A stretch of DNA of 64,000 bases from Cloacibacillus sp. An23 (lineage in GTDB: Bacteria; Synergistota; Synergistia; Synergistales; Synergistaceae): the NCBI RefSeq assembly GCF_002159945.1, contig NZ_NFJQ01000007.1:62001-126000 (forward strand). The letters are read 5' to 3'. The notes beneath the pieces are model-generated. The model was not told the origin of the DNA. It did no database searches and saw only the letters and a list, made by a program, of their open reading frames with translations. Made by a program: the position numbers and the translations under genes. Below are positions 1-64,000 of the stretch, one piece after another. Positions within the stretch are counted from its first letter, which is position 1. Every line of letters starts with the position of its first letter.

Positions 1-610
1 TGCTCGACATGCGGGGATAGCCCTCTTTCTTACTGATGAAGTAGGAGACTATCATTAGCGCGATACCGATGACTATGCCGGGGATGATTCCCGCGATAAA
101 CAGGTCGCTGACGGAAGTTCCGGTGAGAACTCCGTAGACGACGAACGGAATGCTGGGCGGGATGATGCATCCTATCGTACCGGCGGAGGAAATGACCGCG
201 GCGGCGAAGTCAGGCTTGTATTTCTTCTCGACCATCATCGGAACCATGAAAGAACCGATGGCGGAGACCGTTGCGGCCGCTGAGCCGGAAATGGCGCCGA
301 AGAACATGCATGCGACTATCGTAACCATCGCGAGACCGCCTGTGATAAATCCGACGAAGCATTCCGCCATGTCGACTATTCTGCGCGAGATGCCGCCGTA
401 GGTCATCAGTGATCCTGAGAGCATGAAGAACGGTATGGCGAGCATCGGGAAGGAGTCCATTCCCGTGAAGGCGTTCTGCGCTATCAGGACGAGCGGAAGG
501 TGGCTGCACGAGAAGATGGTGACCGCGGTGGCGATACCAAGAGATATTCCAATAGGTACGGAAAGCGCCAGAAGGACGAAAAGCGTACCAAACAGTATTG
601 CTATATCCAT
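1..610 (-). CDS. dctM: TRAP transporter large permease (DctM), partial
   Basis: Large membrane subunit of a tripartite ATP-independent periplasmic (TRAP) transporter, which uses the sodium or proton gradient to import an organic acid delivered by a DctP protein. About 200 N-terminal residues are visible and the gene runs off the left edge. The sequence starts MDIAILFGTLFVLLALSVPI and is almost continuously hydrophobic. It carries DctM-like stretches such as FFGAISGSAAATVSAIG and the cytoplasmic loop with PPSIPFVVYG. The ATG overlaps the stop of the upstream DctQ gene by one base (TAATG), which fixes the start and implies translational coupling. The family is clear; the substrate is not visible here. 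Confidence 0.93.
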   Translation of the reverse strand, partial: MDIAILFGTLFVLLALSVPIGISLGIATAVTIFSCSHLPLVLIAQNAFTGMDSFPMLAIPFFMLSGSLMTYGGISRRIVDMAECFVGFITGGLAMVTIVACMFFGAISGSAAATVSAIGSFMVPMMVEKKYKPDFAAAVISSAGTIGCIIPPSIPFVVYGVLTGTSVSDLFIAGIIPGIVIGIALMIVSYFISKKEGYPRMSS

Positions 611-1140
611 TACATCGATACTCCTTTCTTGGCTTCTTCTATCATCATCTCTTCTTCGCTGAGTTCCGGCTTGACTATCTCGCCGGTGCGCAGAATACCG
701 ATGATTTCAAAAACAAGGCGTATCGCCATGAAAATACCCGCAAGAGGGATGCAGAGGTAGGCCCATCCCATGCTTATCTGCATAGCGGTCGAAAGCTGTC
801 CTGTCTTGACGACGACGCTGACGAGCTTGATCCCCTGGATGCCGAGGAAGATGCTGAAGCCGCACCAGAGCGTAAGGACGAAGACCTCGAGAGCGACGCG
901 GGGTTTGCCCGTAAGTTTCGAAGACAAGATGTCGATGCGGAGATGTTTTCTGTTCGCGAGCGTGTAGTCCGCCCCGATCCAGATAAGCCAGATGAACATA
1001 TAGCGCGCCGCCTCGTCGACCCACGACAGGGAAGCATGGAAGCAGTATCTGAGAACGACGTTCATAAATACTAGGAGCGACGAGATGAGTAAATTCAATA
1101 CGAGGAATTTCTCTTCTAAATTATTAAGAAATTTGACCAT
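610..1140 (-). CDS. dctQ: TRAP transporter small permease (DctQ)
   Basis: Small membrane subunit of the TRAP transporter (176 residues, usual length). It shows four hydrophobic segments and the DctQ signature around WVDEAARYMFIWLIWIGADY, with a basic HLRIDI stretch after it. It partners DctM for import of a carboxylate. It lies between dctP (101 bp upstream) and dctM (1-bp overlap) in the same leftward operon. A GAAAGAGG-type ribosome binding site lies just before the ATG. Confidence 0.93.
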   Translation of the reverse strand: MVKFLNNLEEKFLVLNLLISSLLVFMNVVLRYCFHASLSWVDEAARYMFIWLIWIGADYTLANRKHLRIDILSSKLTGKPRVALEVFVLTLWCGFSIFLGIQGIKLVSVVVKTGQLSTAMQISMGWAYLCIPLAGIFMAIRLVFEIIGILRTGEIVKPELSEEEMMIEEAKKGVSM

Positions 1141-1241
1141 TTTTTCGCCTCTTTCTCAGTTTTATCTGAAAGCGGTAGAATCAGGAGGAGGCGGATGCCG
1201 CCGCAGAAGCCTCCTCCTGTTTAGTTACGATTTAATTTGTT

Positions 1242-2237
1242 CTAGTTGTTCGCGCTGCGGGCCAGGTCGATAAGTTCCTTGCCGAGGACTGGTTCCATCT
1301 CGGCGTATACCGGCTGCGCGGCTTCTTTGAACTGCTTCATCTCTTCTTCGGTCGGATAGTAGACTTCGATGCCGTCCTTCTCGACCATTTCTTTCAGCAG
1401 GCGCTCGCCCTCCTTCTGCTGGTTGGCGCGGGAAGCGTCGCGGAATTTCGCCGCTCCGTCGAGGACGATCTTCTGGAGGTCTTCGGGGAGGCGCTGGAAG
1501 AAGGCTTCGCTCATGAACACGGCCGACGGGGCGTAGACGTGGTTGGTCATCGAGATGTACTTCTGGACTTCATAAAGCTTGGAGCTGTATATGAGCGTGA
1601 TGGAGTTTTCCTGGGCGTCGACCGTCTTCTGGAGAAGCGCTGTGTAAAGTTCGCCGAAGTCGACGGGCGTCGGGTTGGCTCCGAAGGCTTTGAAGAGGGC
1701 GAGGTGGGCCGGTATCGGCTGGACGCGTATCTTCATACCTTTAAGGTCGGCGGGGCTCTTTACGGGAGCCGTGTTAGTGGTGATCTCGCGGAATCCGTTC
1801 TCCGGGAAGCAGAGAAGGCGGACGCCCTTCGGCAGTATTTCGTCGTTGAGAACTTTGCCGAGTTCGCCGTCGAGAGCCTTATAGGCGGCTTCTTTTGTAT
1901 CGAAAAGATAGGGGAGGTCGATGACCTGAAACTTCGGCGCGATGTTCGCCGCGATACCGGGAGAGAGCATAGCCATCTCTATCGTGCCGAGCGTCATACC
2001 TTCAAGCATCTGGCGCTCGCCGCCGAGCTGGGCGTTCGCGTAGACGTCGACGGAGATGCGTCCGCCCGAGGCCTCTTCGACGTATTTTTCAAACGTGTCG
2101 TAGAAGGTGATGATGTTCGATTCTTTATCGGAAGCGCTGTAGCCGAACTTGATGCGGAACTCTTCCTTCGCGGAAGCTGAACCTACCGCGGTGACAATTA
2201 TGCACAGGGCGAACAACAGAGCGGATAATTTTTTCAT
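1242..2237 (-). CDS. dctP: TRAP transporter substrate-binding protein (DctP)
   Basis: Periplasmic solute-binding protein that captures the ligand for the DctQM permease. The chosen start (MKKLSALLFALCIIVTAVG) gives 331 residues and a clean signal peptide cleaved near SASA-KE. It is preceded by GGAGG at good spacing; an upstream in-frame start would spoil the signal peptide. Family hallmarks include the YTALLQKTVDAQENS region and an Arg in KIRVQPIP, which normally salt-bridges a carboxylate ligand. Many DctP proteins bind sialate, C4-dicarboxylates, sugar acids or 2-hydroxy/oxo-acids. The neighbouring dehydrogenases favour a hydroxy acid, which is inference. Confidence 0.93.
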   Translation of the reverse strand: MKKLSALLFALCIIVTAVGSASAKEEFRIKFGYSASDKESNIITFYDTFEKYVEEASGGRISVDVYANAQLGGERQMLEGMTLGTIEMAMLSPGIAANIAPKFQVIDLPYLFDTKEAAYKALDGELGKVLNDEILPKGVRLLCFPENGFREITTNTAPVKSPADLKGMKIRVQPIPAHLALFKAFGANPTPVDFGELYTALLQKTVDAQENSITLIYSSKLYEVQKYISMTNHVYAPSAVFMSEAFFQRLPEDLQKIVLDGAAKFRDASRANQQKEGERLLKEMVEKDGIEVYYPTEEEMKQFKEAAQPVYAEMEPVLGKELIDLARSANN

Positions 2238-2359
2238 ATAAGCAACCTCCCAATAGTTTTTCTTAAAATCCCATTGTCTTCCACACAAAAAGTAATGAAT
2301 TCTTTTCCAGGCTTTTTTGTTTTAAAGATTTCTGCCGCTATCACCGGCTTCCTTCTTCT

Positions 2360-2395
2360 TTTTACCGTCCCGCAAGTCTGTGCAGGACGGTAAAA
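2360..2395 (-). other. intercistronic stem-loop
   Basis: Perfect 11-bp inverted repeat TTTTACCGTCC / GGACGGTAAAA with a 14-base loop that can itself pair GCA with TGC. On either strand the arm is followed by A-rich, not T-rich, sequence, so it is not a canonical intrinsic terminator. It sits between the Ldh2-type dehydrogenase gene and dctP. An mRNA-stabilising or processing hairpin that sets different levels for transporter and enzymes is the simplest reading (inference). Confidence 0.6.
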
Positions 2396-2408
2396 GAGAT
2401 GTTATCTT

Positions 2409-3548
2409 TTATTCGTGATGCACTACGGCCTCAAGTTCTTTTTCTTTATTCGTAAGTTTCGCGACTTCTCTGAGGATATCTACTATTTCCGGGCTGAGCT
2501 CGATGCCGTCTTTGAGAGCTTTGGCGCGTGCGGCGCGGGACTTGTCGCCAGGCATGATGACAGGAAGCTCTGGGTCGAGTGCGGCCGTCTTTCTGTATTC
2601 GTTGATGATGTATTTAATGTGTTCTTTGACATGCTGAGCGTCGCCGAACATCGCGGGATCAATGGCCATAAAGAAGAAGCAGATGCCTTCGTGCGCGAGC
2701 GGGATGAATTTGCTCGGCGTGCCGCCGGCAAGCCCTCCGGTTAGGAGCTCGACGAGCATGGCTAGGCCGTAGCCCTTGTGTCCGCTCAGTATTTCTGTCG
2801 TCCCGCCGAGGGGGACGAGTCCTCCGGTGTGCGGATCCGGGCACTCGCTTCTGTCGTCGCCGTGGTGGAGGATCTCAAGAGCCTCTTTGAAGTCGGTGAC
2901 TACGTTGCCGTTGCCGTCGATGATGACTTCGCGCGGGATCACTCCGCTCTCCGCGAATACCTGGCTGCGGACGAGCTTTCCGTGTGCCATTACGCAGGTC
3001 GCCATGTCGAGGTTGAACATCGGCTCATCGCCGGCGGTCGGGAAGGCGACGGTTATCGGGTTTGTCCCGAGGTTGCGTTCAGCGCTTCGGGTCGGGCACA
3101 CGCAGCGCACTGTGTTCGTCATGGAGATGCCGATGAGCCCTTCTTTCGCCATCATCTCGCTCCAATGTGCCGCAAAACCGTAGTGGTTGGCCTGGCGGAC
3201 GGTTGTGATGCAGACGCCGGTTTTCTTCGCCTTTTCTATAGTCTTTTTTACTGCGTAGTCGGCGATGCAGTAACCGACGCCGGAATGTCCGTCGAGTACG
3301 AGCGAAAGAGGCGTTTCGAAGACAGTAGTGGGGGCCGGGGCGTCGAGATGCAGATTTCCTGCGCGGAGGTGGCTGACGTAGGTCATCATCGCGGCGACGC
3401 CGTGGGAGTGTTTATGACGTGCGTCGGCTTCGACGAGGCATTCCGTGACGGTCGACGCCTGTTCGTCGGAGTAGCCGAGACCCATGAACATCTCTTTCGC
3501 GATCTTGTAAAGATCGTCGTACTTCACAACATAATCCCTCTTGCTCAT
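2409..3548 (-). CDS. Ldh2/malate-lactate dehydrogenase family oxidoreductase
   Basis: NAD(P)-dependent 2-hydroxy-acid dehydrogenase of the Ldh2/YiaK/YlbC fold, distinct from classical lactate or malate dehydrogenases (379 residues, typical length). Family features include the N-terminal EADARHKHSHGV motif with catalytic-type His residues, the central NHYGFAAHW loop, the TNT..C.PT stretch and the C-terminal SGHKGYGLAMLVELLTG segment that binds the nicotinamide. Known members oxidise or reduce malate, lactate, ureidoglycolate, 2,3-diketogulonate or sulfolactate. It lies 22 bp after the DUF1667 gene and upstream of dctPQM, so it probably acts on the imported acid or a product of the FAD enzymes. 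Exact substrate unknown. Confidence 0.88.
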   Translation of the reverse strand: MSKRDYVVKYDDLYKIAKEMFMGLGYSDEQASTVTECLVEADARHKHSHGVAAMMTYVSHLRAGNLHLDAPAPTTVFETPLSLVLDGHSGVGYCIADYAVKKTIEKAKKTGVCITTVRQANHYGFAAHWSEMMAKEGLIGISMTNTVRCVCPTRSAERNLGTNPITVAFPTAGDEPMFNLDMATCVMAHGKLVRSQVFAESGVIPREVIIDGNGNVVTDFKEALEILHHGDDRSECPDPHTGGLVPLGGTTEILSGHKGYGLAMLVELLTGGLAGGTPSKFIPLAHEGICFFFMAIDPAMFGDAQHVKEHIKYIINEYRKTAALDPELPVIMPGDKSRAARAKALKDGIELSPEIVDILREVAKLTNKEKELEAVVHHE

Positions 3549-3569
3549 AATAACAAGGTCCTCCTTTGT

Positions 3570-3950
3570 TTATTTCGCCTTTAACGGCACGTTTCTTGTA
3601 ACTATGACTTCAGTCTCCGTCCCGGCGGGATTCTTCATTACGACGTCTCCTATTGAGAGCGGGGCCTGGAGTTTGATTTTTTTTATTTCGGCCATTATGT
3701 CGAACACTTTCGCGAGCGGCACGGGCTTTGTTAGGCGCACGCTCGCTTCAAGAAAATCTCCGCCGTCAACGAGGACGCTGGTGGAGAAGGTGCGCATCGG
3801 GTTCTCGATTTCCTGCTGGATCCATGTTTTGCCGCGCGGGCAGCGCATACCCTCTGCGGATATTAGTTTCGGCGGGTTGCCCTCTTCGTACTGTGTCTTT
3901 ATGGAACAGCCGTTAGGGCATACGACGCAGATAAATTCTTTTTCGATCAT
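3570..3950 (-). CDS. DUF1667 four-cysteine protein
   Basis: Small cytoplasmic protein (126 residues from the chosen start MIEKEFICVVC) with Cys 8, 11, 15 and 37 (CxxCxxxC plus CPRG), suited to a metal or Fe-S site. This family is usually encoded directly after the two FAD subunits of GlpA/GlpB-like dehydrogenases, as here, and is thought to be an electron-transfer or accessory subunit. The start ATG overlaps the TGA of the preceding gene (ATGA), which rules out a longer in-frame start at 4010. Function is inferred from family and context. Confidence 0.87.
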   Translation of the reverse strand: MIEKEFICVVCPNGCSIKTQYEEGNPPKLISAEGMRCPRGKTWIQQEIENPMRTFSTSVLVDGGDFLEASVRLTKPVPLAKVFDIMAEIKKIKLQAPLSIGDVVMKNPAGTETEVIVTRNVPLKAK

Positions 3951-5191
3951 CTTACGCGCACCTCCAGTGAGCTGATGCCGCTTATGTCCATCTTCCCCAT
4001 GTCGACCCACACCATCTCGGCGGGATGGAGCCGCGTCTCTTTTCTCGTTTTCAGCACGCGGTCGCCGTCGCGCACTTCAATGACCTTGTCGCGCGAGGGA
4101 GCCGTCACTCGGAAGGCGAGTGATACGTTGTCGCCGTGCTTTATCCTCTGCGGCACGACGTAGCGCACGCCCTCTCCCGGCCTGACTGCGATTTCAGCGC
4201 CGTCTTCGGAAAGCTCCCCGGCGACGTAACGGGCCGCGTTTCTGCCCGCGCGCTCCGCCTCCATAGACACGAAGTCGACGAGGTCGTGGACGTGCAGTAC
4301 GTTGCCGCAGGCAAAGACGCCGGGGATTTTCGTCATGCAGCTGTCGTCTACGTCGGCGCCCTGCGTAATGTTGTCGATCGCTACTTCTGCCTCGCGCGTC
4401 AGCTCGTTTTCTGGGATGAGGCCGACGGAGAGCAGCAGAGTGTCGCATGGTACGAAGCGCTCGGTACCGGCTATGGGGCGGCGCTTTTCGTCCACCTTGG
4501 CTACGGTTACGCCTTCGACGCGCCCTTTGGGGCCGTAGATGTCTACGACGGTCATCGACAGGTAGAGCGGAATGCCGTAGTCGTCGAGGCACTGGCGGAT
4601 GTTGCGCTGGAGGCCGCTGGAGTACGGCAGAACTTCGAAGACGGCTTCGACTTTCGCGCCTTCGAGCGTCATTCTGCGCGCCATGATGAGGCCGATGTCG
4701 CCCGATCCGAGTATGACGACGTGCTTGCCGGGCATGATGTTCTCAAGGTTGACGAGGTTCTGTACGGTTCCCGCCGTGTAGACTCCCGCGGGGCGGTGTC
4801 CCGGAATCGAGAGCGCGCCGCGCGTGCGTTCGCGGCAGCCCATCGCTAGTACGACGGCCTTAGCCTCTATCTCTTTTATCTCCCCTTCGCGGCTGACGCG
4901 GAGCACCTTGTCTTTGGAAAGGTCGAGTACTATCGTCTTTTCCATCACTGGAATCTGAAGTTCGCGCACTTTTTTGATAAAACGGTCGGCGTACTCCGGG
5001 CCGGAGAGCGCTTCTTTGAAGGCGTGAAGCCCGAAGCCGTCGTGTATGCACTGGTTCAGGATACCGCCGAGTATCCTGTCTCTTTCGACGAGGACGATGT
5101 CGCTGCATCCGGCCTCTTTGGCCGCGACGGCGGCGGCGAGTCCGGCCGGGCCGCCTCCGATGATGACGAGGTCGTGTTTTTCGCGTATCAT
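3947..5191 (-). CDS. FAD/NAD(P)-dependent oxidoreductase (GlpB-like position)
   Basis: Pyridine nucleotide-disulfide oxidoreductase-type flavoprotein (414 residues). The N-terminal FAD-binding motif GGGPAGLAAAVAAKEAG is followed mid-protein by an NAD(P)-binding VILGSGDIGLIMARRM and late by PGVFACGN of the FAD domain. It sits between a GlpA-like dehydrogenase (TAATG overlap upstream) and the DUF1667 protein (ATGA overlap downstream), so the three are translationally coupled and probably form one complex. It would pass electrons from the GlpA-like subunit to NAD(P) or another carrier. This subunit type replaces classical GlpB/GlpC in many anaerobes. Confidence 0.9.
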   Translation of the reverse strand: MIREKHDLVIIGGGPAGLAAAVAAKEAGCSDIVLVERDRILGGILNQCIHDGFGLHAFKEALSGPEYADRFIKKVRELQIPVMEKTIVLDLSKDKVLRVSREGEIKEIEAKAVVLAMGCRERTRGALSIPGHRPAGVYTAGTVQNLVNLENIMPGKHVVILGSGDIGLIMARRMTLEGAKVEAVFEVLPYSSGLQRNIRQCLDDYGIPLYLSMTVVDIYGPKGRVEGVTVAKVDEKRRPIAGTERFVPCDTLLLSVGLIPENELTREAEVAIDNITQGADVDDSCMTKIPGVFACGNVLHVHDLVDFVSMEAERAGRNAARYVAGELSEDGAEIAVRPGEGVRYVVPQRIKHGDNVSLAFRVTAPSRDKVIEVRDGDRVLKTRKETRLHPAEMVWVDMGKMDISGISSLEVRVR

Positions 5192-6693
5192 TACTTATCC
5201 GCTCCTTCCCTTACGTTGCCGGTAAAGAGATTGGAGCCGGCTTCTCTGAAAATATAATCGTCCGGCTTGAAACCGTATTCGTCGCGCAGCATACGGACTA
5301 TCCTCGGGGTGCAGAAACCGGCTTGGCAGCGTCCCATTCCGTTTCTCGCGCGGTATTTGATGCTGACCAGGCTGCGCGCGCCGAGCGGGTTCTCTATCGC
5401 GTCGCGTATCTCTTTCTTCGTGATTTTTTCACAGCGGCAGATTATCTCGCCGTATTCGGGATTTTCTTTGACGAGACGCTCCTGTTCTTCTTTTGGGAGG
5501 TCGCAGAAATGGCCGGCGAATCCCGGACGTTCCGCGACGAAATTTTTTTTCTCCACAAGGTCGAAATGCCTCGCTGCGATGTCGCGCACCATCTCCGCTA
5601 TGGCGGGGGCGCTCGTCAGCCCTGGGCTCTCGATGCCGACGATGTTTACGAAGCCGGGCAGTCCGTCCGCCTCTTCTATGATGAAATCGCCGTTGCCGCC
5701 TTCCTCCGGCGGCGTGCGCTTCGGACGGTTGCCCGCAAAGTTGCGGATGAAGTCGCTCATCTTAAGCTCCGGCAGCAGCTTCTGCCCTTCTCTTCTGAGA
5801 TCTTCGAGCACAGGGGCTGTGACTTTATAATCTTCGGGGGTCTCGACGGGGATGTAGTTGGCGCTCGGCCCGATGAGTATGTTCCCGTCCACGGTCGGTG
5901 TGAGGTGTATGCCGAGCCCGGCGTCCTTTGCCCCGGGAACGGGATAGATGAGGGTCTTTATTGTCCCGTCGAGCCGTTTGTCAAGCACGTAGTATTCGCC
6001 GCGGCAGGGCCATATCTTGAGGCTGTCGCCGTGGTTGCCTTCATTCACGCCAGCCATTCCGCTTATTATTCCGCTGGAAAGCCCGGAGGCGTTGACGACG
6101 ACCTGCGCCGAGAACGACGCGCCGTTTTCGGTCATTACGGTGAAACTTCCGTCGGCCTCTTTCGTTATCGACGAAACTTTATGTCTGAGGAAATATTTCA
6201 CGCCGTTCGCGTGGGCGTTCTCCGCGAGCGCTATCGTAAGGCCGTAAGGAGAAATTATCGCGCTCGTCGGGCTCCATACGGCGGCTATCCCTTCGACGCC
6301 GGGCTGGATTTTCCTCATGGCCGCGTTGTCGAGCACCTCAAGCCCTGGAACCCCGTTTGCCGTCCCCTGATCCATCAGCCGCTTGATTCCAGGCAGTTCG
6401 TCTTCGTCAAGGGCGGTGGTCAGCTTGCCTATCCTCTTAATTTTTACTTTCAGCTCTGCACAGAGTTTGTCCATCATAGAATTGCCCTTAACCGCCAATT
6501 TAGCGCGCAGGGTACCTGCCTTGTAATGAATCCCGGAGTGCAGAACCCCGCTGTTGCGGCAGCTGGTTTCCATGCCGACGTCGGGCTCTTTTTCTAAGAC
6601 CGCCACCGTCATCTGAAAGCGGGAAAGCTCACGTGCGATCGCGTTACCCACTACGCCGCCTCCGATGATAATGACGTTGAACGATTGTTTCAC
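5191..6693 (-). CDS. GlpA-like FAD-dependent dehydrogenase with BFD-like [2Fe-2S] domain
   Basis: DAO-superfamily flavoenzyme (500 residues). It has an N-terminal Rossmann motif (VIIIGGGVVGNAIAREL), a glycine-oxidase/GlpA/LhgO-type catalytic domain, and a C-terminal BFD-like [2Fe-2S] domain with Cys 419, 421, 456 and 461. This is the architecture of anaerobic glycerol-3-phosphate dehydrogenase subunit A and of L-2-hydroxyglutarate oxidase relatives. No glycerol kinase or facilitator gene is nearby, while a TRAP transporter and an Ldh2 enzyme share the operon. A 2-hydroxy acid is therefore at least as likely a substrate as glycerol-3-phosphate. Translation starts at GTG after a strong AGGAGGA. 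It is the first gene of the operon. Confidence 0.9.
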   Translation of the reverse strand: MKQSFNVIIIGGGVVGNAIARELSRFQMTVAVLEKEPDVGMETSCRNSGVLHSGIHYKAGTLRAKLAVKGNSMMDKLCAELKVKIKRIGKLTTALDEDELPGIKRLMDQGTANGVPGLEVLDNAAMRKIQPGVEGIAAVWSPTSAIISPYGLTIALAENAHANGVKYFLRHKVSSITKEADGSFTVMTENGASFSAQVVVNASGLSSGIISGMAGVNEGNHGDSLKIWPCRGEYYVLDKRLDGTIKTLIYPVPGAKDAGLGIHLTPTVDGNILIGPSANYIPVETPEDYKVTAPVLEDLRREGQKLLPELKMSDFIRNFAGNRPKRTPPEEGGNGDFIIEEADGLPGFVNIVGIESPGLTSAPAIAEMVRDIAARHFDLVEKKNFVAERPGFAGHFCDLPKEEQERLVKENPEYGEIICRCEKITKKEIRDAIENPLGARSLVSIKYRARNGMGRCQAGFCTPRIVRMLRDEYGFKPDDYIFREAGSNLFTGNVREGADK

Positions 6694-6720
6694 GACAACA
6701 TCCTCCTAAAAAATCGTTGC

Positions 6721-6730
6721 TGGTCTACCA
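6721..6730. promoter_or_regulatory. GntR/FCD operator, TGGT-CT-ACCA
   Basis: Inverted repeat TGGT-CT-ACCA of the shape bound by FadR/UxuR/LldR-type GntR regulators. It lies about 24-33 bp downstream of the predicted start of the leftward operon and is repeated exactly at 13437-13446 in the same position relative to the second leftward operon. It would block transcription when occupied. Assignment to the adjacent GntR proteins is inference from the exact repeat and the paralogous regulators. Confidence 0.72.
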
Positions 6731-6759
6731 TGGCATACTAGAAAAATTCGTTAGCTGGT

Positions 6760-6788
6760 ATTATAATGCCCTTTGAAAAGAAACGCAA
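6760..6788 (-). promoter_or_regulatory. promoter of the GlpA-like/TRAP operon
   Basis: On the minus strand TTGCGT (6788-6783), 17 bases, then a perfect TATAAT (6765-6760). The predicted start of transcription is near 6753, giving about 60 bases of leader before the GTG at 6693. The promoter is flanked by two operator-like repeats. Confidence 0.65.
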
Positions 6789-6796
6789 GGTATGCC

Positions 6797-6808
6797 TTGA
6801 TCGACCAA
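6797..6808. promoter_or_regulatory. second, imperfect GntR-type operator
   Basis: TTGATCGACCAA is a 12-bp palindrome with one mismatch. Its core TGATCGACCA differs from the operator at 6721 at two positions. It lies just upstream of the -35 of the leftward promoter. Two sites bracketing one promoter would suit a dimer-of-dimers or looping repressor. The remaining intergenic sequence (6809-7078) is AT-rich and presumably contains the rightward promoter for the regulator. Confidence 0.45.
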
Positions 6809-7078
6809 AAGAATTTTTTTATAGTTTATGAATATGTGATAATTAAGCAATTATTTAATGTCGCTCTATGTATGTAAACTCAATACTCTTTTTGAAGGCA
6901 TATTTTTACGGTGTTTGGGAATATCACGCTGTGGTAGGTGAATTTCAGTATTCCATTGTCGGTTGGATGAAGCTGCAAAATTCAGACGCCGTCGGCCTTC
7001 GTAAGTGTTTTTATGTGGTAAAGTATAAGCGCATGGTCAGAATATAATAAAAAATCAAACAGTTGGGGGTAATTCTTA

Positions 7079-7834
7079 GTGAATGAAAAGCGTAAGCAGG
7101 TCATTGAGAAATTACTGAGAGAGATACAAAACGGGAACGTCGTCAACAAGAACAAACTGCTTCCCGAAAGACAGCTCGCGGAGGTGATAGGCGAGACGCG
7201 GCCGGTTCTTCGCGAAGGGCTTATAGCGCTGGACGCTATGGGAGTAGTAGACATAAGGGACAGGCAAGGCATTTTTCTTTCTTCGCACGAGGAAAACAAA
7301 GCGAGAACGATGCTTCAGAAGGTACATGGATGGCCGGCTGATATTCTCTCGCGGGCTATGGAGGTGCGCCAGATAATCGAACCCATCGCCACCGGAATAG
7401 CGGCGTACCGGCGCAGCGAAAAGGATCTTGAAAAAATGCGCGCCTGTCTGCAGCACATGGAGGAGCTGTCGGAACAGGAGGGGCAGGAAGCCGCTGATAA
7501 AGGCGCTTACTGGAACACCGCGCTCCATACCATAATCATAGACGCCACCGACAACGCATATCTGTCGCGCATTTATGAAAGTGTCATCACAGCGATAGAG
7601 CAGGGAATGTCGATGATGCGCATCAATACGCCGCCGTCGGCGGAAGGCGGGCGCTTCGTGGCGTATCGCGAACATGTGGAGATATACAACAGGATCAGAG
7701 ATAAAGACGTCTACGGCGCCGGGCTGTGCTCGGAACAGCATTTGCAGCACACGATAAACGCGCTCATACAAATCGGGCGCATCGTGCCGTCGTCGAATCT
7801 TTTTGAACAAAAATTTGCAGGCCGCTCCAGATAG
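7079..7834 (+). CDS. GntR family regulator, FCD domain (regulator 1)
   Basis: Transcription factor with an N-terminal winged helix (LLPERQLAEVIGETRPVLREGLIALDAMGV, in parts) and an all-helical FCD effector domain starting near EVRQIIEPIATGIAA. FCD domains often bind a carboxylate through a metal held by Asp/His residues. It is 251 residues from a GTG start after GGGGGT; no in-frame ATG competes nearby. It is divergent from the GlpA/TRAP operon and followed by a LarA-like gene. It is a close paralogue of the regulator at 13712-14497, especially in the recognition region, which fits their sharing the TGGTCTACCA operator. Confidence 0.92.
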   Translation: MNEKRKQVIEKLLREIQNGNVVNKNKLLPERQLAEVIGETRPVLREGLIALDAMGVVDIRDRQGIFLSSHEENKARTMLQKVHGWPADILSRAMEVRQIIEPIATGIAAYRRSEKDLEKMRACLQHMEELSEQEGQEAADKGAYWNTALHTIIIDATDNAYLSRIYESVITAIEQGMSMMRINTPPSAEGGRFVAYREHVEIYNRIRDKDVYGAGLCSEQHLQHTINALIQIGRIVPSSNLFEQKFAGRSR

Positions 7835-7866
7835 CCAGCGAGATATTAAAGAAAGGGTTGAATGCA

Positions 7867-9165
7867 ATGTTTTTTGACCGTCCTGTCCCGTACAAGCTGA
7901 TAAAGACGAATTTCAGCGGATTTCCAAGAATGATAAAAATAAGGCAGAAATTCCCTGACGGCCATATAACCGACATCGACGGAGCCGTACGAGAAGAGAT
8001 GGGCAGGCTGTCTCTGCCCGATTTGAATGGGAAGCGCGTAGCAGTCACGGCCGGCAGCCGCGGTATTCCGAATTTTATGGAATGCTGCCGCGCGATAGGA
8101 CGCGAGCTGCGGGCCAGGGGTGCAGAGCCCTTCGTGGTTCCAGCGATGGGAAGCCACGGCGGAGGTACGGCGGAAGGCCAGAAGGAGACGCTGGCATCGC
8201 TTGGTATGACTGAGGAGACGCTGGAGATGCCGATTCTCGCGACTATGGATACTGCCGTCCTGGGATATTCCCCGGAAGGCGTAGAGATCAACTGCGACGC
8301 CAACGCTTACGGCGCGGATTACATCGTCGTATGCGGACGCGTGAAGCCGCATACGGATTTCCGCGGCCCGATAGAGAGCGGCTTGTGCAAGATGATGATA
8401 GTCGGCCTCGGCAAGCACCGTGGGGCCGTCTCTTTCCATAAAACCGGCGGATTGAAAGGGATGAGCGAACGTCTTCAGAGCTCGGCGAAAATTTTTATCG
8501 AAAAGACGAACGTACTTTTCGCAATGGCGATGATAGACAATGCATATCATCAGACGAAGCGCGTCGAGGCGGTGACGCCGCAGGATATTTTGACGCGTGA
8601 GCGCGATCTGCTGAAAGAGGCGGCGGCTGCGATGCCAAGGATAGCATTCGAAGACATAGACACTCTGGTCGTCGATCAGTACGGGAAGGAGATCAGTGGG
8701 GCGGGCATGGATCCGAACATTACGGGCCGTTTCCTCTTCGCGCCTGAGATGAAGGCCCCAGGTTATCCGCATCCGAACAAAATCGCCGTTCTGCGCCTCA
8801 CGGAGATGAGCCACGGCAACGCCGCGGGGCTCGGCATAGCGGATTTCATTTGCAGGAAGTTCGCGCAAGAGCTGGATCTCGGCGCGACGTATACGAACAG
8901 CCTTTCGTCTCCTCTGTGTATGGCAAAGATCCCGATGGTCATGAACAATGACCTCGACACTATTTACGCCGCCGCGTCCGCGTGCGGCAAGGCAGATATA
9001 AAGGACGTCCGCATCGTCAGAATACACAACACGCTCGAACTCGACCATATATGGGCGTCGGAGAATTATCTGCCGGAAATAAGCGCGAACGCCAGCCTTG
9101 AAATACTCGAAGGCCCGTCGGAAATGAAATTCGACGGCGAAGACAATCTGGCCGATTTGGATTAG
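7867..9165 (+). CDS. LarA-like (DUF2088) nickel-racemase family protein 1
   Basis: Member of the LarA/DUF2088 superfamily (about 432 residues). The founder, LarA, racemises lactate with a nickel-pincer cofactor, and relatives racemise or epimerise other 2-hydroxy acids. Visible family features are the ligand-type His in PAMGSHGGGTAEGQKETL, KPHTDFRGPIESGL, a GLGKHRGA loop and NITGRF. I chose ATG 7867 (SD AAAGGG, 9-base spacing); TTG 7858 is possible. I saw no cofactor-synthesis genes larB/larC/larE in the window, so activity as a true Ni-pincer racemase is unproven. It lies 32 bp after the GntR gene and probably shares its transcript. Confidence 0.83.
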   Translation: MFFDRPVPYKLIKTNFSGFPRMIKIRQKFPDGHITDIDGAVREEMGRLSLPDLNGKRVAVTAGSRGIPNFMECCRAIGRELRARGAEPFVVPAMGSHGGGTAEGQKETLASLGMTEETLEMPILATMDTAVLGYSPEGVEINCDANAYGADYIVVCGRVKPHTDFRGPIESGLCKMMIVGLGKHRGAVSFHKTGGLKGMSERLQSSAKIFIEKTNVLFAMAMIDNAYHQTKRVEAVTPQDILTRERDLLKEAAAAMPRIAFEDIDTLVVDQYGKEISGAGMDPNITGRFLFAPEMKAPGYPHPNKIAVLRLTEMSHGNAAGLGIADFICRKFAQELDLGATYTNSLSSPLCMAKIPMVMNNDLDTIYAAASACGKADIKDVRIVRIHNTLELDHIWASENYLPEISANASLEILEGPSEMKFDGEDNLADLD

Positions 9166-9176
9166 CCGCACGGCAT

Positions 9177-9214
9177 AAAACGGCGCGGGGCGCGGCGGCT
9201 CCGCGCCGTTTTTT
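9177..9214 (+). terminator. intrinsic terminator after LarA-like 1
   Basis: AACGGCGCGG stem pairing with CCGCGCCGTT, followed by six T. The A-run before the stem lets it act on the minus strand too. Confidence 0.85.
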
Positions 9215-9333
9215 ACCGGACGGCGTGTCAGTCAGTTTCAAAACGGACGCGCCGCGGCGTGTTCAATTATCCCGCGCGCATGCGGCAAAACTATATTGTA
9301 TAGTCAATCATATAAACGAAACACATCATATCT

Positions 9334-9424
9334 CGTCATGCCGCGCTCCGACGCGGCATCCAGCGTCTTTAAATACCGTAATGTATTGGAATTTAGGGAC
9401 ACTGGATTCCGCGTCAAGCGCGGA
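9334..9424. repeat. MITE-like palindromic element, copy A/B
   Basis: A left arm CGTCATGCCGCGCTCCGACG with its own internal palindrome is followed by ~40 bp of AT-rich sequence. It ends in an inverted, related arm ACTGGATTCCGCGTCAAGCG. Related sequences occur at 45483-45514 and, decayed, at 48597-48700. The element fills most of the gap between the terminator at 9214 and the stop of the second LarA-like gene. Confidence 0.65.
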
Positions 9425-9427
9425 CTT

Positions 9428-10612
9428 CTATAAGATCTCTATATTCGGCTGCGCCTTCGCCTCGTCCAGAAGCGCCTCGCTGATTTCAAATTCGTCCAGT
9501 GCGAGGGTGCTGCGAAGGCGGACGATGCGCGGGCGTTCCATGTCTATGAAACGGCACGTTTTCACAGCCGCTTCCACGGCCTCTTCCTCGGTTTCCATTA
9601 TCACAGGTATTTGGCAGGCCGTCGGGTTGCAGCAGGCAAAGCCGTTGGCGTACATCGCCTTGAGATCCAGTTTTTCAAAAAAACGGCGCGTGATGAAATC
9701 GGCGGTGTTGACCGCGATTCCGTTGCCGTGGCTGGCTTCGGTCAAATCGCAGACTACTATGCGCTGTATCTTCGGCCCTGTAAAGTTTTTCATTGGGCCT
9801 GCGCTGCTGCGCCCAGTTATATTCGGGTCCATTCCGGCGCCGCTTATGTCTTTTCCGAAATTTTCAACTATCAGCACGTCGACGGTTTCAAACGGGATGC
9901 GAGGGAAGAGCCGTTTTGATTCTTTAAGCAGTTCAGGCTCGCGCGAAAAAAGTTCGCCGCCCGGCACGGCTTCGATCAGGGCCGTATCGTCGTAAGCGTT
10001 TTCGACTATCGCGAGGCCGAAGCGCATATCCACGCAGGAAAGGACTTTTCGCCCCGCCTCTGGAATAATGCGGGCGAAGTCCGCCGTGCCGTACATGTGC
10101 AGCGTGTTGGCCCCTTTCGCCTTGCCGAAGCCGACGCACATCATCTTCACAAGTCCGCTCTCTATAGGGCCGGAAAAGTCAGTATGCAGCTTGACGCGGT
10201 TGACGGGGAGCACCCAGTCGGCTTCGAGCGCGGCTTTTGAAAAATAGACGGGAATGCCGGTTTCGCTTTCTCCGAGAAGCTCCGTTTCCATGGAATCGTC
10301 TATGGGAATCCCTATGGCTTCTTCCGTTATACCGTACGATGCGAGAGTTTCGCGCTGTCCTTCCGGCGTCGCGCCGCCGTGGCTTCCCATAGCGGGGACG
10401 ATGAATGGCTTCGCGCCGCGCTCCGTCAGGCAGTCTGCCGCGGTTTTTACGATTTCGGCCAAATTGCGTATCCCGCGGCTGCCGCACCCTACCGCGACGC
10501 GGTCTCCAGAATGCACGAACCGGCCGATTTCCTGGCGCTCGAACTGTCCGCGGACGACGGAGCGAATGTCCTCTATCCTGCGGGAATCAAATTTCTGACG
10601 TATCCGTATCAT
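9428..10612 (-). CDS. LarA-like (DUF2088) nickel-racemase family protein 2
   Basis: Second LarA/DUF2088-superfamily protein (394 residues). It is clearly paralogous to the protein at 7867-9165: both have PAMGSHGG.T.EGQ.ETLAS, a TDF.GPIESGL segment and DISGAGMDPNITGR-like sequence. I use ATG 10612 (MIRIRQKF) because it has AGAGG at correct spacing and aligns with an internal methionine of the first copy. The longer frame upstream lacks support. It is the last gene of the DapA/NhaC operon. Two non-identical LarA-like proteins at one locus suggest epimerases for two substrates or stereocentres, or a heteromer; this is inference. Confidence 0.83.
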   Translation of the reverse strand: MIRIRQKFDSRRIEDIRSVVRGQFERQEIGRFVHSGDRVAVGCGSRGIRNLAEIVKTAADCLTERGAKPFIVPAMGSHGGATPEGQRETLASYGITEEAIGIPIDDSMETELLGESETGIPVYFSKAALEADWVLPVNRVKLHTDFSGPIESGLVKMMCVGFGKAKGANTLHMYGTADFARIIPEAGRKVLSCVDMRFGLAIVENAYDDTALIEAVPGGELFSREPELLKESKRLFPRIPFETVDVLIVENFGKDISGAGMDPNITGRSSAGPMKNFTGPKIQRIVVCDLTEASHGNGIAVNTADFITRRFFEKLDLKAMYANGFACCNPTACQIPVIMETEEEAVEAAVKTCRFIDMERPRIVRLRSTLALDEFEISEALLDEAKAQPNIEIL

Positions 10613-10718
10613 ATTCAAACCTCTTTTTACGAGATAAGCATATTGAGGAGAAAGGCCGGCCTTTCCCCTCTTTTTGACAAACATTGCCGCGCGGCCGGCC
10701 GCGCGCGAATTTCAGAAC

Positions 10719-12233
10719 TTAGCCGGCTTTGCCCTCGGCTTCAAGTTCCGCCATAGATTCGACGCTTCCTTCTTCCGATTCTATCTCGGCCATAAGTTTC
10801 GCCTGCTCCTCGTCGGAGAGGTTGAACATGCCGATGTTGAACGCCGCCAGCAGGAGCGCGATGACCGGGCACATATAGCTGAGGGTCAGATACTTGAAAT
10901 AGCCGCCGGCTCCGTAGATCGATACGCCGAGAGTAGCCATGTAGAAGGCTCCGGACTGTCCCCACGGGAAGAGGCAGGAGACCGTCGTTCCGACATCTTC
11001 AAGAGTACGTGAAAGGGCGGGAAGGCCGAGCTTGTTCTTAACGTAGCACTTTTTCCATGCCGCGCCGACGAAGACTGAGCTGAGGTAGGAAATGCCCGCG
11101 ACTGCGTGAACGACGAATATTGCTATTTCAGCGGTGAAGACTGCTTTGACGCGCGTGTTGGCGAAATTCATGAGCGGCTCGACTGCCTTGTCTAGTATGC
11201 CGCAGCGAATCATGATTGCGGTGAGAGAGAAGCCGGTGTAGCAGATCATGACCGTGTTCGCCATCGAGATCATGCCTCCGCGGTTGAGCAGATATGAGAC
11301 TTCATATAATATGTCCATTCCCTGCGGGGCGACGGTCGTAACTTTGAAGCCGCTTATCGCGGCGATCGTGCCGACCTTCATCGTAAACGCGGGCCCCTGG
11401 AAGACGACTCCGCAGATAACGGCGAGGGCGCTGGATATAATAAGCGAAGGGATCGGCGGCTTCTGCATCACGGCCAGCACGAGCAGTACGACGACCGGAA
11501 GGAGGAGCACCGGGGTCAGGTTGTATATTTCGTCAAGCTGAGCGATTACGGCGACGGCGGAATCCGGGGCTTCGGCGAGGCCGCCGGAATGAAGGCCGAG
11601 GACCGTATAAAAGATGATTGCGATCAGCCACGCCGGCATCGTCGTGTACAGCTGCGAGTAGACGTGGCTCCACAGGTCGTTTCCGACGCAGGCTGGGGCG
11701 AGGTTTGTCGTTTCGGACATCGGGGAAATCTTATCTCCGAAGATCGCTCCGGAGATTATCGCCGCAGCCATGATCGCGTCGTTGCACTCAAGTATGCGGC
11801 CTATCGTCATGCAGGCGATGCCGCCCGTGGCGACGGAGGTCCAGGAAGATCCGGTCAGCACGGAAAGCGCGGAGCAGACCAGCAGAGCGCTGACATATAA
11901 GAATTTCGGGCTGATAATTTCAAAGCCGTATTTTACCAGCAGAGGAAGCGTGCCGCTGAACATATTCGCGCCGAGATAAAGGCCGATCAGCCAGAGAATG
12001 CAGACCGTCGGAGCCAGATGTCCCAGCTTCGCCGAGATGGCTTTCTCCAGCTCAACCCACGTATAACCGAGGTTGTAAGCGAAAGCCGCCGCAATGATGG
12101 CGGCGAAAAGCATCGTAGCCTGCACCGGTATGCCGAGAACCATGGCTCCGATGACTATGCCGAAAACAAGAACGACGCAGAAATAGGCTTCCCCGTACGA
12201 CGGGATCCGTTTTGCTTTGGCTGCTTTACCCAT
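10719..12233 (-). CDS. NhaC family Na+/H+ (or Na+/solute) antiporter
   Basis: Polytopic membrane protein of the NhaC family (504 residues). It has typical motifs such as GSSWTSVATGGIACMTIG, FGDKISPMSETTNLAPA and the late LEDVGTTVSCLFPWGQSGAFY. Founders exchange Na+ for H+, and relatives exchange malate/lactate or amino acids. Within a catabolic operon it may export a product or import the substrate. The start is set at the second Met (12233) because the GGAG abuts the first ATG directly but is nine bases from the second. It lies 40 bp after the DapA-like gene. Confidence 0.92.
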   Translation of the reverse strand: MGKAAKAKRIPSYGEAYFCVVLVFGIVIGAMVLGIPVQATMLFAAIIAAAFAYNLGYTWVELEKAISAKLGHLAPTVCILWLIGLYLGANMFSGTLPLLVKYGFEIISPKFLYVSALLVCSALSVLTGSSWTSVATGGIACMTIGRILECNDAIMAAAIISGAIFGDKISPMSETTNLAPACVGNDLWSHVYSQLYTTMPAWLIAIIFYTVLGLHSGGLAEAPDSAVAVIAQLDEIYNLTPVLLLPVVVLLVLAVMQKPPIPSLIISSALAVICGVVFQGPAFTMKVGTIAAISGFKVTTVAPQGMDILYEVSYLLNRGGMISMANTVMICYTGFSLTAIMIRCGILDKAVEPLMNFANTRVKAVFTAEIAIFVVHAVAGISYLSSVFVGAAWKKCYVKNKLGLPALSRTLEDVGTTVSCLFPWGQSGAFYMATLGVSIYGAGGYFKYLTLSYMCPVIALLLAAFNIGMFNLSDEEQAKLMAEIESEEGSVESMAELEAEGKAG

Positions 12234-12273
12234 AAATTTCATCTCCTCTTGTGTGATTGATTGTATGCAGAAA

Positions 12274-13179
12274 TTATTTCCTGACGCCGAGCGCGCCGAT
12301 TATTTTGTCCAGTTCGGAGCGCAGCCCCGCCGAGCAGGGCTTTAGAGGCGTGCTTACTTCGCCTGCGTCGACGCCGATTTTCCTCATCGCGTACTTCATC
12401 GGTGCCGGATTTGTTTCAGCGAACAGCAAGTTGAAAAGAGGATAATATTTCTTCTGGAAAGCGGCGACAGCCTCGACATTCTTCGCCTTCGCGTCTTCAA
12501 ACGCCTTGACCCAGGCCGCCGGTATCAGGTTGGCCGAAGCTATGACCGCCGCTTCCGCGCCGAACAGAACGTGCCCGCACATCATCAAGTCTTCGCCGCT
12601 CATGACCGTACATACGTTTCCTACGCTGTGGACGAGTTCGACGCAGCTGGCGAAAGCCGGAGAACATTCCTTGATGCCGCAGCAGTTCGGAACGTCCCCG
12701 GCGAGACGGGCGAAGGTTGACGGTTTTATGTCGGTGTGGTTCTTATATGGGATGTTATAAACTAAAAAAGGACTGTTAAAACCTTCGTCGAACTTTTTGA
12801 AGAAATCATAAATTCCGTCCTGCGAGGGCGTTACGTAATAGGGCGTGAGTACGAGCGGGACGTCAGCGCCCGCCTCGCGGAATAAGTTCGCCGCTTCCAC
12901 TGAATCGCCTATTCCAGGCTCAAGCACCCCAGCGACTACAGGCACTCGGCCTGCCGCGGCGCCGGCAGCCGCCCTGACGGCGCGGACGCGCTCATTCATC
13001 GTGAGCGAAACGTATTCACCGCTGCCGCCCAGGACGAGTATCCCGCTGATTCCGCTCTCAATCTGCCAATCCACCAGCGATTTCATTTTCGCTTCGTCTA
13101 CCGTGTTGTTTCCGTCGAACGGAGTGACGACCGCCGAAATAACGCCGGAGAACGGTTTGCCGTTGAACATAAATTTCAT
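12274..13179 (-). CDS. DapA/dihydrodipicolinate synthase family aldolase or lyase
   Basis: Class I aldolase of the DapA/NanA superfamily (301 residues). It forms a Schiff base with pyruvate and makes or cleaves a 2-oxo acid. The active-site Tyr is in YNIPYKNH and the Schiff-base Lys in CGIKECS. The usual GTTGE loop reads GGSGEY, which argues against true DapA and for a KDG aldolase, 5-keto-4-deoxyglucarate dehydratase or similar catabolic role. It is the first gene of an operon with NhaC and a LarA-like protein. The start has GGAGG at seven-base spacing; an upstream in-frame start at 13206 lacks a site. Confidence 0.9.
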   Translation of the reverse strand: MKFMFNGKPFSGVISAVVTPFDGNNTVDEAKMKSLVDWQIESGISGILVLGGSGEYVSLTMNERVRAVRAAAGAAAGRVPVVAGVLEPGIGDSVEAANLFREAGADVPLVLTPYYVTPSQDGIYDFFKKFDEGFNSPFLVYNIPYKNHTDIKPSTFARLAGDVPNCCGIKECSPAFASCVELVHSVGNVCTVMSGEDLMMCGHVLFGAEAAVIASANLIPAAWVKAFEDAKAKNVEAVAAFQKKYYPLFNLLFAETNPAPMKYAMRKIGVDAGEVSTPLKPCSAGLRSELDKIIGALGVRK

Positions 13180-13388
13180 ATCTGCACCTCCGTAATTTTG
13201 TTGCAAGCTTTAACCGTAGATGACAGGGGTCATCACAGAAGCTTTTATGCGCGCCTCCTTTCTATAAAAATCTTTACATACGCCGAAAATTCCATCGAAA
13301 CGTGTTCGGCGTAGCGCATAAACCGCATTATAAATTTCTGCGTAACGTGCGGCGGCACTTTTTAATACATAAGGCAAAAATTTTAACA

Positions 13389-13412
13389 ATAAGACACCTT
13401 ACGATGTCTTAT
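13389..13412. other. leader inverted repeat
   Basis: Perfect 8-bp inverted repeat ATAAGACA / TGTCTTAT with an 8-base loop in the untranslated leader of the DapA-family gene. It could be an RNA hairpin or an operator; there is no T-run. Confidence 0.4.
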
Positions 13413-13436
13413 AAAAACACCGCTTTGAATATTTTT

Positions 13437-13446
13437 TGGTCTACCA
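13437..13446. promoter_or_regulatory. GntR/FCD operator, TGGT-CT-ACCA (second exact copy)
   Basis: Exact repeat of the operator at 6721-6730, including the following TG. It is placed about 20-29 bp after the predicted transcription start of the DapA-like/NhaC/LarA-like operon. It indicates that both leftward operons belong to one regulon. Confidence 0.72.
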
Positions 13447-13471
13447 TGAATAATCAATTTTTCACTCTGTT

Positions 13472-13501
13472 ATTATAACGTTTTGTTTTCTAATCCGTCA
13501 A
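13472..13501 (-). promoter_or_regulatory. promoter of the DapA-like/NhaC/LarA-like operon
   Basis: On the minus strand TTGACG (13501-13496), 18 bases, TATAAT (13477-13472). Transcription would start near 13465, leaving a leader of roughly 285 bases. Upstream, TTAGGT and ACCTAA (13548-13570) form a further inverted repeat 11 bases apart, of unknown role. Confidence 0.65.
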
Positions 13502-13711
13502 TTGCTGTTCTCTTGTACATATAAGTATTTTTAACGATATATATATCTTAGGTATTCGTATAAAACCTAACATAAAGTAAATATAAAATACTAAATTATA
13601 GATCAATTTTAATTATCGGTTATATTTTTTATGAAATATACATATAAGTATGCTACAGTATTAAGGGTGCAACATGCCGATTTTACAGTCAACCAAACGG
13701 AGATCTTCGGA

Positions 13712-14497
13712 ATGAACAAAAAGCGAAAACAGTTGATTGAAAAACTACTTGAAAAGATTCAGAGCGGTGAAATTGTCACCGGCGACAAACTCATGCCGGA
13801 GCGAAAGCTGGCTGAGATTCTCGGCGAAACGAGGCCGGTGCTGCGCGAGGGGCTAATAGCGCTTGAAGCCATGGGGGTTCTCGATATCAGGGACCGTCAG
13901 GGGTTTTTTCTTTCTTCCGCGGAAGAAAGCGACGCGCAGAAAATGCTTCAGGCGGTCAGGAGCTGGCCGGCTGACACACTTTCGCGCGCGATGGAAGTGC
14001 GCCAGATAATTGAGCCGCCGGCGGCCGGCATAGCCGCGGCGCGGCGCAGCGAGAAAGCGTTGACGAAAATGCGCGAGTGTCTAGAAAAAATGAAAGAGCT
14101 CTCCAGCGAAGAGTCGGAGACTGCAAACAGGGAGGGCGCGTACTGGAACACGGCGTTTCATATAATCATAGTAGAAGCTACGAAGAACGCTTATATGTCG
14201 CGCATATATGAGAGCGTATGCGCCGTTATGGAGCAGGGGGTGTCCGTGATGAGGATAAACACCGACCCGAAGGACGCTGGCGGACGCTCTATCTCTTATA
14301 GGGAGCACGCGGAGCTTTACAGATTGATCGAGGCGCGCGACGTCAGAGGCGCCGAGCTCGCAGCGGAGGCGCACTTGAAAAACACTATCGCCGCTTTCGT
14401 AAAACTCGGACAGATTGCGCCGGCGGCCGATTTGTTTTCCCAGGGGTTTATCGGCCTTTTCCGCCGCGACGGCGTAAAGGAGACAGAAAGCGAATAA
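13712..14497 (+). CDS. GntR family regulator, FCD domain (regulator 2)
   Basis: Paralogue of the regulator at 7079-7834 (261 residues from the chosen start). The winged-helix segment GETRPVLREGLIALEAMGVL is nearly identical in both, so the two should read the same DNA site. The FCD domain follows from EVRQIIEPPAAGIAAARR. ATG 13712 matches the N-terminus of the paralogue and has GGAG nine bases upstream; the in-frame start at 13631 adds an unsupported tail. It is divergent from the DapA-like operon. The effector domains differ more than the DNA-binding domains, which suggests different or overlapping inducers. Confidence 0.91.
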   Translation: MNKKRKQLIEKLLEKIQSGEIVTGDKLMPERKLAEILGETRPVLREGLIALEAMGVLDIRDRQGFFLSSAEESDAQKMLQAVRSWPADTLSRAMEVRQIIEPPAAGIAAARRSEKALTKMRECLEKMKELSSEESETANREGAYWNTAFHIIIVEATKNAYMSRIYESVCAVMEQGVSVMRINTDPKDAGGRSISYREHAELYRLIEARDVRGAELAAEAHLKNTIAAFVKLGQIAPAADLFSQGFIGLFRRDGVKETESE

Positions 14498-14563
14498 GCG
14501 CCGCTGCATGCATTTTGCACATGGCCGGTTTAATTTTCGCGCTGGTTTCGCAAAATCCGGCGC

Positions 14564-14592
14564 TTGACAGCGCGCGCGGCTCGTAGTATTAT
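14564..14592 (+). promoter_or_regulatory. promoter of the symporter attenuator operon
   Basis: TTGACA (14564-14569), 17 bases, TATTAT (14587-14592). The start of transcription would be near 14599, about 50 bases before the leader peptide. Confidence 0.75.
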
Positions 14593-14647
14593 CCGCTTTA
14601 GTTACAAAAAGTGATAAAGATTTTCGAAGGAAAAGGAGGCCTGGGCG

Positions 14648-14752
14648 ATGAGAGTTTTTGAGTTTGAGCGCTATTTTTATTACTCTTACGCTTATCCCCG
14701 CGCGTCACGCCTCGGGGCTTCCGGTGTTTTCTTCGAAGTAAAGAGCGCATAG
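14648..14752 (+). CDS. Tyr/Phe-rich leader peptide of an attenuator
   Basis: A 34-residue frame with a strong AGGAGG eight bases before its ATG. It begins MRVFEFERYFYYSYAYPRAS: five Tyr and three Phe within residues 4-16, followed by a later Phe-Phe pair. It sits between a good promoter and an intrinsic terminator, ahead of a transporter operon. This is the layout of amino-acid-controlled transcription attenuators. Stalling at Tyr (or Phe) codons would prevent the terminator forming. It is too short for ordinary gene callers. The regulatory role is inferred from composition and arrangement. Confidence 0.75.
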   Translation: MRVFEFERYFYYSYAYPRASRLGASGVFFEVKSA

Positions 14753-14778
14753 AGCAATACTTGCGAGCAGCTTCAAAG

Positions 14779-14812
14779 GACCGCCGCCCTCCGGGGCAGG
14801 CGGTCTTTTTTT
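14779..14812 (+). terminator. attenuator terminator
   Basis: GACCGCC-GCCC stem pairing with GGGC-A-GGCGGTC, followed by seven T. It ends 27 bases after the leader peptide stop and 52 bases before the first downstream gene, so it must be bypassed for transporter expression. Confidence 0.85.
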
Positions 14813-14863
14813 GCGCCGCGTGGAAAATAAAACTCTGGCAAAGTTATGAAAGGAGAATGCTGT

Positions 14864-14962
14864 ATGTTTGGAATGGATTTGTGGGTGTTGTGCGCAGGGG
14901 CGTCGCTCGTCTGGAGCACGGTCTGGTCCGTCGCTTCGATCGTAAGGAGGGCGGTGAGGTAA
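14864..14962 (+). CDS. symporter small accessory protein
   Basis: A 32-residue membrane peptide beginning MFGMDLWVLCAGASLVWSTV and ending in a basic RRAVR tail: one transmembrane helix with three Trp. Its stop overlaps the symporter start (TAATG) and AGGAG lies upstream. Very small proteins starting MFG/MLG directly before sodium:solute symporter genes are a recognised family of accessory subunits, comparable in position to YhdT or YjcH. Function is inferred from position and composition. Confidence 0.75.
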   Translation: MFGMDLWVLCAGASLVWSTVWSVASIVRRAVR

Positions 14963-16398
14963 TGGCTTTTCTCGCACTTTGGGCGGCCTACGCCGTTCTT
15001 CTCGTCTTTATCGCGAAGTACTCAAGCAGCCACGACGCGCTGCTTCCCGGTCGCGTCGGAGTCGTCGTGCAGGCCCTCGCCTATGTCGCGACTTATATTT
15101 CCGCGGTCGCGCTGGTCGGCTTCGGCGGGCTCTGCTATATGTACGGCCTGCAGATGCTGCTCGTCGCTGCGGGCAACGTCTGGTTCGCTGCGTGGTTCGT
15201 CTACAGGTTCCTCGCGTGGCCGACGCGGCTGTGGCAGCGCAAGCTGAACGCGCGCACGCCGGCGGAGCTTCTCGCGAAGGCCTACAACGCTCCGGCGCTC
15301 CAGACTTTCATCGGCGCGATCTCGGCCGTGCTGCTCGTCGTCTACGGCTCTGCGGTCTTCAAGGGCGCGGCCTTCATGGTCGCGGGCGTCCTGCCGGTCT
15401 CGATGGAGACGGCGCTGGTCGTCCTCGTCGCGATAGTCGGCCTTTCGGTTATTTTCGGCGGGCTGCGCGGCGTTCTCTACACCGAGGCTTTTCAGGGGCT
15501 CGTGATGATAGTCGGCGTCGGCGCGCTGCTCGTTGCGGTGATGCGCGAGGTCGGCGGCCCGGTGGAAGGGCTCGCGAAGCTCGCGGCGCTGCCGCCTACG
15601 GAGGGCGCGAACAGGGGCTTTACGGCGCTTTCCGAGGGGGCCGGCGGCCTTAACGTCATTTTCCTCGCCGTGGTGACTTCGATAGGCATCTGGGCGCAGC
15701 CGCAGCTCATCCAGCGCCACTTCGCGCTGCGCAGCGTGGACGAGACGAGGCGCGCCGCGCCTCTCGCGGTGCTCGCGCTGTCGGTCGTCGTCGGCGGAGC
15801 GTACTTCGCGAGCGCTGTCTCGCGCGTCATGCTCGGAGACGGCATCACGAACCCCGACATAGTCCTCCCGACTCTCGTCAACCGCCTGCTTCCGGCCTTC
15901 GGCCAGCAGATGTTCGCCCTCGCCATCGTCTCCGCGGCGCTTTCGACGGCCTCGGCGCTGCTCCACATCGCGAGCGGCAGCCTCGGGCGCGACGTGTTCA
16001 AACGCGAGTTGAAGGGCTGGTCGTGGCGGCTGACGGTGCTTCTCTGCACGGCGGCGAGCGGCTACTTCACGCTCAAGAGCGGCGCGATAATCGCGATGAT
16101 CCACACTACGAGCTGGACTCTCATAGCCTGCGCGATAATGGTTCCCTACCTTGCGCTGCTCGCCTTCGGCCCGAGGACCGGCGCTGCCGGAGTCATAGCG
16201 AGTTCTGTAGGCGGCTTCGCCGGCGCGATAGGCTGGTACCTTCTCGCCTACGCTCCGACGTCGGCCGCGGCGACGGGCCTCAGCGCTCCGGGAATGCTCG
16301 GCGCGCTGCACCCGATAATCCCGGGCGTCATCGCCTCGGTGGCCGTCTTCGCCCTCTGCGCGAAGCGCGCCGCAGCCCCCGCGGCGGTGAAGGCGTAG
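14962..16398 (+). CDS. sodium:solute symporter (SSS) family transporter
   Basis: Polytopic inner-membrane importer of the SSS family (478 residues, about 13 helices), driven by Na+. Family-type features include NARTPAELLAKAYNAPALQT in the first loop, GGLRGVLYTEAFQG and GIWAQPQLIQRHFALRS. The start is fixed by AAGGAGGG and by the TAATG overlap with the accessory protein; the longer frame to 14761 crosses the terminator. SSS members carry sugars, amino acids, acetate, pantothenate or proline. The Tyr/Phe-rich leader peptide upstream suggests an aromatic amino acid or related compound, as inference only. Confidence 0.9.
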   Translation: MAFLALWAAYAVLLVFIAKYSSSHDALLPGRVGVVVQALAYVATYISAVALVGFGGLCYMYGLQMLLVAAGNVWFAAWFVYRFLAWPTRLWQRKLNARTPAELLAKAYNAPALQTFIGAISAVLLVVYGSAVFKGAAFMVAGVLPVSMETALVVLVAIVGLSVIFGGLRGVLYTEAFQGLVMIVGVGALLVAVMREVGGPVEGLAKLAALPPTEGANRGFTALSEGAGGLNVIFLAVVTSIGIWAQPQLIQRHFALRSVDETRRAAPLAVLALSVVVGGAYFASAVSRVMLGDGITNPDIVLPTLVNRLLPAFGQQMFALAIVSAALSTASALLHIASGSLGRDVFKRELKGWSWRLTVLLCTAASGYFTLKSGAIIAMIHTTSWTLIACAIMVPYLALLAFGPRTGAAGVIASSVGGFAGAIGWYLLAYAPTSAAATGLSAPGMLGALHPIIPGVIASVAVFALCAKRAAAPAAVKA

Positions 16399-16429
16399 GA
16401 GAACGAGTTCGACTACACGGAAAGCGGCG

Positions 16430-16473
16430 GAGCCGGGGGCGGAATCTTCACTGTTCCGCTCCGGCTCTTTTTT
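16430..16473 (+). terminator. intrinsic terminator after the symporter
   Basis: GAGCCGG..CGGAA pairs with TTCCG..CCGGCTC, followed by six T. Confidence 0.85.
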
Positions 16474-16780
16474 ATACTTCTTTGTCCGCACCGTTTACAG
16501 CGTCCGCGAAGATTCCTGAGTGTTGCCTGAACGACGCTGTCCGTCGTTTAGGCGTCCGACGTAGCGCCGCCGCAAGCCGAAAATATCAAAAAATCTTCTC
16601 CATGCGCGACCGGCTGTGCGCTCCGCCCGGCGCGGCGCGAAATTGCGAAATCCGCGGCTTCGTCTTAACGGCGCTGCGCAGCCGCGAAGCGCGCCGCCGG
16701 CGCCGCGCTCGCTGTTACGAAATGCCGGCCTTGGCGCCGTTTATATTAGTCAGTATAAATTAAAGCTATTTTTCTCTTTT
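16474..16780. other. intergenic, no gene seen
   Basis: GC-rich sequence between the symporter terminator and the stop of the leftward SUI1-like gene. I see no convincing reading frame, RNA gene or repeat in it. Confidence 0.5.
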
Positions 16781-17230
16781 TCAAGCGCTTTTAGTGATCT
16801 TCGAGACGCCCTTTTTGGCGAACCACGCTTCGGCACGGTCTGCTATGTCGCCCTGAAGGACGATTTTCCCGTCTTCTATGGCCGAGCCGCAGCCGAGGGC
16901 TTTGCGCAGCTCTTTAGCGAGGGCGGCCCTGTCGCCTCTGTAGTCCTGCGGAAGTATGACGAGCGTCACGGTTTTTCCTCCGCGTCCCGCGCGCTGGCGC
17001 TGGAGCGCGACTTTGGAAATTTTCGGCCGCTCCGGCCCGCCGGGCGTCGTTTGGGTGTGTGGGGATTTCTCCGCGGCGGAAGGCGGAGTCCGGGGCGCGG
17101 AGGCTGACGCCTCGGCTTGCGCTTCGTCCGGCGCGCTTTCCGCTGTTTTGCCGGAAACTCCGAGCAGAGCGCCTATCGAGAGGCCGAGCGGAGAGCCGCT
17201 TGCGAGCGTGAAGCCCTCGCCCTCAGTCAT
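16781..17230 (-). CDS. SUI1/YciH family translation factor-like protein
   Basis: Bacterial homologue of eukaryotic initiation factor 1 (YciH family), a ribosome-binding protein affecting start-site fidelity. The C-terminal ~80 residues form the SUI1 fold, with KVALQRQRAGRGGKTVTLV, then LAKELRKALGCGSAIEDGKI and the LQGD segment. The N-terminal part is a longer Ala/Pro/Glu-rich, probably unstructured linker than in E. coli YciH (108 residues). I prefer the start MTEGEGFTL (149 residues); ATGs at 17260 and 17281 are in frame and none has a clear ribosome site. It is a single gene with no operon partner. Confidence 0.85.
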   Translation of the reverse strand: MTEGEGFTLASGSPLGLSIGALLGVSGKTAESAPDEAQAEASASAPRTPPSAAEKSPHTQTTPGGPERPKISKVALQRQRAGRGGKTVTLVILPQDYRGDRAALAKELRKALGCGSAIEDGKIVLQGDIADRAEAWFAKKGVSKITKSA

Positions 17231-17309
17231 TTTTTTATTTTTTCTCTCTTTGTTCTTCATTTTTTTACACTCTTCTTTCATAAATTGCCTGTATTTTTAT
17301 AAAAAAGCG

Positions 17310-17337
17310 TTCACGCTGGCGACGTAAATATTATAAT
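17310..17337 (+). promoter_or_regulatory. candidate promoter for the acetyltransferase
   Basis: TTCACG, 16 bases, TATAAT, pointing right. About 150 bases of leader follow, including an 8-bp perfect inverted repeat GGCCGCGC (17427) / GCGCGGCC (17449) without a T-run. Confidence 0.45.
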
Positions 17338-17489
17338 AAACTTACCTGGAAAGAGGCGTTTCATGATGTTCCCAGCAAAACGCGCGCATACGCGGAACTC
17401 TTTCTGGCGGCGGTACGACGGTGCCGGGCCGCGCGGCTTCGGAAGGAGGCGCGGCCTGTTCGGACAATATATTTAAGGGGAGATATTCA

Positions 17490-18245
17490 ATGGATTTTGC
17501 CGGAATTTTCGACAAAAATTTCTTTTCTTTCGCCGAGATGCTGGGCGGAGCGCCGGGCGGCGGTATACTGCGCCTGACCGCGCCGTCTCTCGCCGCGGCT
17601 AGCGGACAGCCGCACGCCGGAGAGAATTACGCGCTGCTCGCCGAGGGGGCCGGGCGCGAGGACGTAGAGGCAGCCGCCGGCTTCTTCGCCGGGCGCGGCG
17701 CGGGGTTCGTCACTCCGTGGCTGCCGCGGACGCCGCAGGCCGTGGCGCGCGCGCTCGAGGAACGCGGCATCGAGCGCCGCAGGATATACACCTCGATGTA
17801 TCTGCCGCTCGAAGCCGGGCGCGGGAAGGACGCGCGCGAGGCCGTCCGCGTAACCGGCGAAAATTCCGCACGCTGGGCGGAGGCGGCGTGGTTCGCCTTC
17901 GGGGGCGAGGCCGGAGAGGCCGCCGAAGCTTACGTGCCCTTCGGGAAATATCTCGCGAAACATCCGAAAAACCGCGCTTTCGCCCTCGAGGAAGAAGGCC
18001 GCTTCGTCTCTACCGCGCTCATCCACGAGACGGACGACGCTTACGGCCTCTACTACTTCGCCACCGTGCCGGAGCGCCGCAGGCGCGGGCTGGCCGCGAA
18101 GCTGATGGACGGCGTGACCGCGGCTCTGCCGGAGAAAAAGCCGCTCGTCCTGCTCGCGACGGAGGCCGGACTTCCGTTCTACATCAACTACGGCTTCAAG
18201 ATAATAGACAAGGTGCCGATCTACTGCGCCGGGGACGACATCTAA
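17490..18245 (+). CDS. GNAT family N-acetyltransferase
   Basis: Cytoplasmic acyl-CoA-dependent acetyltransferase (251 residues). The C-terminal half carries the GNAT core: a beta strand (GLYYFATV) followed by the acetyl-CoA loop PERRRRGLAAKLMDGV and a late LPFYINYGFKI. The N-terminal ~120 residues are a variable domain. The start is ATG 17490 with GGGGAG upstream; the in-frame start at 17421 is unsupported. Substrate cannot be told from sequence. It is monocistronic. Confidence 0.85.
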   Translation: MDFAGIFDKNFFSFAEMLGGAPGGGILRLTAPSLAAASGQPHAGENYALLAEGAGREDVEAAAGFFAGRGAGFVTPWLPRTPQAVARALEERGIERRRIYTSMYLPLEAGRGKDAREAVRVTGENSARWAEAAWFAFGGEAGEAAEAYVPFGKYLAKHPKNRAFALEEEGRFVSTALIHETDDAYGLYYFATVPERRRRGLAAKLMDGVTAALPEKKPLVLLATEAGLPFYINYGFKIIDKVPIYCAGDDI

Positions 18246-18255
18246 AAAATTCCGT

Positions 18256-18288
18256 GGCGGGGCGTTTTTCAGCGCCTCGCCGCTTTTT
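18256..18288 (+). terminator. terminator-like hairpin with dispersed motif
   Basis: GGCGGGGCG pairs with CGCCTCGCC (one mismatch), then GC and five T. The loop and right arm contain TTTTTCAGCGCCTCGC, a motif found in several other gaps. Confidence 0.6.
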
Positions 18289-18301
18289 AGGGAATCTTCG
18301 C

Positions 18302-18715
18302 TTAAACTCCGAATCGCTGCTGCGCGCCGCGGGAGTTCCCGCGATAGACGTCTGCGGCATCCGCATGGACACGAAAGACGGCGCTGACATGAGCGGCGGC
18401 TATCACTGCTGGGCGCAGTTCTGCGTCCCCGGCTGCGGATGGGCGACGGCCGACCCCGCCGACGTGCGAAAAGCGATGCTCACGGAAAATATCGAGCTCA
18501 AGGACGCCGGCAAATGGATAGATTTCTTCTGGCTCGGCGCGGACGGCAGCCGCGTGATACTCGAGCGCGGAGCGCGCGGCGTGGCCTTCGCCCCCGCCCA
18601 GGCCGCCGGCGAGCTGAACTATTTCATGTACCCGTACGCGGAAGTGGACGGCAAGGCGCTGAACTACCTGAGCGCGAAAGAATTTTCCTACAAGGTGACC
18701 TATAACACGAAATAG
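18302..18715 (+). pseudogene. transglutaminase-like protein, 3' fragment
   Basis: A reading frame without its own start codon or ribosome site encodes the C-terminal ~137 residues of a transglutaminase-like cysteine protease-fold protein. It reads GVPAIDVCGIRM, then GGYHCWAQFCVPGCGW with the catalytic-type His, then ADPADVRKAM with the Asp. The part carrying the catalytic Cys and any signal peptide is missing: upstream lies the acetyltransferase and its terminator. Most likely a deletion remnant. Confidence 0.65.
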
Positions 18716-19042
18716 GGAAACAAATACGCGATTTTTGAATTTCCGAAAACACCGCGCCGCGCGCCGATTCAAAGACGCGCGGCGCTTCGCCGCCGCTTCT
18801 GCTAAGCCGCGCCGGGCACGAGCCGTTTTCCGCCGCCGTCCGCATGCTGCGACAGTTTACAGACGCTTGAACGTCCGCTCAAAATCAAGTGAAACTGGTA
18901 GAAATTGTGTCTAAACACGGTACAATACGAGAAGATTGACAAATCCCATTTACTGGCGCGGCGGCTTATACGCAAGACCCCGCGCACGGAAACGCGCGGG
19001 GCTTTGTGATTCAGGCGGAGCGCCGTCGGAGGAAACCGCGGG
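18716..19042. other. intergenic with GC hairpin
   Basis: No gene is apparent. A perfect 8-bp hairpin CCCCGCGC (18978) / GCGCGGGG (19001) followed by CTTTG could end transcripts coming from either side. TTGACA at 18936 has no matching -10. A small RNA cannot be excluded. Confidence 0.4.
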
Positions 19043-19804
19043 CTAGATGAACAGCTCGTTTTCCTTCCTCGACGCGCACGGCTCTTTGAGCATGTTCGCG
19101 ACGGCCTCCCTCATGGCGGGGGCTATGTCGCGGGCTTTTTTCGGGCATATCGAGACGCAGCGCATACAGCCGATGCACTTTTCGCCGTCTACGTTCGCCG
19201 GGTCTTTTAAGTCTATCGCGCCGACCGGGCAGTTCCGCGCGCAGAGGCCGCATTTCACGCATTTTTCGCCGGCCTGCGGGACGAGCTTCGCCGCCGGAAG
19301 AGGCTTGTACGGGCGGCTGCCGGGCACGGCGGGAGCCGATTCGCAGCCTTTTTCTATCTTCTCCGCTATTCTGCGCACGAAGCCTTCGAGCTCTTTTTTG
19401 TCCTCCGCGTCCGGCCTTCCCGCGCCGTACTGGCGCGCTATCGAATGCTCGGCTATCGCGGCCGCTGCGGCGATTACGCGGAATCCGCTTTTTTCGGCTA
19501 TGTCCTGCATCTCGGCGAGCGTGTCCTCGTAGGCCCTGTTGCCGTAGACGCATACCAGAACGCAGCGCGCGCCGCCGCCCTTTATCTCGCCGAGGCGCTC
19601 CGCCGCGACCGCGGGGACGCGTCCGCCGAACGACGGGACGGCTATAACGGCCACGTCGTCCGTGCCCAGCCCCGCCGCAAAATAATCCGCGCCGGCCTTG
19701 GTAAGGTCTATCTCCTCCGCCGCGCCGCCGAGCGCCTTCGTCAAAATGTCCGCGCCGCGCCGCGTTCCTCCCGTCGGGCTGAAAACTATACTTACGACTC
19801 TCAT
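19043..19804 (-). CDS. EFR1-type flavodoxin/ferredoxin fusion
   Basis: Cytoplasmic electron-transfer protein (253 residues). It has an N-terminal flavodoxin-like domain with the FMN phosphate loop SPTGGTRRGADI and a C-terminal double [4Fe-4S] ferredoxin domain. The two cluster motifs are CVKCGLCARNCP and CIGCMRCVSICP. Such EFR1-family proteins carry low-potential electrons in anaerobes. ATG 19804 follows GGAGGG; the in-frame start at 19822 has none. It is divergent from an Rrf2 regulator, which fits redox or Fe-S responsive control. Confidence 0.9.
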   Translation of the reverse strand: MRVVSIVFSPTGGTRRGADILTKALGGAAEEIDLTKAGADYFAAGLGTDDVAVIAVPSFGGRVPAVAAERLGEIKGGGARCVLVCVYGNRAYEDTLAEMQDIAEKSGFRVIAAAAAIAEHSIARQYGAGRPDAEDKKELEGFVRRIAEKIEKGCESAPAVPGSRPYKPLPAAKLVPQAGEKCVKCGLCARNCPVGAIDLKDPANVDGEKCIGCMRCVSICPKKARDIAPAMREAVANMLKEPCASRKENELFI

Positions 19805-19824
19805 TTTTATTTCCCTCCACACGT

Positions 19825-19843
19825 TGTAAAATTTAATTTTACA
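19825..19843. promoter_or_regulatory. candidate Rrf2 operator
   Basis: Perfect inverted repeat TGTAAAAT-TTA-ATTTTACA just upstream of the ferredoxin-protein ribosome site, in the gap shared with the divergent Rrf2 gene. Its position would block transcription of the ferredoxin gene. Confidence 0.5.
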
Positions 19844-19946
19844 GCTTAATTATATTGCGCCTTGCCGCGATGTCAACGTTTACATTCGAACACTGCGACA
19901 TTATAATTTAACCAATCTGCGCGTGTGGGAAAGAAAGGCGTATGAT

Positions 19947-20393
19947 ATGTACATAAGCACAAAATGTTCTATAGCGCTCCACTGCCTCGTCTTCATCTGC
20001 GAATACGGCGGGAGCCACAAGGTCACCAGCTCGCTCCTGTCGCGCTCCTCCGGCGTCAGCGCCGTCACCGTCAGGAATATACTCGGCGCGCTGAAAAAGG
20101 ACGGCGTGATATCGGTGAAGGCGGGAACCGGCGGGGCGGCGCTGCTTCTGCCGCCGCGTGCCGTGACGCTGTACCGCGTCTGGCGCGCGGTCGAGCCGGA
20201 TTTCCTCGAGAAGCTCATAGGCGTCCACCCGTCTCCGTCGCGCCGCTGCCCCGTCGGCAGGAATATCCGCTCCGTTCTCGAACGTTCGTACGGAAGGATA
20301 AGGGACGACCTTCGCCGGAGCCTCGAAAGCGTCACGCTGGAAGACCTTGCGGAAGACTACCGGGCCTTCCTGAGCGCGGAACGGACGGACTAG
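19947..20393 (+). CDS. Rrf2 family transcriptional regulator
   Basis: Winged-helix regulator of the Rrf2 family (148 residues), whose members sense Fe-S clusters, nitric oxide, redox state or cysteine supply. The N-terminus MYISTKCSIALHCLVFI and the SSGVSAVTVRNILGALKKDGVI recognition helix match the family. Only one Cys follows in the usual sensor loop (RRCPVGRN), so a three-Cys IscR/NsrR-type cluster is not evident. ATG 19947 has AAAGG at nine bases. It is divergent from the flavodoxin/ferredoxin gene, its likely target. Confidence 0.85.
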   Translation: MYISTKCSIALHCLVFICEYGGSHKVTSSLLSRSSGVSAVTVRNILGALKKDGVISVKAGTGGAALLLPPRAVTLYRVWRAVEPDFLEKLIGVHPSPSRRCPVGRNIRSVLERSYGRIRDDLRRSLESVTLEDLAEDYRAFLSAERTD

Positions 20394-20593
20394 ACGGTCG
20401 CGCTCCCCGCCCTGCTCAGCGCGCGGAACGGCGCGCTTTCGTTCGGACTGCGCCGCCGCCCGGCGCGCAGACGCCGCTTCGGGATATTGCGCCGCGCCGG
20501 AGCGTGCCGCAGGACGCCGGGCGGAGCTTTCCGGGCTGTGTTCGCGCCGCGCCTCTGCGAGATGCCGCCTGTCATGCGCGCCGGCGGGGTTTC

Positions 20594-21133
20594 TTATTTT
20601 TCTTTCTCCGCTTCGTGTTCTTCTCTCGTTATCGAGTATATTAGGTGCGGCATTTCCTTCCCTTTGTATATTTTCACCAAACGGCCGCGTTCCTTCATGC
20701 CAAGCCTCTCAGCCACGCGCCGCGAGGCGTTGTTTTCCGGGCGTATCTCGGCTATGGCCTCGCCGGCGTCCGTGCGCGCGAAAATATAGTCTATCGCGGC
20801 CGCGGCCCCTTCCGCCGCGTAGCCTTTTTTCCAGAACTCCTTGCCGAGTATGTAGGCGACGCCCGGGCGCGGCTCGCCTTCCACGTTTTCGACGAGCGGG
20901 CCGACGAAGCCCGCGAGCCTGCCGCTTTTCTTCTCCACGGCGGCGAGGAAGCTCATGCCGTCGCGCCGGTACCTCGCTATGTTTTCGGCTATCCACGCGC
21001 GCGTCTCTTCGTCCGAGAAGCCGTGTTCCCAGGCGTACATTACTTCCGCGTCGCCGAGAATCCGGCGCGCCTCCGCGAAATCGTCTTCCGTCAGCTCGCG
21101 CATCACGAGCCGCTCCGTTTCTATCCTTATCAT
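20594..21133 (-). CDS. GNAT acetyltransferase, RimJ/RimL type
   Basis: Acetyltransferase of the RimJ/RimL/SpeG-like GNAT group (179 residues). It begins MIRIETERLVMRELTEDDF, typical of the group, and has the acetyl-CoA loop region LGKEFWKKGYAAEGAAAAI and the late NNASRRVAERLGMKERG. Targets may be protein N-termini, antibiotics or small amines. It stands alone. A dispersed repeat element begins just upstream of it. Confidence 0.87.
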   Translation of the reverse strand: MIRIETERLVMRELTEDDFAEARRILGDAEVMYAWEHGFSDEETRAWIAENIARYRRDGMSFLAAVEKKSGRLAGFVGPLVENVEGEPRPGVAYILGKEFWKKGYAAEGAAAAIDYIFARTDAGEAIAEIRPENNASRRVAERLGMKERGRLVKIYKGKEMPHLIYSITREEHEAEKEK

Positions 21134-21166
21134 GAAAAAGTCCTCCCCCGGGCGCAGGGCCCCGAC

Positions 21167-21375
21167 GTTTTATACTCGATTAACTGTTCATACAAATATG
21201 TGCCGCTACGCAAATCTTCTGCGCCCGGTGGGGCCGCCGCCCCATACTCAGCGGCATCCATCGCGGCTGCGCCGCTTCGCCTCGGCGTCGTGGGCCCGGA
21301 CGGAACATCTCAGGGGCGGGCCGGGCGGAAGACTGCCGGAATGACGCAAAGGTTTGCTGTTTTAGTTAATTCACT
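21167..21375 (+). repeat. ~210-bp dispersed intergenic element, copy 1
   Basis: Begins GTTTTATACTCGATTAAC, continues TTCATACAAATATGTGCCGC, and ends TTTTAGTTAATTCAC. The same ends and several internal blocks recur at 26885-27112 (same orientation) and at about 46530-46711 (inverted). The sequence between the ends is diverged. No reading frame is conserved between copies, so it is probably a non-coding or non-autonomous mobile element. Confidence 0.7.
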
Positions 21376-21534
21376 ATATTTTTCTCCCTGCCCGTCACGG
21401 CGTATGGGAAATTTCCCCCCGCGCGCCGTTCGACGCGGCCCGCCTTGCCGTCAGCGCCGCGTGTGTGACGCCAGGCCTCCGCGCTGATTGCCGGAGGGCT
21501 GTTTTCCCGGCGCCTCGCGGCTTTTCCAGCCGTT

Positions 21535-23175
21535 TTACTGCCAGCTGTTGGCGTTCATCATGTGGAGCTTGAGCGCTATATCGACGGCGAGCCGCTCTTC
21601 GTTGTTGTGGAGGTCGGCGTCGAGCAGCTCGCATATCTTCGCGAAGCGGTATTTGACGGAGTTATAGTGTATGAACAGCAGCCCGCTCGCCTTTTTGAGG
21701 TTCCAGCCGCTTTTTATCACGGCTTCGAGCGTCTCCGTCAGGGCGGCGTTGTATTTCGCGTCGTAGTCGGCGAGCGGCTTCACGTAACGCGCGATGAACT
21801 CGCCGGCCTCCTTCGTCCCCGATATGGCGGAGAGGAGCCTGTATATCCCCATGCGGCTGTAGAAGAGGATGCAGTCGAACTGCTCCGTCTGGTAGCCGAG
21901 GTTTATCGACGTGCGCGCCTGAGTGTAGCTTTTGTGTATGTCGCGGATGTTCGGGAAATATTCTCCGACGCCCATAGTCACGGTGAAGATCATCTTTCCC
22001 GCTATCGCGCGGCGTATTTCGCCGAAGACGCCTTCGAGCTGCGCGTAAGTCCTGCTCTGGTCGTATTTGTCGGGCGATATGATGAATACCGCGAGGTCGC
22101 TCTGTCTGTAGCACTTCGCGTTGGGAAAGACGGCGAGCATACGGCTTACCGATACGTCGAAGATGCTGCGCGACGCCTCCTGAAGTTCGCCGTCGCGTTC
22201 GAGGTCGTAGCCCGTGACGTAGCATTTTTTTATGTTGTTGATATCGACGACGGCGACGAAGCCGCCGTTGCGCAGGTCCCAGCCGTAAAGGCGCGCGCGG
22301 TTGTGTATCTCGCTTTCGGTTTTGACGTTGTTGGTCAGCAGGTCTTCGAGGAATACGTCGCGGTATTTGTCCTCGATGCGCTGGCTTGATATGCGGTCCA
22401 TCATACGCAGAGTCAGCACCATCGCCGCGTATTCGAGCGCCGTGCGCACCACGCCGTCGTCGCGGCAGCCCTCGCCGTCCCTGTCGAGCACGATGTAGCC
22501 GAAGTTTTCGACGCTGTTGGAGACCTTGTGGCATAGGTAGTGGGAGAGCAGTTCCGGCGTGATGCGGTCGAAGTCCATCCCGGCGAAGCGCGCGCAGATG
22601 TCCCCGGAGCCGTCGGAGCAGCAGACCCGGCGGAAGTACATGTCCACGAACACGGCGCTGCGCCCTATGAGCGACCGCAGCGCGGAGAGCACGTCGCCCG
22701 CGTCGTTGCCGTTGACCGCGAGGCGCAGGAATTCGTTGTGTATCTTGTCGGAGTAGATGAGCCTGGCGGACTGCCTGTCCACTATCGCCGCGATCACCGG
22801 GTTTATTATGTCGCGGAAGGCGAATTTCTCAGGGACTGAGAGTATCGGGAAGCCGAGAAGGTCCGCGGCCGCGACCGCCTCCTTCGGCAGCTCGCCGATG
22901 AAGCGCCCGGACTTCACGCCGAGCCCCGCGGCGTTTTTCTTGTGAAGCTGGTATATAAGCTCCGTCATCTTACGCTCGTCGTCCTTCACGCCGTAGGCCG
23001 TCGTGAGCACGAACTCCTCGCCGCGCAGCCACGCGGCTCCGTCAGGCGTGTCTAACACCGTCACGGACGAGACCCTGCGCCGCGCGCCGCTTTTGCCCGC
23101 GATCATCCTCACGCCCGACAATGAGGGCATTCCCAGCATATCTTCGACAGTCACGAAATTTTCGCTCACAGGCAT
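21535..23175 (-). CDS. PucR family transcriptional regulator
   Basis: Regulator with an N-terminal PucR (purine catabolism regulator-like) sensor domain, a middle GGDEF-like linker region and a C-terminal PucR-type HTH (KKASGLLFIHYNSVKYRFAKI). At about 546 residues it is of usual length. Members activate genes for purines, proline or N-acyl compounds. ATG 23175 sits very close to GGGAG; a GTG two codons on (23169) has better spacing, and longer frames lack support. It is divergent from a DUF5058/partner/M20 operon, its likely target. Its gap contains three TTGTAC-type half sites. Confidence 0.9.
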   Translation of the reverse strand: MPVSENFVTVEDMLGMPSLSGVRMIAGKSGARRRVSSVTVLDTPDGAAWLRGEEFVLTTAYGVKDDERKMTELIYQLHKKNAAGLGVKSGRFIGELPKEAVAAADLLGFPILSVPEKFAFRDIINPVIAAIVDRQSARLIYSDKIHNEFLRLAVNGNDAGDVLSALRSLIGRSAVFVDMYFRRVCCSDGSGDICARFAGMDFDRITPELLSHYLCHKVSNSVENFGYIVLDRDGEGCRDDGVVRTALEYAAMVLTLRMMDRISSQRIEDKYRDVFLEDLLTNNVKTESEIHNRARLYGWDLRNGGFVAVVDINNIKKCYVTGYDLERDGELQEASRSIFDVSVSRMLAVFPNAKCYRQSDLAVFIISPDKYDQSRTYAQLEGVFGEIRRAIAGKMIFTVTMGVGEYFPNIRDIHKSYTQARTSINLGYQTEQFDCILFYSRMGIYRLLSAISGTKEAGEFIARYVKPLADYDAKYNAALTETLEAVIKSGWNLKKASGLLFIHYNSVKYRFAKICELLDADLHNNEERLAVDIALKLHMMNANSWQ

Positions 23176-23388
23176 CTCTCCCAGTCCGCCGCCGCAGGCG
23201 CCGTATGTTTGTCTCCGCGGTACAAATCCGTCAGGCTTTTTATTATACCATGCGCTGCTTTGCGGGGCTGCGGAAAGCTGCGGCCTTTGCGATTTGTCCT
23301 CCGGGTACATAAATTCCGCCCGCCGTTTGTACTAAAGCGACGAATGCGCGGCTTCGCGGCCCGCCGCCGCCTCCGGCCCGCCGCGCTC

Positions 23389-23403
23389 TGTACGCGCGGT
23401 ACA
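23389..23403. promoter_or_regulatory. candidate PucR operator
   Basis: Perfect inverted repeat TGTAC-GCGCG-GTACA. Related half sites GGTACAAAT (near 23219) and TTTGTACTA (near 23325) lie in the same divergent gap. It lies about 35 bp upstream of a weak -35. Confidence 0.5.
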
Positions 23404-23437
23404 AAAACATGCGCGCAGCGATGTCCGCGCCCGATAA

Positions 23438-23465
23438 TTTCACGAGCCGGGCCCGCCCCTATAAT
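23438..23465 (+). promoter_or_regulatory. candidate promoter of the DUF5058/M20 operon
   Basis: TTTCAC, 16 bases, TATAAT. A weak -35 fits a promoter that needs activation by the neighbouring PucR-type regulator. Confidence 0.5.
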
Positions 23466-23529
23466 TTAACCCGTCCGGCGGGAAGGGCGCCCCGGGCCGC
23501 CGCGCTACATCAGCGGAAGGACGTGTTGT

Positions 23530-24249
23530 GTGGTTATGCAGGATTATCTCAAGATAGCCAACTCCGGCATGGCGTGGATATTGTGTTCGGTGACGATAAT
23601 TATTACGGTTCTTCAGGCGGTCCTCTACATGAGGATGGCGAAAAAGACCGCGGCTGAGGCGAAGCTCGATCCGAGCGTCGCGAAGACGTCGTTCAGAATC
23701 GGCCTCATATCGGCGATTGGGCCCGCGATGGGCGTATTTATAGTGATGGTCGGCCTTATGGCGGCGATAGGCGGGCCGATGGCGTGGCTGCGCCTTTCGA
23801 TAATCGGCGCGGCCCCGACGGAGCTGACCGCCGCCACCTACGGAGCGCAGGCCTCGGGCGTCGAGCTCGGCGGCCCCGGCTACGGCCTGACGGCTATGGC
23901 GGTCTCGTGGTTCGCGATGGCTTTGAACGGCGCGGGGTGGCTCGTCTTCACGGGGCTCTTTACGCCGAGCCTCGAGAAGCTGCGCGACAAGATGAGCGGC
24001 GGAGACACGAAATGGCTGATAGTCCTCTCCGGGGCCTGCTCTCTCGGAATATTCGGCTATCTCAACAACAACGAGATAATCAAAGGCGGCGGCAGCGCCG
24101 TGGCCTCGATATGCGGCGCGCTCAGCATGGTGTTCCTCGTCAGGTGCGTCGTGCCGAAGTGCCCGAGGCTGATGGAATACTCGCTCGGCATAGCGATGAT
24201 CGCGGGAATGGCCTGCGCCGTGTTCTTCGACACGATGGCTGGAAAGTAG
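23530..24249 (+). CDS. DUF5058 family membrane protein
   Basis: Integral membrane protein (239 residues, about six helices) resembling the DUF5058 family. Function is not established. It is followed 16 bp later by a second membrane protein and then an M20 amidohydrolase, a gene set that looks like a two-subunit importer plus a cytoplasmic hydrolase for the imported compound. Translation probably starts at GTG 23530, eight bases after AAGGA; ATG 23536 is too far from the site. Residues around NNNEIIKGGGSAVASICG are polar within helices and could line a transport path. Confidence 0.8.
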   Translation: MVMQDYLKIANSGMAWILCSVTIIITVLQAVLYMRMAKKTAAEAKLDPSVAKTSFRIGLISAIGPAMGVFIVMVGLMAAIGGPMAWLRLSIIGAAPTELTAATYGAQASGVELGGPGYGLTAMAVSWFAMALNGAGWLVFTGLFTPSLEKLRDKMSGGDTKWLIVLSGACSLGIFGYLNNNEIIKGGGSAVASICGALSMVFLVRCVVPKCPRLMEYSLGIAMIAGMACAVFFDTMAGK

Positions 24250-24265
24250 AAGGGAGCGCCGCGTT

Positions 24266-24928
24266 ATGGAAAATATTATGAACGAATGGAAAAGGAACTG
24301 CGTCAGGATAGGCGCGCCGACCAACCTGCTCGCGGCTGCGACGGCCTTCATCCCCGTGCTGTGGCTCTGCTTCACCTACGACTGCTGGCCCGCGCTCGAC
24401 GTGGTGCTGCTGGCTTGGAGCATGGTCGCGCTTTCCTTCGCGCCGATGTACTTCGTCGAGCCGGTCTCTTACTACGCGGCGCTCGGGATGTCGGGGACTT
24501 ATCTGAGCTTCCTCTCCGGCAACATAGGCAATATGCGCGTGCCGGTCGCGGCCCTCGCGCTCGAGACGACCGGCAGCAGGCCCGGCACGATACAGGCCGA
24601 GGTCTCTTCCACGATGGCGATATGCGGCTCGATAATAACGAACCTCGCCTTCACGACGATGGCGGCGGTCGTAGGCGCGGCGGTCGTCGCGGCTCTGCCT
24701 GAATTCATCGTGGACGCGCTGACGAAATACGCCGCCGCGGCGATATTCGGCGGCACCTTCGGCAACTTCGCCATAAAATACCCGAAAGTGGCGGTGTTCG
24801 CGCTCGGCCTGCCGCTCGCGGTACGGCTCACCGTGGGAGCGCCCGCGTGGCTGCTCATAGTGCTGTCCGTATTCGGAAGCCTGGGCGTGGCGAGATTCTT
24901 CTACACGCGCGAACAAAAGGCCGCGTAA
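24266..24928 (+). CDS. membrane protein, partner of DUF5058 protein
   Basis: Integral membrane protein of 220 residues with about six hydrophobic segments. I do not recognise a characterised family. A conserved-looking polar stretch SGNIGNMRVPVAALALETTGS lies between helices and a second Gly-rich stretch reads FGGTFGNFAIKYPK. It is encoded 16 bp after the DUF5058 gene and 34 bp before the M20 gene. By context it is likely the second subunit of a transporter; transport itself is inference. Confidence 0.72.
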   Translation: MENIMNEWKRNCVRIGAPTNLLAAATAFIPVLWLCFTYDCWPALDVVLLAWSMVALSFAPMYFVEPVSYYAALGMSGTYLSFLSGNIGNMRVPVAALALETTGSRPGTIQAEVSSTMAICGSIITNLAFTTMAAVVGAAVVAALPEFIVDALTKYAAAAIFGGTFGNFAIKYPKVAVFALGLPLAVRLTVGAPAWLLIVLSVFGSLGVARFFYTREQKAA

Positions 24929-24962
24929 ACGTAAAGCGGAAAAAATTAAGGAGGCCGTTACG

Positions 24963-26150
24963 ATGTGGCGTGAATGCGAAAAATTACAGGATTACATAGT
25001 CAGGATAAGAAGAGGGCTGCACGAGATACCGGAGACCGGCTTCGACCTGCCGGAGACGCGGGCATTCATATGCGCGGAGCTCGACAAACTCGGCCTGACG
25101 TATAAAAAGAACGAAGGCGACTCGGGGATTATCGGGGAGATAAAAGGCGGCGCGCCGGGGAAGACCATACTGCTGCGCGCGGACATAGACGCCCTGCCGG
25201 TAAAAGAGGATACGGGGCTGCCCTTCGCCTCGAAGCACGACGGGAAGATGCACGCCTGCGGCCACGACTCGCACGCGGCCATGCTCATCGGCGCGCTGAA
25301 GGTGCTGAACGAGCACAAGGACGAGCTGCGCGGGAACGTGAGGTTCGTATTCCAGACGGCGGAAGAAATCTCGAAAGGTTCCCAGATAGCGATAAAAGAG
25401 GGCGTCATGGACGGAGTGGACGCGGTGTTCGGGCTGCACATCGGCTCGATACTCGGCCCGTCGCTGCCGTCGGGGACTCTCTCCGTCGTGCCCGGCTGCT
25501 GCATGGCTTCCTTCGACCGCTTCGCGATAACCGTCAAGGGAAACGGCTGCCACGGTTCGACTCCCGAAAAAGGCGTGGACCCCATCAGCATCGCCTGCAA
25601 TATAGTCCTGTCGCTCCAGGAGATAACAACGCGCGAGATAGCGGGAACGAAGCCCGCCGTCCTCACGGTGGGAATGATAAACGGCGGCTTCGCCTATAAC
25701 ATCATACCCTCCGAGGTAAAGATAGAGGGGACTATCCGCGCCGTCGAAGAGCCGGTGCGCCGGCAGCTCGCGAAGCGCATCGAAGAAATATCCAAAGGCA
25801 TAGCCGCCGCTTTCCGCGGAAGCGTGGACTTCCTCATGGACTGGGGCGCGCCGCCGGTCGTCAACGACCCTGTGATGGCGGCGCTCGCGGCTGAGGCCGC
25901 GGCGAAAGTGCTCGGCGCGGAACACGTCGTCACGACGCAGGACGCGCCGAACATGGGCGGCGAAGACTTCGCGTACTATCTCGCGGAAAAGCCGGGCGCC
26001 TTCATGTTCCTGAGCTCGGCCGACCCGGCGAAGCACAGCGACACGCCGCACCACAATCCGAAATTTATGATAGACGAAGACGTTCTCTGGAAGGGAAGCG
26101 CCGTCTTCGTCGCGATAACGGAAGACTACCTCGGGCCGGAAAGCGCGTAG
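24963..26150 (+). CDS. M20 family amidohydrolase
   Basis: Cytoplasmic metal-dependent amidohydrolase of the M20D group (hippurate hydrolase, AbgB and N-acyl-amino-acid deacylase type; 395 residues). Motifs are RADIDALPVKEDTGLPF, HACGHDSHAAMLIG with metal ligands, TAEEISKGS and MGGEDFAYYL. It cleaves amide bonds of N-acyl amino acids or similar. AAGGAGG precedes the ATG. Third gene of the operon opposite the PucR regulator, so the two membrane proteins probably import its substrate. Confidence 0.92.
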   Translation: MWRECEKLQDYIVRIRRGLHEIPETGFDLPETRAFICAELDKLGLTYKKNEGDSGIIGEIKGGAPGKTILLRADIDALPVKEDTGLPFASKHDGKMHACGHDSHAAMLIGALKVLNEHKDELRGNVRFVFQTAEEISKGSQIAIKEGVMDGVDAVFGLHIGSILGPSLPSGTLSVVPGCCMASFDRFAITVKGNGCHGSTPEKGVDPISIACNIVLSLQEITTREIAGTKPAVLTVGMINGGFAYNIIPSEVKIEGTIRAVEEPVRRQLAKRIEEISKGIAAAFRGSVDFLMDWGAPPVVNDPVMAALAAEAAAKVLGAEHVVTTQDAPNMGGEDFAYYLAEKPGAFMFLSSADPAKHSDTPHHNPKFMIDEDVLWKGSAVFVAITEDYLGPESA

Positions 26151-26217
26151 CGCCGCGCGCCTGCGGCCGTATACTCTGAGTGCTGCAACTGATCCATCTA
26201 CCTATGCTAGGCGCGGA

Positions 26218-26261
26218 ACCGGCGCGGCGCCTCCGTACGGAGGCAGCCGCGTCGGTTTTTT
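26218..26261 (+). terminator. intrinsic terminator after M20 gene
   Basis: ACCGGCGCGGC pairs fully (one G-U) with GCCGCGTCGGT; a run of six T follows. Confidence 0.87.
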
Positions 26262-26358
26262 CAGGCCGTGGCGGAGCGCTCGCCGAGGCTTCCGCGTGGG
26301 CGCCGGTTTGGGATAAAATATGTCGCGGAACACGAAGAACGAAAAGGGGAGAAAGCTG

Positions 26359-26706
26359 ATGATAGACCTCGAAGGGCTCTGGCGCGACGCGAAAGCGGAC
26401 GCTCCCGTCTGCGCCGTCACGGGCGCGACGAAGAACATGGTGCTGAACGCGATAACGGAAGGCGCGCGCAGCGTCGAAGATGTGGAAAAAAGCGTACCGC
26501 TCTGCGGCGGCGAGTGCGCCGGGCGGAACATATCCGCCTGCGGCTGCCGCGAGAACGTCGGGGCCTTATTGAAAATATACGTCCCGGTCTACGAAATGAT
26601 GACCGAAGGCGGCGGCTGCCGCCACGCGAAGCCCGCGCCGAAGCCGGCGGCCTGTCCCGGCGTGCGTACCGAAAAATGCGGCGGCTGCACGGGCTGCGGC
26701 GCGTAG
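26359..26706 (+). CDS. BFD-like Cys-rich (2Fe-2S)-binding protein
   Basis: Small cytoplasmic protein of 115 residues. The middle resembles the bacterioferritin-associated ferredoxin fold: VCAVTGATKNMVLNAITEGA, then SVPLCGGECAGR and CGC. A Cys-rich tail CGGCTGCGA follows. Eleven Cys in total suggest one or more metal or Fe-S sites. ATG 26359 has GGGGAG at good spacing; the in-frame start at 26320 has none. It stands alone. The specific partner is unknown. Confidence 0.72.
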   Translation: MIDLEGLWRDAKADAPVCAVTGATKNMVLNAITEGARSVEDVEKSVPLCGGECAGRNISACGCRENVGALLKIYVPVYEMMTEGGGCRHAKPAPKPAACPGVRTEKCGGCTGCGA

Positions 26707-26746
26707 CGGCGGTCTTACATTTTCAAAGAGACTGATGCGGGAAACG

Positions 26747-26766
26747 CAGCGAGGCGCTGAAAAAAC
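26747..26766. repeat. dispersed stem-loop motif GCGAGGCGCTGAAAAA
   Basis: CAGCG-AGG-CGCTG followed by A-run. The same core occurs at 18266-18281, 30431-30452, 30655-30669 and 37198-37217. Confidence 0.55.
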
Positions 26767-26884
26767 GAAAGCAGCCGCGCGAGGCCGCCCATACTTCGGA
26801 AGCCCGCGCGGCCTTAAAGCGCCCGGCGGGCGGAGTTCTTATGTGCGCGCCAGGGAAACCGGGGACGGATGACGGAGCGCCGGA

Positions 26885-27112
26885 GTTTTATACCCGATTG
26901 ACCTTCATACAAATATACGCCGCCCCGCGGATTTTCTGCGCCCGCAGCCGGGGCATGTCCTGCGGGGCCCCGTTCCTTACCAGACGGCATCCGTCGCGGC
27001 CGTACCGCTTCATTCAGCCTCGGCGTCAGGGACGGGGAATCTCCCGGACAGGACGTTTCCGGGGTAAGATTGCCGGAACGATATAAATGCCCGCCGTTTT
27101 AGTTAATTCACC
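26885..27112 (+). repeat. ~210-bp dispersed intergenic element, copy 2
   Basis: Begins GTTTTATACCCGATTGACC, continues TTCATACAAATATACGCCGC and ends GTTTTAGTTAATTCACCG. Same ends and orientation as copy 1 at 21167. It occupies most of the gap before the leftward aldo-keto reductase. Confidence 0.7.
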
Positions 27113-27142
27113 GTAATCAGACGGCGCGGGCGTCCCGCCGTC

Positions 27143-28309
27143 TTACCATCCGCCCTGAACGTGCTCGAAGTAGCGCGCCACCTTGCGCAGCTGCGCCGGG
27201 ATGTCGAGCCCCTGCGGGCACTGTCCAGCGCACGCGCCGCAGCCGTCGCAGAGCGCCGCCTCGTTGCCCATGCCTTTCAGCGCCATGCCGTAGTTCATCA
27301 TGCTGATGTGGATGACGTCGAACGCGTGGTTGCCGTTGTACAGCGAGAAGCAGGCCGGGATGAACACGCCCTTCGGGCACGAACACTTGCCGCACTCCGT
27401 GCACGGTATCCCGCCCTTCGATTTGAGCAGGGCGCGCACTTTGTCCAAAGCCTCGAGCTCTTCCGCAGAAAGCGGCTCGTCCGATTCGTCGGCGAGACGC
27501 AGGTTCTCCTCCACCTGCTCCATCGAGTTCATGCCGGAGAGCAGCAGGCTCACCTCGGGCTGGTCCCAGACCCAGCGCAGCGCCCATGCCGCGGCGCTGC
27601 GGCGGACGCCCGTCGCGTCGAGGATGTCCATGGTCTCGCGCGGAAGCTGGTTCGCGAGCATTCCGCCCATGAGCGGCTCCATCGCGACGAAGCCCATGCC
27701 GCGGTTCGCCGCCGCGCGGATGCCGGCCATTCCGGCCTGGAAGTTTATGTCGTGATAGTTGCAGATGTGCTGGCAGAACGAGAAATCGTAAAAATCCAGC
27801 ACCTCGCGGAAAAGTTCCGGAGTATCGTGGAACGAAAAGCCGACGTAGCGCACCTTGCCGCTCTTCAATATCCTGTCGAGGAAATCGTGTAGGCCGAGAT
27901 TGACGACGTTGCCCCACGTGCATTTCATGATGTTGTGGACGAGATAGAAGTCCACGTAGTCCGTCCCGAGGCGCTCGAGCTGCCTGTCGAGGAACATATC
28001 CATGTCTTCGGTCTTCTCTACCGCCCATATCGGGAGCTTCGTCGCGACGAAGACCTTGTCGCGTCCTATCTCTTTCAGCGCCTTGCCGACGAACGGCTCG
28101 CTCGCTCCGCCCTTGTTCTGGTCGAGGCCGTGATATGGCCAGCTCGTGTCGATGTAATTCACGCCGCCGTCCACCGCGCGGCGCACGAGCTTCATCGCCT
28201 CAGCCTCGTCCACCTTCCCGTAGTCGTCCCCTATTATGGGAAGCCTCATCGTCCCGTAGCCGAGTACGGAAACCTTTTCGCCCGTTTTTCCGAAAGTCCT
28301 GTACTTCAT
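27143..28309 (-). CDS. aldo/keto reductase with C-terminal ferredoxin domain
   Basis: Fused oxidoreductase (388 residues). It has an N-terminal aldo-keto reductase TIM barrel (GYGTMRLPI, YIDTSWPYHG with the catalytic Tyr, and FVATKLPIW with Lys) and a C-terminal domain with two [4Fe-4S]-type motifs, CTECGKCSCPKGV and CDGCGACAGQCPQGL. This architecture is common in anaerobes and couples NAD(P)H or ferredoxin to an aldehyde/ketone. AAGGAGG precedes the ATG. It is a single gene. Substrate unknown. Confidence 0.92.
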   Translation of the reverse strand: MKYRTFGKTGEKVSVLGYGTMRLPIIGDDYGKVDEAEAMKLVRRAVDGGVNYIDTSWPYHGLDQNKGGASEPFVGKALKEIGRDKVFVATKLPIWAVEKTEDMDMFLDRQLERLGTDYVDFYLVHNIMKCTWGNVVNLGLHDFLDRILKSGKVRYVGFSFHDTPELFREVLDFYDFSFCQHICNYHDINFQAGMAGIRAAANRGMGFVAMEPLMGGMLANQLPRETMDILDATGVRRSAAAWALRWVWDQPEVSLLLSGMNSMEQVEENLRLADESDEPLSAEELEALDKVRALLKSKGGIPCTECGKCSCPKGVFIPACFSLYNGNHAFDVIHISMMNYGMALKGMGNEAALCDGCGACAGQCPQGLDIPAQLRKVARYFEHVQGGW

Positions 28310-28484
28310 CGCGTCGTCTTCCTCCTTAACGGCAGATTTTTTTTACCCCACGTTTTGTCTTTATTGAAATTTGCCGAAGGGCGGCACGAGCCAACAGCGC
28401 GCGGCTTACGCAGCCGCGCTGTTTCATGCGTTGCGCCTCCCGTGTATCCTGTACGTTCCGGCGCGCCGCGCCGGAAGGGCGCTA

Positions 28485-28868
28485 TCATGCGCCGAGCTTT
28501 ATGCGTTCGTAGTGCGGTTCCAGTTTTTGGTCAACTGTGATAGAAAATATTTCGAGGATCGGGAGCCTGCGCCAGACGGTCTCGCGTCCTCCCGCCGTTA
28601 TCTTCACGTCGCAGAGGCCGAGTATCGAGCCGCGCCCTATGTCGAAAGATGCGGAGCCGCCCGCGGCGACCGGCGGCGCTGCGAAGTTGCCGGACCATTT
28701 TTCCATGCCGGTCTGCGATATGCGCAGCGACGTTATTTCGTATCCGCTTTCGTTGACGATCTCAAGCGGCCATTCGCTTCCGCCGGCGGCGAAAACGCAG
28801 CGAGGCGCCGAAAAAATAAAGGCCGCCGCTATAATGACGGGAATCATCCTTAAAACAGTCTTCATCAT
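28485..28868 (-). CDS. small secreted protein of unknown function
   Basis: 127 residues with a clear signal peptide (MMKTVLRMIPVIIAAAFIFS, cleaved after about VFA). The mature part LEIVNESGYEITSLRIS... is predicted beta-rich and resembles small periplasmic beta-sandwich proteins with a VN.(T/S)G start. No enzyme motif is seen. GGGGAG lies seven bases before the first ATG. The dispersed motif GCAGCGAGGCGC falls inside its signal-peptide codons. Function unknown. Confidence 0.72.
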   Translation of the reverse strand: MMKTVLRMIPVIIAAAFIFSAPRCVFAAGGSEWPLEIVNESGYEITSLRISQTGMEKWSGNFAAPPVAAGGSASFDIGRGSILGLCDVKITAGGRETVWRRLPILEIFSITVDQKLEPHYERIKLGA

Positions 28869-28998
28869 GCGGCGGCTCCCCTTTCGCCCGAATTTGCGGC
28901 GCGGCCCGCGCCTTCTCGTTCTTTTACATAATTATACCCGAAACGCCGGCGCGGCGGAGCGTCGTTGCTTCCGCGCGCCGCCGCGGGAATTTGCGCGC

Positions 28999-30165
28999 TT
29001 ACAGGCTCTCTTTGAATATCTCGACTATTTCGTCGCGCTCCAGGACCTTGTAGCCGCCCTTGAGCACGAGCGTCGAGTCGGCGAGACCTTCGACCATGTC
29101 GGGCGTCGCGCCGAGCTCGGAAATGTTCATCGCGAGGCCGAGCTCCTTCATCCACGACTCCATAGCCGCGAGTCCTTCGAGCGCGGTCTGCTCGTCCGTC
29201 TTTCCGGCCGCGTCCACGCCCCATACTTCGATCGCGAAACGCTTGAACTTCGCCAGTCCGTAAGGCATGATGTGGCGGTAGTAAGGCAGCGAGACCGCGG
29301 CGAGCGTCATGCCGTGCGTCGCGTCCGTGTACGCGCCGACCGCCTGTCCGAGCATGTGTACCATCCAGTCGGTCGTCTTGCCCTTCGCGACGAGCGTATT
29401 CAGCGCCCACGTCGCCGTCCACATGATGTTGGAGCGCGCCTCGTAGTCCCCGGGGTTCGCGTTCGCCTTGCGCGAGCTGTGTATCAGCGACCTCATCAGC
29501 CCTTCGCTGATGTAGTCGCTCGTGTTGTCGTCGTCGCCGGAGAAGTACTGCTCGCAGATGTGGTTGAAAATGTCGTATATGCCGGAGACCATCTGACGTT
29601 TCGGCAGGCTGAGTGTGAAGCGCGGATTCAGTATCGAGAACTTCGGCATCACGTTCTCGCCGAAGACGTGGCCTATCTTGAGCTTTTTCTCGTGGTTCGT
29701 GATGACAGAGCCGCCGTTCATCTCCGAGCCGGTCCCCGCCATCGTCAGCACGCAGGCGACGGGCAGGACTTCGCAGCTCGGTTCTTCGAAGCGGATGTAA
29801 TATTTCTCCCACGGGTCTTCGCCGCAGTTGACGGAGACCGCGACGGCCTTCGCGTAGTCGCAGCACGAGCCGCCTCCGACGGCGAGGATGAGGTCGGTCT
29901 TGTTATCGCGCGCTATCTTCACGCCCTCGTACAGCTTTTCGACGGTCGGGTTCGGCATGACGCCGCCGTCCTCGATTATGTTCTTGCCGTTGGCTTTGAG
30001 GATCGCCGTGACTTCGTCGTAGATTCCGTTTTTCTTGATCGAGCCGCCGCCGTAGACGAGCTGTACGTTTTTGCCGTACTTAGGCAGTTCCTCGTTCAGC
30101 CCCTTGAGGGCGTCCTCTCCGAAATAGAGCTTTGTCGGGTTGCAGTAGGTGAAATTTCCAAGCAT
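28999..30165 (-). CDS. iron-containing alcohol dehydrogenase
   Basis: Group III, Fe-dependent alcohol dehydrogenase (388 residues), close to the YqhD/BdhA type. NAD(P)-binding GGGSCCDYAKAVAV and the metal-ligand region YDIFNHICEQYFSG are followed by HMLGQAVGAYTDATHG with further His ligands. It reduces short aldehydes or oxidises alcohols during fermentation. AACGGAGG precedes the ATG. It is monocistronic. A decayed C-terminal fragment of another member lies at 47771-48028. Confidence 0.93.
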   Translation of the reverse strand: MLGNFTYCNPTKLYFGEDALKGLNEELPKYGKNVQLVYGGGSIKKNGIYDEVTAILKANGKNIIEDGGVMPNPTVEKLYEGVKIARDNKTDLILAVGGGSCCDYAKAVAVSVNCGEDPWEKYYIRFEEPSCEVLPVACVLTMAGTGSEMNGGSVITNHEKKLKIGHVFGENVMPKFSILNPRFTLSLPKRQMVSGIYDIFNHICEQYFSGDDDNTSDYISEGLMRSLIHSSRKANANPGDYEARSNIMWTATWALNTLVAKGKTTDWMVHMLGQAVGAYTDATHGMTLAAVSLPYYRHIMPYGLAKFKRFAIEVWGVDAAGKTDEQTALEGLAAMESWMKELGLAMNISELGATPDMVEGLADSTLVLKGGYKVLERDEIVEIFKESL

Positions 30166-30737
30166 GTCTTTTGCCTCCGTTTATCGCAATATCAGTAAAA
30201 TTTCGCGAGGGCTTAAGCCTCTGACTTTTTTCATAAAACAATATAATTCCTCGGAGCGAAAAGAGCCAATGCTTATTATTGAACATATCTTCATGCCTCG
30301 GGGGCATGTCGGGAAATTTCGGAAAATCCAGAGCGCGGAGACGCGTATGAAAATCTGCAAAAAGTCGCGGAAATCCGCGGCGCGGCGCGATATAAGGCGC
30401 GCGCCGGCGAAGGACGGAAAGCGGCGTAGATTCAGCGAGGCGCTGAAAAATTCGGATTCTCGCCGGCGGCTTTGCGCGCGGACGGCGCGTGCGAAACATC
30501 GGGCTTCCGCGCGCGGAATATGCCGGCGCGGAGCGCCGTACCCTGCGCGGAACGTCCGGCGGCTTTTGAAAAGTCCGCCGCCGAAGCCGCGCCGCGTTCG
30601 CTTTTACGCATGATACAGCGCCCCGCGGGCGTTTTGTGAAAATCATGTAAAACCCGCGAGGCGCTGAAATTTTCAGCTTTTATGTGAAATCTTGCAAAAT
30701 TCCGCGGCGCGGCGGTCCGTTCACCGCGCCGCCCGGC
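30166..30737. other. long intergenic gap with stem-loop motifs
   Basis: No convincing gene in about 570 bp. It holds CATGCC/GGCATG (30292-30308) and two copies of the dispersed motif: a perfect TTCAGCG-AGG-CGCTGAA at 30431-30447 and a second near 30655. A rightward frame at 30149-30613 is Arg-rich, low complexity and lacks family features. Confidence 0.5.
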
Positions 30738-31397
30738 CTATCTCCATTTCTCGCGCACGAGCGGCGTATCGTCCCATTCGAGCGCCGTCAGGAATGAACG
30801 CGCGCGCATCTCCTCGAGCGGAGCCTCCATCGTCTCGCGCATGGAGGCCGGGACTTCGAGACGCACGGCTACGTCCTCGCCGTATTCGGTCTTTATGCGG
30901 TCTTCCGTGAAGCCCCACTTGCGCAGCGTCGTGTCGAGAGTTTTTGAATAATCATAGCCGCAGCGCAGCAGCAGCGCGTTATGGAACTCCATCTCGACGG
31001 CTCCGGCCTGTTCGACGGCGAGCTCCGCGGCGGCCTTGTACGCGTCGATGAGGCCGCGCACGCCGAGCTTTATGCCGCCGAAGTAGCGCGTCACGACTAT
31101 GAGCGTGTTCGTCAGCTCGCAGCGCTTTATCACGCCGAGTATCGGGCGGCCCGCCGTGCCGGAGGGCTCGCCCGCGTCGGAGCAGTGCTCGAGCGGCGTC
31201 CCCGTCCCTATCCTGTAGGCCCAGCAGTGATGGTTGGCCTTCGGGTAGAGCTCGGGGAATTTTTTTATAATCTCAGCCGCCTCTTCCGCCGAGAGCACTG
31301 TGCGCACGGAGCCGATGAAGCGCGAGCGCTTCTCCGTGAACTCCGCGTCGCAGTCCGTGCGCGGCGCGCGGAACGTGGTTACTTTATCTCCGGCCAT
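30738..31397 (-). CDS. YigZ/IMPACT family protein
   Basis: Conserved cytoplasmic protein of the YigZ/IMPACT family (219 residues), linked in yeast and mammals to Gcn2 regulation and in bacteria to nucleic-acid or ribosome binding. The N-terminal domain shows ANHHCWAYRIG, SDAGEPSGTAGRPIL and TRYFGGIKLGVRGLI; the C-terminal domain is ferredoxin-fold-like. The start MAGDKVTTF lies within the 3' end of the HIT gene (19-bp overlap), so the two are coupled. The much longer frame to 31856 is an artefact running antiparallel to HIT codons in another frame. Confidence 0.9.
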   Translation of the reverse strand: MAGDKVTTFRAPRTDCDAEFTEKRSRFIGSVRTVLSAEEAAEIIKKFPELYPKANHHCWAYRIGTGTPLEHCSDAGEPSGTAGRPILGVIKRCELTNTLIVVTRYFGGIKLGVRGLIDAYKAAAELAVEQAGAVEMEFHNALLLRCGYDYSKTLDTTLRKWGFTEDRIKTEYGEDVAVRLEVPASMRETMEAPLEEMRARSFLTALEWDDTPLVREKWR

Positions 31398-31876
31398 ATC
31401 GCCTTGAGCCGCTTGTAGGTCGAGGCGAGCGACTCGGAGAGCACGCGCACCTCGCCTATGACCGGCATGAAATTCGTGTCGCCGTTCCAGCGCGGCACTA
31501 TGTGCATGTGCAGGTGCTGGTCGATGCCCGCGCCGGCGACCTTGCCGAGATTCATGCCGATGTTGAAGCCGTGCGGATTCATCAGCTTTGTCAGGGCGCG
31601 CACGCACTTCTGCATGAGCGCCGTCATCTCCGCGAGTTCCTCCGCCGAAAGCGAAGTCACATCGCATGTGTGGCGGTAAGGCACGACCATCAGATGCCCG
31701 GGGTTGTACGGGTAGGCGTTCATAATCACGAAGCAGTGAGCGCCGCGCTCGATTATCATGCGCTTCTCGTCCTCGTTCCGCTTCGGGAACTCGCAGAAAA
31801 TGCAGCCTTCTATCTTTTCTTCGTCTGAATTTGAGAGAATATAGTCCGCGCGCCACGGCGCGAAAATCTTTTCCAT
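31379..31876 (-). CDS. HIT family nucleotide hydrolase/transferase
   Basis: Histidine-triad protein (165 residues) of the Fhit/AP4A-phosphorylase-like branch, cleaving dinucleoside polyphosphates or nucleotide conjugates. The catalytic triad HLHMHIVPRW is intact, and the N-terminal CIFCEF motif is usual for the branch. GGAG precedes the ATG. It is upstream of and overlapping yigZ. Confidence 0.92.
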   Translation of the reverse strand: MEKIFAPWRADYILSNSDEEKIEGCIFCEFPKRNEDEKRMIIERGAHCFVIMNAYPYNPGHLMVVPYRHTCDVTSLSAEELAEMTALMQKCVRALTKLMNPHGFNIGMNLGKVAGAGIDQHLHMHIVPRWNGDTNFMPVIGEVRVLSESLASTYKRLKAIWPEIK

Positions 31877-31992
31877 AACGCCATCTCCTTGTAAAAATTA
31901 TCCTCTACATTATATTGCTTTTATTGGTTTTTATGCGCGCGATGATATAAAATGTATATACGTCAAAATCATGACATTGAGGGGGAATAGCA

Positions 31993-32691
31993 ATGAAGAT
32001 AAACAGAAGGCTCGCCGTGGTTCTCGCCGCCGTCGCGCTCGCGCTCTTCGCCTGCGGCGCGGCTTCCGCGAAGGAGGCGGCGCACGAACGGCGCATACGG
32101 CTCGCGACCGACCTTATCAACAAGATGGCGATAGAAGAGGACGCGGATGCGCTGGCGAATGTCATAAAGTCCGGCAAGGGCGTCGCGATATTCCCGAAAG
32201 TGACGAAAGCGGGCCTCGGCCTCGGCGGGCAGACGGGCGAAGGGCTCGTACTGCTGCGCAATAAAAACGGCACGTGGAGCGGCCCGGCGTTCATGGGCAT
32301 CAACGGCGCTTCGATAGGATTCCAGATCGGCGTACAGTCGGTGGGCCTCGTGCTCGTCATTACGAACAACGACGGCCTCCACGCGTTCACCGGCGGCAAC
32401 AGCTTCAAGCTCGGAGCCGACGTCGCGATAGCCGCCGGCCCCGTCGGCCGCGACACATCGGCGGCGACAGACGGCCGCGCGCAGGCCTCTATATACAGCT
32501 ACTCGATGTCGAAGGGCCTCTTCGCCGGAGTCTCTATAGACGGCTGCGTGATAAACCAGAACCGCGACGCGAACAAAGCCTACTGGGGGCGCGACATGTC
32601 CGCGCAGGCGGCGCTGAAAAAGCCCGCGAACAACAAAAAGATCCAGGGCCTCGTCAAAGCGCTGAACAATCTCGTGAAGAAGGCGAAGTAG
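31993..32691 (+). CDS. SYLF/Ysc84 domain secreted lipid-binding protein
   Basis: Exported protein (232 residues). It has a signal peptide (AVVLAAVALALFACGAASA-KE) and a SYLF/Ysc84 domain: AIFPKVTKAGLGLGGQTGEG, GPAFMGINGASIGFQIG and YSYSMSKGLFAGVSIDG. The domain binds phosphoinositides in eukaryotes; in bacteria the role is a periplasmic/outer-membrane lipid-associated protein of unclear function. GAGGGGG precedes the ATG. Confidence 0.9.
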   Translation: MKINRRLAVVLAAVALALFACGAASAKEAAHERRIRLATDLINKMAIEEDADALANVIKSGKGVAIFPKVTKAGLGLGGQTGEGLVLLRNKNGTWSGPAFMGINGASIGFQIGVQSVGLVLVITNNDGLHAFTGGNSFKLGADVAIAAGPVGRDTSAATDGRAQASIYSYSMSKGLFAGVSIDGCVINQNRDANKAYWGRDMSAQAALKKPANNKKIQGLVKALNNLVKKAK

Positions 32692-32803
32692 CCGCGCGCG
32701 AATGTTTTTTTGCATATCGAGATATGAGCTGACCAGTACTTTATGCTAAGTTAATATCTACAAATGCTCGGCGTTACCGTAAACTCTAAATGGCCATAGA
32801 TCG

Positions 32804-32839
32804 AAATGGCTCCTGTATTCCTAATGGGAGCCATTTTTT
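32804..32839 (+). terminator. intrinsic terminator, left edge of AT-rich block
   Basis: AAATGGCTCC pairs with GGGAGCCATTT, followed by six T in total. Base composition changes to AT-rich from about 32720 onward. Confidence 0.8.
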
Positions 32840-32986
32840 GATTTATATGTGTTTGCTCGTTTAAACATCCATCAATCGTTCTCTAAGCTTCTTTTAGTCA
32901 CTGTGGATGAACACATGACTTCCGTCCTGTGATCTGCTTCATTGAAAGTTCCTGTTGCTTGCTTATGTCGCTTGTGGTGGTCGGCA

Positions 32987-34378
32987 TTAATAAATCCAGT
33001 CTAAATCGAAGTGCTCTTTATATTTTGGAGCGTCTATTGATTCATCAAAAAGATGATTTTTAATGATTTTTACGAGTTTATTAATTCCTAGTGCTATCTC
33101 ATCTTCATTTGCTTTGCTTATGCTAATACGTAAGTAATTATTGTTCTTAAATTCGTTTAAGAAAAACATTCGTGTGTCCATTAGACAAATTCTATTTTTC
33201 AATAATTCTAGCTGAATTTGATCGAACTGAATTTCTTTATTTATTTTCATACAGGCGTAAAATCCAGAATCTGGTATACTCCATTCTATATCATTATCAT
33301 TTAATGTATCAGCAATTTCTTGCAATTTTGCCATGCGTTTAACATATATATCCCTTATCATTTTAGTGTTCTTTTTAAACATTCCGCTGCTTAGATAGAT
33401 TGCTAAAGTACTTTGTGAAAGAGTTGCACATTGTGTGTCTGTCCATCTATGAAAATCTATAAATGTATTCAACAAAAGTTGGGGAAGTACAATAGCAGCT
33501 ATTCGCAGTCCGGGTTGCACAATTTTTGAAAAACTTTTTATATAAATTACGTGATCATGTATATCATAATAGTGCAAAGGGCATCGTTTATTAGACGTGT
33601 CAAAATCAGCAGCAATATCATCTTCAACAATGTATACGTTATATTTTTTTGCCAACTTTACTATTGCTTGTTTTTCTTCAATTGTATAAGATTGGCCTGT
33701 GGGGTTATGGAATCTTGGAATGGTATAAAAAAATTTAATATTATCATAATGAAAGATTCTGTCTAATTCCTGCAGCGATAAACCTTCAAAACCACGTTTG
33801 ATACCCTCTCTAGGAGTGTTATTGACTTCAAGACTTTTTAGTACCCCATAGTATGTAGGCTGTTCAACAAGGACCTTATCTTTACCGTTAGGAAATGGCA
33901 TGCGGCATAAAATATCAAGCGCTTGTTGTGACCCGGAAACCATCACAATGTTGTCCGTATCAGTATAAACTTGGTACCCTTCAAGATGTGTTTTCATTAT
34001 CTTTAATAAGTCTTTATGTCCTTGCGGAGCGGTGTATCTATATGCTTGCGTGGTGTACAGATTTATTGCCTTCAACATACATTGCTGAATATCATGTATA
34101 GGAATATTACGTGTATCAAGTGAGCCAGAAAAGAAATCGATAAGCGGCGAAACCGCTTTAAATCTTTCATTGACGCCGAGCACAAAATATCCTTTTTTGG
34201 GAATTGAATAAATAAAGTTATCGTGCTCTAGAGAATCGTATGCAGACTGCACTGTTCCAATACTTACTTGAAATATGTTCGCCATTTCCCGTAACGACGG
34301 CAATTTTTCATTAGGCAACATATTGCCGCTTTGTATGTTTTCCAAAATATGTGCCGAAATACATTCATGCTTTTTCAA
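32987..34378 (-). CDS. MocR-type regulator (GntR HTH + aminotransferase)
   Basis: PLP-dependent transcription factor of 463 residues. The N-terminal GntR winged helix contains LPSLREMANIFQVSIGTVQS. A fold-type I aminotransferase domain follows with SGSQQALD, a YTIPRFHNPTG segment and the PLP-binding Lys in IKSFSKIVQPGLRI. MocR proteins sense amino acids or pyridoxal-linked ligands. It is divergent from NhaC and M20 genes. Codon use is strongly AT-biased (many AAA, ATA, TTA), unlike the flanking genes, suggesting acquisition. Confidence 0.9.
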   Translation of the reverse strand: MKKHECISAHILENIQSGNMLPNEKLPSLREMANIFQVSIGTVQSAYDSLEHDNFIYSIPKKGYFVLGVNERFKAVSPLIDFFSGSLDTRNIPIHDIQQCMLKAINLYTTQAYRYTAPQGHKDLLKIMKTHLEGYQVYTDTDNIVMVSGSQQALDILCRMPFPNGKDKVLVEQPTYYGVLKSLEVNNTPREGIKRGFEGLSLQELDRIFHYDNIKFFYTIPRFHNPTGQSYTIEEKQAIVKLAKKYNVYIVEDDIAADFDTSNKRCPLHYYDIHDHVIYIKSFSKIVQPGLRIAAIVLPQLLLNTFIDFHRWTDTQCATLSQSTLAIYLSSGMFKKNTKMIRDIYVKRMAKLQEIADTLNDNDIEWSIPDSGFYACMKINKEIQFDQIQLELLKNRICLMDTRMFFLNEFKNNNYLRISISKANEDEIALGINKLVKIIKNHLFDESIDAPKYKEHFDLDWIY

Positions 34379-34400
34379 TATATGTTACACCTTCTCAATA

Positions 34401-34416
34401 ACTGTAATAGCACAGT
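34401..34416. promoter_or_regulatory. candidate MocR operator region
   Basis: ACTGT-AATAGC-ACAGT inverted repeat in the divergent gap. A second TGTGT...ACACA pair lies at about 34444-34472 around a TATTAT-like box. Either could be bound by the adjacent regulator. Confidence 0.35.
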
Positions 34417-34495
34417 GTTAATAATTTTTTCTTGAAGCCTAATGTGTAATATTATAGCATTGAGATACACACAATTTTAGAAAGGGGAATACGTA

Positions 34496-35962
34496 ATGGA
34501 GAACAATGCGGTAAAAGCGTCAAAGAAATTGCGTAGGCCGACTTTATCTGAAGCCATCACACCATTGTTGGTAATGTTTGTTTTGTTATTAGTAGGGCGG
34601 GGAATATATGGATTAGATATAAATCCGTTGTTATTAATTTCGGCAGCAGTCGCTTCTGTTATAGCCTATAAAGTTGGTCTGAATTGGGATGATATGATAA
34701 ATGGCGTGTCCGAAAAAATAGCGAAAGCGTTGCCTGCAATACTAATATTAGTTGTAGTTGGAGCTGTCGTAGGTTCTTGGATGTTATCAGGGACTATTCC
34801 AATGTTAATATATTATGGAATTGAAATTGTTTCGCCTAGGTATTTTTATGTTACAGCTTTTATCGCATGTATGATTCTTTCTACCTCAACAGGTACTTCA
34901 TGGGGTTCTGTCGCAACAATTGGAGTTGTTCTGATTGTTATAGCAGAAAGTCTTCAGATCCCGCTCCCAGTTGCAGCCGCTTCTATAGTTGGTGGGTCAT
35001 ATTTTGGGGATAAGATGTCGCCTCTCTCTGATACAACGAATCTTGCTCCATTAGCAGCAGGTGCGCAACTGTTTGATCATATTAGACATATGTTCTATAC
35101 GACCGTACCTGCGACATTGTTCGCATTAGTTGTGTATTATTTTATGGGGCTAGGAATCACTGTAGATCAGCAAACGACAAGTGCGACGATCACAGCAATG
35201 AAAAATAATTTAGATATGATTTTTAACTTTAATATTTTTGTATTACTTCCTGTTGTTATCATAATAGCGGGATCTGTCACACAGAAGCCAACGATTCCTG
35301 TTATGATGCTTTCAAGTTTTGTAGCTTGTCTACTTGCTTATTTTTACCAAGGTTTTTCTTTGGTTCATGTTTTTTCCGGAATCGTTGGTGGATTCACAAG
35401 TGATATGATAGTAGATAAAGGTATAGATGTAGGGATATTAGTTCCTGAGGTACAAGGGCTTATAAATCGTGGCGGTATGATGTCAATGATGGAAACAATT
35501 CTGTTAGTATTATGTGCTTTTTCATTTGCAGGAATAATTTCTAAAGCTGGGTGCTTAGACGTTATACTGACGAAACTGCAGGAATTTGTTAAAGGGCGGC
35601 GAGGTCTCATCACGTCGACAATGGCTTCGACAATACTAATGGCAATTGCGACAGGCAGTGATTTTCTTACTATCATGATCCCAGGTGAATTATTCGCTGA
35701 TACATACAAAAAAATGGGGTTTGCCGCGCGTAATCTGTCAAGAACATTAGAAGATTGCGGTACATGCGTTGTTGCTCTTATTCCTTGGTCTGCAGCTGGA
35801 GCATATTGTTCAGGGGTCTTAGGTGTAGCGACTTTAGATTATCTTCCATATTGCTTCTTTGGCTTTGCATCAGTAACAATGGCATTTATCTGTGCAATGA
35901 CTGGCTTTGGCGTCATGACGTTAGATCAGGAAAAAGCACTGCAGAACAAACGGAGGAAATAA
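34496..35962 (+). CDS. NhaC family antiporter (AT-rich copy)
   Basis: Second NhaC-family membrane protein (488 residues). It has the same landmarks as the copy at 10719: TGTSWGSVATIGVVLIVIA, GGSYFGDKMSPLSDTTNLAPL and LEDCGTCVVALIPWSAAGAY. It is AT-biased and clearly not a recent duplicate. It lies four bases before an M20 carboxypeptidase gene and is divergent from a MocR regulator. It may be an exchanger for a dipeptide or acylated amino acid, or simply Na+/H+; context favours the former weakly. Confidence 0.9.
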   Translation: MENNAVKASKKLRRPTLSEAITPLLVMFVLLLVGRGIYGLDINPLLLISAAVASVIAYKVGLNWDDMINGVSEKIAKALPAILILVVVGAVVGSWMLSGTIPMLIYYGIEIVSPRYFYVTAFIACMILSTSTGTSWGSVATIGVVLIVIAESLQIPLPVAAASIVGGSYFGDKMSPLSDTTNLAPLAAGAQLFDHIRHMFYTTVPATLFALVVYYFMGLGITVDQQTTSATITAMKNNLDMIFNFNIFVLLPVVIIIAGSVTQKPTIPVMMLSSFVACLLAYFYQGFSLVHVFSGIVGGFTSDMIVDKGIDVGILVPEVQGLINRGGMMSMMETILLVLCAFSFAGIISKAGCLDVILTKLQEFVKGRRGLITSTMASTILMAIATGSDFLTIMIPGELFADTYKKMGFAARNLSRTLEDCGTCVVALIPWSAAGAYCSGVLGVATLDYLPYCFFGFASVTMAFICAMTGFGVMTLDQEKALQNKRRK

Positions 35963-35965
35963 AAT

Positions 35966-37120
35966 ATGTATGCAGATAAAATTGAAACATACCTCCAAAA
36001 TAAATTACCAGAAATGTTAGATATGTTGGCTAATTTAGTAAATAGAAATACTAGTTCAGACTATAAACCTGGGGTAGACGAAGCTGGTAATTTTTTAGCA
36101 CAGGAATTTGAGAAGATTGGGTTTAATATTGAGATATTACGTAATGTAAAAGTCGGCAATAGCGTTATAGCAAGAAAAACAGGTAATAATATAAAAGTAT
36201 TGTTAATATGCCATATTGATTCCGTATTCCCTGAGGGTACGGACTATATCAAGCCTTTTACCATTAACGGAAATATAGCAAAAGGCAATGGCGTGCTAGA
36301 TATGAAAGCATGTTTGGTGGGTTGCATATATGCGTTAAAAGCTTTAAAAGAACTTAGAATATCTAATCTGCCAACTATTACCGTATTCCTAAGCGGAGAT
36401 GAAGAAAAAGGCAGTGAGGCTGTTATACCAATTATTGAACGAGAAGGGAGGATCGCAGATTGGGCGCTTGTTACAGAAGGATCTAGGCCTGGCAAAGCGG
36501 TTGTAACCCAGCGTAAGGGAAATGCTTATCTTAAGATAGTTACACGTGGCCGCGCCGCGCATGCAGGTAATGAACCACAGGTTGGGCGCAATGCCATTGT
36601 GGAACTTGCTAATAAAATAGTTACGCTTCAAAGTTTAAATGATTTTGAAAAGGGTACAACTGTTACAGTAACGACAATTTCTGGAGGAGAAAACCGTATT
36701 GTCGTTCCAGATTATGCAGAAGCACACGCTGATATTAGATTTTATACAATAGAAGAATGGCAAAGAATAAATGATACAATAAAAGAGAGACTTTCATTCT
36801 CTGAAATAGATGGAGTTTCCGTTGAATATCAACTAACATTTAACAGGCCGCCATTAACACGTGTGCCAGGTTCAGAGAGATTATTACAGATAGTTAAAGA
36901 AGCTAGTACAGAATTAAATATTCCGTTTTTGCAAGTTCAGCCCGGAGGTGTAAGTGATGGAAATTTTGTTTCGGCCATTGGAACACCAACAATTGACGGG
37001 CTTGGGCCATGTGGTGGTATGATGTGTTCTCCGGAGGAGTACCTAGAAATCGATTCTATGGTACCATGTGCAGCCAGGTTGGCATTAACAATTATGAAAT
37101 TGGGAAATAGCTTGAAATAA
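35966..37120 (+). CDS. M20 metallopeptidase, glutamate carboxypeptidase (CPG2) type
   Basis: Zinc-dependent M20 peptidase (384 residues) of the carboxypeptidase G2 group. Metal ligands are in ICHIDSVFPEGT, NGVLDMKACLVG and SGDEEKGSEAV; the dimer-lid His is in AAHAGNEPQVGRNA. Such enzymes release a C-terminal amino acid, often Glu, from folate-like or N-acyl substrates. There is no signal peptide, so it is cytoplasmic. GGAGG precedes the ATG and the gene almost abuts NhaC; the pair forms the AT-rich operon. Confidence 0.9.
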   Translation: MYADKIETYLQNKLPEMLDMLANLVNRNTSSDYKPGVDEAGNFLAQEFEKIGFNIEILRNVKVGNSVIARKTGNNIKVLLICHIDSVFPEGTDYIKPFTINGNIAKGNGVLDMKACLVGCIYALKALKELRISNLPTITVFLSGDEEKGSEAVIPIIEREGRIADWALVTEGSRPGKAVVTQRKGNAYLKIVTRGRAAHAGNEPQVGRNAIVELANKIVTLQSLNDFEKGTTVTVTTISGGENRIVVPDYAEAHADIRFYTIEEWQRINDTIKERLSFSEIDGVSVEYQLTFNRPPLTRVPGSERLLQIVKEASTELNIPFLQVQPGGVSDGNFVSAIGTPTIDGLGPCGGMMCSPEEYLEIDSMVPCAARLALTIMKLGNSLK

Positions 37121-37141
37121 ATATTATAAATACAATTTTGC

Positions 37142-37191
37142 ACACAAGAAACAAAGACTCCTTTTATTATGGGTGTCTCTGTTTCTTGTGT
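37142..37191 (+). terminator. long hairpin at right edge of AT-rich block
   Basis: ACACAAGAAAC pairs with GTTTCTTGTGT, and the stem continues inward with one mismatch (about 17 bp). The T-run begins only several bases later (37198), so it may be a terminator of relaxed form. Confidence 0.55.
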
Positions 37192-37197
37192 ATCGTG

Positions 37198-37217
37198 TTT
37201 TTTCAGCGCCTCGCGGG
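37198..37217. repeat. dispersed stem-loop motif at trpS 3' end
   Basis: TTTTTTCAGCGCCTCGCGGG, the reverse complement of the motif at 26747 and 30431, placed between the AT-rich block and the stop of trpS. Confidence 0.5.
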
Positions 37218-37231
37218 ATTTTCCGCGCGTC

Positions 37232-38293
37232 TTACTTCAGCAGGTTCCCGTCCTCGAAGTAGTCTATCTTCATCGCGCGGCGCACGTCGGCCATAGTCTC
37301 GGCGGCTTTGCGCTCCGCGACCTCGCTTCCCTTGCGCAGTATCTCGCAGACCTCGGGCAGACGCTTTTCCCACTCTTTGCGGCGCTCGCGTATCGGGCGC
37401 AGCTCTTCCTGCATGACGTTGTTGAGGAACTTCTTCACCTTCACGTCGCCGAGGCCGCCGCGCTGGTAATGCGCCTTGAGCTCGTCGAGGTTCGCGTACT
37501 CGGGCAGGAACTGCTCGAAATATTCAGGGCGGCAGAAGGCGTCCAGGTAGATGAACACGGGGTTGTCCTCGATGTGCCCCGGGTCCTGCGCGCGGATGTG
37601 CAGCGGGTCGGTGTACATCGACATGACCTTCTGGCGTATCTCCTCCGGCTCTTCCGAAAGATAGATGCAGTTGCCGAGCGACTTGCTCATCTTAGCCTTG
37701 CCGTCGGTGCCAGGCAGGCGCAGGCAGGCCCGGTTGTCGGGGAGCATTATCTCCGGCTCTGTCAGCGTCTCGCCGTAGACGGCGTTGAATTTGTGGACTA
37801 TCTCGCGGCACTGCTCGAGCATCGGGGCCTGGTCCTCGCCGACCGGGACGATGGTCGCGCGGAAGGCCGTGATGTCAGCCGCTTGGCTTATCGGGTAGCA
37901 GAAGAAGCCGACGGGGATGCTGGCTTCGAAGTTGCGCATCTGTATCTCGGCCTTGACCGTCGGGTTGCGCTGCACGCGCGAGACCGTGACGAGGTTCATG
38001 TAGTAGAAGGTCAGCTCCGTGAGCTGCGGAATCATCGACTGTATGAATATCGTGGATTTCGCCGGGTCTATACCGCAGGCAAGGTAGTCGAGCGCGACCT
38101 GGAGGATGTTGCTGCGCACTTTTTCGGGATGCTCGGCGTTGTCGGTGAGCGCCTGCGCGTCCGCTATCATTATGTATATCTCGTCGAATCTGCCGGAGTT
38201 CTGGAGCGCCACGCGTCCTTTGAGCGAGCCTACATAATGTCCCACGTGGAGGCGGCCCGTAGGACGGTCGCCGGTCAATATTATCTGTTTCAT
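37232..38293 (-). CDS. trpS: tryptophanyl-tRNA synthetase
   Basis: Class I aminoacyl-tRNA synthetase charging tRNA-Trp (353 residues). TGDRPTGRLHVGHYVGSL contains the HIGH-type motif (GHYVG), and GKAKMSKSLGN is the KMSKS loop. It marks the return to GC-rich codon use. The upstream gap shows no T-box consensus, so regulation is not visible. Confidence 0.95.
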   Translation of the reverse strand: MKQIILTGDRPTGRLHVGHYVGSLKGRVALQNSGRFDEIYIMIADAQALTDNAEHPEKVRSNILQVALDYLACGIDPAKSTIFIQSMIPQLTELTFYYMNLVTVSRVQRNPTVKAEIQMRNFEASIPVGFFCYPISQAADITAFRATIVPVGEDQAPMLEQCREIVHKFNAVYGETLTEPEIMLPDNRACLRLPGTDGKAKMSKSLGNCIYLSEEPEEIRQKVMSMYTDPLHIRAQDPGHIEDNPVFIYLDAFCRPEYFEQFLPEYANLDELKAHYQRGGLGDVKVKKFLNNVMQEELRPIRERRKEWEKRLPEVCEILRKGSEVAERKAAETMADVRRAMKIDYFEDGNLLK

Positions 38294-38709
38294 CGTATGC
38301 TCCTTTTAACGATTTATTCCGCCCGCAGCGTCCGTCCGCGCGGGCCGTGCTTCATGTTCTTTGCATGCGCTTCCGATAGAAAGCGCCGCTATGAATTATA
38401 TTGTGAAAAGGCGGCGGTATCAACACCGCGCGGCGGGGGACGGGCCGCGAGCCGGTTTCATGCGCGAAGTCGCGGGCGGCGCCGCGTATTCCGTTAAGTT
38501 GCTTCTTAGGCTGCAAGCCGGCGGCGCGCCGTCCCGAGGGCCGTTTTTCGCCGGCGCTTAAATTTTGTTTCAGTTAGTATATTGCCGCCGTTTACCGCCG
38601 CCCGTATCCAATGCGCCGAGCGGCGGGCGCGGCGGAAGGCTGAATATTTTTACTGCAAGCCGCCGCTTCTCCTGCTCTCCGTGTTTTTGCAGAACTTTTT
38701 GCCGGCCCC
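38294..38709. other. intergenic, no gene seen
   Basis: About 415 bp upstream of trpS and of the MarR promoter. It is GC-rich with short AT stretches. I found no T-box, riboswitch or plausible reading frame. Confidence 0.45.
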
Positions 38710-38738
38710 TTGACTGTGGTACGAATCCGTACTATAGT
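38710..38738 (+). promoter_or_regulatory. marR-MATE promoter with embedded operator
   Basis: TTGACT, 17 bases, TATAGT. The spacer contains the palindrome-like GTACGAATCCGTAC (38719-38732), so a bound repressor would occlude RNA polymerase. Confidence 0.75.
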
Positions 38739-38748
38739 TCTGCGCGAG

Positions 38749-38762
38749 GTACGAATTCGTAC
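38749..38762. promoter_or_regulatory. MarR operator, perfect palindrome
   Basis: GTACGAATTCGTAC, a perfect 14-bp palindrome between the promoter and the AAGGAGG of the MarR gene. With its one-base variant at 38719 it is spaced 30 bp centre to centre, close to three helical turns. Autoregulation is expected. Confidence 0.78.
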
Positions 38763-38778
38763 TAAGGAGGATGACGTT

Positions 38779-39240
38779 ATGGCTGACGGATACGATTTGG
38801 TGCGCCGGCTTGGAATGGCGGCCGTCAAAATGGACGGAGCTTATTACAAGTGCGCGAAGAAGCTCGGCATAAACGAAAATATGCTCGACCTTCTCTACGC
38901 GCTCGACGACGGCGCACCGCACACGCAGAAGCAGGTCTGCGGCGACTGGCTGATACCTAAGACCACTGTGAACACGAACGTCAGGGAGCTCGTCGCCTCG
39001 GGACGCGCGGAGCTGCTTCCCGCGGAGGGGCGCGAAAAGACGATACGGCTCACTGACGAGGGCCGCCGCTTCGCGGACGAAGTCATGCGCGGCGTCCACA
39101 TGGCGGAAGAGGCGGCGCTCGCTAAGACGGTCGAACGCTTTTCCGCGGAGTTTATCTCCGCGCTGGAATATTTCGCGGACTGCTACGGCGCGGAGGTGGA
39201 GCGTCTGGCGGAGCGCTCCGGAAAGGAGAGGCCGCGGTGA
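38779..39240 (+). CDS. MarR family transcriptional regulator
   Basis: Winged-helix repressor (153 residues) of the MarR family. HTH region KQVCGDWLIPKTTVNTNVREL, then the wing GREKTIRLTDEGRRFAD. The start MADGYDLVRRLG follows AAGGAGG; the in-frame start at 38710 would translate through the operators. It overlaps the MATE exporter gene by four bases (GTGA), so it very likely controls that exporter. Ligand unknown, probably a toxic small molecule. Confidence 0.9.
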   Translation: MADGYDLVRRLGMAAVKMDGAYYKCAKKLGINENMLDLLYALDDGAPHTQKQVCGDWLIPKTTVNTNVRELVASGRAELLPAEGREKTIRLTDEGRRFADEVMRGVHMAEEAALAKTVERFSAEFISALEYFADCYGAEVERLAERSGKERPR

Positions 39241-40613
39241 GGACGGATATACATAATTTCTTCACCAAGACGCGGCCGTCGCGGCTGTTTCTCGCGGTCG
39301 CGCTGCCTGGCGCCGTCAGTATGCTCGCCTCGTCTCTGTACGCCTGCGTCGACGGAGTGCTCGTCGGGCGTTTCCTCGGCTCTACGGCCTTCGCGGCGCA
39401 GAGCTTTATATTTTCGTTTGTGGTGATAAATTTCGCGCTCGCCGACCTCATAGGCGTCGGCTCCGCCGTGCCTATATCGATAAGCCTCGGGCGCGGCGAC
39501 GACGAGCAGGCGAACAACATTTTTTCATGCGCCTGCGCGATGATAGTCGCCGCGGGGGCCGCCGTCGGCGCGGCGCTTTTTTTCGCAGCCCCGCTCATAG
39601 CGGAGCTTATGGGCGCCGAGGGCGAGCTGGCGCGCCTCGCGGTGGAATACCTGCGCGTTTACGCGATCTGTTCGCCGCTTACGACGATAATCTTTGCGGT
39701 TGACAACTATCTGCGGGTCTGCGGCTATGTGCGCGGCAGCATGGCGCTGAATATCTTCATGTCGGCGCTGAGCTGCGCGCTGGAGTTCCTGTTCTTAGGC
39801 GTCTTCGGCTTCGGGATATGGGGCGCGTCTCTTGCGACCTGCCTCGGTATGATGATAAGCGCGCTGATAGCATTCACTCCTTTCTTCTTCGGCAGGGCGC
39901 AGCTCCGCTTCCGCCGCCCGCGCTTCAGCCTCTCGATGACGCGGCGCATAATCGCCGCAGGCGCGCCGAACTTCCTCAACAACATCGCCGGGCGAGTAAC
40001 GTCGATAATGATGAATATGCTGCTGATACGTCTCGGCGGGCCGGACGCGGTGTCCGTCTACGGCATTCTTATGACGATAGAGTATCTCGTGCTCGCGCTC
40101 TGCTACGGCCTCTGCGACGCGCTGCAGCCCGCAGTCGGCTACAACTGGGGTGCGGGGCGCTACGGGCGCGTGAAGTCGATTGAAAAATACTGCTTCGGCT
40201 CGAGCGCGGCGGTCTCTCTCGCGTCGGCCGCGATCATATTCCTGTTCCCGGCGCGGATAGCGTCTATCTTCATCGCAGACGCGAGCCCCGCATTTATGGA
40301 AATGGCTGTCTGGGCTATGCGGCTGTTCAGCGCGACGTATCTCCTGCGTTGGTTCTCCTTTGCGACACAGAGTTATATGCTCGCCGTCGAACGCCCCGCC
40401 GGGGCGACCGCGATATCGCTCTCGACCGCGTTCATATTCCCAGTGCTGCTGATATTCCTGCTCCGCCCGCTCGGCCTCACCGGCCTCTGGCTCAACTTCG
40501 CCGGCACGGCGCTGCTCGCGGCTCTGCTCTCGCTCGAAGTCCTGCGCCGTTTCAAAAAAGAGCTGCGCGGCATAGCGCTGACGCGGCTGCTGAAAAAGTC
40601 CGCGAGGCAGTGA
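39237..40613 (+). CDS. MATE family efflux transporter
   Basis: Inner-membrane multidrug/toxin exporter of the MATE family (458 residues, about 12 helices). N-terminal ALPGAVSMLASSLYACVDGV and the mid-protein repeat AAGAPNFLNNIAGRVTSIMMN match the two-fold repeat of the family. It uses H+ or Na+ antiport. The GTG start overlaps the MarR stop. Its 3' codons AAGTCCGCGAGGCAG run into a partial copy of the dispersed GCGAGG motif. Confidence 0.92.
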   Translation: MRTDIHNFFTKTRPSRLFLAVALPGAVSMLASSLYACVDGVLVGRFLGSTAFAAQSFIFSFVVINFALADLIGVGSAVPISISLGRGDDEQANNIFSCACAMIVAAGAAVGAALFFAAPLIAELMGAEGELARLAVEYLRVYAICSPLTTIIFAVDNYLRVCGYVRGSMALNIFMSALSCALEFLFLGVFGFGIWGASLATCLGMMISALIAFTPFFFGRAQLRFRRPRFSLSMTRRIIAAGAPNFLNNIAGRVTSIMMNMLLIRLGGPDAVSVYGILMTIEYLVLALCYGLCDALQPAVGYNWGAGRYGRVKSIEKYCFGSSAAVSLASAAIIFLFPARIASIFIADASPAFMEMAVWAMRLFSATYLLRWFSFATQSYMLAVERPAGATAISLSTAFIFPVLLIFLLRPLGLTGLWLNFAGTALLAALLSLEVLRRFKKELRGIALTRLLKKSARQ

Positions 40614-40628
40614 AAAACCACAAATCTG

Positions 40629-40657
40629 AAGGCGCGGCGCTGAAATCCGCGCCTTTT
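40629..40657 (+). terminator. intrinsic terminator after MATE gene
   Basis: AAGGCGCGG pairs with CCGCGCCTT, followed by TTTTGTCTTT. It sits between two convergent genes. Confidence 0.8.
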
Positions 40658-40661
40658 GTCT

Positions 40662-41555
40662 TTAATACGGTATCCTGAAATAATCCAAGTAGGTTTTGAA
40701 TCTGTCCTGCGCGGTCAGGCAGGTGTCGCGAAGCCGGCCGCGCTCATGTTCCCATTTGCTTAAGCCGCGGTAGTAGTACATCCGCAGGCCGTCGTCGATG
40801 ATGAATGGGACGGCGCCGTGGCGCAGACATTCCTTGAAGAGTATCAGCCTCCCGACTCTGCCGTTCCCGTCCTGAAACGGGTGGATACGTTCAAAACGAT
40901 AGTGGAAGTCGAGCAGGCAGTCGAGCGTCTTAGCGCCGCGCGCGCCTTCGTACCCGGCGAGCAGCCGCTTCACGCGCTCCGCAGTCTCCTCCGGCGGGGC
41001 CGTCTCCACGCCGCCTGCGTCGTTCGGCAGCTTCTTGTATTCGCCGGCGGCGAATAGGCCGCGGCGGCTCTCCGAGGTTCCGCTTTTCAGTATGAGGTGG
41101 AGCCGTTTTATCAGCGCCTCGCTGAGCGGACGGCGCGCCTGCTCGATTACCGCGTCGATGCAGCGGAAGTGGTTCGCCGTCTCTATCACGTCGTCTGCGC
41201 GCACCGGGCCGCCATCCGTCTCGAGCGTGTTCGTCTCGAAGATGTACCGCGTCTGCTCGTGCGACAAACTTCCGCCTTCGATGTGGTTGGAGCTGTAGGT
41301 CAGCTCTATCTGCACCTTGTGATATATGCCGCCGGAGATCCCGGCTTTCTTCTCGCGTTTCAGCGTTTCAAGCAGGCCGATTTGCCGCGCGGCGCTTCCG
41401 TTCGCGCGCTGAGGCTTTTCAGCGTCCTCCGGCAGTTTCCACGCCGCGCCGCAGCGGACGGCCCCAGCGACGCGCCCGAGCGAGCAGTAATTGCGCACGC
41501 TGCGTTCGGAGATTCCCCATTTCGCCGCAGCTTCGGCGGCCGTCATATATTTCAC
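40662..41555 (-). CDS. Fic family protein with N-terminal HTH
   Basis: Fic-domain enzyme (297 residues), normally AMPylating a protein target. The catalytic motif HPFQDGNGRVGR is complete. The N-terminal ~50 residues look like a helix-turn-helix (TAAEAAAKWGISERSVRNYC). The segment SSNHIEGG matches the inhibitory (S/T)xxxE(G/N) helix of class II Fic proteins, so it should be self-inhibited. GTG 41555 with GGGGGG upstream is the likely start; ATG 41546 is possible. No separate antitoxin gene is adjacent. Confidence 0.9.
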   Translation of the reverse strand: MKYMTAAEAAAKWGISERSVRNYCSLGRVAGAVRCGAAWKLPEDAEKPQRANGSAARQIGLLETLKREKKAGISGGIYHKVQIELTYSSNHIEGGSLSHEQTRYIFETNTLETDGGPVRADDVIETANHFRCIDAVIEQARRPLSEALIKRLHLILKSGTSESRRGLFAAGEYKKLPNDAGGVETAPPEETAERVKRLLAGYEGARGAKTLDCLLDFHYRFERIHPFQDGNGRVGRLILFKECLRHGAVPFIIDDGLRMYYYRGLSKWEHERGRLRDTCLTAQDRFKTYLDYFRIPY

Positions 41556-41600
41556 GCCGCGCGCCCCCCTTTTCGTCCTTTATGGCTATTATATATGCAG

Positions 41601-41648
41601 ACGGCAAAAATTTTTAATTTTTATATTGTTATTACAAAATTTTGCCGT
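41601..41648. other. inverted repeat upstream of fic
   Basis: ACGGCAAAA (41601) and TTTTGCCGT (41640-41648) form a perfect 9-bp inverted repeat around an AT-rich centre, near a TATAAT on the minus strand. It could be an operator for the HTH part of the Fic protein. Confidence 0.45.
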
Positions 41649-41663
41649 TTGCGCGGCGCGGAC

Positions 41664-41699
41664 AAAAAACAAAGGTAAGGGGCGCGCCCTTCCCTTTGC
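41664..41699 (-). terminator. intrinsic terminator of the pst operon
   Basis: On the minus strand CAAAGG.AAGGG.CGCG.CCCTT.CCTTTG followed by six T. Confidence 0.8.
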
Positions 41700-41715
41700 T
41701 GTGATTTTTTCGCTT

Positions 41716-42483
41716 TTACAGCAGCCCTTCCAGGAACGTTTCCGGGCTTTCGTTTTCCGGCAGTTCTTCGTGCGTCAGGGTTTTCGTTATCTGCCCGTCG
41801 CTCATTATGACGAAGCGCGCGGCCAGCTTCGCGGCCTGCGCGAGGCTGTGGGAGACCATTATTATCGGGATGGTTTTTTCAAGCTCTTGCAGCAGCGTTT
41901 CTATCGTTTCGGCGGAGCGGCGGTCGAGCGAGGCCGTCGGCTCGTCGAGCAGAAGGATGTCCGGCTCGAGCGCGAGCGTGCGCGCGAGGCACATTCTTTG
42001 CTGCTGGCCGCCGGAGAAGCTCGACGCGGCGTCGTTGAGGCGGTCTTTCACCTCGTCCCAGAGCCCGGCGCGGCGCAGGCTGCGTTCCATGCGCTCCGCC
42101 GCCTCGCGCTTTCCGAGGCCGAGCGTCAGCTCGAGCGGCAGCGTTATATTTTTTTTGAGCGAGAGCGGCAGCGGGTTCGGAATCTGGAAGACCATGCCGG
42201 CGCGCCGGCGTATCTGCGAGGGCTCGGGCGAGCCGTCCCCGTATATGTCGGTCATTTCGCCGTTTATGAGCAGTTTCGCGCTTCCGCTTCCTTCGTAGCC
42301 GTCGAAGCATTCGTTGAGCCTGTTCAGCGAGCGCAGCAGCGTCGTCTTGCCGGAGCCGGAGCGGCCCATCAGCACCGTTATCCCGCGGCGCGGAAATTTC
42401 GCCGTTATGCCGTGGAGCACTTCGGATCCGTTGAATGAGACGCGCAGCCCTTCCACTTCGGCGCAGTTTTTAGCAGCGTTCAT
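41716..42483 (-). CDS. pstB: phosphate ABC transporter ATP-binding protein PstB
   Basis: ATPase of the high-affinity phosphate importer (255 residues). Walker A GRSGSGKTTLL, a phosphate-type LNRLNECFDGYEGSG region, signature SFSGGQQQRMCLARTLA and Walker B ILLLDEPTASLD are all present. Last gene of pstSCAB, starting directly next to the pstA stop. No phoU gene follows in this window; a terminator does. Confidence 0.94.
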   Translation of the reverse strand: MNAAKNCAEVEGLRVSFNGSEVLHGITAKFPRRGITVLMGRSGSGKTTLLRSLNRLNECFDGYEGSGSAKLLINGEMTDIYGDGSPEPSQIRRRAGMVFQIPNPLPLSLKKNITLPLELTLGLGKREAAERMERSLRRAGLWDEVKDRLNDAASSFSGGQQQRMCLARTLALEPDILLLDEPTASLDRRSAETIETLLQELEKTIPIIMVSHSLAQAAKLAARFVIMSDGQITKTLTHEELPENESPETFLEGLL

Positions 42484-43362
42484 TTATTTGACACCCCTCC
42501 AGCGGCGTTCCATGCCCCTCTGACAGAGCCACGCCGCGCCCATCAGCAGCGCGGAGAGCAGGAGCAGCACGAGCGCCGCGCCGAAGCCGCAAAGCAGCTC
42601 GTTCTCGTCCATGTACTGCGCCGCCGTGTAGTATATGAGAAAAGGCAGGGCCTCGAACTTCGCGCCGAGCCCCGCCGGCATTCCTGAATTGACCACGACG
42701 CCGGTCAGCATGATGACCGCCGTGTCCTCCGCCGCGCGCCCCATCGCGAGCATCACGCCGCCCAAAATGCCGCGTGCTGCGGCGGGAACGAGCAGGCGGC
42801 GCAGTATCTGTCCCTCGGACAAACCCAGCGAGGCGCCGGTAAAATAAAGATTAGGCGGCAGGCTCTCGACCGACGAGCGCGTAGTCACGACCAGCGACGG
42901 CATGACCAGCAGCGCCATGCAGAAGGCGGCGAGGAATATGCAGGTCGTCGCCCCGGGCGCGAAGGTATGCCGCAGAACCAGTATGAGCACGAAGCCGAAA
43001 AGCCCCATCACTATCGACGGCACGCTCGCGAGCATATCCACCGCTAGCGACAGCCGCTCTTTAAGCTTACCGCGCGCGAACCGCGCGAGGTAAAGGCCGA
43101 AGCATATCCCGGGCAGCGCCGCCATCAGCATAGTCAGCGCGACGAGGCAGAGCGTCCCTGCGAAAGCGGGCCAGATGCCATCCCAGACGGGACGCAGGCC
43201 GAGAATAGCGTCGAGCGGCTTCGTGTCGCCGAAGAAAAGCTGCGGTCCGAGCACGGGGAAGCCCTTCTCCGCGATGAAAAATATCAGCGCCCCGCAGCAT
43301 CCGGCGACGTAGGCCGCCCCGAAGAACGCGAGGACGCGGAGAAGCGTGAGCTTAGCCTTCAC
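42484..43362 (-). CDS. pstA: phosphate ABC transporter permease PstA
   Basis: Inner-membrane permease subunit (292 residues, about six helices). The ABC-transporter inner-membrane loop is seen around GASLGLSEGQILRRLLVPAAARGI, and GRAAEDTAVIMLTG is typical of PstA/PstC. It overlaps pstC by 11 bp and abuts pstB. Confidence 0.92.
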   Translation of the reverse strand: MKAKLTLLRVLAFFGAAYVAGCCGALIFFIAEKGFPVLGPQLFFGDTKPLDAILGLRPVWDGIWPAFAGTLCLVALTMLMAALPGICFGLYLARFARGKLKERLSLAVDMLASVPSIVMGLFGFVLILVLRHTFAPGATTCIFLAAFCMALLVMPSLVVTTRSSVESLPPNLYFTGASLGLSEGQILRRLLVPAAARGILGGVMLAMGRAAEDTAVIMLTGVVVNSGMPAGLGAKFEALPFLIYYTAAQYMDENELLCGFGAALVLLLLSALLMGAAWLCQRGMERRWRGVK

Positions 43363-44200
43363 GGCGCTTCCTCCCGCGCAGCGTGCGGAATATAAGGTTC
43401 GCGCCTGTGCTGAGCGCGAGCAGGATGCCCCCCGCTGCGAAAAGCGAATAATAGGCCGTGCCGCCGACGTCCGACGAAAGCACCAGGCCGATGTGCGCCG
43501 TCAGCGTGCGTATAGCCGCGAGCGGCGAGACGGGATACTGCACGGCGTTGCCGGCGAGCATCGTCGGGATCATCGTATCCCCCGCCGCGCGCCCGAAGCC
43601 GAGCAGCGCCGCGCCCCAAAGCCACTCGCGGCACGACGGCAGCACGACGAAGGCCAGATGCTCCGCGCGCGAAAGTCCGAGCGAGGCCGCCGCCAGCCTG
43701 CTTTCGCGCGCGGCCTGCTCCACCGCGCCGTCCATGGTCAGCACCATAGTGGGCGTAATCAGCAGAGCTAAGATAAAAGTGGCCGTCATCCACGAGAGAC
43801 CCGAGCCGCCGAAACCGTCGCGGATGAACGGGACTAGCAGGAACACCGATGCGAAGCCGTAGACGACGGTGGGTACGGCGGTCATCATGCGGAGCAGCGA
43901 TAAAAGCAGCGCCCCGCTGCGTTTTCCGCCGAAGCCGTGGATATAGCAGACGCAGCCGAACGACACCAGCCAGCCCAGCGCGAGCGCCGAAAGCGAAAGC
44001 GCAGCCGTCGCCGCGATCATAGGCAGAATGCCGAAACGATGCGCCTCGGGCTTCCAGACGGAGCTGAACAGCTCGCCGCCGCTCATATAGAAGCCCTCGG
44101 CGGCACAGAAAATAATAAAGACGAAGACCGACGCCAGAAGCGCCGTCACATAAGCCGCGGAAGCGCGGAGCAAAAAAGGAGCTTTTCTATCTGCAGTCAT
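43352..44200 (-). CDS. pstC: phosphate ABC transporter permease PstC
   Basis: Second permease subunit (282 residues). The cytoplasmic coupling loop lies at AASLGLSRAEHLAFVVLPSCR, and GFGRAAGDTMIPTMLAGN matches the PstC family. Encoded 52 bp after pstS and overlapping pstA. An Fe-rich or alternative anion is unlikely given the PstS-type binding protein. Confidence 0.92.
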   Translation of the reverse strand: MTADRKAPFLLRASAAYVTALLASVFVFIIFCAAEGFYMSGGELFSSVWKPEAHRFGILPMIAATAALSLSALALGWLVSFGCVCYIHGFGGKRSGALLLSLLRMMTAVPTVVYGFASVFLLVPFIRDGFGGSGLSWMTATFILALLITPTMVLTMDGAVEQAARESRLAAASLGLSRAEHLAFVVLPSCREWLWGAALLGFGRAAGDTMIPTMLAGNAVQYPVSPLAAIRTLTAHIGLVLSSDVGGTAYYSLFAAGGILLALSTGANLIFRTLRGRKRREG

Positions 44201-44252
44201 GGCGCGCGAAAAGCGCGAAGCGCCGGAAAACCGGCGCCCCGCTGAAATTTCG

Positions 44253-45083
44253 TTACTTCCTCGGAATGGGGATATAGCCCGCGGCGCTGATTATCTCCGC
44301 GCCCTCAGGCGAATAGATGTAGTCGATGAAGAGCGCGGTCAGCCCCTGCGGGTCGCCCTTCGTGTTCATGAAGAGGTCGCGGACGACGGTGTAGCTTCCG
44401 TTCGCTGCGTTCTCCTGCGTCGCCGTCATGCCCTCGAGCTTCGGGGCCTTCACGGACTCGTCTATGTGGCCGATGCCGACGTAGCCGATGGCGTTCTTGT
44501 CCTTCGCGACGGCGGTCTTCATAGCGCCGTTGGAATTGACGACGTTGGCCGAAGCAGCCACGTCGCCGCCCTTGATGGCCTTATCGGTGAAGACCTCGCG
44601 CGTGCCGCTGCCGTCCTCGCGGATATAGAGATTGATCTGCGCGTCCTCGCCGCCGACCTCTTTCCAGTTCGTTATCTTGCCGGCGTAGATGTCCGCGACC
44701 TGCGCGAAAGTCAGCTCTTCGACCTTGTTCGACGGATGCACGACGACCGCTACTCCGTCGATGGCGAACGGGAACGTCTTAAGCCCGTACTTCTCCACCT
44801 CTTCGGCCTTAAGCGGGCGTCCGGTGTTGCCTATCTCGACGAGCCCCTCGCCGACCTGCTTCACGCCGACGCCGGAGCCGCCGCCCGCGACGGTGATGCG
44901 GATGTCGGGATTGACGGACATGATGCGCTTGGCCGCCTCCTGCATCACGGGGATGTGCGCCGTGCCTCCGGCGATGTCGATCTTCCCCTTCTGACCCTTG
45001 AAAGCGTCGAGCGGAGCCGCGGCGCAGGCCGAGGCGGCGAACAGGCATATCAGCGCCCCGAGAAGAAACCTCTTCATTCTCAT
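44253..45083 (-). CDS. pstS: phosphate-binding protein PstS
   Basis: Periplasmic phosphate-binding protein (276 residues) with a signal peptide (FLLGALICLFAASACAAA). Ligand-loop features are GGTAHIPVMQEAA, VAGGGSGVGVKQV and the REDGSGTREVF segment that hydrogen-bonds phosphate. First gene of pstSCAB. GGAG lies about ten bases upstream of the first ATG; MKRF two codons on is an alternative start. Confidence 0.93.
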   Translation of the reverse strand: MRMKRFLLGALICLFAASACAAAPLDAFKGQKGKIDIAGGTAHIPVMQEAAKRIMSVNPDIRITVAGGGSGVGVKQVGEGLVEIGNTGRPLKAEEVEKYGLKTFPFAIDGVAVVVHPSNKVEELTFAQVADIYAGKITNWKEVGGEDAQINLYIREDGSGTREVFTDKAIKGGDVAASANVVNSNGAMKTAVAKDKNAIGYVGIGHIDESVKAPKLEGMTATQENAANGSYTVVRDLFMNTKGDPQGLTALFIDYIYSPEGAEIISAAGYIPIPRK

Positions 45084-45694
45084 AACAACAGCACTCCTTT
45101 TAAGATATATATTTCGCGCGGCGAAAAGCCGCAGCGCGGCAAACGTAAACGGCGCGCGGCAGACCGCGCGCGCGGCGTGACTATGGCATGGGAAAGGTTA
45201 TTGAAGCGGAGCGCGCCCTAAAGAAAAGATGGACGGCGCGAAAAGACGACGCCGGCGCCCGCGCAATGCATCCCGTGCATTTTGCCGCCGCATGATCACG
45301 TCATCCATTCCCACCGTCCTTCCAAATCGTTACATAAAATTTACGTTGAATGATACCACATTCGCGCCGTTATCGCCATTTAACTGCGAAAAACCGACGC
45401 AGCGCAGTAAAACATAAGCGCCCCCGCGGCACCGCCAACAGGATCACCTCATAATAATCAGCAGAGGAGCCGCCGCTTATCCCGTCATTCCGCGCTCCGA
45501 CGTGGAATCCAGCGGCTTCTGCTTCACGCGCCCCAATTCGCCAGCCCCTGCGTCAAGAGCGGCGGCGTTGGCTGCGCTTTGAGCTTTGCCGCCGCTGTGC
45601 GGTTTTGCCGATTTTTTGCGTTTTTCGGTTTTCGCGGTTCGCATCGGGGTATAATAGGGGTATTTAATATGAAAGGTAAGGTTTTGCTTCGGAA
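45084..45694. other. long leader/intergenic region upstream of pstS
   Basis: No confident gene. TTACAT (45330) and TTACGT (45341) are spaced 11 bp, a Pho-box-like spacing, but 250 bp from pstS and with no clear -10. A leftward 36-codon frame beginning at 45308 after GGTGGGA could be a short leader ORF. A palindromic repeat copy lies at 45483. A rightward TATAAT at 45651-45656 precedes the TrhA gene. Confidence 0.45.
45483..45514. repeat. palindromic MITE-like arm, copy C
   Basis: CGTCATTCCGCGCTCCGACG followed by TGGAATCCAGCG: an imperfect palindrome nearly identical to the left arm at 9334-9365. Only one arm is seen here. Confidence 0.65.
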
Positions 45695-46345
45695 ATGCCA
45701 AAAGATAAACGTGAAATAACAAGTTCGGCTACGCACCTCGCGGGCGCACTGCTCGCCGCGGCGGGACTGGCGAGGCTCGCGTACGTCGCGTGGAGCCGGG
45801 AGGAAGGGACTGCGGCCTTCGTATCGGTGCTCGTCTTCGGCGCGAGCATGGTCCTGCTTTACTGCACGAGCTCGCTCTACCATTGGTGCTGCGCCGTCCA
45901 CGCGCGCGCCGCCTCTTTTATGCAGAGGCTCGACCACATGGCGATATTCCTGCTCATCGCCGGGACTTATACGCCTGTCTGCGTGCTGCGGCTGGGCCGG
46001 CCGGCGGGGTGCGTGATGCTTGCTCTGGTCTGGGGCGCGGCGGCCGCCGGGTTCGTCATCAAGATTTTCTGGATGCGCGCGCCGGTGTGGGTCTCATGCG
46101 CCGTCTATCTCGCCATGGGGTGGCTTGCGGCCTTTTTCATCGTTCCGCTGTGGCGCGCGATGTCCGCCGCCGAAATGGCGTGGCTCGTCGCTGGCGGCCT
46201 GCTCTACACGGCGGGTGCCGTGATCTTCGCGCTCGAACGCCCGCGCCTGAAATTTCGATGGTTCGGCCCTCACGAGCTGTTCCATCTTTTCGTGATGGGC
46301 GGCTCGCTCTGCCACTACGTCACGATTTCCGGCTGCATCGCGTAA
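45695..46345 (+). CDS. trhA: hemolysin III/PAQR family membrane protein (TrhA)
   Basis: Seven-helix membrane protein of the PAQR/hemolysin III family (216 residues), implicated in membrane fluidity homeostasis, not true haemolysis. Metal-ligand motifs are intact: SSLYHWCC..H and RLDHMAIFLLIAGTYTP early, then GPHELFHLFVMGGSLCHY late. The start MPKDKREI is preceded by a 16-codon out-of-frame ORF (from 45669) that overlaps it and might affect translation. Confidence 0.9.
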   Translation: MPKDKREITSSATHLAGALLAAAGLARLAYVAWSREEGTAAFVSVLVFGASMVLLYCTSSLYHWCCAVHARAASFMQRLDHMAIFLLIAGTYTPVCVLRLGRPAGCVMLALVWGAAAAGFVIKIFWMRAPVWVSCAVYLAMGWLAAFFIVPLWRAMSAAEMAWLVAGGLLYTAGAVIFALERPRLKFRWFGPHELFHLFVMGGSLCHYVTISGCIA

Positions 46346-46423
46346 GCGGAGCTGAGCCGGCGGCGCGCGGCGTTGCGGCGCGCGGGCAGAGCCGAACGAT
46401 TAGCGGCGTGACGAGTGAGGCGG

Positions 46424-46455
46424 ACGCGTCCCGGGGGGCCGGGGCGCGTTTTTTT
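46424..46455 (+). terminator. intrinsic terminator after trhA
   Basis: ACGCGTCCC pairs with GGGGCGCGT (one G-U), ending in seven T. Confidence 0.85.
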
Positions 46456-46529
46456 ATGCGCGGCCTCCGGTGCGCCGCCGCGCAGCGTTTTTACTTTTCA
46501 AAAAAATCCGCCGATAACGCAAGCATCCT

Positions 46530-46711
46530 GAGCCTTGTGGAACGTCGCCCCCACTCCGTCCCGAACGCCGAGGCCGAGGCGTACCGAAGCGGCATAGGCG
46601 CGGCGCATGACGGAGGCCGCGCATAAGCCGTCAGCCGCGGCGCTTTGTCCTGGCACATGAGGTCTGAGGGGCGGCGTAAATTTATATATGAGGCTTAACG
46701 CGCTGCAAAAG
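46530..46711 (-). repeat. ~200-bp dispersed intergenic element, copy 3 (inverted)
   Basis: Reverse-complement relative of the elements at 21167 and 26885. Matching blocks are GAACGCCGAGGC..GAAGCGG and GGCGGCGTAAATTTATATATGAGG, in the order expected for an inverted copy. It is the most diverged of the three. Confidence 0.55.
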
Positions 46712-46994
46712 CCCTCGTCCCGTCCCTATTCCGGCGTGTTGAGGCGTTAAAAAGAGTGTTTATGTTTTGATGTATATTGACCATAATCGGCAGCCTCTTT
46801 TGCCTGATGCCGGACGCGCGCGAAGCCGCGGCGATTCGTCCGGCTTTGCCCTCGGCGCTGGGTTCGCCGCGTAGCGCGCCCCTCCGCGCTTTCGTTTCGC
46901 GCCGTCCCGTTCGGCTTTCGCGGCGTATTCCTGTTTATGTATTAAATATAAAATTATATTTTTTAATATCGTAATCATAAAAAAACGCTTGTTA
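46712..46994. other. intergenic, no gene seen
   Basis: AT-rich at both ends with a GC-rich centre. A leftward frame at 46760-47068 is low complexity in its second half and has no family features. I see nothing else before the promoter at 46995. Confidence 0.4.
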
Positions 46995-47023
46995 TTGACT
47001 GACACTAGCGGCGAGGCTATACT
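46995..47023 (+). promoter_or_regulatory. promoter of the XRE-cupin regulator
   Basis: TTGACT, 17 bases, TATACT, about 75 bases before the ATG. Confidence 0.72.
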
Positions 47024-47095
47024 TGCGGTAGGTAATTTACACGCATAGAACAGGCTTATATTTTTCACATTTCATGACGAAAGCGGGGCGACGCC

Positions 47096-47641
47096 ATGAG
47101 TTTCTCGGAAACTATAAGACGATACCGGAAGGAACGCGGATGGACGCTTGAAGCGTTGTCGAAGCGCGTCGATTTGTCCGTCGCCCAGCTCTCGAAGCTG
47201 GAGACCGGGAAGTCGGAGCCGAGCATCGACAGCCTGCGCAGGCTCGCCGCAGTCTACGGCGTCGCGGTCTCCGCTTTGACGAGCTCCGAGGGGCGCGAGC
47301 CTCTTTCACCCGTGCGCAGCGGCGGCGGCTTCGTCGTTATGACGGGCGAGGGCGGAGACGTTACGCTGCGGTTCCTCACGATGCGGCGCAGCGCCAGGAT
47401 GCAGCCGGTCGAGGCCGTCATGCCGCGCGGCTCTAAGCTCTGTCCTAAGCAGCTCGCGCCTGGCGACACCTTCTTCTACGTCGTGACGGGGCGCGTCAGT
47501 TTTTATTACGGCGACTGCGAGAGCTGCGAGATGGGCGCGGGCGATTCGCTCTATTTCGACGGATTCGTGCCGCACCGATGGGAAAACGAAGGAGAATCGG
47601 AGGCCGTGCTGGTGCTGTGCGGCGACATCCCTTCCGCGTAA
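47096..47641 (+). CDS. XRE family regulator with C-terminal cupin
   Basis: Cytoplasmic regulator (181 residues). The N-terminal HTH_3 domain (RYRKERGWTLEALSKRVDLS, then LETGKSEPSI) is joined to a cupin small-molecule-binding domain with LAPGDTFFYVVTGRV and GDSLYFDGFVPHRW. This PuuR-like architecture controls amino-acid, polyamine or carbohydrate genes in response to a small ligand. No target is obvious; the next genes are a Fe-ADH remnant and a cupin protein. Confidence 0.88.
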   Translation: MSFSETIRRYRKERGWTLEALSKRVDLSVAQLSKLETGKSEPSIDSLRRLAAVYGVAVSALTSSEGREPLSPVRSGGGFVVMTGEGGDVTLRFLTMRRSARMQPVEAVMPRGSKLCPKQLAPGDTFFYVVTGRVSFYYGDCESCEMGAGDSLYFDGFVPHRWENEGESEAVLVLCGDIPSA

Positions 47642-47649
47642 ATCCGCTG

Positions 47650-47676
47650 ATCCCCGCCTCGCGCGGGGATTTGCCT
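47650..47676 (+). terminator. hairpin after the XRE-cupin gene
   Basis: ATCCCCGC and GCGGGGAT pair around CTCGC; only TTTG follows, so termination would be weak. Confidence 0.5.
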
Positions 47677-47770
47677 TGTCTTCCGGCGAGATTGACTTAG
47701 AGCCGGCTTCAAGTGCTATCTTTTAATACAGCGAAAGGTTTACGAGACTTATCGGCCCGAAAGGAGAGAG

Positions 47771-48028
47771 TTTTATAAATGGACGGCGGCGAAGGCGATG
47801 GGCGCGGAAGAGGCCTCTAAGCCCGAAGACTTCATCACGGCGCTCGCGGACCTTCAGCGCGAATGCGGAGCGGACGGCCTCAAAATGTCCGGCTGCGTCA
47901 CCGCTCCCTACGAATTTGAGAAAATGGCGAAGAACGCGATGGATTCCATGTGCTGGCTCTTCGTCGGCGGCCGCGTGGAACTCCCGATAGAAGACTGCGC
48001 GGAGATATACAAAAAATCCTACAGATAA
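47771..48028 (+). pseudogene. iron-containing alcohol dehydrogenase, C-terminal remnant
   Basis: About 85 residues in one frame, without a start fitting the family, match the end of a Fe-dependent alcohol dehydrogenase. It reads YKWTAAKAMGAEEASKPEDF, LKMSGCVTAPYEFEKMAKNA and finishes EDCAEIYKKSYR, the usual family ending. The NAD-binding and metal-binding parts are absent. An ATG at 47779 with GGAGAGAG nearby reads another frame for 13 codons only. A frame-internal ATG at 47798 could yield a 76-residue product, but no activity is possible. Confidence 0.7.
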
Positions 48029-48041
48029 GAGGCGCATGGCA

Positions 48042-48437
48042 ATGGCTGATTTCAAAGAAAGCCTTATATTCCCTGCGGGGGAGAGATTCGACAACAAAAA
48101 CTTCAGCGGCGAGGTCTGGCTCAAAATGCTGACCGAAGGCGCGTGCCCGATAGCGAACGTGACCTTCGCGCCCGGCTGCCGCAACAACTGGCACACCCAC
48201 CGCGGCGGGCAGATACTGCTCGTCACCGCGGGGCGCGGCTACTACCAGGAATGGGACGGCGAAGCGCGCGAGCTGAAACCCGGCGACGTGGTTGAAATCC
48301 CCGCCGAAGTCAAGCACTGGCACGGCGCGGCCCCCGATTCGTGGTTTTCGCACATTGCGATAGAAGTACACCCCGAGCTTGGTCCCGCGACATGGCTCGA
48401 GCCGGTATCCGACGAAGTCTACGGGAAACTGAAGTAA
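48042..48437 (+). CDS. small cupin domain protein
   Basis: Single-domain cupin (131 residues). Motif 1 is CRNNWHTHRGGQILLVTAG and motif 2 is LKPGDVVEIPAEVKHWHGA, with the three His plus Gln/Glu metal-ligand pattern. Such proteins, often fused to or beside carboxymuconolactone decarboxylase-like proteins, are of unclear enzymatic role. ATG 48042 is chosen because AAGAGG is nine bases away; ATG 48036 is only three bases from it. Confidence 0.87.
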   Translation: MADFKESLIFPAGERFDNKNFSGEVWLKMLTEGACPIANVTFAPGCRNNWHTHRGGQILLVTAGRGYYQEWDGEARELKPGDVVEIPAEVKHWHGAAPDSWFSHIAIEVHPELGPATWLEPVSDEVYGKLK

Positions 48438-48460
48438 CTGGGTAATTTACCAATTTATCA

Positions 48461-48495
48461 TTCCGCTCTTTATCGGTAAAAGAGCGGATATTTTT
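48461..48495 (+). terminator. intrinsic terminator after the cupin gene
   Basis: CCGCTCTTT pairs with AAAGAGCGG, then ATATTTTT. A second hairpin GCCCTGCG / CGCAGGGC (48496-48519) follows. Confidence 0.75.
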
Positions 48496-48596
48496 GCCCT
48501 GCGTGCTTTACGCGCAGGGCGACAGCATTTACTTTTTTTTAACTTTTATAACATGCTGTTAACTTGCCAAAGAAATGTAAGGGAACTGCTAGTTAA

Positions 48597-48700
48597 TTAT
48601 GTCGCGCTCCGACGCGGTAATTAGGTGTCATTAAATACGGTCGTTTGCCACGATTAAAGTATCTAAGCATCCTATCAAACTCAGTATGACTGGATTTACG
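48597..48700. repeat. decayed MITE-like element, copy D
   Basis: GTCGCGCTCCGACGCGGTAAT at the left, a TCATTAAATACGG block resembling the interior of copy A, and ATGACTGGATTTACG at the right. Same layout as 9334-9424 but diverged. Confidence 0.5.
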
Positions 48701-48760
48701 TATTGAATTAAAGCAGGGAGAAGAGTAAATGCTGTCGCCCTGCGGGGCCTGCCCGCTTAC

Positions 48761-48788
48761 TTGACAAAAGATAAAAAGGCGATAGACT
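48761..48788 (+). promoter_or_regulatory. promoter of the corrinoid-uptake operon
   Basis: TTGACA, 16 bases, TAGACT; transcription would start near 48795, just ahead of the riboswitch. Confidence 0.65.
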
Positions 48789-48827
48789 GAGAGCCGGCGC
48801 GGCTGCTGTCAAATGCCAGTTTGCAGC

Positions 48828-49025
48828 GTTGCGTGCCTGTTTCCTTTGGAGATAGGAATTTTATATAGCGTCCGCGGAGTAGGGAATTCGGTAAAAAGCC
48901 GAAGCGGCCCCTGCCACCGTAATCGGGACGAAACCGCATTCGCCATTGCGTTTTTTGCGAGAAGGCGCGGGAGTAGGATGAACGAGAGCCGGGAGACCTG
49001 CCGCGGAGCGTTTGAGGCTTCAATG
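48828..49025 (+). promoter_or_regulatory. cobalamin riboswitch
   Basis: RNA aptamer for adenosylcobalamin-type corrinoids. Conserved blocks are seen in order: GTGCCTG at the 5' side, GGGAATTCGGT, AAGCCGAAGCGGCCCCTGCCACCGTAA for the core (in parts), GGGAGTAGGATGAACG, and the B12 box GAGCCGGGAGACCTGCC at 48986-49002. It lies in the leader of a TonB-dependent receptor gene and should repress the whole uptake operon when corrinoid is plentiful. Confidence 0.9.
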
Positions 49026-49121
49026 CGCAGAGGGCGCATAACGGCGGCTTTGCGTGAATTGACGAGCGGGAAGCGCCTTGCGTTCTCCCGCTTAAAATTT
49101 ACGGTACAGGAGGTCGCCGTT

Positions 49122-51131
49122 TTGAAGTTGAAGGTTTCGCATATTCTGTTAGTAACCACAATGATGATGTTGCTGACAGCATCTCCCCCATTAGAATATA
49201 AACTTTTTGTAATTAAAGCGCACGCGTCCGAAAAGACTATCGATCTGCCGAAAGAAGAAATCAGCGGAAGCGCCGTCGAGGACGATAAGCTTATGCTGTC
49301 GCCCGGGTCGGTTACCGTTATACGTCCTCAGGAAATGAAGGGCGAACAAAAAAATCTTCCCGAATTGCTTAAGCAGGTTCCCGGGCTTCATGTGATAGAA
49401 CTGAAAGGACGCGGGGCTTATACCACCGCTTCGGTCCGCGGGAGTACATCGTCTCAGGTTTCCGTGTACGTTGACGGCGTGCTGATGAATTTAGGCAGCG
49501 AAGCAGCCGTAGACCTTTCCGCCATACCTGTAGAAAACGTAGAGAAAATAGAGGTCTACAGAGGATATATCCCCGCGAGGTTCGGCGGCGCTTCGATGGG
49601 CGGCGTCATCAATATCGTTACTTTGAAGCCTGAAGAAGCGGGCGGATCTCTCAGCGCAGGGATAGGTTCATACGGGCGCTTCCGCGGCGGCTTCACTTAC
49701 AATATGCCGCTTGGAGGCGGCGCCATGCTGGCCTCAGCGAATTATGAGCGCAGCGACGGCGATTTCGACTATTGGAACGACAACAATACGCCGTATACGC
49801 CGACCGACGATTACAAAGCCGATAGGCGGAATAACGGGTATAAGAATTCAGACGTTCTGGTCAAGTGGAGCGACGACGACTGGACTGTGGAAGGCGGATG
49901 GAAACGCAGCGACAGAGAGCTGCCGTACGCCGCGCCCGGGGCGGATAAGCCGAACAGCCCGCCAGGCGCGCGTCAGGTCGTAGACCAGTGGAACGCCGTC
50001 GTTTCAAGGAGAGGCGAGCTCGGCGATCTCAGCTATGGAGTACGTTTCGAATACCTGTATCAAACCAAAGAATACGACGACCCGGAAAACATGCTCGGCG
50101 GCTGGGGCGACCAGCACAATAAATATGAGACGCGCCGCTTCGGCGCGGCTTTTGACGGGGCGCTTCCGCTCGGCGAGCGCCATATGCTTGAATTCCTCTG
50201 GAATTATTATAACGAAGAGCTTCATACGAAAGGCGACGTCGTCGCTCTCGGCGGAAGAGAACGCCATACGCGCGATACATGGAACGGACAGCTGCAGGAT
50301 ACCGTCAGCCTTAATAAAAGCGGCGACTTCTGGCTCACTCCTATCGTCAGATGGAATTCCGCCGAGGGAGAAAGCAAATTTTCGTGGGGGGCCGCTCTGA
50401 CGAAGCGGCTTCCGAACGGCTGGACGGTCAAGCTGACCGGCGGGACGTACAACAGGGCTCCCAATATGTACGAACTCTATGGCGACGGGGCGTTCGTCGT
50501 CGCCAGCGAAAGTCTTGAGTGGGAAGAGGGCCGTCAGTACGACGTATCAGTCGCGTGGAAGGGCAATGTCGCCGAGGCCGACGTCACGGCCGAACTGACC
50601 TATTTTTACAGGAAGTCCGAAAATCTTATCGACTACATCATGACCAATCCGCGCTACGCGCAGTACAGGAACATCGGCGAAGCGGAAGTCTCCGGCCTCG
50701 AGCTGGAAGCGACGGTGAAGCACGGCAGATGGGACGCTTATTTGTCGGCGACATACATGGAGGCGAAGAACAAAACCCCTGGCTACATGTATGACTCGCC
50801 TCTGCCGAACCGTCCGAAGTGGGAGGCGCTTCTGCGCGTCGGCAGAAAGATACTGAAAGAAGACAGAGGAACGATATTCGCCGAGCTGCGGCATATAGGA
50901 GAGAATTATTACGACATGCGGGGCGAAGTCGGGTGGGACGACCTGACTACATTCGGCCTCGGTTTCAAATATCAGATAACCGATACTCTAAAGCTTGTAG
51001 CCGGAGTCGACGATCTGTTCGACGCAGGGTCGGACGTGCTGCTTTTCGCGACCGGAAACGGCCCGGAGAGGACGCTCTGGTATCCGATTCAGGGGCGCAC
51101 CTTCTACGCGACTCTGATCTGGACGTTCTAA
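49122..51131 (+). CDS. btuB: TonB-dependent corrinoid receptor (BtuB-like)
   Basis: Outer-membrane receptor that imports corrinoids using TonB energy (669 residues). It has a signal peptide to about KAHAS, a plug domain (PELLKQVPGLHVIELKG, SVRGSTSSQVSVYVDGVL, IPARFGGASMGGVINIV), then a 22-strand-type barrel ending in aromatic Phe (RTFYATLIWTF). Start is TTG 49122, eight bases after AGGAGG; the in-frame region upstream is riboswitch. Riboswitch control and the downstream BtuFDC and CbiR-like genes make corrinoid the substrate with good confidence. Confidence 0.9.
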   Translation: MKLKVSHILLVTTMMMLLTASPPLEYKLFVIKAHASEKTIDLPKEEISGSAVEDDKLMLSPGSVTVIRPQEMKGEQKNLPELLKQVPGLHVIELKGRGAYTTASVRGSTSSQVSVYVDGVLMNLGSEAAVDLSAIPVENVEKIEVYRGYIPARFGGASMGGVINIVTLKPEEAGGSLSAGIGSYGRFRGGFTYNMPLGGGAMLASANYERSDGDFDYWNDNNTPYTPTDDYKADRRNNGYKNSDVLVKWSDDDWTVEGGWKRSDRELPYAAPGADKPNSPPGARQVVDQWNAVVSRRGELGDLSYGVRFEYLYQTKEYDDPENMLGGWGDQHNKYETRRFGAAFDGALPLGERHMLEFLWNYYNEELHTKGDVVALGGRERHTRDTWNGQLQDTVSLNKSGDFWLTPIVRWNSAEGESKFSWGAALTKRLPNGWTVKLTGGTYNRAPNMYELYGDGAFVVASESLEWEEGRQYDVSVAWKGNVAEADVTAELTYFYRKSENLIDYIMTNPRYAQYRNIGEAEVSGLELEATVKHGRWDAYLSATYMEAKNKTPGYMYDSPLPNRPKWEALLRVGRKILKEDRGTIFAELRHIGENYYDMRGEVGWDDLTTFGLGFKYQITDTLKLVAGVDDLFDAGSDVLLFATGNGPERTLWYPIQGRTFYATLIWTF

Positions 51132-51250
51132 CCGTTTCACCACGGTTTTGCAGGGTGGTGGTCGTCGGGCGTAATGTTTTTTTTGCCGTCAACGCGAGGT
51201 TTTTTGTAAACAGCCGGACTATTTGCCATGTTAGGAAAGGATGATGAAAG

Positions 51251-53761
51251 ATGAAGCGCAGGATTTACACGGCATTTATATTTACGCTGCTCACGGCGTT
51301 CTGCCTTGTTTCCGCCGCGTCGGCGGATCTGCTTTATACGAGACAGGATCAGAGCTACTCAAACACGGCGCTCGGGATAATACAGGGAGACGGCTCGCCT
51401 GTCAGTCCGCTGGTAAGCAATATGGGCGGAAACGCCGGACAGGGCATATACCAGTTTGTGAACGGAAGCGGAGAATCCAAGATAGCGGTTTCTCTGTATA
51501 CGATGGGAGGAGCGGGCGACGTCGTCGATATATACAGCCCGGATGACGCAAATTGGGGCAGCTCATCCGCATGGTCATCTCCTACGGAAGTGACCACGTC
51601 GCTTGCAAATATCCGCAGGATCGTTTCTTTGGGGAATTATCTTTACGGCATAGCCTACGACAATTATTCCGTGAACAGGATATCCGCTGCGGACGGCGGC
51701 TATAAGGAGGACAAGACATACAAATATACGGAATCTGGAAAAGACACTCACGGCGAAGCCCTCGTCGCTTATAACGGCAAGCTGTACGCGATTTTCTCAG
51801 TATCGTCAGGCAACGTATGGGCCGGCGGCGCTTATTCGGCAAATAAGCTCGTCAGGTTCGACTCTGAGCTCAACGCCGAACAAACGGTCGAGATGCACGG
51901 CAAAAATCTCGACGGCGGCTCGGAAGGCGCGTATACGCTTTCCGGCAATAAGCTGTACGTAGCGACGCTCGGCGGCGTGCAGCAGTTTGATACGAACTGG
52001 AATCCCGAATCAAGCATAGAAATCGTGAACCTCGACGATATGTCGGTAACCCGGCCGGTGACCGCCCAGGCGATGAACGATAAGGATTCCACTTTCAAGC
52101 ATATGTTTAAGGCCGTCGTAGTCGCCGGCGACAAGGTGTACGTACAGGCTGCGAGATGGTCGTCGGAGGATGCGTATAAACCCGGGTACAGCGTCCGTAT
52201 TTACGAGACTACCGAGAGCGCTCTCGCCTCAGGAAATTTAGGCAAGGTCGTCAAGGAGTTTACGGGGGATACGGGGTGGAAATCGTCTCTGCTCTACGAC
52301 GCCGAGACAAAAGCCCTTTGGTGCGGCATCGGCTACGACCTCTGGCGTTACGACGGCGGCACATGGAAGCAGTACAATCAGGACTCGCTCGGCGGAATCA
52401 TAAGCGCTTTCGCCGCAATCACAAAGGAACCGCGATGGGCGAATTTTGCCGACACGTCGTGGTATGACGGCGAAGATGCGGCGTCCGGAACCCAAGACGA
52501 CCCGTATGTGATTGAGACCGCGGAACATCTGGCAGGGCTCGCGAAGCTTGTAAAAGACAGGGAGTCCACATTTGAGGGCAAATTCTTCGTCCTTGACGCG
52601 GATATAGACCTGCAGAACAGGGAATGGCTCCCGATCGGCTGGTTTATGAGCAACGCGAACAACTACGGCTTCGCCGGAGATTTCGACGGCAGGGGACACA
52701 GCGTCAAGGGACTTCTTGTAACTAAGGTGTCAAATGCCGGCGGTGAAAGCGATATGCAGTCCGAATGCCCGGCGCTCTTCGGTTATCTCGCGCCTGACGG
52801 AAGCGTCAGAAACCTTTATGCGGAGGGCGTCGTAAAAGGCAACAAGGCACAGGGCGCCGCCGTCCTCGTCACATGGAACACCGGGACGATCGACAACTGC
52901 GTCGTCTCCGGAGACGTCACGGCGGAGGGTTCGACCAGCCCGGCGCGTTCTTACGCAGGCGGAATATCCGGCGTCGCCGACGGCGGAGTCATCAGCAACT
53001 GCGTGTCGTACGGACGCTACACCGCGGAAACCGGCTGGAGCTACTCAGGCGGGTTCGTAGGCTATGCGTCGCAGGCGGCTACGTCCACGTTCCTTAACTG
53101 CGTCGGACTCGCGGAAAAGGCAAAAACCGGCATTTGTTCCGGCATGATCGGCGCTAAGGCCGAAAACTGCTACTACCTCAAGGGCGACGGAAGCGACGAG
53201 AGACCGACGGCGCCCGGAACGGCCCGCACGGCCGCCGGAATATCCTCCGAATCAGAAGCGCCCGTTTCTGCGGTGCTCTTCGACCCGGCGTCGATGAAGA
53301 ACGCCGGCACGGCAGGCGAAAACTATACCGTGCGGCTCGCGGCTTATCCGCTGCTTTCGCCTACCGACGGAATGCGGTGCGTATGGAGCTTCGACGATGC
53401 CGACGTACAGGTTGTGTCGGCCGAGGGGCTTTCCGCGACGATAAATTCAACAGCGGCCGGGGAGAAATATTTTACGGTAAGCGTAACCGGTATCAACGGC
53501 ATCGAAGCCGATGATGCCGAAAACGCGATCGTACTGCGCGGCAAAATACAGATAAACGAGAAACCTCCGGTCGCAGAGCCGGACCCGGACGATCCGGACA
53601 CCGAAGATATGGGCCCGGGCTCTGATCCTGAACCGGCTCCTGATCCCGCGCCTGCACAGGGCGGCGGCGGTGGCGGCGGCGGATGCAACGGCGGGTTTGG
53701 CGGAATCGCCTTGCTTGCGTTGGCTTTCGTACCGGCCGTAATAAGGCGGATCGGAAAATAA
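51251..53761 (+). CDS. large surface protein: repeat (propeller-like) + GLUG motifs + Synerg-CTERM
   Basis: Secreted protein of 836 residues. It has a signal peptide (FTLLTAFCLVSAASA). Residues ~30-390 contain repeated short blocks of the type LYxI/LYVA..D..., suggesting a beta-propeller: NYLYGIAYDNYSVNRIS, GKLYAIFSVSSG, GNKLYVATLGGVQQFD, KALWCGIGYDLWRYDGG. Residues ~400-640 carry GLUG-type beta-helix motifs (FAGDFDGRGHSVKGL, GTIDNCVVSGDV, GVISNCVSYGRY). An Ig-like segment and an Asp/Pro linker follow. The end GGGGCNGGFGGIALLALAF...RRIGK fits Synerg-CTERM, a surface-anchoring signal. It sits between the receptor and btuF under the riboswitch, so a corrinoid-capturing surface role, analogous to Bacteroides BtuG, is proposed. 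Confidence 0.8.
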   Translation: MKRRIYTAFIFTLLTAFCLVSAASADLLYTRQDQSYSNTALGIIQGDGSPVSPLVSNMGGNAGQGIYQFVNGSGESKIAVSLYTMGGAGDVVDIYSPDDANWGSSSAWSSPTEVTTSLANIRRIVSLGNYLYGIAYDNYSVNRISAADGGYKEDKTYKYTESGKDTHGEALVAYNGKLYAIFSVSSGNVWAGGAYSANKLVRFDSELNAEQTVEMHGKNLDGGSEGAYTLSGNKLYVATLGGVQQFDTNWNPESSIEIVNLDDMSVTRPVTAQAMNDKDSTFKHMFKAVVVAGDKVYVQAARWSSEDAYKPGYSVRIYETTESALASGNLGKVVKEFTGDTGWKSSLLYDAETKALWCGIGYDLWRYDGGTWKQYNQDSLGGIISAFAAITKEPRWANFADTSWYDGEDAASGTQDDPYVIETAEHLAGLAKLVKDRESTFEGKFFVLDADIDLQNREWLPIGWFMSNANNYGFAGDFDGRGHSVKGLLVTKVSNAGGESDMQSECPALFGYLAPDGSVRNLYAEGVVKGNKAQGAAVLVTWNTGTIDNCVVSGDVTAEGSTSPARSYAGGISGVADGGVISNCVSYGRYTAETGWSYSGGFVGYASQAATSTFLNCVGLAEKAKTGICSGMIGAKAENCYYLKGDGSDERPTAPGTARTAAGISSESEAPVSAVLFDPASMKNAGTAGENYTVRLAAYPLLSPTDGMRCVWSFDDADVQVVSAEGLSATINSTAAGEKYFTVSVTGINGIEADDAENAIVLRGKIQINEKPPVAEPDPDDPDTEDMGPGSDPEPAPDPAPAQGGGGGGGGCNGGFGGIALLALAFVPAVIRRIGK

Positions 53762-53897
53762 CGGGCGCGGTACATAGATAAACGTACGGCGCAGGCCGTC
53801 CGCGGCGAACGATTTTACGGCCGCTCGCCGCGGACGGCCCTTTACGAATACAGCAGTCCGTTCTTTTTTAGATTTAGGAGGGTTAGGAGGAAGCGCC

Positions 53898-54803
53898 GTG
53901 TCCGGCAAGCCGGTAAAAATTATTGCGCTTTTATTATTGTTCGTCGCGTTTTTATTATCTTCTCCCGTTTTGGCGGCCCCGCGCAGAATCGTCTCGCTGA
54001 GCCCCGTCGGGACGGAGATTTTGTATATGCTGAATCAGGGGGGCAATGTAGTCGGAGTAACCGATTTCTGCGACTATCCGCCCGAGGCCCGGCGGGTTCC
54101 GAAAGTCGGAGGCTTTACCGGCATATCGCTGGAAAATCTGATTTCGATGACGCCAGATCTCGTCGTTCTTCAGGATATACACGAGGAGCTCGCCTCAAAA
54201 CTATCCGGGCTGGGCGTCCCTTACGTCATGGCCAAGCAGGAAAGCGTCGAAGACGTTTATCGGTCGATACTCGCCGTAGGCGCGGCATGTTCCGCCGGCG
54301 AGCTTGCGGAGCGGCGCGCGGCAGATATCAAATCGTCGATCGCCTTAATCGCCGAAAAAACGGCGTCTTTGCCGAAGCGAAGCGTCCTTCTCTGTGTTTC
54401 CCGCGAGCCCGGCGAGCCGCGGATATCCGCTTTTTTCGCCGCGGGAGGCAAGACTTTCTATGACGAGCTGATTGCTCTTGCCGGAGGCGAGAACGTTCTG
54501 AAAAACGCTTCAGCCGCGTATCCGAAGATATCGGCCGAGGGGCTTGTGTCTCTGGACCCGGAGGTCGTTATCGATTTGGCCGGGGATGGCGCATATTATC
54601 ATTCTTCGGGGAATATCGACAGGGACGCCTTGTTCGCGGAGGAGCGGCTGCGCGGGCAGTGGCTCTCTGGGCCGAAGGTGCGCGCGGTGCGCGGCGGGCG
54701 CGTCTCCGTCCTGTGCGGCACGGTATATCTGCGCCCGGGGCCGCGCATTCCGGAGATTCTAAAGGCTTTCGCCGCGGCGATACACCCGGAGGCGGAGCTG
54801 TGA
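53898..54803 (+). CDS. btuF: corrinoid ABC transporter substrate-binding protein (BtuF)
   Basis: Periplasmic helical-backbone binding protein (301 residues) that hands corrinoid to the BtuCD importer. It has a signal peptide (IIALLLLFVAFLLSSPVLA), then RRIVSLSPVGTEILYML, the cobalamin-type VTDFCDYPPEA motif, and VGGFTGISLENLISMTPDLVV. GTG start after AGGAGG. Its stop overlaps the ATPase start by four bases. Haem or siderophore binding is possible by family, but the DYPPEA motif and riboswitch favour corrinoid. Confidence 0.9.
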   Translation: MSGKPVKIIALLLLFVAFLLSSPVLAAPRRIVSLSPVGTEILYMLNQGGNVVGVTDFCDYPPEARRVPKVGGFTGISLENLISMTPDLVVLQDIHEELASKLSGLGVPYVMAKQESVEDVYRSILAVGAACSAGELAERRAADIKSSIALIAEKTASLPKRSVLLCVSREPGEPRISAFFAAGGKTFYDELIALAGGENVLKNASAAYPKISAEGLVSLDPEVVIDLAGDGAYYHSSGNIDRDALFAEERLRGQWLSGPKVRAVRGGRVSVLCGTVYLRPGPRIPEILKAFAAAIHPEAEL

Positions 54804-55591
54804 GCGCCGCGAAGGCGGTAGACATCCGCGGCCTTTCTCTGTCGCTGGGAGGCGTGAGCGTTCTTAAGGACGTCTCCTGCTCTGTGGAGGCGGGGCGCTT
54901 TCTCGCCGTCCTCGGCCCCAACGGGGCCGGCAAGAGCACGCTGCTCAAGTGCGCGGGCGGGCTTGTGCGCGGGTGGAGCGGCGAGGCGCGGATTTTCGGC
55001 GAGCCGGTCGCCGCGATGACGCCGCGTGCCGTCGCCCGCCGCGTCGCTTGGGTGCATCAGGGGGGCGGCGAGGGGCTGCGTTACACGGTGCGCCAGTTCG
55101 TCTCGATGTCGCGCTTCGCGCTGCGTCCCGTCCTCGGAGGCGAGTCGGCCGCGGACCGCGCGGCGGTCGATGCGGCGCTTGAGACGGCGGGGGCGGCCCG
55201 GTTCGCGAAGCGGCGGCTCGCGGCTCTCTCGGGCGGCGAGCGCCAGCGCGCTTTTATAGCCGCGGCTCTCGCTCAGGAGACGGATATTCTTTTTCTTGAC
55301 GAGCCGACGAGCTTTCTCGACTACCGCGGGCAGGCGGAGGCTCTCGCGCTGGTGGAGCGCCTCAACAGAGACGGCGGCAAGACGGTAGTTATGGTGACGC
55401 ACGACGTGAATATCGCGCTGCGCTGCGCCGACGAGGCGCTCGCGATGAAGGACGGGCGCTCCGTGTGGCAGGGCAGCCCGCGCGAGCTGACGCGGGGCGG
55501 GCTGCTGCGCGAGCTTTTCGGCGTGGAGTTCGAGCTTTTCAGCGGCGCGGACGGGTCGCCTTACGCCTTCCTGACTGGGCCCGCGCGATGA
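54800..55591 (+). CDS. btuD: corrinoid ABC transporter ATP-binding protein (BtuD)
   Basis: ABC ATPase (263 residues) of the FecE/BtuD group. Walker A LGPNGAGKSTLLK, signature LSGGERQRAFIAAALAQ, Walker B ILFLDEPTSFLD, and a His switch in VTHDVN. GTG start at 54800 overlaps the btuF stop (GTGA); the longer frame to 54659 lies within btuF. Its own stop overlaps btuC (ATGA). Confidence 0.92.
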   Translation: MSAAKAVDIRGLSLSLGGVSVLKDVSCSVEAGRFLAVLGPNGAGKSTLLKCAGGLVRGWSGEARIFGEPVAAMTPRAVARRVAWVHQGGGEGLRYTVRQFVSMSRFALRPVLGGESAADRAAVDAALETAGAARFAKRRLAALSGGERQRAFIAAALAQETDILFLDEPTSFLDYRGQAEALALVERLNRDGGKTVVMVTHDVNIALRCADEALAMKDGRSVWQGSPRELTRGGLLRELFGVEFELFSGADGSPYAFLTGPAR

Positions 55592-56565
55592 GGGGGCGGC
55601 TTTTCGCGGCGGCTCTGCTGTCGCTCGCGGCTCTTTGCGCCGCTCCGTTCTTCGGCGCGGCGGCGGTGGATTTTCACGACGTTTTCGAGGCCGGGACGCC
55701 ATCCTGCCGTATCTTCTGGGAGATGCGCGTGCCGCGCGTCCTGCTCGCGTGGCTGACGGGTGCGACGCTTTCGGTCTGCGGGCTTATTTTTCAGGCGCTT
55801 TTCAGAAATTCGCTGGCTTCGCCCGATATGCTCGGCGTTTCGTCGGGCGCGGCGCTCGGCGCTGTTTTGTATATACGTCTCGGCTTCGCCTCGGCTTTCC
55901 TCGGTGTCATCGGCGGCGGGGCGTGCGCGGCCTTCCTCGGGGCCTGCGCCGCGGTTGCGGTGCTCTGCGCCGCCGGGAGTCTCAAGCGCGGCGGGTTTTC
56001 CGCCTCCTCGCTGCTGCTCGCGGGCGTCGCGCTGAATTTCCTCTGCGGCAGCCTCAATATGATAGTCCAGTACACGGGCGGCTATACCGATTCTTTCCGT
56101 ATGATGCGGTGGAGTATGGGCGGGCTGGACGCGATAGGGCCCGGCGCGCCGCTCGCGTCGCTGCCTGCGTTTATTTTCGTCGCTCTAGCGGGCTGGGCCG
56201 CCGGCCCGCAGCTCGACCTGCTCGTCTGCGGCGAGGAGCTCGCGGCGAGCCGCGGCGTTTCCGTGCGGGCGCTGCGCCGTTTTCTGTTTTTCGCCGTTTC
56301 GCTCGCCGTCGGCGTCAACGTCGCGCTCTGCGGCCCTATCGGCTTCGTTGGGCTGATGTGCCCGCATATCTGCCGCCGTCTGACTGGGTGGGCCGGGCAC
56401 CGAAGCCTCTCCGTCCTCTGCGTTTTCGCGGGGGGGCTGTTCCTCGTGCTATGCGACGCCGCCGCGAGGACCCTATGGGCTCCGGCGGAGCTGCCTGCCG
56501 GCATCATTACTTCGTCGGCGGGAGCACTGTTTTTTATACGGCTTGTGATAAAGGAGGCTGATTAG
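55588..56565 (+). CDS. btuC: corrinoid ABC transporter permease (BtuC)
   Basis: FecCD/BtuC-type permease (325 residues, about ten helices). PRVLLAWLTGATLSVCGLIFQALFRNSLASPDMLG (in parts) and GPIGFVGLMCPHICRRLTG are family hallmarks. ATG 55588 overlaps the btuD stop; the longer frame to 55465 lies within btuD. It is followed immediately, with no gap, by the CbiR-like gene. Confidence 0.92.
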   Translation: MRGRLFAAALLSLAALCAAPFFGAAAVDFHDVFEAGTPSCRIFWEMRVPRVLLAWLTGATLSVCGLIFQALFRNSLASPDMLGVSSGAALGAVLYIRLGFASAFLGVIGGGACAAFLGACAAVAVLCAAGSLKRGGFSASSLLLAGVALNFLCGSLNMIVQYTGGYTDSFRMMRWSMGGLDAIGPGAPLASLPAFIFVALAGWAAGPQLDLLVCGEELAASRGVSVRALRRFLFFAVSLAVGVNVALCGPIGFVGLMCPHICRRLTGWAGHRSLSVLCVFAGGLFLVLCDAAARTLWAPAELPAGIITSSAGALFFIRLVIKEAD

Positions 56566-57375
56566 ATGGCGCGGCTCGGATTTCCCGGAGTTTCCCTAGG
56601 CGGCGTTTCGTGGGTGGTGTGCGGCGGCTTCGCCGAGAATATGCGCGTCCTTTCGCGTGACGTCGATGATATGCAGTTTGTGCTTTTCGACAACGCTTAC
56701 GGCTCGAACATCCCGACGAAGGACGAGGTGCGGGCGCTCGCCGAGCTGCGGCGCGAGCTCAGGATGAGCTGCACCGTGCATTTTCCCGAGAACGTCTGCA
56801 TGTCGCTTGACGTGTCCGAGAGACGGCGATGTGAGGATTCATGTCTGAGGACGATGGGGCTTTTCGACGAACTTGAGCCTTACGCCTACGTGCTGCACCT
56901 CTGCGGCGAACGGTACGGAAAGCGCCCGAGCGCCGATATGGAGCGCTGGCGCGAGCTGACCGTCCGTTCCGCAGAACGCATCGCAGGAGCCGCGCGCGAC
57001 AGAAAGCTTATCTGCACAGAAACTCTCGACTTTGATTTCGACTATATTTGGCCGATTGTCAACGAGGTCGGAATTTCTGCCTGTATAGACATAGGACACC
57101 TCGTGATGTACGGCTATCCCGTCGAGGAACGGCTGAGGAAATATCTCAGCGCGGCGCGGGTGCTGCACATACACGGCGTGAGGCCCGACGGGACCGACCA
57201 CAGCGCCATGACTTATTTCGACAAAGGGCTTTTGTTTAGAGTCCTCGATATTCTCGCCTCCGACGGGCGCCGCCGCGTTATGACGATCGAAGTCTTTGAG
57301 GAGGACTACGGCCTGTCTGTAGATTTTTTGAGAAAATTCGCCCGCGAACGGGCAGAGGGGGATTTACATGCTTGA
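56566..57375 (+). CDS. cbiR: CbiR-like cobamide-remodelling phosphodiesterase
   Basis: TIM-barrel protein of the xylose-isomerase/AP-endonuclease-2 fold (269 residues). Likely metal ligands are seen in TVHFPE, YVLHLCGE, ICTETLDFDF, SACIDIGHLVMYGY, LHIHGVRPDGTDHS and MTIEVFE. CbiR, described from Akkermansia, is a member of this fold that hydrolyses cobamides to cobinamide phosphate so that the lower base can be exchanged. Location between btuC and exbB under a cobalamin riboswitch makes this role likely. A generic sugar isomerase is the fall-back. No other remodelling genes are in the window. Confidence 0.78.
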   Translation: MARLGFPGVSLGGVSWVVCGGFAENMRVLSRDVDDMQFVLFDNAYGSNIPTKDEVRALAELRRELRMSCTVHFPENVCMSLDVSERRRCEDSCLRTMGLFDELEPYAYVLHLCGERYGKRPSADMERWRELTVRSAERIAGAARDRKLICTETLDFDFDYIWPIVNEVGISACIDIGHLVMYGYPVEERLRKYLSAARVLHIHGVRPDGTDHSAMTYFDKGLLFRVLDILASDGRRRVMTIEVFEEDYGLSVDFLRKFARERAEGDLHA

Positions 57376-57967
57376 TTATATGAATGAAGGCGGAAGCATT
57401 ATGTGGGCGATCGCGGCTCTGTCCGCAGCGGCGCTCGCCGTAACGATAGAGCGGCTGATGTTTTTCCGCAAAGCCTCGGGAGACGCGGAGAATCTCGAGC
57501 GCGTCTTCGCCTCCGCCGTCAGCGGCGGGCACGGCAGAGGCGAACTTCAGTCCTCGCCCGCGTCGCTTTCGCGCCTTTTCTCCGACGCCCTTTCGCAGTG
57601 GGAGGCCGGGCGCGAAGACATGAAACTGCTCACCGAGGAGAGCGTCAGGCGCGAGATATACAGATGGGAGCGTCATCTGTTCGTCCTTGAGATTGTCGGC
57701 AAGCTCGCGCCGATGCTCGGCCTGCTCGGTACGGTGCTCGGCATGGTGGAGATGTTCGGCTCGCTGCACATGGGAGGGCAGATAAGCGCCGAAGCCGTGA
57801 CGGGCGGCATCTGGAAGGCGCTTTACACGACGGTCGCGGGGCTTTCCGTCGCGATTCCCGTCATCTTCGTCAACGGCCTGCTCAATTCCAGAATAGACGG
57901 CGAGGAGGAGAAGCTGCGGCGCGGCGCAGACTGGGTGATGCGTCTGCACAGGAAGCGCGGAGCATGA
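57368..57967 (+). CDS. exbB: ExbB/MotA/TolQ family proton channel subunit
   Basis: Inner-membrane energiser subunit (199 residues, three helices). N-terminal GGSIMWAIAALSAAALAVTIERL, then the conserved core LAPMLGLLGTVLGMVEMFGSL and TTVAGLSVAIPVIFVNGLL. With ExbD it converts the proton gradient into movement of TonB. It overlaps the CbiR-like gene by eight bases and exbD by four. Confidence 0.92.
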   Translation: MLDYMNEGGSIMWAIAALSAAALAVTIERLMFFRKASGDAENLERVFASAVSGGHGRGELQSSPASLSRLFSDALSQWEAGREDMKLLTEESVRREIYRWERHLFVLEIVGKLAPMLGLLGTVLGMVEMFGSLHMGGQISAEAVTGGIWKALYTTVAGLSVAIPVIFVNGLLNSRIDGEEEKLRRGADWVMRLHRKRGA

Positions 57968-58350
57968 GAAGGAATGGAAGGCGCGGCGTCGATATAGACA
58001 TAACGCCGCTTATCGACGTTCTTTTTATGCTGATTATATTCTTCGTCCTTACCACTTCGTTCGTACAGGGCAAACTAGACGTCGCGCTCCCGCGCGGCGA
58101 AGGCGGCTCGGCCGGCACGCGAGGGGCCGTCGTGCTGACCGTCGCCGCCGATAAAAGGCTCTACTGGGACGGGCGCGAGATAAGCAGGGACGAACTCTCC
58201 GCGGCCGCCGAGGCCGGCAAAGGGCGCGAAATACTGATAGCAGGGGACGAGGGCGTGCCCTACGGAGACGTGGCCTCGGTACTTTCGCTGCTGCGCGCCG
58301 GCGGCGTCGGCTCTGCGGGGCTGCTGATCTCCGGGGGCCGCGCCGAATGA
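57964..58350 (+). CDS. exbD: ExbD/TolR family protein
   Basis: Energiser subunit (128 residues): cytoplasmic GVDIDITPLIDVLFMLIIFF with the essential intramembrane Asp (PLIDVLF), then a periplasmic domain. ATGA overlaps on both sides couple it to exbB and tonB. Confidence 0.92.
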   Translation: MRRNGRRGVDIDITPLIDVLFMLIIFFVLTTSFVQGKLDVALPRGEGGSAGTRGAVVLTVAADKRLYWDGREISRDELSAAAEAGKGREILIAGDEGVPYGDVASVLSLLRAGGVGSAGLLISGGRAE

Positions 58351-59108
58351 GCGCGGATGAACGGGCGCGATGGAGGATAGCCGCGGCGCTGAGCCTCTGC
58401 CTGCATCTCGCGCTCCTTTTAGCGCCGAAAGCCGCGCCGGAACGCGTGCCGCGCGAGAAACCGGTTATGTCCGTGCGCCTCGTCGCTCTGCCTGGGCCGC
58501 GCAGCTCCGGCGGCGGAGGAGGCGGCGGAAGCCGCGCCGAAAGCCGGGCCGCCGCGCGCCCGCGTCCCGCCGCTCCCGAACGCGCGGCGGCGAAGCGGCC
58601 CGACCCTAAGCCAGAGCCGAGGATAAAGAAGACCGCCGCGGCCGCGAAGCCGAAAGAAACGGCGCCCGCCCCCGCGATAAAGAAAAGCGCCGCCGAACGC
58701 ACAGAAGAACCCGCGGCCGAGCCGAGGGCGACCGGCGGCGCGCCCGGCGAGGGATATGGCTCCGGCGGAGGCGGAACGGGCGGAGGCACTGGCTCCGGTA
58801 TAGGCCCGGGCGCGGGCTCCGGCTCGGGAGGGGGAAGCGGCGGCGGCATCGCAGACCTGTCCGAGCTGGAGGTGCTCAAAAAGGTAACGCCCGAATATCC
58901 GATCTTTTCACGCAAACGCCGCGAAGAGGGGACGGCGGTCGTGATAGCGCGCATAGAAAACGGCTACGTGACCTCGGCGGGGCTCGAAAGCTCAAGCGGC
59001 CACGCACGCCTCGACGCCTCCGCGCTGAAGGCGGTAATGGGCTGGAAATTCAACTGCGCTGGGATTGTCCGAGTGAGGATCCCCTTCGTGTTCCGTATAA
59101 AGGGCTGA
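58347..59108 (+). CDS. tonB: TonB family energy transducer
   Basis: TonB (253 residues). A single N-terminal anchor (AAALSLCLHLALLLAPKA) is followed by an Ala/Pro/Lys/Arg-rich periplasmic spacer with a Gly-Ser stretch, then a C-terminal TonB domain starting VTPEYPIFSRKRREEGTAVV. It contacts the TonB box of the receptor at 49122. Last gene of the corrinoid operon; having a dedicated TonB-ExbB-ExbD set in the operon suggests a private energiser. Confidence 0.9.
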   Translation: MSADERARWRIAAALSLCLHLALLLAPKAAPERVPREKPVMSVRLVALPGPRSSGGGGGGGSRAESRAAARPRPAAPERAAAKRPDPKPEPRIKKTAAAAKPKETAPAPAIKKSAAERTEEPAAEPRATGGAPGEGYGSGGGGTGGGTGSGIGPGAGSGSGGGSGGGIADLSELEVLKKVTPEYPIFSRKRREEGTAVVIARIENGYVTSAGLESSSGHARLDASALKAVMGWKFNCAGIVRVRIPFVFRIKG

Positions 59109-59169
59109 GCGGGGCTCGCTCCGCCTGCCGCATAAAGCCGCTGTCCCGCCGCAGCGAGGAGTAAGATCG

Positions 59170-59658
59170 CTACGACGGCAGCTCGTCCAGATAATCCAGC
59201 AGCGGGTGCAGGAGCCCCGACTTTCGCATGGACTTTATCTCATCGAGCGAGGCCCAGCGCGCCTCCGTCACCTCTTCGGGCTGGAGCGCGAGCGAGGAAA
59301 TCGGGACGGCGGCGCGGAAGAGCCACGCTTCGTAGAAATCCCGGTACTCGTCGCGGCGCGTTCTGTAAATCAGCCGGCCTTCGCGCGGCGCGAGGATTAT
59401 GCCTAGCTCCTCGCGAACTTCGCGGACCGCGGCCTCGAGGCCGCTTTCTCCGGAGAGCGCGCCGCCGCCCGTGCATTCCCACAAATTCGGGAATTTCTTC
59501 GCGGGATGCCGCTTCGATATGATATACCGCCCGCGGCCGTCAGTTATCCACGCGCTGGCGGACAACGTGAAAAACCCGCGCGGCACGGCCTCGCCGCGCG
59601 TCATCGTCCCGCCCGTCCTTTTCCCGTTCCCGTCGTAAAGGTCCCAGATTTCCGCCAT
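59170..59658 (-). CDS. Nudix hydrolase, IDI/YfcD-like
   Basis: Nudix-fold enzyme (162 residues). Complete Nudix box GGALSGESGLEAAVREVREELGI (key Gly, Glu, Arg-Glu and Glu-Glu residues present). The N-terminal WDLYDGNGKRTGG and GRGRYIISKRHPAKKFPNLW match the isopentenyl-diphosphate-isomerase-like subgroup of uncharacterised Nudix proteins. It is convergent with the corrinoid operon. Substrate unknown. Confidence 0.9.
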   Translation of the reverse strand: MAEIWDLYDGNGKRTGGTMTRGEAVPRGFFTLSASAWITDGRGRYIISKRHPAKKFPNLWECTGGGALSGESGLEAAVREVREELGIILAPREGRLIYRTRRDEYRDFYEAWLFRAAVPISSLALQPEEVTEARWASLDEIKSMRKSGLLHPLLDYLDELPS

Positions 59659-59931
59659 TTTTGTTTCACCGACTCGCTTTTTCGAGGTAGTTCGATAAAT
59701 TACCGACGGATGAACTATAGCTCAGCCGCTTCGCCGGCGCAAGCTCGGCGCGGTTATTGTGATAAATTACAATAGAATGCGCCGTGACGCGCTGTTTTTA
59801 TTTCTTTGAACAATTACCCCGCTCTTCTGCGTAAAAATTATTTTTATCGTTTTGCACAGCGATTTTTCGTGCGGCGCGATAGTAAAATATAATTTACTAA
59901 GATTCACTAAAATTTGCGGACGGGTTTGACG

Positions 59932-60717
59932 ATGGGGATAAAAATAAATTTCGGCGGCGGTGTCTCGGCTTCCGCGGAGCGCGGCGTCGTTCTGAGGGCC
60001 GAGGGAATCGTAAAAAATTTCGGAAGCATTTCGGCGCTGCGCGGCGTGGACTTTACGGCGCGCGCTGGCGAGGTGTCGGCCATCGTCGGCGACAACGGCA
60101 GCGGGAAGAGCACTTTCATCAAAATCCTCTCGGGCAACATCGCGCCGGACGGCGGCGTCATAACGGTCGGCGGACGCGAATATTCGCGCCTCACGCCGAA
60201 GCTGTCGCTCGCGGCGGGGATTTCTACGGTTTACCAGGATCTTTCTCTCGACGACTACAGGGACGTGGCGGCGAACATTTTTCTGGGGCACGAGCTGACT
60301 TACGGCGGGGTCTTCCTGCGGAAGCGCAGGATGCGCGAGACAGCTGCCGCGCTGATAGAGGAGCTCGACATCGGCATCCCGGATATTACGCTGCCGGTCG
60401 GCTCTTTCTCGGGCGGGCAGCGGCAGGCCGTCGCGGTGGCGCGCGCGGTGTATCACGGGCGGAAGATAGTGATTTTCGACGAGCCTACCGCCGCGATGGG
60501 CGTGCGCGAATCGGCGGCGGTGCTGCGGCTCATAGGCGGCCTCGCCTCGCGCGGCATGGCGGTCATCATAATATGCCACAATCTCCATCAGGTCTTCGGC
60601 GTCGCGGATTCCGTCAGCGTCATGCGGCACGGCAGGATTCTGCGGACGGCGCGCACGTCTGAGACTTCGCGGGAAGACGTCGAACGCATGATAATGGAAG
60701 CGGACTATGTCGATTGA
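59932..60717 (+). CDS. sugar-type ABC transporter ATP-binding protein
   Basis: Single-domain ABC ATPase (about 261 residues) of the FrcA group, for CUT2-type (ribose/fructose/nucleoside) importers. Walker A VGDNGSGKSTFIK, a Q-loop in VYQDLSLDDYRDVA, signature SFSGGQRQAVAVARAV and Walker B IVIFDEPTAAMG. ATG 59932 is preferred; TTG 59914 is in frame and neither has a strong ribosome site. It overlaps the permease gene by 11 bases. Confidence 0.9.
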   Translation: MGIKINFGGGVSASAERGVVLRAEGIVKNFGSISALRGVDFTARAGEVSAIVGDNGSGKSTFIKILSGNIAPDGGVITVGGREYSRLTPKLSLAAGISTVYQDLSLDDYRDVAANIFLGHELTYGGVFLRKRRMRETAAALIEELDIGIPDITLPVGSFSGGQRQAVAVARAVYHGRKIVIFDEPTAAMGVRESAAVLRLIGGLASRGMAVIIICHNLHQVFGVADSVSVMRHGRILRTARTSETSREDVERMIMEADYVD

Positions 60718-61711
60718 CGGATTTCATAAATTTTTGAAGCGCGGCGGCGCGGAGGGGGCTTTTCAGCCGCTTCTGCTGCTCGTTGCGCTCGCGGTGATGG
60801 TGCTGGTCCTCAGCCTTTATTCGGACTTTTTCATGACGCGGCGCAACTGGCTGAACATACTGGACAACCACATGTCGCACCAGCTTCTGCTCGCGATAGG
60901 CATGACCTTCGTAATTTCGTCGGGCGGCATAGATCTGTCGTCCGGGGCGATACTCGCGCTCTCGGGCATCGTGCTCGCCTGCGCGCTCGGGGCCGGGGCC
61001 GGCGTGCCGCTCGCCGTCGCGGCGGCGCTCCTGTCCGCCGCGGCCATGGGCGCGTTCAACGGCCTGCTCGCCGCGAACTTTACGATAAACCCGCTCATCA
61101 TCACGCTGGGCACGGCGTCGCTCTTCCGCGGCCTCGCGATAATCATAACGGGCGGCACGCCGATTTACGGCCTGCCGAAGGAATTTCTCGCGCTGACGCA
61201 GCCGTTTTTGTCCGTCCCGACGCCGGTCTGGATCTCCGCCGCCGCGCTCGTCCTCGCTCTCGTCGCGCTGAACTGCACGAAATGGGGGCTCTACACGCTC
61301 GCAGTCGGAAGCAACTGCGAGGCTCTGCGCCGCCTCGGCGTCAACGTCGCGGCGCACAAGGTCTCCGTCTACGCGGTCAGCGGCTTCCTCGCGGGGCTCG
61401 CGTCGCTGATAGTCGCGGCGCGCCTCTCCACGGCGGAGGCGACGGCGGGCGTTGGGATGGAAATGAGCGCGATAACGGCGGTCGTCATGGGCGGCACGCT
61501 GCTGAAGGGCGGCCGCGGCACGATTGCCGGGACGGCTGTCGCCTGCCTCATGCTGTCCGTGATACGCAACGGGCTGACGATGCTCAGCGTCAACGCCCAT
61601 TATCAGGAATTTATCATCGGAGCGTTGCTCCTGGCGGCGGTGATAGCGACGGAGCTGAGACACAAAAAGCGCGCCGCCGCGGGAGCGCCGAAGATGAGAG
61701 AGAAAAAATAA
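60707..61711 (+). CDS. sugar-type ABC transporter permease
   Basis: RbsC/FrcC-type permease (334 residues, about ten helices). Motifs AIGMTFVISSGGIDLSSGAIL, NPLIITLGTASLFRGLAI and the late GTAVACLMLSVIRNGLTML match the family. The coupling helix region contains LGVNVAAHKVSVYAVSGFLAG. Works with the ATPase upstream and the binding protein downstream. Confidence 0.92.
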   Translation: MSIDGFHKFLKRGGAEGAFQPLLLLVALAVMVLVLSLYSDFFMTRRNWLNILDNHMSHQLLLAIGMTFVISSGGIDLSSGAILALSGIVLACALGAGAGVPLAVAAALLSAAAMGAFNGLLAANFTINPLIITLGTASLFRGLAIIITGGTPIYGLPKEFLALTQPFLSVPTPVWISAAALVLALVALNCTKWGLYTLAVGSNCEALRRLGVNVAAHKVSVYAVSGFLAGLASLIVAARLSTAEATAGVGMEMSAITAVVMGGTLLKGGRGTIAGTAVACLMLSVIRNGLTMLSVNAHYQEFIIGALLLAAVIATELRHKKRAAAGAPKMREKK

Positions 61712-61731
61712 AAAACGGGAGGAATTTTGCA

Positions 61732-62763
61732 ATGGATGCGATGAAGAGATTCACGGCGGCGGCGCTGGCCCTCGTCACGGCGCTCGGCCTCGCGGCCGGC
61801 AGCGCGCAGGCGGCGCAGGAGAACGCGCGGGTGAAGGAAATCGAGAACACGCTGATGAAGCAGATAGGCGAGATGCCGAAGACGGGCGGCGGCGAAAAAC
61901 TCGGCGCGCTCGTCATCTCTCTGACGAACCCCTACTGGGTCGGCATGAAGGACGCCTATATAGCCGCGGCGGAGCAGTACGGAGCGAACATCGAAGTCAT
62001 GTCAGCGCCGACGGAGGGCGACAAGCAGTCGCAGCTCGAGACGCTCCAGGCAATGGCCCTCAAGGACTACAAGGCGATAGTCCTCTCCCCCATCGAGCCC
62101 TTCAACCTCCTGCCCGGCATAATCCAGTGCAACAAGAACGGAATCCCGGTCATAAACCTCGGCCCCGGAATCAACGTCGATAAGCTGAAAGAAATGGGCG
62201 GACATCTCGACGGCCGTCTGACCGTCGACTTCGCGCAGCAGGGCGAGCTGGCGGCGACGGACATGGCGCGGCGCATCGGCTCCGGCAAAGTCGCGATAAT
62301 ACAGGGCATCCCGGGCGCGGCGCAGAGCGAGGGACGCACCGCGGGCGCGAAGAAGGTATTCGAATCTACGAAGGGGATAGAGCTCGTCAGCGTCCAGCCG
62401 GCGAACTGGGACAGCACCGCGGCCTACAACGCCGCGCGCGACATCATGCAGGCGCACCCCGACCTTAAAGGCATATTCTGCTGCAACGACGTCATGGCGC
62501 TCGCCGCCTCGCGCGCGATAGCCGACGCCGGCGCGCAGGGCAAAGTGCTTCTCTACGGCGTGGACGGCACGGAAGAGGCCAAGGCCGCGATAAAAGACGG
62601 ACGTATGCACGGCACGATAACCTATCCGTCGTCGGCCTACGCGAAGGCCGCAGTCCTGATGCTGCTCAAACTCGCGCAGGGCATGGAGATGAGCGAAACG
62701 GTTTTCTGCCCGCTCGACGTCATAAACACGGAAAACGCCGCCCAGTTCGATGGATATATGTAA
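61732..62763 (+). CDS. sugar-type ABC transporter substrate-binding protein
   Basis: Periplasmic binding protein of the Peripla_BP_4 type (343 residues), with a signal peptide (AAALALVTALGLAAGSAQA). Ligand-site-like elements: SLTNPYWVGMKDAYIAAAEQ, DYKAIVLSPIEPFNL, and GVDGTEEAKAAIKDGRMHGT. GGGAGG eight bases before ATG 61732 decides the start; the frame to 61282 lies within the permease. The gene overlaps the following PsuG-like gene by 14 bases, which hints at a C-nucleoside or ribosyl ligand (inference). Confidence 0.9.
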   Translation: MDAMKRFTAAALALVTALGLAAGSAQAAQENARVKEIENTLMKQIGEMPKTGGGEKLGALVISLTNPYWVGMKDAYIAAAEQYGANIEVMSAPTEGDKQSQLETLQAMALKDYKAIVLSPIEPFNLLPGIIQCNKNGIPVINLGPGINVDKLKEMGGHLDGRLTVDFAQQGELAATDMARRIGSGKVAIIQGIPGAAQSEGRTAGAKKVFESTKGIELVSVQPANWDSTAAYNAARDIMQAHPDLKGIFCCNDVMALAASRAIADAGAQGKVLLYGVDGTEEAKAAIKDGRMHGTITYPSSAYAKAAVLMLLKLAQGMEMSETVFCPLDVINTENAAQFDGYM

Positions 62764-63544
62764 GGAAAAGCCCGGCTTTCTCGTCGAAACCTGCCTGCTG
62801 ACCTTCGGCCTCGCCTCGGTCGGCGAGGATGAGCTTGCGGAAAAATGGAGCGCCGCGGGCCTCGGCGAAGTTCGGCTCTGCTGGGTCGCGGACGGCGAGA
62901 TAAAAGTCGGGACGATGGAAGAATACATACCGTTCCGCGCCTCGAAGCCGTGCGGCAAATTCTCCTTCGATATGCTCGACGCGGCGCTTTCGGACAAACT
63001 CTCCGGCGCGCTCACCGCTTCCGGCACGATGGCCGTATGCGCGCGCTTCGGCGTGCCCTGCGCCGTCTCCGCGGGAATAGGCGGGATAGGCGACGTCAAG
63101 GGCGAGGAGCTCTGCCCCGACCTTCCGGCGCTGCGCGGCCTGCCCGTGACGCTCGTCTGCACCTCGCCGAAAGACATGCTCGACATCCCCGCGACTATCG
63201 GCTGGCTGCGGAACGAAGGCGTCCGCACGCTCGGCTGCGGAAGCGCCGCATGCACCGGCTACGTCTTTAACGGCGAGCCGGTCGCGCTCGACGGCGTATG
63301 GAACGGCGAAAAATGCGCGCCGCGCACTCTGATACTCCGTCCGATAGCGCCGGAGCTGCGGCTCAAAGACCGCGAGATCCTCGCGCGCGCAGTCGCGGAG
63401 GGCAAAGAGGCGGAACGCGCCGGAAAATATTACCATCCGACAGTCAACGCGGCGCTTGACAGAATGTCCGGCGGCTATTCGTCTGACATACAGCTCGACG
63501 CGCTGATAGACAACGCGCGCTTCGCCGCGGAACTGACCGCGTAG
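62750..63544 (+). CDS. divergent pseudouridine-5'-phosphate glycosidase (PsuG/IndA)-like protein
   Basis: 264 residues, shorter than PsuG (~300). Alignable landmarks are VETCLLTFG (family VALESTI..HG with a catalytic-region Glu), DGEIKVGTMEEY, SAGIGGIGDVKGEELCPDLPAL (family GIGGVHRG...DISADL) and LVCTSPKDMLDIPATIGWLRNEGV with the Lys matching the family's catalytic Lys. The His of GGVHRG is replaced, so chemistry may differ. PsuG reversibly joins ribose-5-phosphate and uracil by a C-C bond. The coupled sugar-type importer suggests a C-glycoside or other ribosyl compound. Moderately sure of the fold, unsure of activity. Confidence 0.7.
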   Translation: MDICKEKPGFLVETCLLTFGLASVGEDELAEKWSAAGLGEVRLCWVADGEIKVGTMEEYIPFRASKPCGKFSFDMLDAALSDKLSGALTASGTMAVCARFGVPCAVSAGIGGIGDVKGEELCPDLPALRGLPVTLVCTSPKDMLDIPATIGWLRNEGVRTLGCGSAACTGYVFNGEPVALDGVWNGEKCAPRTLILRPIAPELRLKDREILARAVAEGKEAERAGKYYHPTVNAALDRMSGGYSSDIQLDALIDNARFAAELTA

Positions 63545-63582
63545 CCTGAACGCCGCAAAAATTTCGGAAAAATCAAACGCCG

Positions 63583-63606
63583 CGGACGAGCCGAAAGGCT
63601 CGTCCG
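63583..63606 (+). terminator. hairpin after the PsuG-like gene
   Basis: Perfect 10-bp stem CGGACGAGCC-GAAA-GGCTCGTCCG with a GNRA tetraloop; the following T content is weak. A further GACGCCG / CGGCGTC hairpin lies at about 63740-63768 between the convergent genes. Confidence 0.6.
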
Positions 63607-63776
63607 TATTCCCCAAGCGTCCGCGCGGCTTCGTGCGGCGCGGGGAAATTTCCTGAAGTTTGCGCCTTTCGCCGGACCGTACCGCCGCTGTGATCTTAGG
63701 GCTATATTAGTCAAATAAATTATACTCTTTTTATTCCATGACGCCGCTCCCATACAAGGGGGCCGGCGTCGTTATT

Positions 63777-64000
63777 TCATTTTTTGACGAACGCAGCGAG
63801 GCTGTCCAGTAGGCGGAAGTTGTTTTTCATGTAGAAGCTCTCCGCCGGGAAGCCGCGCCCGGCAATCAGGATTACGGCATTCATGCCGATGCGTTTCGCC
63901 TCTTCCTCGCCCATCGAGAGGAACAGGCCGCCGGCGCCGCGCCGCTGAAATTCGCGCGCAGCGCAGAACCGATCTGTCACGTACTCCATGCCGCCGGGCC
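63777..64000 (-). CDS. GNAT family acetyltransferase, C-terminal part
   Basis: The last ~74 residues of an acetyltransferase, running off the right edge. REFQRRGAGGLFLSMGEEEAKRIG matches the acetyl-CoA loop and helix, and FPAESFYMKNNFRLL the usual late strand. The frame continues beyond the internal ATG at 63989 to the window edge, so that ATG is not the start. Confidence 0.75.
   Translation of the reverse strand, partial: PGGMEYVTDRFCAAREFQRRGAGGLFLSMGEEEAKRIGMNAVILIAGRGFPAESFYMKNNFRLLDSLAAFVKK

Follow-up and report, generated by a model that had tools for sequence, protein, structure and literature searches.

What does the short, tyrosine-rich ORF upstream of a sodium:solute symporter (SSS) gene in Cloacibacillus sp. 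An23, an amino-acid-fermenting bacterium, do, and what does it say about the cargo of the symporter? The window, meaning the whole 64 kb stretch of DNA that was analysed, is part of a 2.9 Mb genome in 31 contigs (G000), and the named relatives of the symporter belong to the Synergistaceae. The original prediction was that the ORF is the leader peptide of a transcription attenuator, in which Tyr and Phe codons control the symporter. Codons of this kind name the signal, and they thereby offer a testable substrate, which is rare for a transporter of a broad family.

Organization of the locus

All of the features of the locus are on the forward strand. A sigma-70 promoter at 14564-14592, with the -35 hexamer TTGACA (14564-14569), a 17 nt spacer and the -10 hexamer TATTAT (14587-14592), matches 11 of the 12 consensus positions in a consensus scan and is as originally described. 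It was kept in all 17 orthologous loci checked, with TTGACA, a spacer of 17-18 nt and a near-consensus -10, and the distance from promoter to leader start in these loci is 41-66 nt. A box resembling CTTTAC..ACGAAAAGTGGTAAAG, at and after the transcription start (14597-14630), is also found in several orthologs and is possibly an operator or a hairpin at the 5' end.

The leader ORF (14648-14752) begins with ATG at 14648, ends with TAG at 14750-14752, and encodes MRVFEFERYFYYSYAYPRASRLGASGVFFEVKSA in 34 codons plus the stop. It is preceded by a Shine-Dalgarno sequence, AAGGAGG (14633-14639), and a similar site lies 5' of nearly all orthologous leaders. Residues 4-16 include the five Tyr and three Phe that had been predicted, the Phe being codons 4, 6 and 10. 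Among the 1573 small ORFs of the 64 kb window (12-60 aa, all starts, both strands), this is the only one with at least four Tyr per eight residues; it has five, and a Shine-Dalgarno sequence. The control codons, defined by a peptide alignment of orthologous leaders, are Tyr 9, 11, 12, 14 and 16 (14672-14695). A ribosome-binding site, a short ORF and clustered codons for a single amino acid are all present at the locus, and translation of the leader is predicted.

The leader is followed by an intrinsic terminator (14779-14812), GACCGCCGCCC-UCCG-GGGC-A-GGCGGUC and then U7. The G+C-rich hairpin occupies 14779-14805, the seven T expected from the original prediction are at 14806-14812, and the stem was calculated by folding to be worth -21 kcal/mol. 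A simple terminator scan of the window did not list the hairpin, probably owing to its bulge, and it was folding that found it.

The transporter genes 3' of the terminator are also as foreseen. A hydrophobic ORF of 32 codons, MFGMDLWVLCAGASLVWSTVWSVASIVRRAVR (14864-14962), precedes the SSS gene (14962-16398), the stop of the first overlapping the start of the second (TAATG); 14962, where the originally predicted element ended, is merely the end of this small ORF. It had no match in NCBIfam or Pfam. Nearly every orthologous locus has it as its first gene, and it is probably an undescribed small membrane partner of the symporter. The SSS protein (478 aa) matches Pfam SSF PF00474 with an E value of 5e-33 (114.9 bits, cut-off 22.8). 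It reached the cut-off of no NCBIfam equivalog, those of PutP, PanF and the other known SSS types included, the best score being that for panF (98.7 bits, cut-off 328), and had no characterised close relative among the sequences compared.

Conservation of the leader

Of the 188 genomes of the phylum, 26 have an ortholog of the symporter (57-80 % identical), and this number includes the genome of the window. One (G004) was left out of the comparison as its contig ends at the gene. The 25 readable upstream regions comprise those of 20 genomes of the window's family, with 18 distinct upstream sequences, and those of five genomes (G061, G062, G090, G182 and G183) that belong to three other families, giving four Synergistales families in all. 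The locus of G017 is readable in part only, with the contig end falling inside the leader.

Conservation of the Tyr codons in relatives had been named beforehand as a point on which the prediction might fail. A Tyr-bearing leader, followed by a terminator and then the symporter, was present at all 25 readable loci. Examples of the leaders are MGKALFNNNYYYYFYAYPRTYDASGFLVFSTK, MPADMFRNVSYYYAYSYPRCDHASGLLVFSAKSESA, MATSQAFVFNYYYYLYFTPHRTDSGEVGCCMKAG and MQQAQKRGQLGSYVYSYIYAPRRYDAGEVRTCSRGA. Two are weak, namely those of G001, which has Y-A-Y only, and G044 (VGKAYMYRCHRCYYADPC / YMYRCHRCYYADPC). The G044 leader (L016) has drifted to a mix of Cys and Tyr, YMYRCHRCYYADPCSY, and is no longer matched by the covariance model; the drift is possibly a change of signal.

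Both Tyr codons are used in the orthologous leaders (TAT 72, TAC 23), and the amino acid is therefore what is kept. The number and spacing of the Tyr vary, from two to eight. Within the window's family a Y-x-Y-P-R block is well conserved, Tyr14 and Tyr16 being its Tyr pair. The Phe codons showed no conservation across orthologous leaders in the peptide alignment and, in the window, lie too far 5' of region 1 (see below) for a stall to mask it. Phe was therefore rejected as a co-signal, and of the Tyr/Phe control proposed originally the Tyr part stands and the Phe part does not.

Downstream of the Tyr run, the main family conserves the bases GCCTCGGGGC..GGTGTTTTC..CGAAGT. Small length changes alter the frame in which they are read, which is R-L-G-A-S-G-V-F-F in the window, R-L-G-A-N-G-V-F-C at locus L017 and A-S-G-x-x-V-F-S in the rest. 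Likewise, family f10 reads CCCCGC in region 1 as T-P-H, not P-R. In either frame the leader ORF reaches the end of region 2 or further. As the bases are kept although read in another frame, the alignments show that this later part of the leader acts as RNA. The leader frame assumed in the original prediction is thus conserved up to the Tyr-Pro-Arg block, and beyond the block only the RNA is.

Alternative RNA structures

Four segments can form competing helices. Region 1 (14696-14700) is CCCCG, within codons Pro17-Arg18, and is complementary to CGGGG at 14713-14717. Region 2 (14711-14739), CUCGGGGCUUCCGGUGUUUUCUUCGAAGU, lies inside the leader ORF and is the 5' half of an antiterminator. Region 3 (14771-14795), CUUCAAAGGACCGCCGCCCUCCGGG, is the 3' half of the antiterminator and is shared with the 5' arm of the terminator. 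Folding for an antiterminator, proposed with the original prediction as a check on it, paired 14711-14739 with 14771-14795, which comprises the terminator's 5' arm and the bases preceding it, so that an antiterminator that excludes the terminator is present at the locus. With a ribosome masking the RNA up to region 1, the antiterminator has a folding energy of -19 to -31 kcal/mol in main-family loci.

In an alignment of 15 loci, the structure that combines the terminator with 1:2 had 92.9 % of its cells paired, versus 40-59 % when slid; double changes were seen in four pairs, and none of 500 shuffles reached the covariation score. For the antiterminator, 89.3 % of cells were paired, versus 37-55 % when slid, there were again four pairs with double changes, and two of 500 shuffles reached the score. 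The 2:3 duplex is stronger than with random synonymous codons in most loci (mean z -2.3, 14 loci). The window's own duplex, where codon use is G+C-rich, had no such excess (z -0.02).

The 1:2 pairing, which would serve as pause hairpin and anti-antiterminator, is likely to be real, though it is less certain than 2:3. In the 15 loci 98.7 % of its cells were paired, with no double change there, and the energy of the helix was not above that of synonymous randomisation (mean z 0.0). Stronger evidence for it comes from comparing families: the main family has CCCCG/CGGGG, f2 and f6 share CUCCG/CGGAG, a compensatory change from C-G to U-A, and G054 has CCCGC/GCGGG.

A further complementarity was seen between the Shine-Dalgarno region of the leader (14616-14650) and region 2 (14709-14742), with z -4.5 in the window and z -3.0 at L017. 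It is strong only in these two, the shifted-frame loci, and is outside the classical model, and it was rejected as part of the core mechanism.

Proposed mechanism

Judged on its sequence features, the two-gene operon for the small membrane protein and the SSS symporter is very probably controlled by a Tyr-responsive, ribosome-mediated transcription attenuator. Conservation at all 25 readable loci and an antiterminator with covariation support this, which was the core of the original prediction. We infer the positions of the ribosome and the response to tyrosine as follows. Transcription would begin a few bases past 14592, and a ribosome would then start on the leader. When charged tRNA-Tyr is plentiful, the ribosome would move beyond the Tyr codons and enter region 2, all of which lies within the leader ORF. 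Region 2 would then be occupied or, after the ribosome leaves, paired with region 1 (CCCCG:CGGGG), leaving region 3 free for its own 3' arm, and the U7 terminator would stop transcription. When tRNA-Tyr is uncharged, the ribosome would stall with Tyr14 or Tyr16 in the A site, covering region 1 and leaving region 2 free to pair with region 3, so that the terminator would be blocked and the symporter made.

The Tyr14 (14687-14689) and Tyr16 (14693-14695) codons are just 5' of region 1 and 15-21 nt 5' of region 2 (14711). Going by these coordinates and the footprint of the Escherichia coli ribosome, a stall at either would cover 14696-14700 and leave 14711 onward free. A stall at Tyr9-Tyr12, or at Phe 4, 6 or 10, should leave region 1 wholly or partly free and give poor antitermination. 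This geometry agrees with the conservation of the Y-x-Y-P-R block and with the lack of conservation at the Phe codons.

Relationship to known attenuators

The classical leader-peptide attenuators of Proteobacteria are those of the trpL, hisL, leuL, pheL and pheM type. The window locus shares with them a promoter, a short ORF with control codons, a layout of regions 1-2-3-4 in which the 1:2 pairing is likely, and an antiterminator that competes with a terminator, and its assignment to the leader-peptide attenuators is strongly supported by these sequence-level features. Unlike them, it has Tyr codons, a transporter rather than a biosynthetic operon as its target and an ORF that runs through all of region 2, and it is found in the Synergistota. 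Leader-peptide attenuators for other amino acids are on record for Proteobacteria, Actinobacteria and Firmicutes (PMC1262725, PMC2965389, PMC9413887), and the leaders of Actinobacteria are of the classical type (PMC1262725).

For tyrosine, the E. coli aroF-tyrA attenuator is, as cited in PMC2659441, a proposal involving Tyr-tRNA and no more (Camakaris 1980), and control of Tyr biosynthesis in E. coli is mainly transcriptional (PMC11878033). Phe/Tyr uORFs before shikimate genes appear only in the legend to Fig. 6 of PMC6429828, and uORFC-13-1 lies before aroF in Acholeplasma (PMC8632094). As far as these sources describe them, all three are aromatic-linked like the window locus but are found before biosynthetic genes, not a transporter. 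The TIGR03647 motif is a conserved RNA before the TIGR03647/TIGR03648 sodium/solute symporter pair (PMC6429828) and, like the window locus, precedes genes for a small and a large subunit; unlike it, the motif has no uORF reported in that paper. The window's symporter scored 40 bits against TIGR03648 (cut-off 321). The literature searched, which covered few subscription journals, contained no Tyr leader in front of a transporter, and Tyr attenuation of a transporter appears to be unreported so far. The locus also documents classical attenuation in the Synergistota, and for Tyr, whose ribosome-mediated control is little documented.

The same element before other genes

A covariance model (R1) extending from the Tyr run to the terminator was built on the main family only and run on the 188 genomes. 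It matched directly upstream of symporter orthologs in families f2, f6 and f10 (G062, G090 and G183). In G048 and G049 it also found YYYCYYAYPR, a Tyr leader that precedes another SSS gene (27 % identical). A Phe version, FYFYWFFTFPR, is directly 5' of aroE in G014 (L075:1384-1485) and G013 (L076), both of which also have the Tyr version. The aroE call for G014 has 256.7 bits against NF001319 (cut-off 252) and 242.7 against TIGR00507 (cut-off 200).

A second model (R2), consisting of the R1 element without the codon region, found the Pro-rich leaders LPCYPCP, LPCSPRP and LPSPCLPRP before proC in G061, G062 and G001 (TIGR00112, 228-242 bits, cut-off 197). The Pro leader and terminator are directly before proC at L080 (G062) and L083 (G061), on the minus strand, and at L113:869-1027 (G001). 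In G061 and G062 the proC operon with its Pro leader is immediately upstream of the symporter operon with its Tyr leader. Eight weak R2 matches were inspected singly and, beyond the proC leader of G001, none was credible as a leader. A DNA pattern of fixed spacing, allowing three mismatches and applied to 53 genomes, was abandoned as chance matches swamped the signal.

R1 also gave a weak match in a genome from outside the order (G054; L078, minus strand). Here an eight-Tyr leader, SYCVYYYYYYYLKP, has an antiterminator and a terminator of its own and stands before DctP/DctM TRAP genes.

Where the function of the downstream gene is known, the control codons follow its pathway (Phe for aroE, Pro for proC). 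The Phe/aroE and Pro/proC versions form a natural codon-swap set that bears on how attenuators shift specificity. On balance we favour the view that the Synergistota have a modular attenuator cassette, in which the RNA is reused and the codons are swapped to suit the gene (Tyr for two SSS symporters, Phe for aroE, Pro for proC, and a Tyr leader of the same plan for TRAP genes), and that the window's symporter founds an SSS subfamily of tyrosine importers.

The cargo of the symporter

As a probable Tyr-responsive attenuator precedes it, and as control codons match the pathway where the downstream function is known, we infer, on good grounds, that the symporter is most likely an importer of tyrosine. 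The genomes that carry it were examined for tyrosine biosynthesis genes. Six near-complete symporter-bearing genomes (G017, G042, G043, G044, G046 and G047) lack aroC, tyrA and pheA altogether, as does G049, which has the other SSS gene, and these organisms must therefore import tyrosine. All three genes are present in the window's genome. Across the family, symporter presence and shikimate pathway loss were uncorrelated (Fisher p 0.48-1.0), and auxotrophy is therefore supporting context, not proof. None of the six flanking proteins at the window locus had a homolog in the short stretches available around 20 other loci, and synteny therefore gives no clue to the substrate.

The attenuator may be real and Tyr-controlled while the cargo is another aromatic compound, a dipeptide or an unrelated solute, with Tyr-tRNA serving as a general starvation signal. 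The breadth of the SSS family, in which no equivalog model reached its cut-off for this protein, allows for this, and the Tyr-rich leader of G054 stands before TRAP genes of a class usually linked to organic acids. We nevertheless consider another cargo somewhat unlikely, given the match of codons to pathway for aroE and proC and the many carriers of the locus that are unable to make tyrosine.

Other readings of the leader

A Tyr-controlled attenuator is preferred over three further readings. The nascent YYxYxYPR might itself stall the ribosome, in the manner of the arrest peptides TnaC and ErmC, perhaps with free tyrosine as the ligand. The conserved Y-x-Y-P-R of the window's family is compatible with this, as Pro after Tyr could slow peptide transfer, but the Pro-Arg codons fall on the RNA element CCCCG, whose bases f10 reads as T-P-H, the Tyr vary in spacing and in number (two to eight), and paralogs have Phe or Pro in their place. 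Moreover, arrest induced by tyrosine would increase import when tyrosine is abundant, and we regard an arrest peptide as improbable.

It is more improbable still that a T-box or metabolite riboswitch governs the terminator, with the Tyr-rich ORF incidental. The terminator is of the attenuator type, but leader codons, antiterminator and terminator together explain the conserved bases, and the ORF is kept through synonymous changes of its Tyr codons. No Rfam covariance model for a T-box or known riboswitch matched at the locus, and the only match in the window at gathering score is a cobalamin riboswitch at 48858-49019. Just as improbable is a small functional peptide whose transcript the terminator merely ends, for despite a good Shine-Dalgarno sequence and a conserved Tyr-rich half, the C-terminal half is in a different frame in two loci with its bases kept, a consensus scan found no further plus-strand promoter between terminator and symporter, and the element recurs before other transporter and biosynthetic genes.

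Other features of the window

Upstream of the attenuator, the genes at 9428-13206 (minus strand) encode a nickel-pincer cofactor-dependent isomerase (NPN group 22), an NhaC/ArcD-type antiporter and a dapA-like aldolase, and probably form an operon for the catabolism of a hydroxy or amino acid. A gene for a GntR/FCD regulator (13718-14497, plus strand) is divergent from them. The cobalamin riboswitch is on the plus strand and matches RF00174 with 87 bits.

Follow-up and report, generated by a model that had tools for sequence, protein, structure and literature searches.

A gene within a corrinoid-uptake block of Cloacibacillus sp. An23 encodes an 836-residue protein that, judged from sequence comparison and structural modelling, is likely to serve the BtuB-type receptor, whose gene lies just upstream, as a BtuG-like partner in corrinoid capture. 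BtuG captures corrinoid at the cell surface and passes it to BtuB (PMC10404256, PMC6143338), and it was reported in 2018 as exclusive to the Bacteroidetes (PMC6143338). Corrinoid binding at femtomolar affinity and a stable complex with BtuB are among its defining features. What appears to be new here is a differently anchored variant of BtuG in a phylum, the Synergistota, that lies beyond those stated confines. We found no literature joining BtuG or TonB-dependent corrinoid uptake with the Synergistota, although the search covered open-access papers only and is therefore weak evidence of absence. Positions given below refer to the window, which is the whole 64,000-nucleotide stretch of DNA that was analysed.

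The block consists of nine genes, all on the + strand, headed by a cobalamin riboswitch. The riboswitch aptamer (48858..49019, + strand; RF00174, 87.3 bits against a cut-off of 31.5, E 3.6e-20) sits downstream of a promoter-like site at 48761..48788 (+ strand; TTGACA-16-TAGACT), whose score of 10/12 in a consensus scan is by itself no functional evidence. The BtuB-type TonB-dependent receptor (about 49128..51131; PF00593, PF07715) begins with a TTG start behind AGGAGG, and among NCBIfam models the B12 receptor TIGR01779 scores best, its 142 bits being far under the equivalog cut-off of 599.7. Next come the 836-residue surface protein (51251..53761), a BtuF-like periplasmic binding protein (53898..54803; PF01497; BtuF model at 100 bits, under its cut-off), a BtuD-like ABC ATPase (54800..55591; PF00005; top NCBIfam model a corrinoid ABC ATPase, 209.5 bits, under its cut-off) and a BtuC-like permease (55588..56565; PF01032, 263 bits; top NCBIfam model BtuC, under its cut-off). 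They are followed by the cobamide-remodelling phosphodiesterase CbiR (56566..57375), which at 197.2 bits is over the equivalog cut-off of 105 for NF041277, and by ExbB (57368..57967; PF01618), ExbD (57964..58350; PF02472) and TonB (58347..59108; PF03544, TIGR01352). Since the receptor, BtuF, BtuD and BtuC all fall below narrow equivalog cut-offs, their corrinoid role rests on domain content, gene context and the riboswitch together. From btuF onward there are no gaps between genes, each overlapping or abutting its successor: reading the junctions directly, we found overlaps in GTGA for btuF/btuD, in ATGA for btuD/btuC, and in GTGA or ATGA for exbB/exbD and exbD/tonB, an 8-base overlap for cbiR/exbB, and abutting btuC and cbiR genes (TAGATG). 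An earlier note on this DNA had described a riboswitch-headed rightward operon with overlaps joining most genes from btuF on, and both parts of that description hold.

Translation and comparison with homologues show the 836-residue protein to be made up of a signal peptide (ending in SAASA, directly ahead of DLLY), an N-terminal domain of about 350 residues, a GLUG-type region, a linker rich in D, E, P and G, and a GGGGC tail. A Pfam scan of the whole protein returned no model, Glug included, at E 0.01 or better, the propeller domain matched no family in Pfam or NCBIfam scans, and a search of the PDB with the single sequence gave nothing meaningful. The N-terminal ~350 mature residues constitute a family of their own that lacks a Pfam model. 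Many relatives are only about 440 residues long and consist of the propeller and tail without a GLUG region, so that fusion to a GLUG region is optional.

For the N-terminal domain (51326..52369, + strand; about residues 26-373), AlphaFold2 predicted a seven-bladed beta-propeller with a pTM of 0.82 and a mean pLDDT of 75, the blades being assigned by our own reading of the strand list from the model. The alignment supplied to AlphaFold2 held 3 sequences, because the related-locus search with a narrow alignment had yielded only Fretibacterium fastidiosum. With VIA-align, the first 11 listed rows were all BtuG1, BtuG2 or BtuG3 structures (Z 25.3-26.9), although the lead over other seven-bladed propellers was small (25.3 vs 25.2 for 1l0q, an archaeal S-layer YVTN propeller), and Foldseek placed BtuG2 at ranks 1-3. 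The propeller that the earlier note had read from repeated motifs is therefore borne out by the predicted fold and by the precedence of BtuG chains in both structural searches. Only about 15% of residues are identical to those of BtuG in the VIA-align structural alignment. The propeller domains have a median pI of 4.9, which fits the acidic binding face of BtuG (PMC10404256).

Profile comparisons point in the same direction. A 40-member family profile searched against PDB sequences gave BtuG1 as its top match (E 3.6e-8), as did a 44-member profile to which more divergent members had been added (E 2.3e-11). With hhalign, the E-value against the plasmid-encoded BtuG1 of Bacteroides finegoldii went from 5.9e-7 for the 40-member profile to 6.5e-9 for the 44-member profile, the latter over 235 columns and with the blade register kept, while E. 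coli YncE and Pgl gave 0.012 and 0.075, respectively, with the 40-member profile. The best local HMMER match to BtuG1 was one blade out of register, whereas that of hhalign was in register; such blade shifts do occur with repeats. Kelch matches in both PDB profile searches were set aside as generic propeller similarity.

It might be argued that the propeller and BtuG have separate origins, the former having come from another propeller family and converged on the same role, a proposal that opposes the claim of homology only and is compatible with a capture function. In keeping with it are the low identity noted above and the results for the Pfam BtuG family DUF5074 (PF16819), which matches neither the 836-residue protein nor anything else in the Cloacibacillus sp. 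An23 genome and gave weak scores at most across the Synergistota, with no clear case of a Pfam-type BtuG. A PDB search with a deep-branching lipoprotein subfamily alone likewise did not find BtuG. However, the match to BtuG1 improves as divergent members are added and is far better than that to YncE or Pgl, and we regard independent recruitment as rather unlikely. By these measures remote homology to BtuG is a more likely origin for the propeller than independent invention. The protein had been proposed in the earlier note as an independently anchored counterpart of BtuG; this idea is supported with the amendment that the independent part is probably the anchor and not the propeller.

Compared with BtuG1, BtuG2 and BtuG3 of Bacteroides thetaiotaomicron (PMC6143338, PMC10404256), the 836-residue protein shares a seven-bladed propeller, here predicted, an acidic domain, remote sequence similarity, and a gene located beside that of a BtuB-type receptor under cobalamin riboswitches. 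It differs in belonging to another phylum, in lacking a DUF5074 match, and in carrying a Synerg-CTERM tail at the C-terminus where BtuG has an N-terminal lipobox. Given the agreement in fold, context and remote homology and the absence of both DUF5074 and the N-terminal lipobox, we refer to the protein as BtuG-like and not as BtuG. E. coli YncE is also a seven-bladed propeller encoded next to a TonB-dependent receptor gene, but its ligand context is different and the hhalign match to it is poor. In E. coli K-12 (L101:2964-6369), yncE adjoins pqqU, the gene for the PQQ TonB-dependent receptor, and propellers beside TonB receptors may be a wider theme.

The gene neighbourhood of the propeller was surveyed in 188 Synergistota genomes, and the family was found in 34 of these by single-sequence search and in 61 by the 40-member profile. 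BtuB-type receptor relatives occur in 60 of the genomes; both are present in 54, the propeller only in 7, the receptor only in 6 and neither in 121, counts that are uncorrected for kinship. For 62 of the 77 BtuB-type genes, a propeller gene lies less than 2 kb away on the same strand; the receptor comes first in 22 of these pairs and the propeller in 40. A cobalamin riboswitch lies upstream within 12 kb on the same strand for 37 of 53 propeller copies checked, where about 1% would be expected by chance, and 15 of 18 further divergent loci also have one, one of the other three (L106) stopping at a contig edge. The neighbourhood is not constant, however, as 30 of 92 propeller copies lack a nearby BtuB-type gene (many of them, but not all, close to contig ends), and neither a BtuB-type gene nor a riboswitch shares a contig with several copies in genome G157 or with one copy each in G160, G145 and G149. 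Proximity to cobalamin riboswitches, whose constancy the earlier note had put forward for a genomic survey, thus applies to most of the family but not to all of it. Of the outcomes that would have counted against the note, neither a non-propeller prediction for the N-terminal region nor a family lying mostly away from corrinoid genes was seen. Where a genome holds several propeller copies each with its own receptor copy, the propellers diverge alongside their receptors. Propeller and receptor distances are correlated (rho 0.78), but linked genes have a common history and the correlation is not taken to prove contact.

These distributions bear on the possibility that the protein has a general role as an adhesin or S-layer-like component of the surface and only happens to be encoded among corrinoid genes. 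Surface proteins often contain YVTN-type propellers and GLUG/PKD regions, Synerg-CTERM proteins abound (the Cloacibacillus sp. An23 genome has 14), the next structural match after BtuG is the archaeal S-layer propeller, and several G157 copies lie apart from BtuB and riboswitches. Against this, linkage to BtuB-type genes and riboswitches extends through many Synergistota families at a frequency far above chance, and paired propeller-receptor paralogues recur within genomes, so that we consider an adhesin or S-layer role very improbable. The BtuG-like fold combined with BtuB and riboswitch linkage across the Synergistota gives good support to the view of the 836-residue protein as a BtuG-like corrinoid-capture partner of BtuB. 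In G157, some of the propeller copies on contigs without a BtuB-type gene or riboswitch (L060, L068, L069 and L070) are within long fused Synerg-CTERM proteins, and a change of role is possible for the copies located away from BtuB.

Another question is how the protein would be held at the cell surface. It has a plain signal peptide, with no N-terminal lipobox or Bacteroidetes export signal, and a C-terminal cysteine tail (53672..53749, + strand) composed of GGGGC, a hydrophobic stretch and a basic end. The Synerg-CTERM model TIGR04564 matches residues 808-833, and the sorting tail recognized in the earlier note is supported by a score of 25.0 in the genome scan, above the cut-off of 22.5, but falls just short of it (22.3) when the protein is searched alone. 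The tail resembles the MYXO-CTERM tail (PMC11980579) in its conserved cysteine, hydrophobic stretch and basic end. MYXO-CTERM tails are processed by a protease of the CPBP kind, the myxosortase (PMC11980579); the Cloacibacillus sp. An23 genome encodes one CPBP-family protease, as well as two secretins, but nothing ties this protease to Synerg-CTERM. The CPBP protease was ruled out as a marker of Synerg-CTERM, as it also occurs in genomes largely without such tails and does not discriminate between the two groups.

One family, f11, offers a natural comparison. The BtuB-linked propellers of its four genomes (G001-G004) lack a C-terminal tail and begin with a lipoprotein-like signal (LLWGC, PLWGC or ALWGC), and among the homologues that we read, an N-terminal lipobox was found in those of these four genomes. 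The f11 propellers align with other family members in register (hhalign E 7e-21), and a riboswitch is present within the stretch fetched in three of the four genomes, the fourth locus being at a contig edge. Synerg-CTERM proteins number 0, 1, 0 and 0 in G001-G004 versus 8-44 in eight other Synergistota genomes. In this deep-branching family the propeller anchor seems to have been swapped, with an N-terminal lipobox in place of the Synerg-CTERM tail, and the simplest reading is that the tail and the lipobox share one job, that of outer-membrane anchoring. Such a swap on the same BtuB-linked propeller makes Synerg-CTERM function directly testable, the prediction being that the tail serves to anchor the protein to the outer membrane surface through a lipid.

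The GLUG-type region (52430..53575, + strand), which ends in an Ig/PKD-like domain, is less well defined. Its AlphaFold2 model has a pLDDT of 62 and is confident only at the Ig-like end, for which Foldseek gave weak matches only. The GLUG motifs claimed in the earlier note do not appear as a Pfam Glug match, but the region is homologous to a protein at locus L104 that does match Pfam Glug (2.6e-9). Nine of 11 GLUG relatives with E < 1e-30 lie downstream of cobalamin riboswitches; among 35 weaker relatives from these genomes the number is 6, some of them in the same clusters. BtuG1 is likewise a two-module protein, with a C-terminal domain matching chain 7biz, which we take to be BtuH, in the position of the GLUG/Ig-like module of the 836-residue protein. 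BtuH, described in PMC8941943, is a B12-binding protein. By analogy with the two-domain BtuG1, and given the riboswitch linkage of the GLUG subfamily, a possible role for the GLUG region is that of a second module for ligand binding or for spacing. A more far-reaching idea, which we advance only tentatively, is that the Synergistota have corrinoid-capture surface systems of their own, in which a C-terminal cysteine lipid is found on a BtuG-related propeller and the GLUG type forms a new class of surface domain that binds corrinoids; the GLUG module, whether fused, separate or alone, would then play the part of the BtuH-like domain of BtuG1. Two further arrangements were seen: in G170 (L104:3003-7738) a cobalamin riboswitch is followed by a single GLUG/PKD surface protein of 1,512 residues, which has a Synerg-CTERM-like end and is not accompanied by a receptor or any other gene of the corrinoid block, and in G137 the receptor and propeller come after three GLUG proteins.

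An alternative role for the propeller is that of a BtuB-associated surface protein that does not itself bind corrinoid and acts as a structural lid, a sensor or a binder of some carrier (e.g., a corrinoid-protein complex), leaving binding to the GLUG module or the receptor. The case for capture comes from linkage and fold, and sharing a propeller fold does not establish function; moreover, a GLUG protein of the same subfamily can stand alone under a cobalamin riboswitch. The nearest sequences and structures, on the other hand, are BtuG proteins solved with bound corrinoid, and many relatives consist of propeller and tail with no GLUG region, which leads us to view a non-binding propeller as improbable. 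If the propeller is indeed a capture domain, low corrinoid would lead the riboswitch to permit expression of the block, and the N-terminal propeller, held at the surface by the Synerg-CTERM tail in place of the N-terminal lipid of BtuG, would bind corrinoids on the outside, where it probably covers the receptor like a lid. The captured corrinoid would then pass to the receptor in the way that BtuG delivers it to BtuB, ExbB-ExbD-TonB would power import, BtuF-D-C would bring the corrinoid inside, and CbiR would start the remodelling of foreign cobamides. A phylum-wide BtuG-like partner of BtuB in the Synergistota points to propeller-assisted capture of corrinoids as a strategy that is older or has a wider distribution.

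No relatives of the propeller family were found in viral contigs. Among the Synergistota with propeller relatives is Fretibacterium fastidiosum (G039; L054, L089), in which four propeller paralogues are found in about 25 kb, with GLUG proteins interspersed, downstream of one receptor and one riboswitch. Between surface-protein genes of this corrinoid cluster lies a gene (L089:6354-6722) for a 122-residue protein starting MKIRMDFVTNSSSSSF, and beside it is one for a SPASM-domain radical SAM-like protein (L089:6737-7894); the two could be a peptide-modification pair.
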